Shown here piece by piece: positions 1 through 64,000 of a DNA stretch of 64,000 nucleotides. Source of the stretch: Gonapodya sp. JEL0774 (Eukaryota > Monoblepharomycota > Monoblepharidomycetes > Monoblepharidales > Gonapodyaceae); NCBI GenBank assembly GCA_027604505.1, contig JADIIX010000012.1, positions 212,137-276,136 on the forward strand, in the 5' to 3' direction. Positions within the stretch are counted from its first letter, which is position 1. The number at the start of each line of letters is the position of its first letter. The notes under the pieces are model-generated. The model saw only the letters and a list, made by a program, of their open reading frames with translations, had not been told where the DNA came from and made no database searches. The position numbers were made by a program, and so were the translations under genes.

Positions 1-56
1 CGTTCATGTTGGTAAATTCACAAATTCTTGAAGCTTGGTGTTACTTTTTCTGACAG

Positions 57-2944
57 ATTAACACGTGGGACTCCTCTCTTGAACACTCTTCTCGGGTCTC
101 TTGATCTCATCACTGTTGCAGGTAAGAAGAATGGTTTTAGAGCCTGATATCTGTGATCCTCTCTACTTGAATTCAAGTCCTTTGCACGCCAACTTAAGTT
201 CCTCCTGCACTCCCAGTTGTGTTGACTGTAGGAGTGGGACTTGCCATTTCTCGCCTTCGCAGAAAGCGTGTGTTCTGTATAGATCCTCAGAGAGTCAATT
301 TTGCTGGCCGTATTAATGTGGCATGCTGGGATAAAACAGGAACGCTAACGGGGTCCTCACTAATGTTTTCAGCTGTGGATAAATGGGAGCAGGGACATTT
401 TACTGGGCAGTCTTCCATCGACGGGTCAGAGATCACTCACCTTTCAACTTCTCCCGATTATTCCATACCACTTTCTGTTGTACTCTCAGCGTGTCACTCC
501 CTACAATTAGGATACGAGGGCACGGTTTCTGGTCATCCGCTTGATGTCGAGATGTTTCGTGCGACCGGAGCCGAGATGTGTTTGCCGGGCGATACTATCA
601 CAAAATTCGATGGTGTTTCGTACCAAGTAATCGCACATATTCGAAAACGGCGAGACGCTATCTCAAACTGGAATGCCGTAGATGTTATCAGACGTTTTGA
701 CTTCTCATCGCATCTTCAAAGAGCATCGGTGGTAGTTGTGGGCTTGAATCCAGACCGGAACGTTTCTCTCGATTCCGGTCGTATTCACTCTGCAGCATTT
801 ATTCTCACCAAGGGATCACCAGCGTCAGTTTTTTCTGTTTGCAACCCCGCTTCGTTGCCATCGCGGAAAGGTTTTTTGACATGCCAGCGCCGCTATGCTT
901 CTGAAGGGTACTACGTTCTAGCATGCGCAGCCAAACAAGTCTCATCTGGAGTACACGTTGATCGACAGGCACTGGAACAGGATCTGACATTCTTGGGATT
1001 CGTTTTCTTAAGGAACTCGGTAAAGCCCACCTCAGCACAGACACTCACCCGTCTCCACGAGGCGGGGGTCCGTAACGTGATGCTTACAGGAGATGATGTG
1101 TGGACAGCCTTTTGGGTTGGCACCGAGACTGGAATGGTTAAAAAGGAAGCACGCAAAGTAGTTGTTGACCTACACGATGACAAAGTATTATGGAGTGATA
1201 TTACAATGGACGGTGATGAAAATGATGAGGCATTACGGGATATGAAAGATCTCGCATATTACATGAAGGATCACGATGTTGCGCTCGCAGTTCGCGGAGA
1301 CGCTCTGTCAATACTTCTCACCAGCTCGGAAGAATCGTGTGTCAGCAGAAGAGGATCATCTATAAACAATCTTGAACATAAAGTGGATGGTAGTTTGAGA
1401 TCAACTGCTCAAAGTTTTGACACGAGTGCCGATGCACAGACTTCCGACTTGTTGGCTTTCCTGGTGGCACGAACAACTGTCTGGGCCGCTGTCAAACCTT
1501 CACAGAAAACATTTATTGTGGAGAAACTTATTGAGAGTGGCAAAGTTGTCAGCATGTGTGGGGACGGTGAGAATACCTGCTGACGGGCGCAACAACAGCC
1601 TTGTTAAAACCGTCCTGTTAGGCACCAACGATTGTGGTGCCCTCAAATCTGCACATGTAGGACTTGCTCTTTCGGATTCAGAAGCCTCGATTGTTGCCCC
1701 TTTTACTTCTGCCGAACTGTCTATAACAGACATGCTTGTGCTCCTGGAAGAGGGTCGTTGCGCGTTGGAGACAAGCTTCGCGGGATTCCGTTTCATGGTT
1801 TTCTACCCTTTAATTCAACTCACAGTGAGAGATGGCGGCTATTGACATGAGTTCTGTTCACGAAGTGTGAGTTGATTGATTGAATTTAGATGGCCGCGAC
1901 ACTGGCACGACTGGACTCGTATCTCTCCAACAACCAATACCTCTTTGATGATGTCAGTAATTCGATGTTTCACAAATTGTTCTTGGCGATTACTCATCTC
2001 CAACGGCTCTCACTCGCATTTTTCAGGTTGCGGTTGTATCCGTCCTTGCATTTTTGATGTTGTTCACATTGCCCTCCACCCATATGAATCAAAAACGTCC
2101 AACCGACGACTTGTTTGCCCCCCGTGTCCTCACTAGCATCGTGGGACAGTTGATTATTTGGATCGTGTGTTTTTCCATTGGCGTGAGCATGATGTATGGG
2201 GAATCTATTGGAACTGGTGGATGGTTCTGCAGTGTCAAGGTCGCAACTGCCAACCTCGATCCGGCGACTTTCACCCCACTGAATTCAAGTTTGCCCACCA
2301 ATGCTACATATCCGTGCTACGTAATTGATCCTCTATTGGACGTCAATTTGGGAAATCTCCTCAAAAGTCAGGAGAACGTGGTCATCTGGCTCTTTGGACA
2401 CCTGCAGTTTATCACCGCTTCTCTTGTTGTGGTAGTTTCAAGTCGCTTTCGGAGTCCATTTTGGACAAACGTCCCGTTCACTGCATATCTCTCAGTCATG
2501 ACAGGTTTGCTGATTGGTATGCTGCTGGCTGGGGATCGCACAAGCTGGTGGGCATCGTTTCTCTCAGGCACCTTTGGTTTACGCGATGGTATTCCTTTGT
2601 CTTTTCGATGGAAGCTTGTGGTGCTATGGGTCGTTGATACCGCTGTTTCCGTTTTGTGGGAGGTTTGGGTTGTCGACACGTACGTAGGAGATGAGAAGTG
2701 GTTGAATCACGGCTCCGCATGTGTTTGTCCGCGATGGGGCTTGGCACAACCGACGCAGCCCGTACCCACTGAACCCGCTCTGGAAGATGACGAGCTCCCG
2801 CCAACTTCATCTGTGGTGTCAGCGGACGTACTCAGCTTTATCAAGAGAGCTTCGTCGGTTGTGGGTTTGAGGAGATCACAAGTGCCCTTGGACGATGCAG
2901 AGCTTGCTCTGTTGCCACAACGACGGAATGACACCGGGTTTTAG
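57..2944 (+). CDS. P5B-type cation-transporting ATPase (ATP13A/Ypk9 family), 5' truncated by the window
   Basis: This is the C-terminal half of a P5 ATPase, a multi-span endolysosomal or vacuolar pump of the polyamine/cation-handling ATP13A2/Ypk9 group. Five exons fit (57-121, 199-1566, 1622-1824, 1890-1952, 2027-2944). Joining the first two recreates the membrane motif VPPALP, the P5B signature. Next come the phosphorylation motif DKTGTLT, then TGDD in place of the usual TGDN, and the hinge motif GDGTNDCGALK, which is restored only by splicing 1567-1621. The last exon encodes several hydrophobic helices and a soluble tail ending at a TAG. The N-terminal half lies upstream of the window. Family assignment is firm; the substrate cannot be read from sequence. 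Confidence 0.9.
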
Positions 2945-3447
2945 GGAAGTTAGGTAGTTCGATAGTAATTTCCTTTGTATCATGCCAGCCTTTGAGATAT
3001 CAACAAAAGCCATCCTTTGTCTCCCTGATTTGGTCCCACAGTAAGTGTTTTTATGATCATCCGCTGCTATGAAGTGCTACTGAATTAGTTAGTTTGTTGA
3101 CAACGCTTGAACCTACTCACTCAACAACTCACGCCGAAAACCATCTGTCCAATTATGAACACTATGCAGCTATATAGTAACGCTATTAGGCCACAGGCCG
3201 TCTGGTAGGGCCGTTTGAATCCTGCAGTTGCATTCTTCTGTTTACTCATATATTTCCATCAAATACATTTCACCTATCAAACAGATAGAGAAAGGATTCT
3301 CCAGGAACAGAACATTCTATAGTGCTAACGTGCACAGTGTTCTCGTGCTTCCACACGGATCATTTTTTGATCTGTTATGGCGACCCAGTCACAGCTTGAT
3401 ACAGAAAAACTATGCGCAATAGTTCGCTTACTGACGATGACACCACA
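2945..3447. other. Intergenic region between two convergent genes
   Basis: About 500 bp of AT-rich sequence between the ATPase stop and the stop of the PTAR1-like gene on the other strand. Short open frames here lack family features. It presumably holds the two 3' ends; no defined element is visible. Confidence 0.5.
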
Positions 3448-5278
3448 TCAGCTCCCACAATTTCCTAATTGTACAACTTCTTTCATATACGCCCTCCACC
3501 ACTCACTACGCTCCCAATCATCCACGATGGTCGTAATATTGACTCCGCCATGTCTCCTTTTATGGTCTTCCACCGCACACCACGCACCGCAACTCCATGC
3601 CCATCGCTCTGACGCGCGAGAACCCCACCGTTCGGGGTCTGGAGCATCAGGCGATGATGGGGCGGACGATATGGCGTAGGCAATGGCGAGAGAGAACCGG
3701 GAGGTAAGAGAGAGGGATGTTGTGCCTGTCTGGTTTGGTTCCGGAGGACAACCAGAATGGGCAAACACATTGGAGGGAACTTGGGTCACAGCATGAGTGA
3801 TTGCACGGAGGTGACACCACGTGGCTTCATGGTTGGGGTAGTCTTTGGCAAGTTGGATGGCGAGCTTTAGGGTTTCGGATGCTACTGATGCAGTGTCAAC
3901 AAGAGTTTCACTTGAGTTCGGCTCCCTGAAAGACTGAACTGCAAGCAAAAGGCGATAAACGTGGTGGAACGAGGAAATGTCGGATGGATGAAGAGGTAGG
4001 TAGGATTTCGATAGATAGATGAGGTCGGAGAGAAGCTGTAGGGTCGAGATCGGTCGGTTGAGGGTGGGTTGTTAGATCACTTGAAATTGAAAAGCTGCAT
4101 TCAACGCACAAATTCGAACCCATGAGTGCAAAGTAATTGTGCCTGGCTACCTCTGGAGGGTACATCCTGTTGACTACTCACCTCATCTTTGCCAGCGCTT
4201 GGCCACATCCCCATTTTTCCCTCTTCACCCGAGCCACACTCACCACCACACATTAACCAACCTCTGTGGCACCACGCCAGATAATTGGCCGGCTTCAGTT
4301 TTGCAGCACGGAGTGTGAGCGCAAGGTCCGGTGGGATCAAAGATGAATGGGAGATAGAGATTGGAGGTAATGTGAGAGTGGAGAGTAGCCAACGACTGGA
4401 TACCGGCCGATGGGAACTCAAGCCGTGAGTTGTGAAAGGGGCGCACGGACAAGGACGAACAACGTACCGGTAGGTCCAAGCAGCACTGCTGCCGGGTTTC
4501 CGGGAGATGATGAGGGCAGAGCACGCTAGTTCGAGTTCGAGTTCGTGGGCGAGTGCAAAAGTAGGTTTCGATTTGGTTGGAGTGTTTTGGGTGGGGAATG
4601 AAGGGTGTGCAATGGATAAAGTAGAGCCATAGGACATGCAACGAGCATGATGGAGGAGTATACGGCGACGAACCGTCCAAGGTGTGGGGTCTTCGGCGTG
4701 GACAAGAAGCAAGACGAGAGACGAGCGAAGAAGTGCGCTGGTTGCTTTGGTGACCAGTCGCAACGTTAGGCACCACGTAAAAATTCATGGCGCTTGTCAG
4801 TCGATTAACGAGACATGGCAAGAATTAGGTGGCTTACTTTGTGTTTCGAGTCGACAGACTGGGCATGCAACAACAGTTCGCTGGATCGCCTCGTTATCAA
4901 GGCCTATTTTCGCCGCCTCATGCCGTACGACTTCCGCTTCTAATTTCATTCTCTCACTCCAAAACTCCGTTCTCGCCTTTGCGTACAATCCGGGGAAGAG
5001 CGACGCCGGTACGCCAAGTTTGAGACATTTATGTTGGACGGAACTAGATTCGTCGGAAGCGAGAAGATAGGGAGCGTGCGGGTTTTCTGCGGCGGGAGGT
5101 ACGAAGAAGGAATCTGGCAGAGGTGCAATCTCGTCACTCGCAGTTGCAAGAGCATTGAGCGCAAATGGTGATCAACTTCATTCCACACTCCCCGCAGTTG
5201 GAACGGGCGATGAAGTACATACATCTCAAATAGGAAGTTATAAAGAATTGTGCAGAGCTTTGAGTAATCAGAATCCAT
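3448..5278 (-). CDS. PTAR1-like protein (prenyltransferase alpha-subunit repeat protein)
   Basis: A helical-repeat protein related to PTAR1, the alpha-like subunit of geranylgeranyltransferase type III, which modifies proteins such as the SNARE Ykt6. Five exons fit in frame (5278-5223, 5136-4838, 4744-4468, 4395-4182, 4035-3448), giving about 477 residues. Splicing restores the PTAR1-like start FEIDEIAPLP, and PPTA-repeat signatures follow: TPWTVRRR, AAWTYRRWLL, NYLAWCHRGWL and ATWCHLRAI. The Trp-x2-Arg spacing is what marks these repeats. The alternative, a Rab or farnesyl transferase alpha subunit, fits the N-terminus less well. The start codon is divergent to the next gene with only 66 bp between them. 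Confidence 0.8.
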
Positions 5279-5344
5279 GTTTTTGTTCCAAATGAACGGG
5301 AGTTTCGAGCCGACCAGCAATGATGTGGAAGGGATTCGCAAGAC
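5279..5344. promoter_or_regulatory. Very short divergent promoter interval
   Basis: Only 66 bp separate the proposed start codons of the PTAR1-like gene (minus) and the ZZ/EF-hand gene (plus). Both promoters, or one shared bidirectional promoter, must overlap this interval and the first exons. No TATA box is obvious. If the minus gene starts at an upstream in-frame ATG at 5341, the gap shrinks to almost nothing. Confidence 0.5.
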
Positions 5345-8300
5345 ATGACAACTATTGCGTCTCCCGTTTCTGTCTTCTCCCCTCTTGCGTCCTCTGTCTC
5401 TGGTCCCGTGCTTGTTTCATTTCCTTCACTCCTTCCATTTGTGTTTTTCTCGCTCGGCGCCGTCTCAGGAATACTGGTTTTGAACGCGAACGCTGTCTTG
5501 GGTCACTACAACAGCTTGAACCACTATGCTTCTCTAAAATCACTTCTCAATGTGCCGACTGGAGCGCAGTCGATTTTCGCTGCGATCGCGGCGGCAACAT
5601 TGAAAGTTACATCGGCGCTTTCGTATTATCCTACACAGCTTGCGGTGCGTGGGCCGACACACGTCGCAGCGGGAAACTACGGGGCTCGAGCCGACTCAAT
5701 TGGAGCCGACACATGTGTCCACGATGAAACTGACCGTAATTCCGACTTGCTTTCTTCGTCGACGGGTTCGGAGTCGGATTCAGGTCCCGAGTTGTATTCA
5801 GATGAGTACTCGTACTCCGGCTCTTCAGATGAAGACGAGGCGGACTCAGACGCTGATGAATTTGCTGGTACGAATGGAGAGCCTTTCATCATGAGTGGAC
5901 AATCCTATCGGCACGGACACCGTGGGGACGTCTCGCATTCTCCGCGGATGCCGAACCCTTTCTCGTCAAACGTGGCCCGGTCTACAGCCTCCTCGTTGTC
6001 CCCCTCCGACTCCGCTCGCAATTCTCCAGACTCATCCGCTGCCCCATATCATCCGTGGTCGTCCCCTACTGATCGTCAACCATTCCTTGCGACTTCACCT
6101 GACTCTCCTGTCACGTCCTCCTTATTAACATCCTCTTCCTCCAACCTTCCCATCCCTCTTCCTCCTGCGTCGAACGAGGTTCTGGGAGCAGGAGCGGGAC
6201 CTGTGCCCAGGGAACCACTGGCGTCAATGAGCTTGTCGGTTTCCTCCCCCACAGAATCGGAGCGTGAAACACCTCTGATGATGTCACCGTCACCCTCTCC
6301 GACGCAAATGCCGGCGGTCAGCAGTAGGGGCAGGATAGAGCAAGGATATATGGTTGGTGTTCCGGACACGGACGGAGGTGATGTCTCCCACACTGACAGA
6401 GAGTTCCGCGGCGCCTCGAACGCTGTTCTTCTCCTGGACATGCCAGCGATCGGTATCAACGACGGAGCGGATAATGGAGATCGAGATAATTCTGGCTCTG
6501 CCGAATCATTCGTCGGGCAAATAGAAGAGAGCTGGCGACGTACCGAATTGGCGGTAGACTGTCCTCCTCAGCAGGTCACTGTGGAGTCGATTCATAGCGA
6601 GCATGAAACGGAGCAAAAGGTTGCAGAATCGGACAACGAGAATAATGGAAATTTTGAGTTGTTCTCACCAGAGAATGAGAACAACCCCAACCTGGACTCC
6701 CACGTCAATCAAGACATGTCCGGAATTGCGTCAGACTCCCTCAACCCTGCAGACCAGGACTTAATCTTCCTATCGTCACCGGATACGTCGCCTGCCGTGA
6801 CTGACATACCCACTACGACGGGTGGTAACGTAGTTCGTGCGACAGCCTCCCCCCCCCTGTCTGAATCTCCAACTTCTCCGACCTCCCAACGACCCGCTTC
6901 CTTCTCGTCTCCTGAAATAACCCCCGAACTAGACCCTGACGAAACCCCGACACTCCTCCGTCTCTGCTATGCCGTCGCGGAGGACTCCTCTCGCGTCCGC
7001 GGACTTGTCCACCGCGGCACTGTCTGTGACGGTTGTGGCGCCTCACCAATCGTGGGGGCAAGATACAAGTGTATCAATTGTCCCAATTATGATTTGTGCG
7101 AGGCATGTGAGGAGAGGTGTGATGGCGGAGATGGGGTTGATGAGGAGGACGGGGTCTCACAAAAGCAACCGCCCGAACCTCACTCGCGCATTCACTCCAA
7201 CCGGACCGACTTATTGCCCGGAATTCACTCGCGTACACACGTTTTCGCGAAAATGAAGGTGGCAGTTCCGCCTTTGGCGAATAGAATGGGAGCTCCTATG
7301 GTCGGTCGGACATTTTATCCAGGAACGCCGTTTTATAGGAGTCGATTGGCCAAAGAGGTAATCGATGCGCTGGTGGAGGAAACGCACTGTAAGTAAGATT
7401 TTTCGTTGTGGGCGAGGTGTGATGGTGGGAAATGTCACTCACTGAAGATTATCGTTCCTCATTGTCTCAATCTTTCTGGACCACCTCACCTCAACTCTTT
7501 CCTATTCTAAACTCAAGTCGACCCATCGGAGCTTCTTGCCTTCCACGCGCAACATCTTTCGCTCTCCACCGACCGCCGCGGCATCTCCCGCTCCACCTTT
7601 GCCATGTGCCTTGGTCCCTTGGGCACCATGCCCCGCAATTTGATTGCCGACAGAGTGTTCTCATTTTTTGATAGAGACGGAGACGGGTTTGTGGGGTATG
7701 AGGAGATGTGTAGGGGTTTGGGCGTCATGTGTAAGGGCGGTTTGGACGAAAGAGTGAAGTGTGAGTTTATTGCTTGTGCGGCACTGTTGGGGCCTCATCT
7801 CCCCACTAAAGTCTCTTTGACTGTCTACTTGATCCAATTTTTGTTTTAATCGAACATGGCTTCCGAACCCCCACCGACCCTTCGCAGATGCATTCCACTC
7901 TCATCACCTCACTCCCCACCCTGTCTCTGGCCAACCGACCTTGCTTCCTTCGGATCTTCGACGCACCCTCGCAGCGTATTTTCTTCTCTCCACTGAGCTC
8001 GTCCGAGATGTTGTGAAGACGATGGAGGAAGGTATGATGGAAGGATTTGACGAGGAGGCGAGCAAGCCGGTCAGTGCGCAGTTTACCGCAGGCGTACCGA
8101 GTGGAGGGAGCGAGGCTCACGCTGGGGAGGAAGAAAGTGATCGAAGGAAAGAGAAAACGAGGTGTGAGGAGGATGTGGTGTTGGAGGATGCGAGTGCTGG
8201 TAGTGAGACCGCCTCAGCTATCCCTGGAGAAACTAGCATGAGTCGCCATCCTCCATCTACACCAGTTTCGTTTACTTCACGGACATTCGCGGGGATGTCG

Positions 8301-8929
8301 TCAAGAAGTGATCCGATTTGGCCATGGAGTGACGATGATGAGGGAACAATCGAATGTGATGAGACAAACAGGCCGAGCACGCCTAATGACGGAAGCGCGT
8401 TGTGGCGAACGGAAGGCCAGAAAAAAGAGAAAGGTAAAGGGAAGGCGAGAGATTTTGAACCATCCACGGACTCCACTTCGTCGGCATCGGGACTTCCTCC
8501 CTCTCGGGCACCCACCGCAGCTGACCTGCCCCCTCGCGCGGCGCCAACCCGCCATTCCCGCTCGCTTCGAATCTCTCCCGGCCCTGCTCGTTCTTCTCGA
8601 TCCAGCTCTAACCCACCCATTTCTGCCTCTGCTTCCACCCCGGTTGGCGCCACTTTCTCTGCACGCTTCAGCCCCCAACTCTCGGCGACAAGGCACCCCG
8701 TAGTGCACTCGCTGGCACAAGATGCCATTCGCGAAATGGTGGACATGACATTTAAGAAAGCGGGTTGCGCTGAAGGAGAGGGAATGACTGAGGAGCAGTT
8801 TGCAAAGGCTGTGGAAGAGGATGGGAATTTGTTAGCATGGTGAGTTGGGCAAGTGGAATTATGATTCAGCGCGAGTGCCGTTCTGACAATAAGCTCGATA
8901 GGTTTGAGGCGCTTGGAAGCGTGTTTTGA
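5345..8929 (+). CDS. ZZ-type zinc finger and EF-hand protein
   Basis: A large protein of about 1,088 residues from four exons (5345-7388, 7518-7760, 7888-8839, 8902-8929). A hydrophobic segment near residues 25-50 may be a membrane anchor. A long Ser/Pro/Asp-rich region precedes a ZZ zinc finger near residue 560, with paired Cys in CDGCG, CINC and CEAC and downstream His residues. After the first intron comes a canonical EF-hand loop, DRDGDGFVGYEE. The following helix pair has lost the acidic loop residues, so it is probably a degenerate second hand. The last 28-bp exon supplies the C-terminus FEALGSVF. Role inferred: a calcium-responsive adaptor; no specific function is claimed. Confidence 0.8.
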
Positions 8930-9236
8930 GTTTAGATACTGTAAAAACTTCGCTGGCCCTCTCAAGCCACCTTGTCTCGCATTATTCTTGACTCAATTGA
9001 TGTAAAGAGTACAGATGATCCACGAAATGCAGATATACGTAGTTGCCTCTCTGTGATAACTGTCATCTCAACTACAAATCACACAGACCAACGTGTTACC
9101 ACACCAAGCAAAAATTATGCTATTAGAATTCATCTCAACTTCAAAGTCTCACAGACCAACGTATAATCACACCAAGCAAAACTTATGCAGTTACATACTA
9201 ATATTGATTGAAGCCATGCAAATTTAGAATGCTAAA
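8930..9236. other. Intergenic region containing a short tandem duplication
   Basis: AT-rich spacer between the convergent ZZ/EF-hand gene and RING-CH gene. It contains an imperfect duplication, annotated separately. Nothing coding is visible. Confidence 0.5.
9064..9190. repeat. Imperfect tandem repeat, two 67-bp units
   Basis: Units begin at 9064 and 9131, each with catctcaact, and share blocks such as cacagaccaacgt and cacaccaagcaaaa. The second copy is slightly shorter. It lies in the 3' intergenic region. Confidence 0.8.
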
Positions 9237-10640
9237 TTAATCTACGGAAAGAATCGCAGTCTCAACTAGTCGGAGACCTCGCAAACTAAAATCTTTCACA
9301 CTACCGTAGATTTTGACGAGAGTTCTCACAACGCCAAAAAGGACCACCACCACAAGTATGATAAGGCCAAGTCGGGAGGTACTCCGCGCACCCCCACCCC
9401 CACCTAGAGACCAGCGGCCCCCTGAGTTGGATGGGATTTGTTGTGAAGCAAGTTTAGCGATCATAAGCACTCTGACCATAGATCGCTATGTTCGTTGTTA
9501 CTGACCACCATAATGCCACTCAGGAAACGGTGACGTGAGAAAGCTCACGAAGAACTGTATCGACGCAAAGACTCCGACCAGAAATGCCCCCGCCAAGAAA
9601 TGCGAGAAATCAATGTTCGTCAGCGCGAGCGATTCTGGACCAAACGACAGATATCCGAGCCAGTCGTCTTCATCGTCAGCCAATGGCAGTTGGCGGTTAT
9701 CGGAAGAATTAGGTTCTGGAGGTTCGAGAACCCAGTAACGAAGAACCAATTTCGAAGCAAAACCAGAGAGAAAAACAAGTAAGGAGAACAGGGTGAAGGT
9801 GACCAGGAAGAGGACCACTGTTGCAAAATCGGAATCATCATAAGATCGACCAACAACAATAGATTCTCCAGATAGCAAATGACTGCTTGAAAGCGAAAGT
9901 TCTACTATGCATGTAGACTGGGCACTGCGCTCCGCAAGTGTTCCAACAAAGAGGTCGCAGTACGCGTCCCACTCCACCGCAATAAGCGCACTACCTTTCA
10001 CCCATATCCTTGCCTATTCCAATACTGAAAGGACTGCGAACGATCAACAGTCTCCGCCAATGTACGATTCGGTTCTCGGTGCTGTTGGCACCGAGTACTC
10101 ACGTTCATTCATTACCATTTTGGCCCAGAATGTGCGTTGAAACTGATATCGGTACTTGCATTGGTCACATTCGTAGAAAGATTCCTTCTTTTGTGACTTT
10201 TTCCGCCACTCATTGAGGCACTCTGCGTTGCGCATGGATGAATTATGTTGTAGTTTCATTCTCCCAGTCTTTCTCACAGTCGAGGGCACGCACCCAGGTG
10301 GACATATCGCATCGACCCTTTGCACTTACAGGGCGATATTAATCGTCTTTTAAATGGTGTGAGAGCGGATAAATATTCACCAGCAGTCACGCAAGTTAAG
10401 CGTATCATCTCACTTTTCTGGCTCATCCTCACGAGACTGGAAGCAAATACGGCAGAACTGCTGGTCACTGTCCTCAATTTTTCTGTTGAGATGTTTCTGG
10501 GCATGTGTTGTCCGTTCCATGACTGTGGTGGAAGATCGCTCACTCGAAGACGTCCGAAGTGTATAGGAATGATTCGTGATAGATCGAGGCTGGTATGTCA
10601 ATGTTTTATCATCCCACACATGCTCTTCATCCGACATCAA
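9237..10640 (-). CDS. RING-CH (MARCH-type) membrane E3 ubiquitin ligase
   Basis: A membrane-bound E3 ligase with an N-terminal RING-variant finger. The first exon (10640-10414) begins MMSDEEHVWDD and ends just after CRICFQ. Splicing 10347-10413 and 10223-10293 rebuilds the C4HC3 finger: SPCKCKGSMRYVH, then LECLNEWR, then CDQCKYRY. Hydrophobic helices follow (VVLFLVTFTLFSLLVFL, FLAGAFLVGVF), then a Gly-rich stretch and a last helix LIILVVVVLFGVVR. The C-terminal tail ending in ETAILSVD resembles fungal members. The intron after residue MNER is uncertain: the downstream frame opens anywhere between about 9825 and 10001. A short intron near 9484-9537 joins the last exon. Confidence 0.82.
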
Positions 10641-10767
10641 GCGTAATGTGATCGAAAGCGAGCGAGGGTTTGTGTGCGGTTCTCTTCAGAATTTCGTGTC
10701 ACATTGTCTATGAATCTATAATTTAGCATTATGTACTCCTCCCACTAAGAAAAATATTGGTCAGCTG

Positions 10768-13700
10768 TTATGATTTGAACGATTTGCAGAAAGAGGAACA
10801 CCCACTCATCAGACTTTCCACTGCCTCTGACTCTTCCATCTCTTCTTCATATTCTCGCTCTCTCGCAGCTTCCGTTCGCACCTCTTTTGACGCGTGTAAT
10901 CGCTCTAAAATGGTTTTCTTCGACGGTCTCCACGAAGCGGCAAGTCTAGTCATCCGCAATACGCGATTGGAAACGGACATGTTGTCCCGACGCTGCTTGC
11001 CTTCACGCCTATATTGTCCGATTCGCTTCACCAGTTCCCACAGAGTACCACTTGGTTGATCCAAGAACCCCAAAGGTGGGATATAATCTGGGTGGAGTGC
11101 AAGGAATGTATGTGCTGGAGACTTTGACGCTGTTTGCGGCGGCATAACCGTGCCCACAGACGACGTCCCCCTTGAAGCGGGTGTTATAGAAGCTAATGGG
11201 CGAGATTTGCGGCCAACAATGACACCCATCTCTTGAAGGCGGGCCAGCGCATTCTTCAATGTTTCTTTATTGTACGCTTCCATTGTGACCAAGTCCCCTA
11301 GAGATCGGCGTTTGGTTATCATGCAATCTGTTCAATGAAACTAACTCACCTTCGTAATACAAAGTTCGACCAAACATCTGCAGTCTTGCCATCAAAGTAC
11401 CTTCGTCTACCCAATCAGAGGAGCCACCACCATCGTTAACGAGAGTAAAGAGGCCAACTGTCGCGACCCAGTACGCCTCCACAAATGGCCAAAGAAGGAA
11501 GCAAAATAGGTCTTTAAAGTGCGAGCATTCATCAGTTGATTGGATCTTATTCCCCAGTCCAGCAAGTCTCACCATACGTTTCTCTGCCGTTAGTGACTTC
11601 CTCTTTGGATAACGCGACCGTTCCATTCAAAGAATCCCCGAACCCGGTGCGTTCCACGCTGACGACAGCCTTTTCCTCCAAGTACTTCAAAGTGCCCCAA
11701 ACAGTGCTCTCAAGTTTCCCCGGTTGATAGATGAACTCGCCTTTGAGAAGTTGAGAGAGAAAAGACACATTATCAAGGAGATCAGGTTTGATGAGGATCC
11801 TGCGTGGTCAATCAACAAGAATAAGACGAAGCAAACGAATAGGGTACGTGCGGGCTTACCGGCGATGATTCGAGCGATGGCCAGAGCTGAAGGTGACACA
11901 GTTCGGGACGTCATTACGAGTTTGTAATCACTGTTGACCAGGCATGCCAACAAGAAATAAACCCACTTTTTGATGGAAATGTACTGTCGCAATTGTTTTC
12001 CAAATAATATAAGGAGCATGCAAAATTAGGAACAATGCAAATCGCTCACCATGGACAATGTGAGTATGGACTCGGAAACGAAGAGATTTATAACATTGTT
12101 TCTATACAAGGATAGCTCGAAGGGTTTGATGGCGTAGTAAACAGGCTCGAGAAGCCCTTTGCGTTCACCTATGTAGTCCTTAATGAGCGAAGAAATATGA
12201 GCCCAACATTCAATAAGTGCGGTTGTTTGGACTCACTCGAATGACCGATAGAGCTCGGTCGACAACAACCGGTGTCGTCATACCACCAAAATCTGCAACG
12301 GTACCGCCCTTCCCTATTACTTCCCCTCGCAGCCACGTGACTCGACGGATCAACTGCATAAATTGAGCCACGAGGTTTGAAATTAAGCAGTCTACCCATT
12401 CCCATTACTGTTCACCGACCTCTTCTCTTCCAACTCCATTTCCTCGCAACGTAAGGAGTACAGTGCCCACCAAAGCCGTGGGCATAACCACAGAGACGGC
12501 GTTGATGTTACTCAGAATCTGAAAGCCGAAAGATTGAAGAAGAAGCTGTCGGTGCTCAGTGTTTGTGGCGGGATTGAAATGTGGTCGCCTGTCGAACATG
12601 GAAATGTGCAGAATCGCTGTCCAAACCCACCCCAGCAATCAAGAAACCACAAAAACAGACCTATCCGTTGCGATTTCTTGCTTGATGAATTCGCTCATGA
12701 GATACGGCTTAGCGAACCGGATATCAATACGTCCGAGCCTTAGCTGTGAATGCAGGACCTGAGTGTGGACCCTCAATTCCTTTCGATCACGACACTCACC
12801 CCAAGAACTCTGCTTGCACTCGCGATCCCGGCAAGTGATTCTGGTGTTTTCTCACCACCAAGCAGTTCGGTAGCGTACGTGCTTGTTTCCACGACGTTAT
12901 CCTGCAATTTATGGAAACTTTACTCAATTTGAGTAACCATTGCACCAAAGGCTCAAAACCCACGTATCCGATGGACAGCGGAACAATGATACAATCTTTG
13001 GTTCGTCCATACAAAACACTTTCTTGTATCATCTTCAAAATGCTGAACGAAAGTCATACATCACCTGAGAAGGGCGCGAAAGTGGCTGGCATTAAACTCA
13101 CCCAAATCGAGGTGTCAAAAGCTTGCCCGTCCGGCTACGGGTACCTTCTATGAACACCTCTATGTGATCATTGGGCGAAATCAGTGAATTAAAATTGCGT
13201 TCGTCAAGACACCCCTTGTTAAATCGAAAAGAACGATATAATAACGCACCAATGTTGTGCCCTTTCTTCAAAAGCAGATCGATGTATTCACGAACGAGGA
13301 CCGAATATAGAGGAGTGTCACCCCAACCGCCTCTCCGAATGAAAAAAGCCCCACACTTGCGCAAAACAGGACCAACCACGGGCAGATCTCTGCAACCCAA
13401 TGAAGCTAACCATGACAAGTCGACGTAATTGATTCAAACCTAACGCACAAGTTGTTACCCGCGGCAATATGCGGCAAAGCAATTCCAAGCCTGAAAAGAA
13501 TGTAAGAAATGACCAAGTAATCGATATGGGATTTGTGGGAGGGCAGGAATATCATAGAGAGTTTCTCCTCTTCACCCTTGCGAGCCCATTTCTTCATCTC
13601 GATAATTTCTGACTCCCGAATGTGGATTCCTTGATGATACATTCGTTGCAAGATATTGTTGACGACGAACTCCATTAGATGCAACGCCGTGAGACTGGAC

Positions 13701-14191
13701 ATATCGGCGATGAGTCCTCCAACCTCCCGATGAAGCTTCTCCCACGTCTTCTTTTTAAAGGCGGAAAGGGATGGACGCTTTGTGAGGTCTCCAGTATATG
13801 AATCATACTCCTCTTGAGCATGCTTTCGAACTTCAGTTTTCACTGGGAGATATCCCCGTGGTATTCCGAGCAAAATTACACGAATAGACATGTAGGTAGG
13901 TCATCAGTAAAGATGTATTCAAGGACGGATCGCTTTCACACGAAAGTACATAATCGACTCACAGGATTCGGAGTTTGTCAAGTCCCCCGTAATATCCGCA
14001 TAGTATCCCGGACAAAAAATATCGGCACCTATGTAGTCTCTCTCCTCCCTCCATGAAGCACCGCCCAACCAGCTCTTGGTTTTGGTACCAGGTTCCGTGA
14101 GGGTGTTGCCCTCACGTAGGACATAAGTTGAACCCGTGTGCTCATGAATGTCGACAGTCTCCTTTGGAATCAGTGATGACCGTCGCTTCAT
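10768..14191 (-). CDS. Glycerol-3-phosphate/DHAP acyltransferase, plsB/GPAM/GNPAT type
   Basis: An acyltransferase for the first step of glycerolipid (or ether-lipid) synthesis, transferring an acyl group to glycerol-3-phosphate or dihydroxyacetone phosphate. All four acyltransferase blocks are present across several exons: block I LPSHKSHIDYL with the catalytic H-x4-D, block II GAFFIRRGG, block III EVFIEGTRSRTGK (restored by removing an intron inside 13155-13240), and block IV IIVPLSIGY. The C-terminal exons (11626 to 10768) carry a helical domain and a long charged tail. Start MKRRSSLIP at 14191 is the best ATG; the exons between 11700 and 12900 are only partly resolved. Ascomycete yeasts use a different acyltransferase family, so this type suggests an early-diverging fungus. 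Confidence 0.82.
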
Positions 14192-14463
14192 CTTTGCATC
14201 AACGTTGCTGGCAGGTGCGAAGATGGTCAGGAGAAAGTGGGGAAGAGCCTCATGCCGACTACTTTATTCTTCACTCCAGACAATATATAATACATGTGCA
14301 ATTTTCGAGACTGAGTCCTTGCCCCTCTAAGCGATTCAGCAATCGTTGCAATGCTTCCGCAAATCTACCATCGCCGCACTGATCCAGAACATTTCATTTA
14401 GTTAAGTTGGGACTTGCGGCATCTTCAATCTCGCCGGCTCGCACTTCGTCACGACAACATTCA

Positions 14464-16675
14464 TTCACCAGCCTTCGAGCGTGTTCTTAAGGCGGTACTT
14501 GGCCATATCTGAATAGAAACCCACTCCACTCAGCCAATGTATCGTCTATGCACCACCAATCCAACAAACTGCACGCCAAAGCTACGTACCCGCAATGGTG
14601 ATCATTTTAATCCCAAACTTTTTCGCGAAAACTTCCAAGTCGTCCCTCCTTGCCATCTCGCCATCATCTTTTACAATCTCGCATATGACCCCAACAGGTG
14701 TCAAACCAGAAAGCTTGCAGAGATCTGTCCCAGAAACGATGAAACAATGGACACAAAAAGCACAAATGAATTCATCGAAGTAAGAGGGAAATTATCCACA
14801 GTGTGAAACTCACCAACAGCGGCTTCGGTATGACCAGTTCGCTTTAGAACACCACCGCGGTGTGCACGAAGGGGTAAAATGTGTCCCGGCCTGGCAAAGT
14901 CTGCAAGTTTCATTAGGTTGTTGGCGGTTAAATGCACCGAGGAGCTTCTCTGCATCCATAGCAAATTTCCCCACCTGCAGCTTTCCTCTTCGGGTCTGCT
15001 AACCCTCTCACTGTAGCTGCCCTATCAGCCGCTGAGATTCCAGTGGTGGTCTCACCGATGAGGTCGACAGTGACGGTGAAGGCAGTCCCCATATACTCCT
15101 TATTGTCATTGTTCGAGACCATCAGGGGGAGGTTCAGTTCTTCAAGGCGTTCGTAGGTCATAGGGGCGCAACTGCAATATCAAATGATGACGATTTGGGG
15201 TGGTGGGAATGCAATTTCAAAGAAGAAAGGAAGGTGTCAACAACACCCAAAGGTAGGGTATTCAAAGAGTCAGGGAAATTGGGTCACGTACACAAGACCA
15301 CTACTGTAACGAATAAGGAAGGCCATTTTTTCTTGGGTCATGAACTGCGCTGCAATGATAAGGTCTCCCTCGTTCTCACGGTCCTCTAAGGTTTAGAAAT
15401 GAGACCGTAAGACCGCAAAAGGACAAGAGAACATTTCGAACCCTGCACGAAGGAGCTGAAATGGCATCTACGTACCATCGTCAACGACTATGAGGAACTT
15501 GCCCTCGGCTGGAAAAGTGGGTTTCATACCAGCACGGACTATGAACATGTTTCTCGCTCTTACCAAAGTCCTTTAACGCATCCTCGATAGTGTCGAACCT
15601 ATGCTTTTGGGCGGATGCTGCAGCCCCTCCTGCCGCTGCAACTCGTTCTTCAAAGTTCGCCTTCACAACTTTCTCGACCACACCCTCCAAAGCCCTAAGA
15701 GCTTCCTCGTCCCCGGCGACGCGGTCGGCGACACTAGCAGGAAGGGAGCCAAGTGCTTGTTGGTGAGCCGTTGCGATGCGCTCGGAACTGGGCGCGCCGG
15801 TTGGTGGGGTGGAGGTGCCACTGGAGTTGGCATGTAGGTTACGGACGACACGGTCGACGTACTGAAGTGATGAGTTAACAACGGACAAAAGCAGTGTGAC
15901 GGTAGCCCACAATGCGAATGACCGTCAGCGAAGTGGAACAAATACCTTTCCGACAACGTCTACCTCGACGTTAACCTTGTCCCCAACTGCAAGGCGACCG
16001 AGGTTGATGTGTTCAAGGGTGTAAGGTATCAACATTACAGAGAACTCCTTTGCCTGTGAGTCCGCCCGGATGACTGTGAGAGATGTACCGTCCAGAGTAA
16101 TGAACCCCTTTGGGACAATGAAGGTGAAGGCATCTGGAAGTTGTTCCGTAGACGACTGGGGGAGGTGGAATGTAAAGATGACAGAGTTGGGGGGTTCCTG
16201 ACGAATAGAGCGGATCGTTGCGGTGGTGTCAACGTGTCCCTGAATGTTCGGGTCGGCAGGAATCCCGGCCATTCACGGGGTTCAGTCACGGTTCCGAAGA
16301 CATTCAAACCAGCATTAGCGACAGGAGGACAATGTGACAGTATATTTTCGACGTTGCTGGAGTAATCACCTGGACAAAGTGTCCGCCAAATCTACTTTTT
16401 GGTGCGATTGCCCTTTCAAGGTTGACCAGTGACCCAGGTTTCAGAGCCCCGAGAGCAGTACGGGAGAGAGTTTCCGGTGACAGATCGAAAGTGAAAGAAG
16501 CGTCTGCAGTCTCAATCTTTGTTACAGTGAGGCAAACTCCGTTCACATTGATGGAGTCTCCCAGCTTGGTGTCCTCGAGCAGAGCGGTGCATCCGCTTAC
16601 GACCAGACGGGTTTCTGAGTCACGGGCGGCCAATTCGGCAACAGACGCAAGAGCTTCAACGATGCCAGTGAACAT
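14464..16675 (-). CDS. Bifunctional riboflavin synthase - DHBP synthase fusion
   Basis: One gene encodes two steps of riboflavin synthesis. The N-terminal half is riboflavin synthase: start [18 protein letters not shown] in the first barrel, [13 protein letters not shown] across a splice junction, and LDGTSLTV in the second barrel. Exon 15861-15564 then runs in one frame from its last helix (YVDRVVRNL) through an Ala/Glu-rich linker into the first helix of DHBP synthase ([12 protein letters not shown]). Splicing gives [15 protein letters not shown], and later exons give [51 protein letters not shown] and a C-terminus [10 protein letters not shown]. Phases agree at every junction checked. In S. 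cerevisiae the two activities are the separate genes RIB5 and RIB3. Confidence 0.88.
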
Positions 16676-16830
16676 TCTGCAGTGATGACTGTGAAAGAAA
16701 GACTAGGTGAAGAAGGATCTGCTAGTTTGTGCCACCAGCCCCCAACGGCAGCCAGCTGAGGACAGAAAGTCGCTAAAAATTGTTTCCGTCCTTGATCGTC
16801 AGAATCGTCTTCCAAAATTACAAAATTACG
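16676..16830. promoter_or_regulatory. Divergent promoter interval, riboflavin gene and oxygenase-like gene
   Basis: 155 bp between the start codons of the riboflavin synthase-DHBP synthase gene and the oxygenase-like gene on the opposite strand. Shared regulation is possible but no operator or riboswitch is recognisable. Confidence 0.4.
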
Positions 16831-18253
16831 ATGCCAGTTGCAGCACCTCGAAATCTGGAAGCGAAGGTCAGTTACTCCATGTCTTCCGATCGTGTCGGAT
16901 TCACTTGTCAGTGAACCGCAAACTTCTGACATTTACGAATGTTCGATTCCAGTGGTACACCAGCACTTCCATTTTCGATGCGGAAAAGAGGACCATTTTC
17001 CGAACTTCGTGGCTCTTTTGCACCAATGTTCTCCGTCTCAAGGCTCAGAAAGTTTTCCAGTTCGAGGTTGCGGGGTTTGTGACAATGAGCGGTCCGCTTC
17101 CGTTCCCACACATCATACATCATCTGCTCTCTCACTCATTTCAGACACGAAGTGAAACTCTGTCTTGCACCCGAATCAGAAAACCTTGCTGTCTCCGCAG
17201 TTTGCGCTGATGGAGCTCCCTTGGCTGTTCATGTCACCCCCCAGGGCTTCGTGTTCATCAATTTTGCGGGAAACGACGCTGTTCCGTTCACAGAGTTTTA
17301 CAAAGGCCTAGATGAAGAGCTGCTTACCGCTGACTTCAATCCATCGCAATGGATCTAGTGAGTGTACCTGGAGTTGAGCTGTAGCGCCGAGTGTCTCATG
17401 TGCAACAACGTATGGAATGGATCCTAACGAGCAATGCATTCGCTCACGAAGTGAAACCGAATTCGTCGATCACGCTGCGACGAACTGGAAGTGCTATATT
17501 GATAATTACGCTGAATGGTGAGACTCATTGGACGATAAGCGGACATCTCAAATTCAGAGCAACATTCTTTCTGTAATTCATCCCAACCACGCTGTAGTTA
17601 CCACTGCCCTACAGGGCACCCCGTAACATTTGGTGGCTATGACCTCAAGACCTACAGGGTGGACAACAAAACCAATTATGCACAACATCAATGTGCCCGC
17701 AAGGTTGGAAAGCCCAAAACAGAGACTAGTAGTAATGGCAAAGTGGATGGTCTGGGCACGTCGAATGGACTGTGGGTCTGGCTGTACCCAAATGCTGCGT
17801 TGTCCATCGTGAGTTTCTTAATTGTGGTGGATCATCGGTTCCCTTTTGATCCGAGCAACCACTCCACTTTAGTACTCGGATGCAGTTTCTTGTATGGTGG
17901 TTGAACCCGTTTCACCGACCACGTCCAGACTCAGGTTTCAGGTGAGTACTATTTGATGACCTCCAGTCTGGTTGAAGCCTCCATCTCCCGTCGACAATGC
18001 TGCTTCCCTCCCACAAATCTTGACCCGCCGCCCGAAGGTTTTCTTCCGTGCCACATCCTCCTCTGCAGCCCGTTCCGCATTCCTTTCTTCCCTCAAAGCC
18101 GTTGTGGGCGAAGATCTCGAATTGTCTGAGGGTGCACAGCGTAATTTCAGCTCGGGTATATGGGGTTCCGGGGTGCTCCACCCCACCAGGGAGAATGGGG
18201 TGGTGTACTTTCAGAAAAGGGTGAGAGAAGATGTTGGGGCCCTCATTGAATAG
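16831..18253 (+). CDS. Choline-monooxygenase-like protein lacking the Rieske cluster
   Basis: Seven exons (16831-16866, 16953-17074, 17145-17357, 17452-17517, 17598-17808, 17873-17941, 18038-18253) join in frame to about 310 residues. The start resembles the N-terminus of Rieske oxygenase alpha subunits of the choline-monooxygenase/GbcA type (WYTSTSIFDAEKRTIF, TSWLFCTN). The catalytic domain carries NWKCYIDNYAECYHC and PTGHP, with the His-x4-His pair expected to bind mononuclear iron, and the C-terminus RENGVVYFQ. About 60-80 residues that should hold C-x-H and C-x2-H for the [2Fe-2S] cluster are missing between FEVAG and HEVKLCLAPE, where only a 70-bp intron is found. It may be a degenerate or repurposed homologue. 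Confidence 0.75.
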
Positions 18254-18498
18254 TGAGCTGCGAAGAAATCACATACTAGCTTCCCGCGCTGTTCTGCAAT
18301 CAAGAGCTCTTTAGAGTAAATGATTGAGGTAGTCTATATTGAAACATTTCCCAAACAACCGATCTAAAATGGACAATCCCATAGAATTTTGTATTCCGTA
18401 CAGTCGGTAAAATGAGGCACACATGATCGAGCCAGACCAGACGTCAACGAAATGCCCAAAGGAGTACAGCAGCTTTCCCGCTAACCAGCACGGTCTGC

Positions 18499-20183
18499 CT
18501 ATTTGCCACCAGTGGTACCGAGACCCATGACGCTCTTGAAGGAGTCTATAGGGTGTAGGTACGAGAGTAACAGGCCATGAGAAACTAACGGGTAATGACA
18601 GAAATGGCTGCGTGCACATGATTACGTACCGTAGATCCACCATTGGAAACCTGTCGGTTCAAAATTAAGGTCAAACAGCGGGATCAGCCACAGTCAACTA
18701 CTCCAAATGGCAGAAAGTGAACCGCGTCCCGAAACTCACCGGTGAGTGTACCAATCATCAAAATACGTGTTCCAAGGCCTTTGGTTGCCAGCGAGTAAAA
18801 TCCTGTCTCCGACGCGATCTGGCCAAGGCCCTTGCCTTTGTTCTCCGCCTTGCCCATGAGCGAGACAAGGGAGTCGGCTGGGTGGGAAACGATGGCGCAA
18901 GCGACACCCGCAATGTAACCAGAGGCAAACGTGACACCGAGTTGGGTGACCTTGGAGTAAGTCTCCTTGGGTGCGGTAAGGACGTAGGTGTAGAACAAGG
19001 AAACGGTCTGCGAACAGGGTGGGGAGGGGTTGAGCGTCTTCAATACAACCGACGAGATGCAACTGTACACACCTGCTCAAAGAGCACGAATTTCTATAGT
19101 TCAAATGGACATCCGAACAAAAACGTGCTGTAAGATACAACGGTTTCAAAAACTGGACACTAAGAGAATCCACCAACCGCAATGGTGTAAGGAATCTGTC
19201 TGCTCCAGAGGGGCACAATGGAGCCGTACGGGTAACGGGTGGTTCCACGCTCGGCCCACATTTTGGCGGTGGCAGCAGCGAAACCGGTGGGCCAGGTGCC
19301 AGCGGGGGAAGTCTGAACCTTGACCTTGACCATCTCGAGGGGGCAGAGGGCAATGTCTAACAGTGGACCGGAATTAAATTCAGCCAACATAGCGATTAAT
19401 TTTGGTTGAGGTGACTTTGAAAAGGGGCATCGTTAAGGGGGGACGTTCAACAAACCCGCAAAGAACTCAGCGGACGCAGATCCGGCAGCCCAAATCCACG
19501 CCTTATACTTCTTCGAATTCTCTTCGCCAGCGAGGGTCGAGTACTGGTCCTTGAAAACCTCGTATAAGCCGTACTTAAAGGCTCCCTGCAGAGAGTACCC
19601 AATGAGAGTGGGAGCCCATCCTTTCCATATGGCAGCAGATCCCTCCTCCTTCATAATGGTCTTCAAGCCAGAAACAAGGCCATTATATTTGCCCGGGTAC
19701 ACCTGATTCAAATGTGAACAAAGAGCCAATTAAGAGGGCATACAATCAAATTCGAGGGCAAGACCGTTGGAAAGAACTGCGCCATCCACGGCATTGAAGT
19801 GATGAATAACGGACCTGCATGTTACATTTGGTAACATCCAGAGGTGTTATTCCCGTGTGTGTTAGACCACACGCGAGAACACCTCCAAATAGGCACTTCT
19901 GGTAGTATTCGACTGGAAATCATGGAGTGAACGGCGAAATGTGGACGGATAGATATGTTGCGGTTCAGTAGACCATGCAATGCGTAGATCGACGCGTGCA
20001 AAAGAAGTTGGATGCAGAGTTGGTCGTTAGGGACGAGAGAAATCGGATGTTTTTTGTGGTAAGCACAAGAAGAAAAGATGATGGCGCGGACGAAGGGACC
20101 CGCAAAGGCGCTTTCTACTGACCGGTGTGGGGGACGGCACCGGCAAATCGCGCATCCCATTTTCCCTGTGTCGCAACTGCCAT
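18499..20183 (-). CDS. Mitochondrial phosphate carrier (SLC25A3/Mir1 family)
   Basis: Inner-membrane carrier that imports phosphate for ATP synthesis. The three tandem carrier repeats show PLDVTK (near residue 45), PLEMVK and a diverged PADSLV. About eight short exons join cleanly: start MAVATQGKWDARF at 20183, VEYYQKCLFGG after the first intron, RQIPYTIA|KFVLFEQ near 19180, and a C-terminus GFQWWIYDSFK ending at the TAG at 18499. Two introns use GTTTGT or GTTGGT donors. Exon phases and match to the phosphate-carrier subfamily (KYNGL, WAPTLIGYSLQG, FKYGLYE) are strong. It is convergent with the oxygenase-like gene. Confidence 0.92.
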
Positions 20184-20359
20184 TTTGATGGAATTGAGAA
20201 AGTTTCACAAAGTGAGTCCAGTGATCCGGGACACGTTGAAAAGCCTGAGAGGGCGTGCCTCCCTTGACCACAGGCAACTGCATGGGCTGAGTTCTGAGAC
20301 AACGTGTATGTATGTATGTATGGCGTGTATGTAGTCTAACTCCACAAGAGCAAACGAAT

Positions 20360-21645
20360 TCACCAAGGTATTTCTGCTTTGACGTAGTTGGCTATTGCTT
20401 GGAGTGTCTCCATTGTGAAAATATCATTATGCCCTCGGCGCTGGTTGGAGAAAGAAGAGAACTTGTAACTCAGCGAGAGCAGAAGAGTTTACAGTTGCCC
20501 ACACCTCAAGCCACAATGGGGCGACAGTATTTGTGGTCGGAGGAAAGCGTGATGCGGTTTTCGAATTGAGGTACAGGAATTGGCCGTGTGTAAAAGGAAC
20601 AACTTCATCTTCGCGCCCATGAATGAACAATATTGGTAAATCAATCAATTGAATGCGCTTGTACGAGGGAAAGTAATCGAATAACGGTATAGAGAACGGC
20701 GCCACGACCTGGGTCGTGGACTTAAAAGGGCTGATGAGGACCATTTTCGAAGCTACCACGGGATGAAGGTCTCAGCAAGAGCCAGGTTTTCAAGGGTAAT
20801 CTGTGTAGAGACTCACCTTTGTACTGTGTCGCTAACCAGACTGTCGGACCAGTTCCTAACGACCGCCCCACCAGGGTGACTTCGCTCGCTCGATACGGTC
20901 GACTGCTTGCAGCGCCTCCTCCTGATGCAGCTTCTCCAGTTAGCCAAGTATACACTGCAGCAATATTGTTGTAGCAGTTCTTTTCGCTTGGAGATCCTGT
21001 GCTGCGTCCGTATCCGGTGTAGTCCTGATACCTTCAATCGGTCGCATCAGACGTCGGCGGGAACAACAGTGGGAACACCTTACGTATGCGATGAGACTGG
21101 CGTTACACGCTGCGCTCAATTCACGATAGAGATCGAAACTTCCCGGGTTGAGATTTTCTAAGCATTTACATCCAATCAGGCTCATCAGACGTCGGCGGGA
21201 ACAACAGAACACTTTCAACAACCCATAGTGGCTTACCGGCGTTCCCATGACTGTACAAGATAACTTTGTCCGATCCCTTCCTGAAAAGCACCAGAAACGG
21301 ATGATTTAGTACCTTATTGTCAGTTGTGCTTCATGTAACTCACTTGGGAATCCACAAGCACGCTATTTCGCCGTTGGTCCCATTATCGAGCTTTGAATGG
21401 ATGAAAAGAAATCGTTCGCCCTTCTCCGTCTTCAGAAGAACGGCGGGAGCGTCGACTGAGCAAGCTTCCACAGCACACAATCGATCTTCACCCTCCACCA
21501 TTTTACATACTCGCAATGCAAGCTCTTCGCCCCCAGGAGGTGAGGATTCGTTTACAGACGCTGCAGGGAAGACAATTTGATCGACGATGGTCCAGGGAAA
21601 CATGAGAATAGATTCAATCAATGTATTGACTGGATGTGCAGTCAT
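20360..21645 (-). CDS. ABHD17-like alpha/beta hydrolase
   Basis: A serine hydrolase of the ABHD17 group, whose animal members remove palmitate from membrane proteins; the substrate here is unknown. It starts MTAHPVNTLIESILMFPWTIVDQ. The oxyanion segment VILYSHGN, the strand IAYDYTGYGRSTGSPSE, nucleophile elbow VGRSLGTGP, acid-bearing HGREDEVVPF and a final GHND histidine are all visible. ABHD17 usually has GQSIGT rather than GRSLGT at the elbow. The N-terminal Cys cluster that anchors animal ABHD17 is absent. Introns 21158-21236 and 21025-21083 contain the same 25-bp sequence. Confidence 0.85.
21045..21207. repeat. Identical 25-bp element in two consecutive introns
   Basis: The same 25 bases (beginning catcagacgtcggcggg) occur at 21045-21069 and 21183-21207. 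Each copy lies inside a different intron of the ABHD17-like gene, 20 and 25 bp from the 3' splice site; the 74-bp exon 21084-21157 separates them. Similarity weakly extends beyond the core (gtgttc upstream and gattg downstream in the sense direction). Confidence 0.9.
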
Positions 21646-21736
21646 CGCCGAACAGGTCTCAAAATTTGTATTTATTAATTGTTCTACCGAGAGTTCCGCA
21701 ATCTGCCGAAACTTTTTTTTTTTTGCCGAAAGGAGA

Positions 21737-23099
21737 CTACGCCTTAACTTCAGCCTTCACTTCTTCACGAGCGACACCATACCGGACTGTTCATTGTTGG
21801 CATCGAAAATGAGTGAGTAAAGAAAATAGTTGTGCAAAAACAATCAAGCACGCCGCGATCATGCGCACCTTCTTCTCGGTAATAATCGTCGAACCCGACA
21901 ATCCTCGACACCTCTCTAAAGTCCATGATCTTCTCCTTCGTCTTCTCCAAACCCTGCTCGGTATCGTCCTTCATGAGCTCCAGCGTGTCAATTATTGTCT
22001 TAATAATGGCGCTGAACAGTGTCGCTGGGTGGATGGCGGCGACGTAACCCATCTTAGCGAGCACGGGTGTGGGGAAAACAGGCGTCAGGCCTGTTTCCAC
22101 ATTATTGCAACATCTATGAAGATCGGGATTTAGGACATTGCGAAACAGCAAAACAGGTGGAAGCGCTCACTTGAATCCTGGAATCTCTTTGCACAACCGC
22201 ACCATTTCCTCCTCACTTCGCGGCGCCTCAAGAAAGACCATGTCTGCACCGAGTTCGTGGAACTTCTGACACCTTTTCAACACCCGAAAGACTCGGTTTT
22301 AATATAACTACAGAAAAGAAGACGCCCGCGGTTTGTTCCCACACACCGGTAAATTGCCTCATCGAGGCTCTCAGGACCGCGCGCATCCGTCCGTGCCATG
22401 ATGAAAATGTCGATTCCGCATTCTCTGCGGGCGTCCACAGCCGCGCGAACACGGGCAAAAGCCTCCTCTCGACTGACCACGGCCTTGCCCTTGGTGTGTC
22501 CGCAACGTTTGGGGAAGACTTGGTCTTCAATCATTATGCCACCAATCATAGATTGTGCGAAAGCGCTGAACAGGAGAAATAAATCTAATAGTGAGAAACC
22601 GCACTCGATAGTTTCCATGACTGTTGAACCACTCACGCGACAGTCCTCTTCAAGTTCATAGGATTCCCATATCCCGTGTCTGCATCCGCGATTATGGGAA
22701 TTGTGGTGACATCCGCAATTCCTTGAACAGTGTCGAGCTAGCAAATGATTATGAAGTTTAAATGTGATTCTTCGTCTCGTTCCAGGACATCGGGCCGGGA
22801 ACACTCACAACCTCTTTGTAGCTGAGGAGTCCAGTATCCGGGTAGCCTTTCATGGCAGCAACACCATAACCAGTCATGAAAGAAGCAGGGAAACCGGCCC
22901 TTTCGATAAGTTTCGCAGAAAGTGCATCTGTATAATGGTATTGACACCACAAATCCAACTTCTCAATCGTAAATTTACCCCAAACGATCTCACAGCAAGA
23001 ATCGTTTACCTGAGCAGCAGGGCATCTTAACACATCTGCCTTCATCCTAATTTCAGCGGACGGGAACAGTGGAAGGCAATGATTTGAGCTGGATGGCAT
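21737..23099 (-). CDS. PEP-mutase/isocitrate-lyase superfamily enzyme
   Basis: A TIM-barrel enzyme that makes or breaks C-C or C-P bonds of small oxo-acids (2-methylisocitrate lyase, oxaloacetate acetylhydrolase and dimethylmalate lyase are relatives). The metal-binding motif ADADTGYGNP, the catalytic loop KRCGH, and the strand IMARTDARG are present, followed by LGADMVFLEAPRS and a helical C-terminus. Several short introns interrupt it; the last exon adds VRYGVAREEVKAEVKA, ending at 21737. Exon 1 starts MPSSSNHCLPLFP at 23099; its junction to LDLWCQYHYTDALSAKL is tentative. Which reaction it performs is not decided by these motifs. Confidence 0.82.
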
Positions 23100-23787
23100 T
23101 CGTAGCGCACGGAAGTGTCAAGACGATACGTTCACAATGTACCTGGGCCTTTTGCAAGAGAGATCGAAGCGTTTGAGCGCGGGTGTTGGGACGTAGTGCA
23201 CGGTCTGGCTGCATCGTTGTGTGTAATCGAGATATCGAAATCGGCTTTTATGGAAACTGTGGGGTTGTCGGGAACAAAATCCTTCGATCGGGATCTCATT
23301 ATTTATTGAACTTCGTCCATTCACGCGGACAGGACAAATGATTCATTTCTCCATCTGTGTTGTACCTCTTGAGTAGTAATAGAGAACACGTCAGAAATTC
23401 CAGGCAAGTTTGTTCACGTTCGCTTATGGCTCGAACTGTAGAGGCAGAAACGTCGCAGGCAAAAACGAAACGTCCAATTCCTCGCTTCTATGAGTGCATC
23501 AGCATTCTTTTAGTTCGAAACAAACAGTTCTATTCAGCTATTCAATGGATGCCTCGAAACACAACAAAATTGGTTCCGGCGACTCCCCTTGATTTGGTGC
23601 CGAGCTCCTCCCGATCCACTGCTCCAAACAAGGATGTGTGGAGAACATTTGTTTGATATTTATTATGATGTAAAAGAAAAACAAAAAGCAGATTTCATGT
23701 TTCTTTTTAATTCTTAAGCAATGATGTTAAAAGTGATTTGGTAGTTGTGCGTGCTTCACGATTCGCCTTTGATCATCTCCTTCCCAG
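23100..23787. other. Intergenic region, no gene seen
   Basis: About 690 bp between the enzyme gene start and the 3' end of the SNF2-type gene. One 99-codon plus-strand frame (23357-23656) has no recognisable family features. The AT-rich part near 23650-23720 may include the 3' end of the SNF2-like transcript. Confidence 0.4.
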
Positions 23788-26700
23788 TCACTCCTCCTCC
23801 TCCTCCTCCTCGTCCTTACTCTCAGTATCAGCCATCATAGTGGCCGCCGGCCCCGCCGACTTGAACCTAATCTTGAGCGCTCCTCCACGGGTCGCGGCAC
23901 CTCCATCCATCGCAGTCGCCGGTTTCACCTTCTTGGGACGGCCCCTCTTCCGAGGTCCCTCGCTTTTCACTATCTCATCCGCCTCGCTGTTGTGCACGCT
24001 GCCTGCGTCGACCGACATGCCATCAGTCTCCTCACCATAGTCGTCTCCAAGGTCTTGCATTCTCCTTTTGCGATCTCCTCGGCCTCCCTTCTCTGCATCA
24101 TCCTCCCTCCTCTTCCTCTTGCCCGCAGTGGTCACGCTCAACGAATCTTCAGTGCCGTCATCGTCACTCCCGTCCATATCATCGCTCTCGACGTCCGAGT
24201 CCTCCCATTGTCTGTTCGCCAGCTTGTCTTCGTTAAAGGTCACACCGTCACGGCGGCGGCGCCCACGGCCAAACGAGAAAGGGTCGTCCCTCCGAACAAC
24301 CTTGGGCTGATCCTTGCGGAAAATCTCGGGGACCTCTTCCAATTGCATCAACCTGGGCCTCGGTGACTGCCCCTGTGCACGCCACTCCTGCGCATCTCGA
24401 GCTGCGATGTCCACATCCATCCTCCGGAACATCTCCATCTCCTCCTCGTTTCGCGCGATTATCTCCAGAAGATCCTCATCCCGGGTCTCCTCCTCCTCAG
24501 CATCAATCCCATCATTCTCGTTCTCGTCCTCGCCTTCTCCACCCTCCCCACCACCAAGGAGAGACCTCAGAAAAGCCTCTCGCTCCTCATTAGTCGACTT
24601 GTTATCAAACTTTCCCGCTTGGATGACCTTGCTGTCCATATCCAACTTGTACCGCGCCCTCTGGAGAATGTTCTCCTCGACTGAGCGTGCAGTCACCAAA
24701 CGAAAGATCTTGACCTCCTTCGTCTGTCCAATACGATGTGCGCGGTCTTGCGCCTGGAGATCCTGGTGCGGATTCCTTTAGGGCGAAGAGACAAAGGACA
24801 AACGTACAAAACGTCAATATTTGAATTCCAAACCCTCATAATCCACTCCCGAACATACCAGTCTGAATCAAAAATGATAACTGTGTCCGCCACCTGCAGA
24901 TTGAGCCCCAAACCGCCTGCCCTTGTCGACAATATAAAGAGCTTGTAGTCTGATCTGGGCGAATTGAATTCCGCCATCATGTTCGCACGGTCCTCGTGTT
25001 TGGTGTGACCATCCAGGCGGAGGACGCCGATGCCACGGTAAGCGCAATACTCTACAAATACATCCATGACAAGGGTCTATTGAAAACGGTGAGCGAGATA
25101 CGGCTCGCTGGTTAGGAATTGATCGAGTTCATGCACGATGCGAATCCATCCGCATACGAACCATTTGGAAGAACATGAGCACCTTGTGCCCCGCCGCAAA
25201 GAACTTCGGCAGAATCCTATCCAACAACTCGAACTTCCCAGAAACCCTGTACAGCGACATGTTGTCCTGCATTCCGGGGTCGATCACGTCACGAACCTCG
25301 TGGAAGGCGAATGGATGGTTGCAGACTTTGCGTAAGTGCATCAGCGTGTTGCGGAGACCTTTAACGCCAGAGCTAGCAGTTTGCGTGAGAGAAGGAAAGA
25401 AAAGGCAACATAAGGCTCCGTGCAAGCAACCCACCACTAGACTCCTCTCGGTACTTACGTCGACTTCCCGGCGGTGCCCAACATCGGCAACACCCCGTGC
25501 TTTTTGATCTGATCATACAATCTCTGTTGCAATGCGCTGAACCCGCACTTGATGACCTTTTCGGTTTTTCCGGGCAACTGTGCCTCCACATCCTTCTTGA
25601 GACGGCGGAGGAGGAACGGACGGAGAACCTTATGAAGTCTCTTGATGATGAGCAGTTGTTCTTCCTCGTTGAGGGCGACATTGTCTTGGTTCACGCCCGC
25701 GACGGCTTGACCTTTGAAAGGACTAAAACGGGTACATACAAAAACATCAGAACAACGCGGATCAATACCACTAAGCAACCAGACCCACCTGTTGAACCAT
25801 TCATCGAACGTCTTCACAGAATCGAAAATCTTGGGGCAGATGAAATTGAGCAGGGACCACAACTCGGGCAGATTGTTTTGCAGTGGCGTGCCCGTGAGAA
25901 TGAGACGGTACCGACTCGAATAGTGCGTAGTGAGGATTTGGACAAGCTTGGCTTCAGTGTTCTTCATGCGGTGACCCTCTGGTGTTGGTAAACGGTAGTG
26001 GTAGCACATGTAAGTGATCGAGCTCCAAACAACAGAGCATTGCCAGCCACCCGCCTCAAGTCTTCCCAAATAATCGCACGTCGCTCCAACTCACCATCAA
26101 TGATCATGTACACCCATTTGATCCTACTCAACGCAGGTCTGTCCTTATCGTTGATAACAAACTGATAGGTCGTGAGAAGCACATTGAAATCCCCCTTCTT
26201 GAGTTCCTGCTGGAGCGCCTTTCGCGCCAAAGGCGGGCCCTTGTACACAATTTTCGAGACGCTCGGCGCCCACTTTTCGAACTCCATCGACCAGTTGGTG
26301 AGGGTAGACAGAGGGACGATTACGAGGAACGGTCCCGCTTGGCGTTTACGTTCGACGAGATACGAGATAAGGGAGATGGTTTGGATGGTTTTGCCCAGAC
26401 CTGAGGTGGGGAGAAGGATTTGGAAAGTGAATTCATGACCGAAGAGGAAGCCGAGAATCCCATGTACTCACCCATCTCATCAGCCAGGATGCCATTCAGC
26501 CTGTTATTGTACAGACTGACCATCCACTCCAGACCCTTAATCTGGTACTCTTTGAGATTACCACCTTTGTTCATAATAGTCGGTTGCTCCGTGACGGGTT
26601 CCACAATACGGTGAGCCACAGCGTAATAGTCCAACTTGCCGGCTTTGCGACGACGAGCAGACTCCTCGGCTGCTCCAGCAAAATCGGTGGCAGGAACTTT

Positions 26701-28464
26701 GCCCTTTTCGTCGCTTTCCTCCTCGTCGTCGTCCGAGAAGAGTTGGGACTCGTCAATTTCGAGGGGCTCTCCCTCGCCGATGGCCTTTTGTTGGGCTAGG
26801 ACTTGCGCCGAAAGGTTCTTGAGGAATGTAGAGGTTTGGTTGAGGATGGTGGTAATGCGAGTGTCCTTCGCGGATTCCACGAGTTTGAGGTAGGCTTCTT
26901 CGTCTGTATGATGGGAACAAGGACGGAGAGGAGTGTAAGGTGAGTTTATGGACGGACCAAATTGAGCAAATCGCGTCGCGAATTTGACATTCGGCGAATC
27001 AAATTCTCCATGGTACTTTTCCAAGACGGAATCCAGTGCATACGGACGCATAACCGACGCATAACCGATGCAAGAACCTGTCGAGTCCTTCGAACCCCAA
27101 GATCAGAAGACACATGCAAACAAAAACGTACCATCCTCCCTCAAAGCCCTCAATCTCTCCTTACTCAACCTCTCCACCTTTGCCTGTTCCTCTTTCTCGA
27201 CCCTCGAATGCAACCTTACGATAGCCTGCCCCAACCTCTGAAGCCTCGCGTGCCGCTGCCTGTGCCAGCTCTTGACGACACCAGCCTGCTGCGCCGCCTG
27301 TTCGACGAACTCAAGCTGCCGGGCCTTGTCCTTGCGTTCACGCTCGACACGTTGCTGGCGCTCGAGCTTGTCTGTGGATCTGGCTTCGCGAACGGAGGGT
27401 TTCTTGGGTCGGCGGAAATAGGCCCGGTCGAGGGAGGCGAGAGGAAGTTGGGACGAACTGCGGGTGTGGGAGAGCAGAATGGTCTTGCGAAGTTCGCGTT
27501 GAAAGGGGAGTAGTTTGAGGGCCTTGAGTTCCGTGAGGACGCGGAGTTTGAGCGAGGATGCGCCACCGTTGGCGTCAATTGCTGCGAGAGCAGAGGAGCC
27601 AACAGGATCACCTGCGATGTTGAGGGGTAATTTCTCGAGCTCGTGGATGCGCGCTTGGACACGGACAGTGATTCGATGATCCCGCTCGCGAGCAAGTGTG
27701 GCGGGGTCCAGTGCGGTTGGGGCAATCGCAGGCACCAAGAGACGGTGAAAACGACCCGCGTGGTCAGCGTGAGAAATAGGGCGGGTGAGGAGAGCGTACG
27801 GGTTTGAGTCCTTGTTGATTCGATATGGTGAAGGGACGGGTGTGGCTGAGGCAGGGCCACCCGTGGTCGCCATTACAGATGTAGATGAAGACGACGCCGA
27901 GACGGCAGGAGTAGACGGGGCCACTTCGGGGGCATTTTGGGGTTGGGTTGAAAGCACGTCGCCGACCCCGGAGCCCCCCAGAAAGGATTCAGAAGCGGGC
28001 GAGTGCGAAGTGGCGGGCCCGGCGTTCTGCGAGACTGGCTTGGAAGCGTCGGAGTTACCGTCAATAGGGAGTCTTAATTCGATTTGGTATGGTTTGGGGT
28101 TTGAAAGGAGGTCGATTCCCAGTGATTTGAGGGGGAGAGGATGAATTTGGCAGCGGAGGCGAAAAAAAGAAGCAAAAGCGGCAAAATGTGGAAAGGTTAA
28201 CAGCGGGCAAGGCGGAAGCGCGGAATGATTGGGAAGAGAATTGAAGCCGTCCAGGTGAAGCTGGGCAGCTGTGGGGTGCCAGAACAGGCACACCACAACC
28301 CCCCCCACCAACAGCAGGAGGCCATGAACGCACCCTCTGACAATGCGTCTGAACTCGAGAATCTGCTTGCGAAGAGTGTCTGCTTGCTCTCGGTTGAAAG
28401 GCGTTCCCACTCCGCCGCCTGTCGGGGGAAGCATCGAAGTCAAAGTGGTCATTGAGAGTTTCAT
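23788..28464 (-). CDS. SNF2/STH1-type chromatin-remodelling ATPase
   Basis: Catalytic subunit of a SWI/SNF or RSC-like remodeller, acting on nucleosomes in the nucleus. Seen in order: a divergent QLQ motif ([16 protein letters not shown]), a Ser/Pro-rich region, a charged HSA helix (near 27150-27400), the SNF2 ATPase core ([19 protein letters not shown], then IIDEGHRMKN across a junction, [19 protein letters not shown]), the helicase C-terminal lobe ([22 protein letters not shown]), a SnAC-like region, acidic stretches, and an AT-hook KRGRPKK. The C-terminus ends in a poly-Glu run at 23788 with no bromodomain. The start is one of two nearby ATGs (28464 or 28452). Introns in the N-terminal third are not fully resolved. 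Confidence 0.88.
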
Positions 28465-28906
28465 ATTTGGGTGTGCGCAGAAATAGCTGGCCCAAAGTTT
28501 ACTGTGGTCTCGCACGGACCACCTGGAGAAAATCGCATTTCTCGAGTTGGCCATTTCTGCGGTATTTTGAAATTATTTGCTTGCTTGTCGCAAGTTTTAA
28601 AAATAAGAGTGCGCAAGCTGCATTGCTCAGACGGCCCACAGGAGACCAGGGGAAGCTGGTTGAAAGGGATTTCGGAGTTTGGGCTTACAAAATTAATCAT
28701 CCCGAGGCCCATTTCACGTTTAAAAATATCGGAGTCCATATTCTTGGTCCATCAGTATCCTCGGTTGCAGTTGCCCAGTTCAGCGAACAAAGGGGAGCGG
28801 CGCCAGTATGACGTGTGAACATCCCAACTCGACTCGTTGAATCTACTCGCTAGAAGAGACACAGGAACGGCGACGGTTACACCCAAGCAGCGATAGATCT
28901 TCAATA
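28465..28906. promoter_or_regulatory. Divergent promoter region between SNF2-type and GATA-finger genes
   Basis: 442 bp between divergent starts. It must hold both promoters; no specific site is recognised. Confidence 0.4.
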
Positions 28907-31369
28907 ATGGATTCCCGACCCCCTCTTGCTCCCCCACGCCCGTCTCGTTCTTCCCCTTTTGAAGCACCCAAGCCTCGGCGTGCACACCCCGCTTACCACC
29001 GACGTCTTCCACCTCCGATAGCCCCAGTACCGACATGGCACTCCTATCAGACTGACCCATTTCTATATTCGCTCTCCCCGCGCCCCCGTTCTCAGTCTCC
29101 TTCTGCGCGGTATGCACCTTACCCCGCTTATCCCTCCGCTTCGAGTCCCGGCCCCACTCCGATTCCAGCTCCCTCTACGCTCGCAGCTGAGACAGACTGG
29201 TTTCAACGCTCCAGCAATTCGGCCTCACCCTCCGGCTCCCAATCAGCTGGATCCGACTCGGCCATCGCCATCTGCTTTGGTGGGTGGTACGATGCGACTC
29301 CATTGGGCTTGGGAGCCACCGAGGGGAAACAAAATGACTTGAGGAGTGTGAATCGAGATCGAGAGAATGATTTGGTGAGGGAAGCCGAGAGAAAAGCGGG
29401 GAGATCGACGGCGGAAGCAGTATCATCAGAGAGATCGGCACGAGCAGGTAGCCTCCACTGCATGGCATGCGGGAGATCTACAACTTTTCGTGTAAGTAGT
29501 GAGCAAAAGACCCTGTGAAAGGTCGTTCCCATTTTGGTGCCCAAGACATATTGGAGAGCTCGGGACAGAAAGACGTCACTGATATCACGCTGGATCACCT
29601 GTACTGCACACGTCTGGTGCATGACGCCAATGAAACAACATGGCATAGATCTCAGACCACAACGTGAAGCACGTGCCGCATTTATGCGCTGCGTTTCGAA
29701 GCAGCCAGTCCCACCTCCCAAAAATATTCTCCACTCCAACACTCTACTCACATCTGCCTCCCCCCTTTCATACTACCACACATCTCGTTTACAGTGGCGC
29801 CCCTCCCTGTACCCTGGTCAACGTCTTTGCAGCAAATGCTACCGCAACACCACATCGACCCGAAACACGACCGGAGTCGAGCAAGGGAAGGCCGTTCCGG
29901 CAGAAAGAGGGAGAAATTTTCCAAGAACCTCGCGACCAGCTGATGGAGGTGGAGGATCACAACGTGACGTTGAGATGACAAGATCGCGCTCAGCGTTGGA
30001 GTTCTCGGACTCTGGGAGTGGGTTTGGCGGTACTAGCGGAGCTACTGTACCCCCAAGTACTCAGAACATGGTACGTTACATGGTGCGGTGGGGATGGGTA
30101 GTGGTTGTCAGTTCCGTGTTCAACCCAACCGTTCTTGATCACCTGCACCGGCACTGTACTTTGTACCCAGCCCCTCACTTCTCACAGCCATCACCCCTCT
30201 TTTGATCGTTTGTCTAGTTCCCAACCACTGGGACTGGTACCCGCTGCTGCGGAACAGGCAATAGAGACTGGGGAACGTAGTCGGGGCAGCCTGGATGTGG
30301 ATCAGGGTCGGAACATCACCGAGAGGGAAGATAGATTCAAAAGTAAGGTGGGTGACGACCCTTTGTCTTCAGAGATCGGGTGGGGGGAGTCATTTGAAAG
30401 GAGCGGATTGAAATACCCCATTGAGGGTAGGGTGGGGAGAAGGACACACAAACAATCGCATACGGAGAGCAATGCCACGTCTTATTGATGAGTGTCTTAC
30501 TCGGTTTGCTCGGTGGTTTGTCTGATGGAGTGGTGGGGGACAGACGATTTCTCAGATATATCATCAAAGCCTACAGAGAGCTAAATATTGTGAGCTTGTT
30601 CTCCTCCCAGCTCAGTGCATGGTGTATAGCAAATGTTGCAAGAGAATTGTCGAACAAGGGGGATTGGCTTGCCGCAATCACGACTGATTCGGTGGACGTG
30701 GCGTTGCAGGTGTTGTGGAACTCTGTTCAGACATGATAGAGCCCGCCATGGACGAACTTGACACTCTAGTGACCCATAAGGCTCCATGTATTGTTTGCAT
30801 CTCTGAGAAGTTGGACTCTAGTGATGATGGCAACGGATCGATCGATAATCTACGGGAATGAGGGGATATTCACTACACGATCTGAGGCAATGACATCACA
30901 GGAAATACGCGCTGTTTGTTCTGTTTTCTCAGTAGCGCTCTTTCCCTTGTTTACTCTCCAGGTCCTGCCCCAAAAACATGCCTCCCTCCCCGGATCCGAA
31001 TCCCCCACGCCAACTCCTGTGTCCACACCAGAGCTGGAGAGAGGACTCCAAGATAAACACCAAGGCAATCGCGAACACGAAGGTGGTCCTGGAACTGAGC
31101 TTGCTCCTCTTTCGCAGTCGTGCTCCGACCAACCCATCACGCTGCCTCTCATTCTCGAGCGCCTTCTGGAGCTCGGTGTGCTCACATACCACCCCGAGCA
31201 CCGTTCCGCGTCGCTGCTCTCGACTCCCGGACTGCAGGCTGGGGTTGAGGAGAAACTCGAGGATGGTGTTAGCGGTGAAGGTGGCAACAAAGCTGAAATT
31301 GAGATGAAGGATCTTGAGGAGAGAGTGAGAGTAGCTGAGGAGAGAGTGAGAGGAAAGGTGGAGAGGTAG
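28907..31369 (+). CDS. GATA-type zinc-finger protein A
   Basis: Likely a nuclear DNA-binding protein. Exon 1 (28907-29491) starts MDSRPPLAPPRPSR, is Pro/Ser-rich and ends in HCMACGRSTTFR. Removing intron 29492-29794 brings WRPSLYPGQRLCSKCY, giving C-x2-C-x18-C-x2-C with the Trp-Arg of GATA fingers. The second half-site SKCY departs from the usual NxCG. Downstream exons run through about 30350 in a Ser/Gly/Arg-rich frame, then a final exon (from about 30961) encodes ITLPLILERLLELGVLTYHP and a Glu/Arg coiled coil. The splice between about 30090 and 30961 is not resolved; gene B's matching tail supports including this last exon. Confidence 0.65.
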
Positions 31370-31806
31370 TGTTGGGGACTAATCGGAGGTGTTGCCTTCA
31401 AGAGGATGCGGGTGAGACGTTGCTGAAGAGCGAGAATCGGGAAAGACTTGCTAGAGTAATAGTCAAGGACGGAGAATAATGAAAAAGCGAGGATCGTCTC
31501 CGTGGGGGCTCGGCAGTTGGAAGGGCAACTCAGCATCACTGGAGAAGATCGGTCGCTAGAGCGAACGAAGAGACGGGTCGAGGCACCCCCAACCATGGAC
31601 GGGGTTGAAAAGTATAATTTTGTCGATTTTCATTGCATAACTTCATTATAGAAAAGTCAAGGTGACTCCGATCGTCTGTTGAGTTTGGATTCCACTTTCC
31701 TGTCAGAGCCCAGTTCAACAATTTTGCTGAACTCACCTCCACTCCTTCAACCGATCCACCATCGACACTTCACCGCGCTCACCATTCACTATTAGATCCT
31801 GCCATC
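31370..31806. other. Spacer between the two GATA-finger genes
   Basis: 437 bp containing the 3' end of gene A and presumably the promoter of gene B. No coding potential or structured element seen. Confidence 0.4.
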
Positions 31807-34106
31807 ATGCCCCATTCCGTGCCCGGGGAGAGGCCCGGATCGCCCGCAGAAGAACTTTCGATGTCTCCGGACGCCATAGCCGAGCTCGATCGACAGCTAG
31901 AGAACGAGATGGTCGATGGAGAGGAGGAAACAGGGACGAAAGAAGATGGACAGACAAATGGAGGGGGCTCATTGGTTGCGGCAAAGGCAGGACCAGATGG
32001 TGGAGGTGCGAAGGTTACGGAGAGCGGACATGTTGAGGCAGACAAGGACAAGTCGGCGGAAACAGAGGCCGAGCAAACGGTACTGGTGATGAAAAATCAT
32101 TCAAAGGATGGAGAAGACAAGGAGGAAGCGGCTGGATCGTCCGCGAAGGACGACTCCAAGAAGAATGGTCCGTTACCCAACTTCTCCGAAACACACCATG
32201 GGTCCAGACGCTGCACGTTCTGCGGCGCCACCTCTACACCAATGGTGAGGTGAAGCTTTTGAAAGAGTTGTGGACTCCAATACAGCGCTATCTAATTCCT
32301 ATTGGATCGTGTTGCTTTGCTCTGTACTGGGATCTGAACTTCAATTCATGAATATCATGCTGCAACAAACTTTATCGTTGCCGTTTTACCTGTTGATAGT
32401 GGCGATACGGGCCATTGGAGTTTACTGTGTTGTGCAACTCATGTGGGATGAAGTGAGTACCTTCGATCTCCAAATCCTCAATTAACTTCTCTGACCGACT
32501 CACAAACAACTCCTTTATGAAACACGTACTTTATGAAACATCTGAAACATCTTATCTGTTAATATCCTTCAAAATTTTCCGGTATTTGCCGGCACAGATG
32601 GATGCGTGGACACATCCTCCAGCGTTATCCACACAAAACATACCGTCGAGACGTGAAGAAGCCTGCCACCTCCACCGAGACATCGGCACCTTTGGAAAGC
32701 AAAGCAAGTAACTTGAGATCGACCTCAGCTACCGTTGAGGCCGGATCAAGGAAGCGAGGAAGGGACGAACTGGATCACAATTTGGAGGAGGCGGAAACGC
32801 GAGCCAACAAGGTAGCCAAGAAAGATTTGGAAGGAGTTGAAAGGGCGCCGACGTTCCCCATGCAGAAAGAGAGCAAAGATATCGAACGGGAGAAGGAGTC
32901 CAAGAAGGATGGGGACAGAAACCCCACATCATCCAGCAGAGCCGTCAACGGATCAAAAGCTGTTTCCCCTCCACCTGAAGAAGGGAGATCGCGACGGCAG
33001 CTGAAGACAGAGAACGCCCGGCGATCATCCGATGCTGGTGGAGTGGAGAAGGCGGTCGTAAAATCAAAGGATGCCCTTAGGAAGGAGATCCCACCCCCGT
33101 TTCCTCTACCTCAGTCACAAAATCGAAATGTTAGAGTTCGGAGTCTCATGGGGGAAGGAAGAATGGAAAAAACTCGGGAAGACGAGAAAGTAGACGGGAA
33201 GGGGAGCAGGATTGGCGCTGCTGAGAGAGAAAAGGACGAAGGAGAGTCGGGCAAGAAGGTTCGAAAAGTTGCGTGACGACGGGTGGTATGCATATCTGAC
33301 ATCTCGTGTTGTGTTGTCTTCACGTTTGTTTCAAGTCTTCTCGGCGTAGTCACCCTTCGACGGAAGTCCAACATGCAATACCCTCATCTGAGGGCTCTGC
33401 AAAGCCATCGTCTTCCCGTATAGTGCCAATTGACAAATCGCCCAATAAACTGGATGGGAATGTGAGTGCCCTTTCGCCCATGTAAAGATCCTGTGTAAGC
33501 TGATCGTTAACCGGACGAATTCACATGCAGCCCACTCCCACATTATTGCAGCCACTTCCGCCACCAGCACCTCGTCCACGAAATAAAGGAACTCAAACGA
33601 TCCAAACTGCAACCTTGGTGCCCATATCTCCATCACCTGGCCTTCCGAAAGGTGTCACTCTCGAGCACATCTTCTCCTGTCTCTTTCATTCGGGCGTGTT
33701 CTCGTATACGCCGTTGCCTGTACCAACTGTGCCGAAGCTCGTTCCACGCAGTCTGACCTCTCACCTGCCTTTAAGCGATATCGCGAGGACGGAACGAATC
33801 GCACAAATCGAGGAACGTATGAAAGCGATCGAAGAATGGATTGCCCAGATGGAGAAGCGGGCTGAGGCTCGAATTGTGGACAAAACCATGACCGATGTTG
33901 TTTTCGCGGAACCAAGAAAACCGCCTTGTAAAGTACTACCCTCTCTGCAGGAATCAAAAAACTTGGTAGACGCAGACTTGGACCGCAAGATGTATGATTG
34001 CGATAGAGGTGATAGCGTGCCGGTTGGTGAAGGCGTGGTGGGGCAAGTGTTGGACGTAAAAGTATGTTTGGGGTCGCCCGATACACCCATGTTGGAGGCT
34101 GCATAG
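31807..34106 (+). CDS. GATA-type zinc-finger protein B
   Basis: A Lys/Glu-rich putative transcription regulator. The finger is split over three exons: RRCTFCGATSTPM (ending 32244), WRYGPLEFTVLCNSCGMK (32400-32452) and WMRGHILQRYPHKTY (from 32598). Together they give C-x2-C-x18-C-x2-C with all typical GATA residues. A long charged region with nuclear-localisation-like basic clusters follows. A later exon (from about 33528) encodes PTPTLLQPLPPPAP, then VTLEHIFSCLFHSGVFSY and an IEERMKAIEEW coiled coil. The small exon near 33330-33460 joins these. Its finger intron and C-terminal module match gene A just upstream, so the two are tandem paralogues. Confidence 0.78.
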
Positions 34107-34576
34107 TTATTAATGTCTTTTCGAGCATTTTATATACTTTATTGCGTTCGGTGAAGCGTTTATATGGCGAATGAACAGACTGTGTACTATGGTGGTCCTT
34201 TCGGCTGAACAACACTGGATACGAGGGACGAAATGGCCTCCACTACGAGCTCGGGTTCCATCCGGTTCAGGTTCGTATGAAAATCTGAATATGCTTCTTA
34301 CCATCTTTACCGTGAGAGAAGCTGGAGCTTCAGCTGTGCTGATCACCTGTGGTTCAGGGCCGCCGTACAAGCCTGAGTAAAATGCACCGGACGAACAATC
34401 ATACTGTACAGGGATCATGGCTGCAGGCTGGAGATGTATCTCAGACTCGTTGAGGGCGGCGGCAATCGCGTGTCAGAATCACAAAGGATTTCCTTGAGTC
34501 GTCTTTGGCGACACGCATTTTCAGGTTAAGGGAGTCTCGCGGAATTATTCATTTGGCAAAACAGAGCAGCAATTGC
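34107..34576. other. Intergenic region, no gene seen
   Basis: 470 bp between gene B and the SEC22-like gene. Small frames here have no support. It probably holds the promoter of the SEC22-like gene. Confidence 0.4.
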
Positions 34577-36289
34577 ATGCCTCCAAGAGTTCAACGTACC
34601 TTTGCGGTTGCTTGCAAATGACCCTTCTCCCACAGTATCATATCTCGCCTTTCAGATGGACTGCCACTCACCGCATCAATGGATGCGGAGAAAGTAAGGG
34701 CATTCTGTTTCGTTCCGGTAAACATGGGTGATTGTAGCAATGAGCTTCGCGATCTTTACAAGGACGAACTACAGATTGTCCAGCTCAAGAAGCTCTCAAA
34801 ATCACTTGTACGGAAGATTGCTCTGGCAGCAACGAATTCCGCAGAAGCCAATGGCTCTATGCATGGATCTTCTGTTCCTCCCGACATATGTTCCATCACC
34901 GCCGGAGAGTTCGTGTACCACTACTTCTGCACCCCGTTCTTTGACTTGTCAAGCGTGGAACCTTCCTACAACTCCCAAACTTACTCAACTTCCTCCTCGA
35001 CATCTGCACTTTGCTATCTCGTTATTTGTGAACGAACTTACCCACGACTCCTTGCGTTTTCGTACCTGCTGGAATTGGAGGGTGGATTCAATGAACAGGT
35101 TACTGAGATTGAAGTACTGACAGCGGTGCGACCTTACGCATTCATCAGATTTGGTTCGTATGTGGTAGAGTTATCGCTGTTCGGGGTCTTGAACTCAACG
35201 CCGATGTGACCTTTCTATATAGAAAATTTCATCCAAACAACCAAACGTCGATATCTTAACACCCGCTCTCTCCGAACTCAAGAAAACATCGCCTCCCTTA
35301 ATTCTCGACTTCCCTCTGTGCCAACTCTTCGGGCAATTGATGTCTTCGGATCAGACTACATTCCTCCCTCCTCCAATGGTGGAGGTGGCACCATAATAGA
35401 TTCGATCCAAGGGGCCTTGTCTTCCGGTGGTTTGAATGAAATTGGGCGTAAACTTGGCGAAGCTGGTGACGCTGTGAACGCAAATCTTGCAGCTGCTGTC
35501 GGTGGTGCCGTGGGTGGTGGTGCCGGTGTAACTGCTTATGAACCTCCGTTGCTGCTTGCATCACATTCAATGTGGTTGCGCACTATAATGGTGCTACTTG
35601 GAGTATCAGTGTGGTTTGTGGATCTGGTTTATGGTGGCCGAATGGTCATGGAAAGTGTAATGCGAGGGGGTGAAGGACCAGCTGTTCCTACGTTGCTGAA
35701 ATGGTCAACGGTTCTGCTGTGGTTTATGTGCGCTCTCCCATTGTTTCAGGTGGGCTTTGCGACACAAAGGCGCTTCTCTTCGGAGGTCTAGAGAAGTAAC
35801 ACCTCGCTCTTCCAGAGCATCCACCTCATCCAGCCATCATTCCTCCACCGAGGAGTTCTAAACTTGGTTTTGCCAACGCGTTTGCGTCTCCTGTTGCATA
35901 CGGCGCTTTCTTCCCTGCAGTTGTTTGCCTATTTCACTACGCCCGGAGGTTCTCTTCAATGGACTGACTCATCCTCGTTGGCGGTAGAAAACAACGACGT
36001 GATTCCAAATTCTTCTGACGCCATGAAAGATTCCGTGACCCAACACACATTGGAGCTATCATGGTGGCTCCTGGGGTGCAAGGTTATATTCTGCGCCTTG
36101 ACGTTTGCAGCGGTTTTGACAAATTCACGTTATCGGCCTGGGGCTCCAAAGCATGCCACTCAAGGGGACGGTATTTTGGGAAATGAGCGTACAACTGGCG
36201 CACCCAAGGGTGGACGAAAGGACAGCAATGGGACTCCGCAAGGGTGGCTGCGGGGTGCCATGGGAAAGGCCCGAGGTCACAAAGACTAG
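34577..36289 (+). CDS. SEC22A/C-like longin-domain membrane protein
   Basis: An ER-Golgi trafficking protein of the SEC22A/C kind: a longin domain followed by several membrane helices instead of a SNARE coil. Splicing out 34596-34655 gives MPPRVQ|HGLPLTASMDAEK, matching the longin start. The domain ends with VRPYAFIRF|ENFIQTTKRRYLNTRSL across an intron, a SEC22 hallmark. A Gly/Ala-rich linker leads into helices WLRTIMVLLGVSVWFV and WSTVLLWFMCALPLF. After an intron beginning near 35750 the frame ending at 36289 adds at least one more helix (WWLLGCKVIFCALTFAAVL) and a basic tail. The frame directly after that intron is tentative. Confidence 0.75.
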
Positions 36290-36307
36290 AACTACTCAGT
36301 TCATACA

Positions 36308-39300
36308 TCATGAATTCAATGTTTGAATGACTAAGGTTAGTTCCCTCATCTCATAAGTAGCTCCTGACCTCACAGGGGAAGCTCGACGAAGAGGGGGAGT
36401 ACGTTCACACGTTTTCCTTTGTCCCTTGAGTGAAAGTGAGAACATGCCGGCCGGAGCACCACCCCTCCACACGGCTGGATTAACACTCTCAGCTGCTGGA
36501 GTCCCCGGGAATCGACCTTGCATTGATTTGAAAGGTGCTCCGACGGGCGACAGGAAAGTATCCCCGGGGTTTAAGACTGGTGTGCTGGAAGATTCCACAG
36601 CTGAAGCTCTAGCAAGAGCAAGCGGTGACAAACCTTTCGTCCTTGAAGTTGGCATTGTCTCCAATTCCATCACGACTGAAACCAAGTTAGCTATTGTGTT
36701 TGATTCGATGCTCGAGCAGAGGTTTTCGAGATTAGCATTTGCTTCGGGGTTCTTCGAGTTGCTGTTGCAGTGAATAGGTGCCTCATGTGCCGAGTCATCG
36801 CAAGTAGGTCTGACAGTTTCGCCTGATGACAGAAAGGGTGCAGAGCCTCTGGCTGACAACAGCGGAACAGAGGGATGGCCTCTTAATGACACACGTTGCT
36901 GGACCTGTTGCAGGTGGGCGATACTCGAACAAGTATCCATTTTGCGAGAGTGGAGGCCAGGATTCCGCACGGTTTGCGGTTGTGCTGACGATGTTCCTGT
37001 CCATTTTGGATGTGCACAATCAGGTCGAACACCACCGTCGATCCTAGACGTGTCTGCTTCTGATCGCGTCACCAACGATAGGGGATCACATGGAAGGTTT
37101 CCGTCTGAGCAGCAATCTGAAGCTGCTATTCGCAACGAAGCATCCCCCTCAAAATAAGATCCAACTCGTGCTCGGGAAGCCCGGGGGTTATGTGGAGAGT
37201 GCAAGGGGATCTCGATTGGAACACTTATTGTTGGATCCTTCATTAATCCTGGTCGGTCAACAAGGTTAGCGACTGACTCGATCGCTTGTGTTTGATTCAG
37301 CAGACTTGAAGGAACGACCTGATTATTCCGATCATAATGAACAAAGACGTGCAGCACAGCAGATTTTGAGGCAGGCGAATTAATCATGTTAACCAATTTC
37401 GAGTCAGGGTCCAACAGACGTGGGGCAACAAATGGCAGGATTGTCTCCTTGAGGTCTCCGTTGCCGGTACCTCCTGGGATAGCATCTGGAGGCTGAACTG
37501 GTTGACGTTCATTCCTGCCCTCCTCGATTGGAATCGATGTAGAAGATACAATAGAGCGTGTCTCGTCTATAACTGCAAAATGTTCAGCAATTGATTGATC
37601 ACGGATATCCATTTCACTCAAAAACATACTCTCCGTTGAATGGACACCCGTATTCTCCACAGAATTCGCAAAACGATGGGATGCTCTTGTTTTAGTTTGA
37701 TTGCGATAAGTTTCACTCTGAGTAGCAATATGGCGTTGATCACGCCCTTCATTCGATTGTTCTGATTTCTTTCGATTCTTCTTCGATTTTAAACACTCAT
37801 CGGTTACTTCACTTTCCAGAACTTCTCCGATCAGCTGCTCGGTCTCTTCTCCGATTTCCACGGTGCTGTCCAACTGATCGCTGGGGACCATTGTACCCAT
37901 TCCATGGCCCTCTTCCGATCCCAACCAGTCTTCTGTCCCATGCAGACGATGGCCGAGAGCGAGAGCCTGTCGCAGAACTGCACGAACACGATGTGTAGCG
38001 GTTGGCTGAGAGAGTGTATGTGATGCAGTGGTCGTGGGAGTGGGTGATCGTCGCTGTGAGGAGTTGTATCTAGCACAATCAAGAACTATTGTACATGAAA
38101 GGATTCATGGGAATCAGAGAGCGTCCCAAAAGGATCGATAGAAACCCACCCACGGGGTTCCAAAGGGGATCCGGGAATGCTTCTCGGTTTCCCACGCCTT
38201 CCTCTCTTCGTTCTTTGGTCAAAGTTCGTTTTCTCGTTATCCTCATGCCTTCGATGACTTAAGGCGAGGTACACTCGTTGCAGGTCCGCAACTGAGTGGA
38301 TACTTCCCGCTGAAGAGATCGTTATAGGCGAAGAAAGATCTGTCGTCGTTGACCGGAGATCACTATCTGGATGCTGGTCGCTCAAACACGATTCATCGGA
38401 TCTTGAATAGGGAGGTGATGGAGGTTCCGGAATTGACTTGCTGATCTTTCGCAAATTCTGCTCTTGGCCTGAGCTTGACCGAAGATTCTGCTGTTGACGG
38501 ATGGATTTGAATTTATGGTTTCGGCTGCTTGAACGTGATCGAGATGGGGTCTTTACGAGCGACACATGCTGGTCTCGGCTCAAAGCACCAGGAGACGGAC
38601 TCGAAGAGAGAAGGGAAGTTATTCTAAGCGGAGTGACTGCTAGACTCGGTGCACTATGAACAGAACTCTCTGAAACATAGACGTGGGTGGTCCCTTTCTT
38701 GACTCGACGAGCGTCAATTTCAGCCTCCACAGAAGTGCAAACGAGGCTTGTGAGACGGGCCAAATTTCGCTGCACGTTATTCGGGTTTCATGATCACATT
38801 CGCTAAAATGCGCGTCTCATCTTGAATAGAATGGGCTCACCTCCACTTCATCCAACCGTGCTTGTCTTTGTTTGACATCTGCTTCCACATAACAGACTTC
38901 GGCACGAATTTGAGGATTTCCAACCATAACACCTCTACTTTCGGTGCATGGACATTTGCCTTGATTACAGGACGGTGGGTCCTCACCCACAGCCTCCTTG
39001 TTTCGACGGGGACAAAATGTGGTACTGCTGTGAGTCAAGGCTCTCAGCTCTCCGGAAACATCCAGCTGGTCAGAGTTTTGGTGCGCTTCAGTTGAGACAT
39101 ATTGGTGTGGAGTAGAGCCGGTCTCAGTGGAAGACCCGACTTGTTGGATCGGAATAGACAATGACAACGAGTCCTTCCCTCCCTGACACGAGCCACTATC
39201 TGTGACGGACACTAAAGGCAAATCAACCGTCGAGATATCACTATGAAGTCTCTTGGTGATGAATTTTGCCAATTCTGGTGAGCGTTGAGCTGTGTTCTCA

Positions 39301-40373
39301 TTTTCAAACGGGCCCTCTCTGCTGATTATTGGTCGAGGAGACTTCTCATCAATAACGGTCTCCAAAACTTTGATCTTGGCTGATGCAGAATCCCTTTCCG
39401 CGGATTTCTTGCCAGACTTCTGCCAGTGCAGGCCCCCCGGTTCTAAGGATTCGGGGGATTTTTGCTCACTCCCGTTCTCGGTATTAGCCTCAAAACCCTC
39501 CCAACGCTTTGTGACCTTATCTTTGTATGTGTCACGCTCAATTTCTGTACGAGCAAGTCGCTCCACCAATCTTGCAACGACACAGCGTTCGAGGGTGAGA
39601 GTATCTGGATTTGAACTGAGCCCTGCGGGGTGAGGTACTGTCCGCAAAAGTTTTTCTGACACTATAGGCATTGGCGTGTGCATTATTGGCTTCATTTTGT
39701 TTACTGATGGACGGTTGCGCAGGGTGACTCCATTGTCCTGTGTAACGAATGTTTTGAAGTGTCTTTTCGTCCCAGAAGAAGGGCCTTTGTGAGAAGTGGA
39801 ATCTCTAACGGTGCCCGTCGCTTGCCAAGGTACACGAGAGGTTGAAACTACCTCTGGTATATTTCCTTGACCGACTTGCGAGCGAATGGGAGGTCGTCCG
39901 GGACGGGTCGCCCAGACAGGAGTCGGCCGAAGAGATTCTGATGAATCAAGGGAGGAGGCATTGATTTCATCACCACTGACAGCTCTAGCTTCCCCACCGT
40001 CAGGTGCATTTTGGATGGCATAGAAGTGCCTTTTGCCGCCGCTATCCACCCACCACCGCATGTTCGGACCGTCATGAGAACGACGGGGGTGTTCAGAGAT
40101 ACGCGCATCGGCATCTCCAAGGTAGACACGAGTTCGCAAGTAACGGTGTGGCGATTTGGCTGGCTGGTGGATGTCGGTTCTCATTTCTGCGGAAAGTTGC
40201 GCCATTTCTTGCTCAATGGGCTGCAAAAGGGAGTTTGCTGCGACGATTGAGCAGATGAGGACTGTCGATGAGTCTTTCCTTTTATTATTCAACCTGAGTG
40301 AGTTGAATTTGCATGGTGTTGTGAAACAGTTGGGGATCAGCATCGACAATGCTAATGAGAGAGAACTTTTCAC
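36308..40373 (-). CDS. Large Ser-rich protein of unknown function
   Basis: I do not recognise this protein. Long minus-strand frames join in phase. Intron 38770-38840 links QARLDEVE to RNLARLTSLVCTSVEAE, and a 41-bp gap (38054-38094) tentatively links the second and third parts. The result is over 1,200 residues, mostly low-complexity Ser/Thr/Glu-rich and probably disordered, with short helical patches (LERCVVARLVERLARTEIER and the segment around 38760-38850). The start may be the first ATG at 40373 or MAQLSAEMR near 40205. The 41-bp intron is unusually short, so two genes are possible. No membrane segment or known domain is visible. Confidence 0.55.
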
Positions 40374-40401
40374 GGCACATGCTCTTTACAAAGATAAAAT
40401 T

Positions 40402-41789
<1,388 letters not shown>

Positions 41790-42086
41790 TTGTTACGCGT
41801 TGGTGTGCTTAAGAAGGATCTGGGGAACCGAGGAGGGATACTCGAGCAAAAGGCAATGCAGGAAGGGTAAACGATGTGTGTCGAGAGCTTTGGTTTGGAG
41901 TGGACCCAAGCGAATCACAAGTGACGAGGTGGGTCACGGTTTTGGGAGCTGAGTGGACAAATCAGCCAGCACGCGATATGAGTATAAATTTCTCAAAACA
42001 ACAACATGTATACATGACTGTCAACAACTGGTATCTCACTCTGGATGCCAAAAAATAATATTGCGAGACTGCTACTTCACGATACG

Positions 42087-45000
42087 TTACTTCTTGCCGG
42101 TCCTGGTGCTACGTTTATGTCGCAGCGAGGAGGAGGCACTACTCGTACCAGCGTTTGGATCCCTCCAGGAGGTCCAACCTGAAAATCCCGAGAGCACAGA
42201 GCTCGAAACGCTCAAGATCGATCTAATAGATATGGCCGACCGCATTGAAAGTGAGCTGTCGATACTCCGGGTGTCCGAATCATCTTTCTCAAACACCACG
42301 TTGCTGCGATACGATTGACGGAGCAGCTGCGCGTACGGATCATGCGCGTGATGTTTTCGGAAGTACTGGGCACCAGTGGGGCCTCGGGGTCCTGACATGA
42401 GAGCTCGACGGCTCCTAACGGGGGCTCGGTGCTTGTAAGGAGAAACAACTGCCGGGCGAATCAACCGGCGACGCCATTCTTGTGGAGAAAAAGGGTTCAG
42501 GGAGGACGGTATGCTCTCTGTATTTGACGAAAGGGGACGGGCAAATTTAGTTCGTGACAAGGATAACCCGAAGAGTACGCCTTCACCAACCGGCATACAC
42601 GCCCTTTCTGTGGAACAAACGACTTCCCTCCGCTGTTTGTTCTCTACGCACTGCTGTTGCAAAATACTGCAGAAAGGCAGCATAGTCCGGGAACGGGTGA
42701 AGTGCATAGACATGGACCTCGGCGGCTTGGGGAAGTTCAAACTGGTTAAAGAAAATACACCGACGCTCTAGGACAAGAAACACTAACCTAACAACGTTGC
42801 GGCGTGAAGAGCTTTATATCGCACCCAATCACCCTTTCTGATTGCCTTATACTTGTTCAGTTTGTCCCTAGATTTCTCGTCGAACTTCCTCACAGCAAAG
42901 TTGTGCTTAAACTTGTGGAGCATACTGAAAGTTGACTTGATGGACGATATGCGGTAAGACTGTTTGGTATTCTTAAGTTCGGCAACAAATTTCTTCCTGG
43001 CCCCTCTCAATACTGCAGCTGCACTGTACGAAGGTCCTAGTGCTTCAATCGGATGTTGAGGAAGCTCTCTCCAAGGAGAGAAAGGAGTGGTGAGGCTTTC
43101 GTAGGGGTTATCGGGGTAGTCGTAAATGGCATCTAGTGAGGCATTGTCGTCTCCGCTGCCATTCTCCAGGTCTACTTCTTCGTCTGAAGAAGTTGTAGCA
43201 ATCCTAGATCCAATTTCGGAGGAAGACACAATCTTATCCAAGCCTTCCAATACCTGCGCACCCTCTGTTTCTACACCCTCTTCATCGTCGTTATCCAAAC
43301 CATTGTCCTCTGTAAGACCATGCGGTCGATCCATTTCAATCATGGCAAGGGTTGCTCGCTCTTCTTCGAATGTTTGGAGGAAAGATCTACTGGTGTCAGC
43401 GTAGCGTGTGCGTATTGGTACATCGAATGACATGGATGATGCCGAGCGAAGGGTCGGAACACCAGCAAAGCCCGTTTGATTATCTTCCGAGCGCCTTAAA
43501 GGCGCAGAGTCGTCCAAGACCGGTACACTGGACCTGGTGTCCACACCGTCATCTCCGATCCCGTTCTCAACGGAAGGTTCCAGATCAAGCGCACCAATAG
43601 TGGAAGGCGGAATTGTTTGAGCAGAAACAGCATCGCCGGCGATTCGTTTCCGTACCACCACCCCATCATCGATAATAAGCTTCACTGACTTCTCCGTTCT
43701 CGCAGGAACACTCTTCATTGGGGCAACTGAGGTCAGAACTCCCGCTGATCCATTCGACGTAGCGGCGTCGTCGAAGCTTGCTGAATTCTCCTCCGACTCT
43801 GTGGTAGGAAACCTGAATCGTGGAAGTGAGTTTGCATCCGTAGACCTCCTCTCACTGCCAACAGCACCAGTAGAGTAGGAAGTGGACCGAGGAAATTCGT
43901 AGCTGTTTCTGTCCATAGACGAGGAACGTATAGAATTGGAAGCAAGACTGTCATTAGTCCTGTCTGGCGTTCCCGACAAAGACCCTTGCGAACTTGCAGG
44001 TACAGACATATCCCCAGATCGCCGCGGAAGGGACCCACGCTCTGGGGTCCACTTCCTTCCGGCCAGAGAAGATGAGGTGGAGGTGGCGGACTGTCGACGA
44101 AGCGCTGGTATGTTGGTTTCTTGTTCCACAGAGGTTGTTTCTGTTGCTGTAAAATCGAATGAGCTCGTCGAAACCGGGGATATGGGGCGAAGATATGGAA
44201 CTTGTGGGGGGTTAGCCGGAAGGGGCGGGGGGTTGAGCACACTTGCAGGTCTAATCGTCCCTGATGTGGTGGTTCTCGGTGTTTCGGGCGATATAATGCT
44301 AATTTGACTGAGGCTGGATTGAGGATTAGGGTGAGATAGCCGATGAAAGAAATTTGACAGAGGCCTGGTCCACAGCGGCGGCTAATTGTTGATTCAAAGA
44401 GTCCAGGAGACACCAAATAAACACCAAACAAGAAGGCATTGAGGAGGCTCAAATCACGGATCGTACCTTTCCCCCATTATCACCACTCCTAATTCGAGTG
44501 TGAGCTCGGATATTGGGCTTGCCGGCATTCCCACCGAATGCAAGTGGAGCGGATACGCTATCTCCGAACCCAGATTCACTTCGAGTGGGCCGCATGTCCC
44601 CAAGCGAACTGCGCTTGCTCAAGGCAGGTAGTACGGCAATCGATGCCGCATGACCGACAGAGGCTGGCTTTAAAGTCTCCACCTCTGTCGCAGTACGAAT
44701 TGGTGATAATCGTGCAGCAATTTTTGAACCAGGCTCGGAGACGGTGGTTAAAGAACTTGTGCTAACAGTGGAGCCCAACAAGGTTGTGCCGCCAAGACGA
44801 GTAGGAAAAGAGGAGTCGGACTGTCCATCAGGATGTACGTCTGCCGATCCAAGCACGGTCGTTTGGCTTCGAAGTGAGGTACCTCCATACATGGTGGTCC
44901 CAGACAGGCTGGGTGTAGACAAGAGAGAGATTCTCCCGGACTTCGAGTCGTACGTCGAATCTGACGATGCGACTGACTTTGTATCGGCGAGCGTAATATT

Positions 45001-45393
45001 GTCGTCCTTGTTAACGCGAACTTGAAGAAAGGACGAGGTGGAAACTCCAGTGCTGCTCGAAAAGGAGCCGTGAAGGGTTTGGGGGACGGCTGCAAGCTGA
45101 GATATGAAGGCAGGCCCCGAGCCTCGCAGTGAACCGCCGTTATCACTCGAAGTATTCGAGGGTAGTTTGGTGATCGGTGATGCCACTATCGACGAACCAG
45201 GAACCGACAAATCACACCCCCGTTCGTTTCCAGCTTTTTCAAAATTTTCGACCCTTGCTGCGTTTAGTGTCAATCGCGAGGAAGAATCCTCTCCGCAAGG
45301 TAAGAGGCTGTTTGGTCCAACCGAGGCAATTGGCAAAGAATAGTTTCGACCTTCCACTCCAAAGTCTGTTTCTGTATGCCGCTGCTTTCGCAT
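42087..45393 (-). CDS. Second large Ser-rich orphan protein
   Basis: Not recognised. Three long minus-strand frames (45393-44449, 44240-42783 plus sequence just upstream, 42740-42087) join by short introns. The protein is Ser/Thr/Asp-rich throughout. One basic helical stretch, near 42790-43000 (FKHNFAVRKFDEKSRDKLNKYK, partly), lies before the last intron; the last exon is Arg/Ser-rich and ends RSTRTGKK. Probably disordered and perhaps cytoskeletal or signalling, but that is a guess. Start MRKQRHTETDFGVEGR at 45393 is the first ATG of the longest frame. It is divergent to the ketohexokinase-like gene with 172 bp between starts. Confidence 0.55.
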
Positions 45394-45565
45394 CGGTTAG
45401 TAATAACCGCCACAGGAATTGCGGTGTGGGGGGAGTTCGAAAGAGTCTCCCGGGATGAGGGCAGCTGATCGTTTGCACATGCTGCAGTGTGCCGCAACAA
45501 CTTAGTTACAGTAACTTCATGTGCACACGGTGTTTACTGCTCACCACACGACTTTCCAGCTTTCG

Positions 45566-46759
45566 ATGCCATCATCGTTTCTCTTCGTCGGCGCCGCAGC
45601 AATTGATACAATTCTTACGGTTCCCGAATTTCCCAAAGAGGATACCAAACTACGGGCGTTGGGGAGTGAACGTCGCGTTGGCGGTAACAGCATAAACAGT
45701 CTGATTACTATCTCCCAACTTAACACGGACTCAAAAACTTCTCTAAGCTTCATGGGTGCATTGGGCGACCCAACGGATGACGGAACTCTGTACGAGATGT
45801 CGATCATGAGGTTTCTAAGCAGCCGTTCTTTTTCAAACAAGTATCTCATTTTTTAAGGATGATCATCGACCAGCTGTCCCGAGCTGGCATATCCAGCGTC
45901 CTCAGCCAACATCGCGCAAATAGTCGGCCTGTCTCCAGCTACATTCTACAGGCTGTTCTTACCCAAACACGGACCATTCTCACTGTTTCCGAGATACCGG
46001 ATCTTACTTCAGCTGAGCTAATGGTGGGATGGGAACGCTACTTGCGAGACTTGGACTCTCACATAGCATTCGTCCATGTAGAGGGGCGGAATGTCGAGGC
46101 GACAACATCGATCGTGAATGTGGTTGCCAGCCAGAGAGATCTACATGCAGGGTTGTGCCTCTCAGCTGAATTCGAAAAGCCGGACCGGCTCGCCCTCGAG
46201 CAGTGGCTCCCAGCTTTGGACATTGTGTTCCTATCCTCATTATGGGTCGACGCACGGTCGCTCGAGATAGGTCTTGTGGAGGTGGATGCTGCGCAGAAAT
46301 CCAAGATCTATGTCGAAGCTTTGGCAAGAAGTGGCAGATGCCGCGAGGGGTGAGTATCTTCAGATTTCGACAGCCCATATTCTCCGCCATGAATGACTGC
46401 CTCCTTGAAGAGCACTTGTTATCACAACCCATGGATCATCTGGAGCATCTTGGGCACGAGCGAGTGGGGGTTTGCTTACCTCTCCTCGCACTTACCGTCC
46501 ACAAAAAGCCCGAGTAGTGGTTGACACCACCGGTGCTGGGGATACATTTATTGGCTGCGTGTTGTTTGGCATCTCGTTGTTGCTTGGGAAAACACAGCTG
46601 ACTTCCCGTAAATTGAAATTTTTGGATCTGAAGGATGAGGAACTGGGTTCTGTGATCAAATTCGCCGTGGAAGTGGCAACTTTAAAATGCGGTCGAAAGG
46701 GACTGATTGGTCTCGGAAGTCATCAAGATATTGATGAAATCCGTGAGTATTTGCGATAG
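45566..46759 (+). CDS. Ketohexokinase-like pfkB-family sugar kinase
   Basis: A ribokinase-fold sugar kinase that most resembles animal ketohexokinase, which phosphorylates fructose at C1. Exon 1 has FVGAAAIDTIL, FPKEDTK and VGGNSINS. Exon 2 has IAFVHVEGRNVEA and AEFEKPDR, close to the ketohexokinase pattern. The last exon restores VDTTGAGDTFIG, with the catalytic Asp and anion hole, and a C-terminus KCGRKGLIGLG that matches the ketohexokinase tail. Three exons; the second junction (around 46350) shifts frame through a short intron into ALVITTHGSSGASW. Sugar specificity is inferred, not shown. Confidence 0.82.
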
Positions 46760-47083
46760 ATGTGCTGCTTGTCATATTGTTACCAAATGCCGAAACAAAA
46801 AGAAACATAATAAATACAATTCCATAATTGCGAATCGTGCATTGTTGTTATGTAACTGTAACGACTTTGGCCAAACTGTTGTCCCCCTTTCAGTTCAAAA
46901 AGCGACAAAGGCCGCGAAAGTCAGTAAGAGGAGACAGCAGATCCGGTACTGAGCTCGCGTGCCTTCCAGCTTCGGCAGTATTGCTCTGTGCGCTTTCGAC
47001 GGCGATCAGCCAGTCTCTCCTCTCCCAGCCGCCCAAATCCGCATCCCACGCACTTACCGGTTTCACAGCCAATATTTCCTACA
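46760..47083. other. Intergenic region, no gene seen
   Basis: 324 bp with AT-rich start (3' end of the kinase transcript) and presumed promoter of the next small gene. Confidence 0.4.
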
Positions 47084-47599
47084 ATGGCTTCTGGAGCTGC
47101 GTCCTGGAGTGCTTCACCCTTTGTGGTCGCTGCGCCGGGCTCTCCATCCCGGGCGGGATCCACTCTCAACCCCCATAAAATCCCGAGCTCTCCGACTTCT
47201 TCTGCCCCAGCCTACCTCTTTTCCAACAAACTCACTCTCCTGAATCCCGCGTTAAAACGGAAGGCTGTTGAAGAAGCCTTTGAGGATTCGGACACAGCGA
47301 TGGGGGGGACAACTTATGGGACAGCGTCGAGAGATAAAAAGGCACGAGCATTCGCTCGCTGCAAAGGCTTGAAGGTGGACAGCACTCCGGCCCCCCACTT
47401 TACGACCATGGGAGGAAAGGATGATTCAATGATGGATTTGGACACTTTCCCCGACAATCGTAACAGTCTCCCTCAACCGTCCGAGGACAATGTCTCAGAA
47501 TCGGACGATGATCATCAGCTTTTTGTAATCCCATCACCGAGCGGGCGGTCATGTGCATACACGAAAGGATGTGTTGCGGGAAAAGGTTGGATCATTTGA
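47084..47599 (+). CDS. Small orphan protein
   Basis: A 171-residue frame starting MASGAASWSASPFVVAAPGS and ending at a TGA at 47597-47599. It is Ser/Pro-rich at the N-terminus, has a basic KRKAVEEAF segment and an acidic Asp/Ser patch. No domain is recognised. The upstream in-frame ATG at 46988 is less likely because the intervening sequence is Pro-rich and reads as leader. It could be the first exon of a longer gene. Confidence 0.4.
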   Translation: MASGAASWSASPFVVAAPGSPSRAGSTLNPHKIPSSPTSSAPAYLFSNKLTLLNPALKRKAVEEAFEDSDTAMGGTTYGTASRDKKARAFARCKGLKVDSTPAPHFTTMGGKDDSMMDLDTFPDNRNSLPQPSEDNVSESDDDHQLFVIPSPSGRSCAYTKGCVAGKGWII

Positions 47600-48166
47600 A
47601 AAAAGTTTGTGTATTGATCTCCTGAGCTGGAGGACGTTGTAGTTCTGCGCTTTCCTAAAGTGCAATCGGTGGGATTCGGACATTTGCATTCTTCACATCA
47701 TTTTCCATTTTCTCCGCGAAAATTTCTTTCTTCGTTTCTTTTCCACTTCCTTTTATGTGGACACCAATGTCATCGAGCAAATTGCATAACCACGGCTTCA
47801 GCATTCTGGACAACAACGGCTTGCACAACACTCAATGGGACAACTGCAACAATTGCTGTAGTGTTGGACTCAGCAGAAGCTCTCTCAATCTCATTCTCAA
47901 TCCACACTTTTGGCGACACTTGGTTTGATTTGCATCGCCTTTTTCATCGTTTTGCGTGAGAGTAACAGTAATTCGCGGAAAAAGAAAACAAAATAATAAA
48001 CTTTAGCAATTTCAAGTCGACCCTGGTCATGCTGGATGATTGAAAAATTGTTTTCTCTCTGTGGTTCACATTCACTTTCAACGACACAAAGCTCCAACGT
48101 ATTCCGGTGAGCAGGAACTAATCTAATCTCCAAATTGCGCTCTATCACATGGCACATGGTTGGCAT
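47600..48166. other. Intergenic region, no gene seen
   Basis: 567 bp, T-rich in its first half, between the orphan and the stop of SKP1. No coding or structural feature is evident. Confidence 0.4.
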
Positions 48167-49467
48167 TTATCGGTCCTCGCACCTGGGAAGAACAAGAGGA
48201 GATATGAGCAACAGAAAAACAAATGTAAAGTGAAGCAAAAGCGCAAAACACCAAGGAGCAAGTGAGATTTGAAATGCTTGGCACCAAGTCCACATTGTAA
48301 GTCCCAACCACATTCTCCACTACTCAGAAGTCGTCACAATGTCGCACAATCGTCATTGATTTGATGGACTCAGGCAATCAACACTCACCATTCGTTTTCC
48401 TTCCTAATCTGCTCCTCTTCTTCCGGTGTGAAGTCGTTCACGATGTTGAAAGTCTTGCGGATCTCTTCAACAGTCTTGCCCTTGATCATGTTGGCAACAG
48501 TCTTGCACCCTGAGTACAGCACGCAGTGGTGCGACAGTCACCCAATCAATCGTGTGGTGTTCGAAAGCACGCGTGGTTAATAAAAAGGGACTGGTGAGCT
48601 TCAGGAGAACCAGAGTCACTCATCGCAGCATTTTCAATCGACGCACCCAGGTCCAACAAGCCCTTCATATCGAGGTAGTTCGCAGCGAGAATCAGCTCAA
48701 ACAGGGTTCCCTGGTCCACATTCATGTACTCTCGGTCCCAGTCGTCAATATCGTCGGACGATTTCTAAGGCATAGCAAAGCGAGCACATACATCTCAACA
48801 GAAGTCCTCGATGGTAGTGGGGAGCTCCAACCCCGCACTCCCACTCAGCTTACCGGCTTGTTTTCATCCTCAACAATGGGCGGGTCGTCCTTGTGGTGTG
48901 TTGCGTACTCGATGACCTTCGCAAGAATAGTTCCCGATACGTTGGGCAAGGGAATAGCCGTCGCTTCGTCGGTATCGCCAATGTCTGTATTATGGTAAAT
49001 TTAAACATAAATCAAGTCAGCAAGACCAAAAGAGACCGTATACCATGCATGCTTGCAACCGCCAACATATGACAATTTCAGAACAACTTCGGCACCCTCC
49101 GTCGCCCATAGGGAGCTCCAAAAGATTATCCGCTGTTACAGATCCAATAGATTGAGTAAACCAAGATATATGTCCAGGTGGGACGTTCTCGGCGGTGTCA
49201 GCGAACGGGCAAGTATTTGAAATCTCCTTTGACCGCACCACAAGCGGTAAATCAATTGGAATCTCGAATCAGAGAGAAAACGCAGCAAGAAAGATAATCT
49301 TCTCGCAGATTTGACAGTTGTCACGAGCGCGAGACGAACGGGCAAGGTCCTGTGTGTGGTTTCGGTGACAAACCTTCAAGCATATTCTTGATCAGTATGG
49401 ACTGCGAAGAGACCTCCTTGGATACTGTGAACTCCTGACCATCGGACGAAGAGAGCTTGACCGACAT
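48167..49467 (-). CDS. SKP1: SKP1, core subunit of SCF ubiquitin ligases
   Basis: Adaptor that binds cullin-1 and F-box proteins in SCF ubiquitin ligases. Start [18 protein letters not shown] at 49467, followed by [76 protein letters not shown] and [15 protein letters not shown]. The last exon supplies CEDR and a TAA at 48167, matching the family's usual end. Several short introns with regular phases. This is one of the most secure identifications in the window. Confidence 0.95.
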
Positions 49468-49603
49468 TGCTGTTTGGCGGGGACGAACGGTGTTATGCTG
49501 CACAGGCTTCTATAAAACCTTCGTTTGACTGAAGAGCCCGCAGCACTTCTTTCAATTCACCCGACAAACGCACCCTCGAAGAGGCCTAGCTCACGGGGTC
49601 GGG

Positions 49604-50757
49604 ATGACTCTTTATATTTCCAGGAAAATAAGCTCTGTCGGGAATATGTTCCCTCCACCTTCTCACCCAAACCTGTTACAAGTTTACGTGTTGCCAACGA
49701 AAATTTCTACCTACGGCGCTGCAAATCAATCTACTGCGCTTGTGCTTCATCCACGCTTGCCAAAGCCGGCGAGCCCTGTAGACCGACACTTCGTGGCTGC
49801 CGGTGATTTAGATTAATTTGCGTTTTGAAAGCACCGCAGGAAAGGTCAACAAAGTTCCTTACCACAGCTTATTTTGCTCGCAAATGGCGATACTCTATCT
49901 TCGACTGGGCTCACAATCAATTTCGGAGCCGCGTTGGTCGGTTTGCACAGAATATACCCTTGGCAATAAGAGTCCAAAAGCTCTCCTCTCGACCGGGCGT
50001 AGTTGAAGAGTATTTTACAAAGGTGCGTGTTGTGAGTTAGTTTTCCGGAAGTGACCAGACTTGAACGAATCGTGATATCGATGTGTACACGGCAGATGAT
50101 CCGTCGTGACATTGCGGTTATGGAGATCTACTTACCCAAGGGTCTGCTCTCGACAGAGAGAACTCGTAATGTAATATCCCGGATGCTTCTTCGATGGGGT
50201 GCAGGTAGTGTGTCCCAGTCGCCTCTGTGTATTGTTGGTATCCACAAACCACACCTTTCCTTTATCCCCAAGAGTCGATACGACATAGGAATCTGTGAGT
50301 CATTCTGAACATAATAGCTCGCGCCTGTCTGACACCCCTTTATTAACTAACTCCCCCCTCCAAATCCAGGTTTATGAAGTGGATGCTTCTCCTCCCATTC
50401 TCAATTCTTCTAGGGAAGGTTATCATTCCCGGACCTGGTCAAATTTTTTTCATGTATTGTCTTTTCCGTGTTGCAGGGCATTATCGTGCCATGCAGGGAG
50501 GGCAGCGCTTGTTAGCTCTTTTGAGGGAAGGCGGAGATTCGGTGCGTTATATCTACTCGGATGAATGGTCCAGAGCTATAACAGAAGCAAAAGAAGCGGT
50601 ACCCACGATTGGTTCGAGGGATGGTGATGTAACTCTCACCTGGGAACAATTGCAGGAGCTTGAGAGCCGGACTAAGCTGCACGAGCTTTCGAGAACATGT
50701 ATGAGAACAGAAAATGCGTACGGTGCGCACCCAGAGGAGTATACGGATGTCTTTTGA
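49604..50757 (+). CDS. Mitochondrial K+/H+ exchange-related protein (Mit_KHE1 family)
   Basis: Fungal family linked to mitochondrial K+/H+ exchange (yeast YDL183c is a member). Exon 1 (from 49604 or 49646) encodes VYVLPTKISTYGAANQ; exon 2 STKFLTTAYFARKWRYS and VGRFAQNIPL; a later exon VMEIYLPKGLLSTE. The last exon gives MKWMLLLPFSILLG and FFMYCLFRVAGHYRAMQGG, the family's conserved membrane pair, then a Glu/Arg-rich tail ending TDVF. The predicted site is the inner mitochondrial membrane. Exon limits in the middle are approximate. Confidence 0.72.
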
Positions 50758-50990
50758 TGTGTCAATTAACGTGGGTTGCATCGAAGATCCATTGATCTTG
50801 TCTTGTACTTCGTTGTCTTGTAGTCAGACTAAGTCTAAAGATACTGTCAATTAGAACACCTGAACTTGGAGACGCGTTCGATTTTGTTATTGACCACCAT
50901 CATTTCATTGCGAAAGCAATCGGCGAAGTACAACGGAGCAACCAAAAAACACCATGAGGTCGTTATACATCACACCACACAGATAATAAA

Positions 50991-52219
50991 ATGGCGACTA
51001 GTATTGAAAGGCGGCTGGCGTTAAGAAAGCGGAAAGGGATCGGGTGAGAAAGGTGCCCTGATGGGGGTTTGGGTGGGTTGTTGGTTGATTGTGATCGCTG
51101 TAATATCCACTCTTTATTTCACGGATTTGCACAGTACCTACATTCGAAAACAAGACTTTGTCGTTGTGGATGATCCGGTTCGCCTGCTTTCTCGGCCTTC
51201 TTCCTCCTCTCCCCGTCGGCTGCCGCTTCGGGCGTGGGAAGAAACGTCGTCGGCAAAAGCCCATGAAAAGAACTATCTGGTAACCACAGTGGAGAACACA
51301 GAAAATCTTCATGCAAATCTTGATGCCCTTCATCTCACATTCATGGAACCGAGTGACCCCTCCACACCAGTACCAGAATGGTGCCCGAGCCCAGAGATCG
51401 GCTTAACGATCACGGGTGAAACGTTGGAACGGCGTCTCTTCCGCAGTCCGTCTAGCATGATCAGGCGAATAAGGGGATCGGACTCTGCACTCGAGGTGAC
51501 AGAAAAGCACGAAAGCGAGTACGCAGCGCTCAGTGTCAAAGATGTGATGGAAAAGGCGATTAAAAGGGGCATCGCTAAATCAAGAAGACTCAAGAGTAAA
51601 GAAGGCGAAAGTAATGGGTTTGCCGGAAAGCAATTACCTCCAACAGATCTCGAAGATACCGTTCAATTGTCTTCCGACACTCTGGCGAACAACTCGGCCC
51701 AAAACACGTCCTTCTTGAGCAACAAACGAGGATGTAAGCCTACGGACATAACAGCAAAATACGCACAGCTCGTAGATCCAAGGAGTGACAGCGTTCAGCA
51801 CTCCGTGGCTGATTCGGATGCTTTGGAAATGAAGCGGCACGAAGCTCGCTTAGATGAGCTAAAAGCCGGTAATTGACACTCATTGCTTGTTACACAAATC
51901 GAAAATCTCACTTTCTGACTTATTTTTAGTGGCCCAAAATCTTCATCATTGGGCAGATGCTCACCTCACCAAAAATGGGGGTCTTCAAAACGAGTACGCG
52001 CCCGTGGCTACCACCCCCACTCCCGCATCACAGCTATCCACTACGGATACGACGGATTTTGACATGCTTATAGATGGAGTTAAGCCGTGGTTCGTCAGGA
52101 CAGTTAACAAAAGGGGAATAGTTCGTCTGGCAGAAGATTTCCGACCGCCAGCAGAGTTGGTCACTTGGATTGGAAAGCATGCATCGGAATTGGGCGTTGG
52201 GCGCGTGGTTGGGTTTTGA
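50991..52219 (+). CDS. Orphan basic/Ser-rich protein
   Basis: Exon 50991-51043 starts MATSIERRLALRKRKGIG and splices (intron 51044-51133) to TYIRKQDFVVVDDPVRLL in matching phase. A second intron after LKA, ending near 51929, leads to VAQNLHHWADAHL and a C-terminus KHASELGVGRVVGF. A hydrophobic stretch that appears if 51061 is used as start lies inside the first intron and is not real. No domain recognised; one region resembles a short coiled coil (ALSVKDVMEKAIKRGIAK). Confidence 0.55.
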
Positions 52220-53131
52220 GGAGTAGGTGGATCTTGAGCAGCATGGAGCCCATTCTCGTAGCAGTTGAGCACTTGTTGTTGGCAGGCAATAGCCAACTAG
52301 ATCTGCGGTTAGTTTTATCATCTATCATAGTGCGACTAACTTATGTCACCCGGAGATGTCTTCTTCCGGGTTCATGTTCCTCAGGATCCCAATTGCGATT
52401 GAAAACCATGTCATGAAATCGAAACTCAAGTAGACAGTGAATTTACCGTATGCATGGAGCGAAACTAAGAGATTGTAGGGATCCTGACCATCACTGGCGA
52501 ATGAATGGATAGAACGATGGAATATCGACCACTCGGTTGTCAGCTTCTGTAGGGGTATCACGCAGCCCACAATACGTGAAGACAGAACTAGCGTGTGCTT
52601 CACAAGGGTGGTGGCTTTTGGCTTCTTCTGATTCATGGCGGAGTGCCAGGCATGCGTACGTTTTGTCCATGATATCATCATCATTGGACCTCACCTGGCA
52701 AAACCAAGTCGTTCGCGAGTCCGGGACAAGATCTAAACAAATCCAGCCGGCAGGACCGGTTGGGAAGTCCGGTGCTTCTTGGTTACATGCCGTTGTAGAC
52801 CTGATCCGCGTGTAGAATAATATACTTAGAAATCCACCCTGGCGGCGGCAGGGTTCCTAGTTGAACGCAACGCCAAAACCTGATCGGTTGTCAGCATTCG
52901 AAAATCTTCACTCGCTAATCCCAGCGGTCGCTTGATCCAGCTGTAAAGCTCAACACATTTTCTATCCCGTGAGCTTGTCTGGACCTTCTTTTTCCGCACT
53001 CCTGCTCTTGAGTGCCAAGTCGGCGCAGTTCCAGGCTGCCTGAACTCATCACTAATTGGGAGACAACGTCCTCGACTCGACACTCTGATACTTCCCACTC
53101 TAAGGAGATCCCATCGCTCAAAGCAATTTAT
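52220..53131. other. Unassigned 0.9-kb region
   Basis: Small frames on both strands (for example 52346-52684 and 52826-53296 on the minus strand) lack family features. It probably holds the upstream part of the RGS gene; an extra 5' exon of that gene cannot be excluded. Confidence 0.4.
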
Positions 53132-55305
53132 ATGACTGAAAGGATAGCATCTCTTGGTCCCCAAGCCGATGAGCTGATTGCTAAAGCTCGCCAGAACAAC
53201 CCCCGTCCACTTCTGCTCAAGATACTCGCGGGAGAAGTGAGCTGAAGGATTGATTTCGCCCAGTCTGGCTATCTTAAATGACCTTATCATCCACATGAAA
53301 GTTGAATTCGCCCCTCAATCGACTGGATTTTGAAGAGTAGGTCCGCAAGACTATAGAGACTTTTTGGAGCCTTTTGAACTGACTGTTCTTCCACGCATCT
53401 CCTTTTCATGGCTATCGCGCTGCAACCAGATTTATAAGGGCGTGAGTAACGCTCGATTTAAATGAACTGGGTCTTGTCAACTTTTGATGTTGTTCGATGC
53501 CTGTTTGAAGTCGATTTCGTTCAGAGGTCATTGATGCTTACACAGCAATAGCGGAGTATCGGGCGGGATCGATGAAGGACACCAGTCTGAAAGTGGAGAA
53601 ACTGAGGGCGGAAGCGTCGTTGATCGTCGCTACTTACCTCCAGGAGGGGTCAAGCCGGGAAATCAAGATACCGTGAGCTAGCTTGACTTCCTCTCACTCA
53701 AATAGTTACTCTCGCTAACTCCAGCATGCGACTAGTGACTCCGCCCGGAGACATCTCCTCCGCAATATAGAGCTTCGAATCCTTGACGGGCAGATCTTCG
53801 TGGAGTTGGAAGATGCTGTTCTCCAACTTCTCGATTCGCAGATTCTACACTTTCTAGATGAGGTATCACGCGCTACTCGGTCCAATGGCTCGAACGCTCA
53901 GCCTCTTTCCACCCGCTCGAGCGGCAGTGCGAGTTCCGTGACCCACAAGCCTCCCTTGCCAGGTTCTGCCAGAAACTCTTTGCCGGAAACAAGCAATCCG
54001 CCGAATATGCTGGTCACACCGTCGAACGAAGACCCGCCGTGGCAGCCACTCCGGTCTCCCGAAAATGCAATTACTCCCGAAGCCGCTAGTGCGGCGAGGA
54101 GGCACACCCGCAATATCGTACTGCAAATTCTGAATGGAGAGGTGAGCATGAAGCATGTTGCTCCAGAACGGTTGTGCGCGGCTCCCCTCGCTCAGAAGTA
54201 AAAACTCGCAAATGAAAAGCTACCAGCCCCTCTGACACGTCAAGCACTCGAGAACTTCACCAAACAAGGTGAGACGAGTAAAGTGACGACGCGGAACCTC
54301 CTTTGATGTTCGGCAGAGGCACTCACGAATTCAATTCGCACTTGTGTTTCAAATTTGGAATTCTTTACCGACATTGAACCCCATTTCGAACCGTTCCGAT
54401 CATTTCCTTGGAAGAATTCTGCAATGAACTCATACAGTTCCACGATGCCTACATGGCCTACCGTGAACTCGCTTCCAAGTTTTACAAGGGTTGCATCTCC
54501 AACAATGACACGGACCTCGGTTCCACAGAGTCTCTCGACAAGTGTGGCTCTGGACACTCTTTGGAAGAGAGTGCATTTTCATCGCGTCCGGGAGGGCCTG
54601 GACTCGACAAGTATGTCTCGGATAAGGAACTGGAGATGCTGGCAAAAGAGGCCAAGAGAATCGCAAATATTTTCTTTGGAGAGCAGGCGCCATGCGAACT
54701 GAATATCACGTTGGTACTTGCGTCCCCTATTTTTGGTCGGGCATCCAAAACACGCGTTTCTAATGAATCTTTTCTGCAATCCACAACGTGCACACTTGCA
54801 CGCCTCCGCCCATTTCTACATTCCAATCATGCCCGTCTCCCTCTACCGCCTGGTGCCTAATCTGACCTTTATCACAAGTGACACAACTACCAAACGCGCC
54901 CTTGCCCACCTCGCGTCCCAAAACTACCACCCTAGCGTGTTCCGTCCCGCCCACGAAGAAGTCCTCTTGGTCCTCCAAACGGCCGTCATGCCCCGCTTCT
55001 TCGCCGACTCCCAGCGGAGCAGCTTCTCTGGCGCATCGGGCATGTCCACCGGGCCGGACGCCGGGGGCGCCCTGTCACCGCGCCGGAGCGCAGGGGACTC
55101 TGAAGGGTTGGGCACGACGCCCAAGAGCGGGCGGAGCAGGGACAACACGTTGTGGGGGGCCATTAAGGATTTCACGGTGCGACCTGCCACACCGTCTAGG
55201 AAGCCATCGAGGGGGAAGACGGCGGCAATGGCGGGTGCCGACGGGTTCAACGGAAACGGCGGGCAGATGGTGATGATGGAGATGCGGAGCGGGGACGCGA
55301 GGTAG
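53132..55305 (+). CDS. Tandem RGS-domain protein
   Basis: A protein with two RGS-like domains, the fold that speeds GTP hydrolysis by G-alpha subunits. Start MTERIASLGPQADEL at 53132 is tentative. Domain 1: RQNNPRPLLLKILAGE, then SPLNRLDFEE, EVIDAYTAIAEYRAG, LIVATYLQEGSSREIKI, HATSDSARRHLLRNIE and DSQILHFLDEV. A Ser/Pro linker follows. Domain 2 repeats the order: RRHTRNIVLQILNGE, PLTRQALENFTKQ, SNLEFFTDIE, EEFCNELIQFHDAYMAY, KEAKRIANIFFGEQAPCELNI, then after an intron DTTTKRALAHLAS and AVMPRFFADSQ. The stretch around 54385-54405 needs a one-base frame change not explained by an obvious intron. Confidence 0.65.
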
Positions 55306-55901
55306 GAGGCGGGAATAGTGGAGTGCGGGTGTGTGTGTGGTGGGAGAGGGAGCACGAAGGAGACGGGGCGGGGGAGGGGGGAGGCGCGGGGATGTGCGAG
55401 GTGTGGAAAAACGTTGATTGCCGTTAAAGAATACGCTGTGAACACCTTGAAACACAACTTAATAAATAATAATTTTTCCTCGATCACGACGAACCTCACA
55501 TGTCGACCGTGCACCGCCGTTTTTGTCGGCGTGCGTCCGTGTGAAAAGCGGGGACATGCTCGCTGAACGTGACACGTCTACTTATTCAGACCTTTTGCCA
55601 ATTCGGCGGGGCCCCACAAGAGCCATATTCATATTCCCAAGTCCCCATGCATTTATATTCCGTTACAATCATCATCATCTATCATTTCAATGAAGAAGAA
55701 GCAGGAGTGAATAAAACCCCTCTCATGAGAGTGCTCCCCTGTATCAAACCCCAATCTGTAAAAGAAACAAAGCAAAAGAAGAAAAAAAGACTGCCAAGCA
55801 GGAAACATCCCTCGATGCAAACAGCGCTCAAGCCCGGGGCGGCGGGCAGCGGGCGAGGTGCGGGGTTCGCACCGGCCCGTTCCTCCACAACCTCCGTCTC
55901 T
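55306..55901. other. Convergent intergenic region
   Basis: About 600 bp between the RGS gene and the BSD2-like gene. The start is G-rich, then AT-rich, then a purine run near 55750-55790. From here rightwards GC content rises. No gene seen. Confidence 0.4.
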
Positions 55902-58502
55902 CTACACCCTCGACTCCGGCTCCGCGAGTCCCACCTCCACGTCTGTGGCTCTTGCGGCCGGGGCAGGCGAGGACGAGGACGGGGCCGGGGTTGCGGACGG
56001 GGAGCTGGGTTCGGGGACGTACAGGGCCGCGGCTTGGATGCGGAGGTAGGCGATGTAGGTAAAGATTGCTCTGGGTGCGAGGGTGGGGGGAATGGGGTGA
56101 CGGGTGGCGGTGGGGGAGAGGTTGAGTGTTGAGTGTGTGTGTGCGATCACAGGGTCGAAAGCCAGATGGGAAGGGACCCCAAGGGTGATTCACGGCCGGG
56201 GGTACGTCGAGGTACGTGGGGAGGGCTCTTCTTACCCCCCCAGCTGCCCCGCCGTCAGTTCGCTCCATCAACATGGCGCACCAACACCTGCCAAGGCCAT
56301 CTCCCTGTACGGATCCTTTCCCGCATTTCCCCCACCCACCACCCCCGTGCCCTCCTCTACCAACTCACTTGAGCAACACCATCCACCCCACCACCATCAA
56401 CAAATAACTCATCCACTCGTTGCCCACCGGATCCCCCGCGTCCACTCCGTCGTCGTCGCCGAGTGGGTCGTCCGAGCCGGAGCCGGGCACACCGCCAGCC
56501 AGTTGCCGGCGGGCTCGGTGGAGAACGATGAGACCGTACCGGACGAGGGTGATGCCGAGGCCGGCGCGGGAGCCTTCGCGGGCGGCTGGGGGCGGGTGGG
56601 GGGAGTGGATGGAGTGTGAGCGATGAATAAGGGGGCGGGGGGAGGGGGGGGGAGGAAAGCGAACTCACCGTGGCTGGTAGCGAGGAAGAACGTGACCATG
56701 AAGCCGACAAAGTCTGTACGAGAAGGCGAGAGAGGCAGAGGGTGAGGAAAGACCAGTGAGGAACGAGAGCAGACTCCCACAAGCACTCCGAGAATCACAA
56801 AGGCACCGCAACTTGCGGTATCCACTCGATCCAAGGACATTTCAAACTCTACGGCGACACAAGAACTCTTGTGCACACTGGATTCCCCTCGAAACCCGAA
56901 ACCCGGACGACTCATCTGTCGGCTCTGCCCTATCACAGACCCTTCCTTCAATCCTTCCAGACCCTCTTCTCCCCAACCCCGCATAAGAAACCTCCTTCCA
57001 CCGCAACCCGCAACTGCCACACCGCCACACCTCGTCCCCCCAACCGCCCCCACCCCGCACAACCGCCCCCACCCCGCACAACTGCCCCCACCCCGCACAA
57101 CTGCCCCCACCCCGCACAACCGCTCCCACCCCGCACAACCCTCAACCCACCAAACACCACACTGGCGACCACATTGACCGCAAACACGGGCCACGTTCCT
57201 ACGGGCACGCCCTCGACGAGAAACTCTCCCTCGTCGGACACTTGGTACCGGTCGAGGAAAGGGTTGGCGTAACTTGCGGGGCGGACGACTGTGGTGGAGA
57301 GGTGGGACGTGGGGGGGCGGCCAACGGCTTCGAAGTAGGACTACGGGGGTGGGAGGTGGAAGGAGGGGACATGGGGAGGGGGAGGAGGCGTGGACGGGTT
57401 GGTCACAGCGGGGACGATCCGGATGGTGGGACGGATGGTGTGTGTAGAAAGACGAGTCCAGTGCGTGAGATACACGTGTGACTCATGTGGAACACATGTG
57501 GATGTCCTGGTCCGACGTGTGTCGCGAGCAGACCGGCAGAGAGGAGAACTGCCCATTGTATACCACGCATCCAAAACAGCCAACACTGTCCTGGTCCAGC
57601 TACCATCACCCTGAATCTCCAGACACGAGTACAGATGAGCGGAGTGCCATTCATGTATGCCCCGGGTCCATCGTGGTCCAACCAGGGACCTCAACACCGA
57701 CTCAACCGGTCCACCTCGTGGCCGCTCTGGTCCGACCACGGGACCAAAAAGCAAACTGCAGATCAACACGTGGGTCGATACGGTACATGGAAACTGCTGC
57801 ACCAGATCCCCTCCCGGCCCAGGTGTGACCCGTCCAACGCCACTCGTCTGGCCCTTCCAACGACCCCTTGCCCCTCCGCATCCGCACACATCCCCAGCTC
57901 CCGCTCCCCCGCACCTCTGCCTAGAGCAACGCAACGCACCGGCAACTTCTCCTCGGGCCCCGGCACGGCCATGAGGTTCGCAAACACCCCGTCGACGTGG
58001 TGGTCGACTGGGGCTGCGGGAGTGGTGGAAGTAGGCGGGGTGGTGGTTGTGGTTGTGGAATGAGCGGGATTGGCAGGGATGTAGGCGAGCGGTCTGTGGT
58101 CGTCGAGGTCGACGTCGTCCGAGTCTGAGGAGAGACGTGGGGGCGAGGGAACGTGGGACGAGGAGGAGGCGTCGGATGTGGGGAGCTGCGAGGAGACAGG
58201 GAGAAGAGACGCAAGGAGTGTGAGGGGGGCGGAGGGGGGAGTATGGAAGGGAGACAGACAGAGTGTCGGTGACAAGATGGGGACAGGCAGACATGCCGGA
58301 AACCGGCCAGACAGCTAGACAAGGCCCCAACCGCAGCCCCACACCATCGATGGCAGATGAGATGGTCGAGAGCGGGCGGCTTTACGGGGATTGCGGGTCT
58401 CGATGGAGGGTCGCCCGGTACAGACAGGCCCGGCAAGAGGGGGACGGGGGACCCAGGCAGAGAGACCCCGCACGAATAACTCACTCTTTCGTACCGACTC
58501 AT
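55902..58502 (-). CDS. BSD2/NDFIP-like ubiquitin-ligase adaptor
   Basis: A Golgi/endosomal three-helix protein that recruits the HECT ligase Rsp5/NEDD4 to membrane cargo, including metal transporters. Exon 1 (58502-58485) is just MSRYER, spliced to LPTSDASSSSHVPS. The family order then follows: VDGVFANLMAVPGPEEK, an LPSYFEAV PY-type motif across a splice junction, VSDEGEFLVEGVPVG, FAVNVVASVVF, DFVGFMVTFFLATSH, AREGSRAGLGITLVRYG, WMSYLLMVVGWMVLL and FTYIAYLRIQAAALY. The extra acidic loop between helices 2 and 3 (around 56440-56500) also occurs in relatives. Stop at 55902. GC-rich introns include the minisatellite at 57041-57141. Confidence 0.82.
57041..57141. repeat. 19-bp GC-rich minisatellite in an intron
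   Basis: About five copies of a 19-bp unit (like ccgcacaaccgcccccacc) lie in the intron between exons encoding VVF and DFVGF of the BSD2-like gene. Copies differ at one or two bases. Confidence 0.85.
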
Positions 58503-59934
58503 TTTCGGCAAATAAAGTTGTTTGGTTTGGTCTGTGTAAATGCTTTGGGCTTTGTAGAGTGGGTTTGCGTTCAAAGTGTGCGGATGGGTTAGGGGACCAC
58601 ACAAGAAGGGGAGTGCGCAAGATTGCCGAGTGCCAATTATCCCGAACACCTCAGCGAATGCTCCCACAAATCTCGGCATGACATTTTCATTTCTTTCTTC
58701 CACAATCCACAAACCAACAAAAAGACATGTATGTACAATAAGCAAAAATTGCACAATGGAGAGTTCGACCCGGCTCGTGCTCGTACCATCCACCAGCGAT
58801 CCATTCGTCACCGGTGACTGTACATAAAATCAGTATGCTGTGTGTGCCGTGTGCCGTGTGACCGTCGCACCTGCTTGCATGTATCAACGTAGTCATGGGA
58901 TCATGCACATGCATATCCAGTGAGCGAAGGGGGTTCGCACAGGCGGCACTCTGGCACCAGCGTAAAAACCCCGGTTGAAGGTACGCGATCATCACCAGTC
59001 CAGACCTCGATCGTTGGAATTTGAATGCACTGGGTAGGGTACGTATCTGTGCTTCTGCGGGCAGGTTTGGGTTGGTCTGGCCCGCCGGCGTGTCATGCAC
59101 AATCAAGTCATGTGAAATGAGCTCAGGTTGTTGTTGCACCGTTCTAGAGCTCGATTAACACAAAAGTGTTCAGCGTTCGTGATGTACGTGTACCGATTCA
59201 AGTCCGTTCTTTCTCCCGCCGTCTGGATCGCACTTTGCAGGTCGCAGCCAGTACGCAGTATTGTCGTGGATCCGCCCTCCGGCAGTCACAAACACGAACA
59301 TGAGGATTAAGGAGTGAGAAGTGAATGGATGGATGGATCCATCGACCCTGGTGCTTATACGTGGGGGTTTTGCTCACGACTGGCGGACTCGCCATCGAAA
59401 CATTCAAATCAAAGTATCGGTGTTCGTCTCTATGATTGCTGACGAAACCAGCGCCCGCAACAACCCGTTACCCGCCGATGACCAAAACGAATGATGATAT
59501 GTCATGTTGACTCCTCTCCCCGTCTCCTCTGGACGAGTTGTACACCAACCCTTTCTCTGACTTGCTCTCGCTCATTACCACCACTCGTCACGTTCGTCAC
59601 GCAGATTATATCATGTAACCAATCATGGCGTGGGCCGATCAATCCAGCTGGGCGATACCGAACCCCGCGGCCCCGAAAATAGCGGCGGTGCCGATCAACT
59701 ACATACAGGAGATCCCGACCGAGATAAAAGAACCTCAAGAATCGTGCTGTAGAAAATGAAAGCGAAAAGAACCCACCGCTGGGCCAGTTACCCTTTTGCC
59801 AATTGAGTGCGGGGGCGTGTGTAGGTTTTTTTTTTTTTGCCCCGACACCGACGGCGGTGAAAACGAAAAACGATGAACCCCGTGACGGACGTCAGCCGAA
59901 GGAGATCTCGTGGGGTTTCCTTTCAAGCTCTCAC
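58503..59934. other. 1.4-kb intergenic region, no gene seen
   Basis: The largest gap in the window. Small frames on both strands lack domain features. It contains short simple repeats (gtgtgtgccgtgtgcc near 58840; ggatggatggatcc near 59325) and a poly-T run near 59825. Confidence 0.5.
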
Positions 59935-60835
59935 TCACGCTGCAGTGATTCCAACAGCAGTACCGACGCAGGCACCCAAAAACGTAAGGATGGATGTACC
60001 CCTTGCCTTGTCGGAAAGCACCCTGTCGGGTATTTTGAGTATGAGCAGTGAACCGATGTAGGCCACTGCCAAAGTCTTCAGTTGAATCAGAGAATGATAA
60101 ATGCAACGCAGTCATTGATGCATTGAGTCGAAAAAACAACTGGTGCAACCCACGATCACCAAGGTGCCACCGAAGAACACCAGTTTACCGATCGCTTCCT
60201 TGACCGCCGGGCTCGTGAGAGATTCTCGTACCCAATCCTTTATAGTATTGAGAGTCTCCCTGTCGGTACGCAGCCCCTCCAGACGGTCTCTTAAAAAATC
60301 GGTCAGGAAGCTCTGCAAATTTGCCGCCGACTTCGCGGGATCGGAGTTTCCTCTCGGAGGAGGGGCGGAGCCATTCGCAGCGAAAACGTGCCGTTCAAGC
60401 TCAACACCCAGCGAACCTTGTGGAAAGTCGTCGGGACCGAGAACGCCCTGGCCGGTCCTCAGTGCCTGTGAGATGGTCTCGACAGTGGCAGAAGAAAGCC
60501 TGGCGGTGAAGGTTTGTCCGTCGAGCACGATTGTCGAGATTCTCCGGAGATCTGTGGGTTTTTTTGATCGGGAAAGGGAGAGAATGGTCGAGGTGAGGAG
60601 CGGTTGGGTTCCGTGAACGAACGCGTTCGTCCTCGGTCTCTCCCACGTTGAAACGCAGCTTCCAAGTAGGCTGCCATTTCCGTCCTTGTTCCAAGCGATC
60701 AGCTTTGAAGATTTTTAAAAAGGGGTATGGGTATGGGATAACTTGATTTTCGTTTAATTTGTGGCGTGCTTGCTGTGGAAGAAGCTGCGGAAAGCAAGCT
60801 GTGGAAAGCAAGCTGTGGAAGGATATGCCGATCAC
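59935..60835 (-). CDS. Small two-helix membrane protein of unknown function, N-terminus unresolved
   Basis: The C-terminal exons are clear: a frame from about 60550 with STIVLDGQTFTARLSSATVE, a Glu/Arg-rich helix (LTDFLRDRLEGLRTDRE), then KLVFFGGTLVIVV. After an intron (about 60037-60145) comes AYIGSLLILKIPDRV, SILTFLGACVGTAVG and a TGA at 59935. This gives two to three membrane helices. The N-terminal exon is uncertain; a frame starting at 60835 has a mitochondrial-presequence-like start (MIGISFHSLLSTACFPQLL). I do not recognise the family. Confidence 0.5.
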
Positions 60836-60903
60836 GCAACTTATCTTTATCCGGGACCTTGCGATAAACCCATTCTCACTGAATCACTGAAAAATTCCCC
60901 TCA

Positions 60904-61723
60904 TGCCCCCCGATCAATCTCCTCGTGGTAACAGTGAGTTTGTTTCCGGGCCCAGCAGCCCTGGCTCCAACTAGGGCAAAAACCACAAGCCTTGCAGCTT
61001 ACTTTTTTGATCCATCTCTGGTCTCCTGCGTCCTTTGACTTGTCAACGACAGAGCTCACCGAAGAAGTGCTCTCCAAAAACGCAAGAGCGGTCTTCCGAT
61101 GGGCTGTAGCTGGTACGATGGCGGGGGTTTTCGCGTCGGCTTTCCTGTGAGTGGGGACGGTATCACAGTCGCTATAGGAGGACTCTCAGGCGGTGGCCGG
61201 TGGCCTACCTTCACATCAACTAATTGAAACGCATCGCATGATTTGCTTTCTCAGACCTTGTGGTGCTGTTCCTCCATCTCCGGCCTTTCTTTATCCCGAT
61301 GGGCTAGTTTCTTTTCCACGACGGAATGGAAGCCTTGACGTAGCCACTCGTGTTGGCTGCCTTGCGGACGTGGCTTGCGCCGTCACTACTGGAATGGTTG
61401 CTGATGGTAGCCTTGACGTGGGCAGTGCTCGTAGCCTCCTTGACGTAGCCACTCGTGGTGGCTGCCTTGCGGACGTGACTTGTATCTCTACTGGAATGGT
61501 TGTTGATGGTAGCCTTGACGTGGCCAGTGCTCGTAGCCTCCTTGACATAGCCAGTGCCTTTGCTGGAATGGTCCTCGGTGTTGTGGTTGGGCTCTGGAAT
61601 ACCAGGCGAGCGGGTGGTGCACCACAATGTGACGGGAAGACAGTGGGAAGAGTGGAAACAATGACGTCCACCGTTCCACCCATGATAGGAATGGATACCT
61701 TGGAAGAAAGTACCAAGGGGTGA
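60904..61723 (+). CDS. Orphan protein with coding tandem repeat
   Basis: Exon 1 is MPPDQSPRGN, spliced to KLTEEVLSKNARAVFRW and the hydrophobic AVAGTMAGVFASAFL. A third exon (from about 61257) begins PCGAVPPSPAFLYPDG and contains a repeated module with LDVATR, GCLADV, GMV, DGSLDV and SARSLLD. It ends TLEESTKG at 61723. The minus strand also stays open across the repeat, so the coding strand rests on the splice-phase fit. Function unknown. Confidence 0.45.
61331..61560 (+). repeat. Coding tandem repeat, unit about 102-105 bp
   Basis: Two full units and part of a third, with tgacgtagccactcgtg at 61336 and 61441 and a related tgacatagcc at 61543. Each unit encodes about 34-35 residues in the plus frame. 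Smaller internal repeats (agccttgacgt) suggest unequal exchange. Confidence 0.85.
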
Positions 61724-62111
61724 GAGGACAGAGACAGGGTGATGAGTTGGAGTGGGAGATAAGACTTGTTGTATGCTCAGTTCCATTATAATAATTAATT
61801 GTTGGTGCGGTGAATTTATTTGAATTGTGGGGACGGGGGCAGACGACGGATGATCTGATCGATCGGGGCCGATCGTGCCTGCCCGGAAGGACACGCCCGA
61901 CTGGTTTGACAACTGATTGCCACCACCCGCATCCATCCCAGACTTACAGCCCCGCACGCCGCGATCCCCGACTCACACGATGCGTGGAGTGCCGCACTCA
62001 GCCGATCTGTCCCTGCCGCCGCTTGCCGCCACTTCAGACTCGCCATCGCCGCACTCGTGGCCCCTGGCATCGCTCGTCCGCCGCATCGCTCTCATTGCTC
62101 GGCCCCTCACG
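61724..62111. other. Presumed promoter and leader of the UNC93-like gene
   Basis: 388 bp of spacer. The last part is open in the next gene's frame (in-frame ATGs at 61917 and 61980), so the true start of that protein may lie here. Confidence 0.4.
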
Positions 62112-64000
62112 ATGACTCAGCGTCATGCCTTCCATCCCCCGCATCCCCCGCATCCCTTGCATCCTCAGCCCATCTCCCGCTCCCGCTCCTCCTCGGTCTC
62201 CAAGTCTGCGTCCCTCCTCCCGTCCCCGTCCCCGTCCCCTCCCTCCCCTCCCTCCTCCCCCTCGGCCCCCTCGGCCCCCTCGGCCCAACCCGTTCTCCCG
62301 CCTGACCACTCGGACCTCGATCTGCTCTCTCCCATCCCTCTCAACCCAGATTCAACATCAACCCCACAACGCCAAAACTCCGTCTCGATCGGCTCAGACT
62401 CCGGCACCTCCGCTGCTTCGATCTCGGCTGCTTTCATGGGGTTTGCCCTCATGGTCCTCTACGCTGCTTTGTGAGTCGTCTACTGTCTACTGGTGTGCTC
62501 TTTTGGGGAACGGGGTACGGTGATGTGATGATTTCGGGGACCGTGAGACTTAGGGTGGGGTGCGGGCGACCGAAAGGACCGCATTGAATCAAATATCCAA
62601 AGAATCCCAGTTCTCTTGACTTTGGTATTTCCTCTTGTTCTTGTTTTCTTTTTATTTTTTTCCTTTTCCTTTACGGCTTTTTTTTGGTGTGTTCTTTCGA
62701 TCTGTTGTTGTCCTTTCCGTTTTCTTTTTTCCTTCGATCTTTCGCTTTCCTTTCCCTTTCTTTTCTTCTGTTTTGTTTTCAATTGCTTTTTCTGTTTTGG
62801 ACGGCGTGGTGTGATGGCTGACTCGCAAATGTCGTGTTCCGTACTCACCATCCATCCCTCCCACCCATGCGCACCCCAACAACCCCCCCGCCTTGCCCTC
62901 CCCCCCGCCTTGCCCCCCCTCCCTCCTCTCCAACACCCCCCAGCAACGTCCTCCAATCCTTCCTCACCACCCTGTTCCCCACCCTGGGCTTCCCCTGCCT
63001 CATCGCCCTCTACTCCTCGTTCGGCCTCTCCTCTGTCCTCCTCGCTCCCGTCGCCTCCCACCCCGCAGCACCTCCCTTCAGGGGCGACTTGAGAGCGGCC
63101 ATGGCCCTGGGCGGCGTCACGGTCGCCCTGTTCTTGTGGGCTGCCAGAGTGGCAGCCGGGTGGGCGGCCGGTGCTGGTGCCGGTGCTGGGTCCGGCTCCG
63201 GCTCCGCGTCCGGTGCCACACCGTCCCCATCTCCAGACCCGGCACCCCTCCTCCTCGCCGCATCCGTCGTGGCAGGCCTCGGCACGGGCATACTCTGGGT
63301 CGCCGCGGGGGGGTACGTGGACGCGGTGGCCAGGGGTGTAGGTGTGGGTGTCGGTGAGCACGGCGGGACAGGGACCGGGACCGGTGCGGGCAGGGACAAG
63401 GACAAGGGAAAGGACAAGGACAGTGGCAATGGCAATGTCAAGGGCAAGGGGAACGGGAAGGGAAGCGGCAAGGTCGACGCGGGTGCGGGTGCGGGTGCCA
63501 GTGCGGCGGGCAAGATCAACGCGGTGTTTTTCGGAATGTTCATGGCAAACGGGGTGGGTAACTCACGTACATTACTACTACTCGCGAAACATTCCTCCTC
63601 CGTCCCATCAGTATCAGTCCCGTCTCACACAACGCAAAAAATTCTCTGCCCCCGCACTCCACCCCATCCCAATCCCAACCAGATCCTCGGCAACCTCGCC
63701 GTCCTCATATTCCTCCTCGTGTCCCCCGCCACCTCACCCGCCTCCTCCGCTTCCCCGGAAACGACCACCCCCACCACCCCCGCCCTCCTCTCGGTCCTCA
63801 CCGCCTGCGCAGTCGTGGGATCCCTCGGCGTGCTGCTCATCGCACTGGCAGAGTGAGTTGCGCGCCCTGCGTTTTTGGTTCCGCACCTCCACCTCCCACG
63901 ACCACCGTGTTGTGGTGTCTGGAGTGCTCTCTCTTTAATGTTTCCTCCGTGCGTTCACCTCAACACCCCCCCCCGCCGCCGGGCGCGCGGCGGCGGCGCG
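62112..64000 (+). CDS. UNC93-like major-facilitator protein, 3' truncated by the window
   Basis: A multi-span membrane protein of the UNC93 branch of the MFS. Exon 1 (62112-62470) has a Ser/Pro-rich cytosolic start, then ISAAFMGFALMVLYAAF, which splices to NVLQSFLTTLFPTLG after a 473-bp pyrimidine-rich intron. Later helices include LYSSFGLSSVLLAPV, AMALGGVTVALFLWA and LLAASVVAGLGTGILWVAA. INAVFFGMFMANG joins ILGNLAVLIFLL across intron 63554-63682, matching the family's NGVFFG-x-LGNL motif. Two low-complexity inserts stand out, one Ala/Gly/Ser, one Lys/Asp/Gly. The frame continues past a donor at 63853. The substrate is unknown. Confidence 0.75.
62580..62810. other. Pyrimidine-rich tract inside an intron
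   Basis: A T-rich, C/T-dominated stretch on the plus strand within the 473-bp first intron of the UNC93-like gene, the longest intron I could define in the window. Confidence 0.6.

What the first reader, a model, noticed from the sequence alone, without database searches (positions are those of the whole stretch)
14464..16675. Riboflavin synthase fused to DHBP synthase in one gene
Seen: exon 15861-15564 runs without a stop from the last riboflavin-synthase helix into the first DHBP-synthase helix, and every splice junction checked keeps phase through to the C-terminus. Known: the reactions are two steps of the same pathway, and in yeast they are RIB5 and RIB3, separate genes; bacteria fuse DHBP synthase to GTP cyclohydrolase II instead. 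Inference: a single bifunctional enzyme placing the C4-donor-forming step and the final step on one chain. I do not know this fusion to be described, but cannot search.
Basis: partly seen in the sequence, partly recalled or inferred. Interest (0 to 1): 0.75.

Follow-up and report, generated by a model that had tools for sequence, protein, structure and literature searches.

The report
Fused vitamin-B2 enzyme in aquatic fungus
A freshwater fungus appears to make two enzymes of the vitamin-B2 pathway as one joined protein, built from its own genes by copying one and joining the copy to the other; it is real but a modest novelty, because some bacteria carry the same join.

Summary
On the minus strand, 9 exons (16675-14465) with GT..AG introns give one 495-residue frame: a two-barrel riboflavin synthase (RIB5-type), a ~80-residue linker and a complete DHBP synthase (RIB3-type). 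No in-frame Met lies between residues 171 and 326, so the DHBPS part (motif DEDRENEGD at 310) has no AUG of its own; it is the only DHBPS found in the 25-Mb assembly.

Gonapodya prolifera JEL478 has the same fusion (P0001, 79% identical). Its RIB5 half is sister to a stand-alone RIB5 that both Gonapodya keep; its RIB3 half is sister to stand-alone RIB3 of Hyaloraphidium. The linker resembles the fungal RIB5 C-tail. So: a RIB5 duplication, one copy fused upstream of the native RIB3.

The architecture is not unique: Rothia, Kocuria and Nesterenkonia proteins have it too, but shared ancestry of the fusions is rejected. 'Bacteria fuse DHBPS to GCHII instead' is thus incomplete, and this gene is not the only riboflavin synthase. 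Eight paper searches listed nothing that describes it. One mRNA and both activities are inferred, not shown.

The parts
14465..16675 (-). whole fused gene, ATG at 16675 to stop at 14465, 9 exons, 495 aa
   Evidence: single transcript not tested
15946..16675 (-). exons 1-2 (16675-16370, 16239-15946): riboflavin synthase residues 1-200, both lumazine-binding barrels
   Evidence: PF00677 two stretches, TIGR00187 over residues 1-212
15564..15861 (-). exon 3: last riboflavin-synthase helix, linker with RIB5-like C-tail (residues 201-287), first DHBPS helix (288-299)
   Evidence: open frame without Met; tail profile 6.2 bits, reached by 2 of 2000 shuffles
14465..15508 (-). exons 4-9 (15508-15476, 15385-15292, 15171-14975, 14900-14814, 14724-14590, 14508-14465): DHBP synthase catalytic core to C-terminus
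   Evidence: PF00926 residues 293-486, 1-191/191; TIGR00506

Best explanation
A single nuclear gene of Gonapodya sp. [quoted passage not shown] Shown from sequence: one frame through 9 exons, both domains complete, no AUG for a separate DHBPS, the same fusion in a second Gonapodya, no other DHBPS found in the assembly. Supported by trees: RIB5 was duplicated in the Gonapodya lineage; one copy stayed alone, the other was joined, C-tail included, in front of the native fungal RIB3. Inferred: one mRNA and two working active sites. Inferred logic: the DHBPS half makes DHBP and the RIB5 half releases 5-amino-6-ribitylaminouracil when it dismutates lumazine; these are the two substrates of lumazine synthase (RIB4), and the RIB5 half consumes RIB4's product, so the fusion would feed and drain RIB4 from one particle.
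For: One frame and domains. No in-frame Met between residues 171 and 326. PF00926 and a RibBA protein find only this locus in the 25.0-Mb assembly. P0001 of G. prolifera has the same architecture; identity 167/205 in RIB5, 42/77 aligned residues in the linker, 181/208 in DHBPS. RibE tree: fused pair sister to the stand-alone Gonapodya pair, 94/98. DHBPS tree: fused pair sister to Hyaloraphidium, 97/93. Linker against a fungal RIB5 tail profile: 6.2 bits (2 of 2000 shuffles reach it), P0001 linker 9.8 bits (0 of 2000), 5 of 5 bacterial linkers below zero. DHBPS 43 of 43 near-invariant columns kept. A phase-0 intron at GGH[FM]VQ|GH is shared by fused and stand-alone genes.
Against: No transcript or protein data. 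The fused RIB5 half departs at 8 (JEL0774; 3 of them gaps in one loop) and 7 (JEL478) of 65 near-invariant fungal columns, against 3 in each stand-alone copy, and has a longer stem in the tree (1.09 against 0.33), so its catalytic role is less secure. The 94/98 branch is below the starred level and the bootstrap had not settled. The coupling to RIB4 is untested.
Confidence: 0.78

Rival explanations
1. The fused riboflavin-synthase half is no longer a main riboflavin synthase: the stand-alone RIB5 on C72 does that, and the fused half serves as an oligomerising scaffold or a flavin/lumazine-binding regulator of DHBPS.
For: A stand-alone RIB5 exists in both Gonapodya; the fused copy has more departures from near-invariant columns (8 and 7 against 3 and 3 of 65) and a longer stem.
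Against: Residues F2, C48, H99, H104, K146, D152, S155, T157, D196, which correspond to positions I recall as important in E. coli riboflavin synthase, are all present; the domain scores well above the NCBIfam ribE cut-off and is 167/205 identical between two species.
Confidence: 0.15
2. Two genes or two messages: the locus is transcribed or processed into separate RIB5 and RIB3 products, and the joined frame is a gene-model artefact.
For: No transcript was seen. Retention of the 55-nt intron 3 would shift the frame and stop at 15481 (open frame), leaving a RIB5-only product.
Against: The junction lies inside one exon without a stop; DHBPS has no AUG before its catalytic loop; the separate assembly of JEL478 is annotated with the same fused protein.
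Confidence: 0.04
3. The fusion was acquired whole from actinobacteria, which carry the same architecture.
For: Same domain order in Rothia, Kocuria and Nesterenkonia proteins.
Against: Both halves group with fungi; holding the 2 fungal fusions with 9 actinobacterial-type rows (6 named) is rejected, AU p 0.021 (RibE) and 0.0039 (DHBPS), groups chosen after seeing the trees; eukaryotic introns and a fungal RIB5-like tail in the linker.
Confidence: 0.02

Closest known systems
Gonapodya prolifera JEL478 protein M427DRAFT_51415 (P0001)
   Same: Same order RIB5-linker-RIB3, 79% identical over 100% of the query; both halves sister to the window's in the trees
   Different: Linker 5 residues shorter and with two Met residues; labelled hypothetical or as DHBP synthase in the databases
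Actinobacterial RibE-RibB and RibE-RibB-RibA fusions (Rothia, Kocuria, Nesterenkonia; also frames in Kribbella L045 and Nonomuraea L051)
   Same: Riboflavin synthase followed by DHBPS in one frame
   Different: Listed ones 39-44% identical where aligned over nearly the full length; short linkers without the fungal tail; some also carry GTP cyclohydrolase II; not one clade with the fungal fusion
RibBA (DHBPS-GTP cyclohydrolase II)
   Same: Shares the DHBPS domain
   Different: No GTP cyclohydrolase II domain here: no PF00925 match in the protein
Polychytrium aggregatum DHBPS with an N-terminal amidohydrolase-like segment (P0119)
   Same: Another chytrid protein with an extra segment in front of DHBPS
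   Different: Partner matches PF01979, not riboflavin synthase; its DHBPS groups with other chytrids, not with Gonapodya
Bacillus subtilis heavy riboflavin synthase (lumazine synthase capsid around riboflavin synthase; recalled)
   Same: Couples the last riboflavin-pathway steps in one particle
   Different: Non-covalent, involves lumazine synthase rather than DHBPS; the likeness is functional only and untested

Membership tests
Riboflavin synthase (RIB5/RibE) | Two lumazine-binding barrels and score above the curated family cut-off | tested here: met
   PF00677 two stretches; TIGR00187 214.7 against 156.6 bits
Riboflavin synthase (RIB5/RibE) | Active-site residues (positions recalled from the E. 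coli enzyme) | tested here: met
   F2, C48, H99, H104, K146, D152, S155, T157, D196 present; choice of residues is from memory
Riboflavin synthase (RIB5/RibE) | Dismutation activity and trimer formation | not testable with these tools
   needs the protein
DHBP synthase (RIB3/RibB) | Complete domain above the curated cut-off, near-invariant residues kept | tested here: met
   PF00926 1-191/191; TIGR00506 259.5 against 177.45 bits; 43 of 43 columns
DHBP synthase (RIB3/RibB) | Conversion of ribulose 5-phosphate to DHBP | not testable with these tools
   needs the protein
RibE-RibB bifunctional architecture | Both domains in one uninterrupted frame, RibE first | tested here: met
Actinobacterial RibE-RibB fusion lineage | Common descent of the fusion | tested here: not met
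   AU p 0.021 and 0.0039 against one clade
RibBA | GTP cyclohydrolase II domain after DHBPS | tested here: not met
   Pfam lists only PF00926 and PF00677

The most novel reading that the evidence does not exclude
The fusion is a dedicated feeder for lumazine synthase: it makes both RIB4 substrates (new DHBP from ribulose 5-phosphate and recycled ribitylaminouracil from the dismutation) and removes RIB4's product. Joining a trimer-forming enzyme to a dimer-forming one makes it assemble into a closed particle, for example two riboflavin-synthase trimers bridged by three DHBPS dimers, while the stand-alone RIB5 has another role. This would be a eukaryotic counterpart, reached by gene fusion, of the bacterial lumazine synthase/riboflavin synthase complex.
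Probability: 0.2. Interest if true: 0.6.

Novelty: new variant of a known kind. Interest (0 to 1): 0.4.

Why it matters
Two non-consecutive vitamin-B2 enzymes have been joined in a fungal lineage from its own parts, and separately in bacteria. Repeated origin of the same pairing suggests that coupling DHBP supply to the final step is useful, probably around lumazine synthase, and Gonapodya, with a fused and a stand-alone RIB5 in one genome, makes that testable. The fusion may also serve as a rare genomic marker within Monoblepharidomycetes, and it shows that the separate-gene layout known from yeast does not hold for all fungi.

Tried and rejected
Rejected or disfavoured: transfer of the whole fusion from bacteria; two separate genes; membership of RibBA.

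Tried without result. GTP cyclohydrolase II in the own genome: PF00925, TIGR00505, a bacterial RibBA protein (which found only the DHBPS exons of this gene) and an 81-residue recalled stretch gave no match, 4 of 4; an assembly gap, an intron-split gene and true absence cannot be told apart, and the tool itself says that the empty answer shows nothing. Literature: 8 answered searches, of which six bore on the fusion and two on the active site and on the strain. I saw listings with starts of abstracts only (of 31 and 29 papers matching searches were listed), and 12 passages of PMC10366380. No listed title or abstract start describes a riboflavin synthase-DHBPS fusion; most subscription papers are not held. 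Dating the fusion within Monoblepharidomycetes failed: beyond Gonapodya only Hyaloraphidium RIB3 (P0263) was seen; its placement in that class is recalled.

Rows dropped or chosen. RibE tree: 36 stand-alone rows chosen from the 120 listed, plus 17 of 19 chosen fusions (P0094, P0103 left out) and the query. DHBPS tree: 29 chosen rows fusions and the query; 29 fungal stand-alone rows; 27 of 31 fungal rows (4 lost to the cutting pattern). One search kept the best 80 of at least 586 loci and read only forward frames of 80 residues or more, so '3 fused of 80' is no census.

Full report
Observation. On the minus strand the region 16675-14465 reads as nine exons with GT..AG introns of 55-130 nt and gives one frame of 495 codons plus stop. 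Four starts were tried for exon 5; two kept the frame, and only 15385 keeps the full motif [10 protein letters not shown]. Residues 1-212 match riboflavin synthase (TIGR00187, 214.7 bits) and residues 289-487 DHBP synthase (TIGR00506, 259.5 bits). Among solved structures the best matches are DHBP synthase 1tks (E 9.5e-68) and, for the N-terminal half, riboflavin synthase 1kzl (E 1.5e-41); that these are from Candida and S. pombe is recalled.

One protein or two. Met occurs at residue 171 and next at 326, whereas the DHBPS loop DEDRENEGD begins at 310, so a separate DHBPS would need a non-AUG start or another exon. This holds for JEL0774; the JEL478 linker has two Met residues. PF00926 finds no other DHBPS locus in the 25.0-Mb, 381-contig assembly, nor does a RibBA protein; both searches read exons in six frames and score only the best candidates. 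The same architecture is annotated in G. prolifera JEL478 (P0001, 490 aa). The two agree in 167 of 205 RIB5 residues, 42 of 77 aligned linker residues (5 gaps) and 181 of 208 DHBPS residues.

Organism. P0122, named 'Riboflavin synthase alpha chain [Gonapodya sp. JEL0774]', is given a contig of 110,729 bases, the length of contig C72 that carries this gene in the window's genome, and its sequence agrees with the C72 exons. I infer that the window is from JEL0774. A caution: P0125 of Fimicolochytrium has a contig length equal to that of C12 (276,136); PF00677 finds nothing else on C12 than this gene, so I take that as coincidence. The JEL0774 fusion itself was not among the 120 rows listed in any.

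Origin. In the RibE tree (54 rows) the two fused domains pair (100/100) and their sister is the pair of stand-alone Gonapodya RIB5 (94/98, not starred), among fungal sequences; the bootstrap had not settled. In the DHBPS tree (49 rows) the fused pair is sister to the stand-alone RIB3 of Hyaloraphidium curvatum (97/93), within a set of fungi, Capsaspora and one further eukaryote-database row (97/93). Holding the two fungal fusions with 9 actinobacterial-type fusions (6 of them named) costs 36.8 and 66.7 log units, AU p 0.021 and 0.0039; the groups were named after seeing the trees. The linker matches a profile of fungal RIB5 C-tails (6.2 bits, reached by 2 of 2000 shuffles; JEL478 linker 9.8 bits, 0 of 2000), and 5 of 5 bacterial linkers score below zero. 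A phase-0 intron at GGH[FM]VQ|GH is shared by the fused and the stand-alone gene. The simplest history is a RIB5 duplication in the Gonapodya lineage and fusion of one copy, tail included, in front of the native RIB3.

How common is the architecture. Of the 120 listed relatives of the whole protein (best 120 of 7998 scored), 113, P0001 among them, hold both domains; 25 of these carry a precomputed GTP cyclohydrolase II domain too (26 by my own comparison). Named bacterial ones are Rothia, Kocuria, Nesterenkonia and one Curtobacterium. In a capped scan of bacterial and archaeal genomes 3 of 80 loci had both domains in one frame (Kribbella L045, Nonomuraea L051, Nesterenkonia L080), 63 had both in separate frames of the same stretch, and 14 lacked one of the two. 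In bacteria the genes thus often stand near each other, which would ease fusion; in a fungus with dispersed RIB genes a rearrangement was needed (inference).

Function. DHBPS keeps 43 of 43 columns that are near-invariant over 47 other rows. The RIB5 half keeps nine residues that I recall as important in E. coli, but departs at 8 (JEL0774; 3 are gaps in one loop) or 7 (JEL478) of 65 near-invariant fungal columns, against 3 in each stand-alone copy, and its stem is longer (1.09 against 0.33). Changed function of the fused RIB5 half is therefore a live rival. AlphaFold2 of P0001 with 46 rows gives a mean pLDDT of 86.3 and pTM 0.51: two well-predicted domains, linker helices at about 70-76 and linker ends near 50, so the placing of the domains is unknown. 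PMC10366380 (passages only) states that riboflavin synthase is a trimer with active sites between subunits and DHBPS a homodimer with active sites at the interface. I infer a mixed-symmetry assembly. From the textbook reactions (recalled) I infer that DHBP and recycled ribitylaminouracil, the products of the two halves, are the two substrates of lumazine synthase, whose gene is separate (C141).

Rest of the pathway. RIB4, a RibD_C-type reductase, a stand-alone RIB5 on C72 and a divergent third lumazine-binding gene on C190 are present. GTP cyclohydrolase II was not found.

Print. Of 8 answered paper searches, six bore on the fusion; no listed title or abstract start describes it, and the library lacks most subscription papers.

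Noticed in passing
whole genome G000: No GTP cyclohydrolase II (first step of the pathway) was found by two profiles, one bacterial protein and one recalled stretch, although RIB3, RIB4, RIB5 and a RibD_C reductase are present; an assembly gap is the plain explanation.
   Followed up: partly
L009:1333-2635 (contig C190): A third, divergent lumazine-binding gene reads VFAGRIE in place of MFTGIVE and scores only just above the Pfam cut-off in two pieces; perhaps a non-catalytic flavin-binding paralogue.
   Followed up: partly
P0119 (Polychytrium aggregatum): DHBPS with an N-terminal segment matching amidohydrolase PF01979, possibly another fusion or a gene-model join.
   Followed up: no
L092 (Cellulomonadaceae MAG): One frame matched both the riboflavin synthase and the GTP cyclohydrolase II queries but not DHBPS, possibly a different fusion.
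   Followed up: no
P0112: An 828-aa bacterial protein carries RibD-type domains (PF00383, PF01872) in front of riboflavin synthase and DHBPS, a still larger fusion of the pathway.
   Followed up: no
window 13406-13900 (-): Directly downstream of the fused gene lies an exon weakly matching an acyltransferase (PF01553, below cut-off).
   Followed up: no
window 23788-28572 (-): Open frames with SnAC and HSA domains look like exons of a SWI/SNF-type chromatin remodeller.
   Followed up: no
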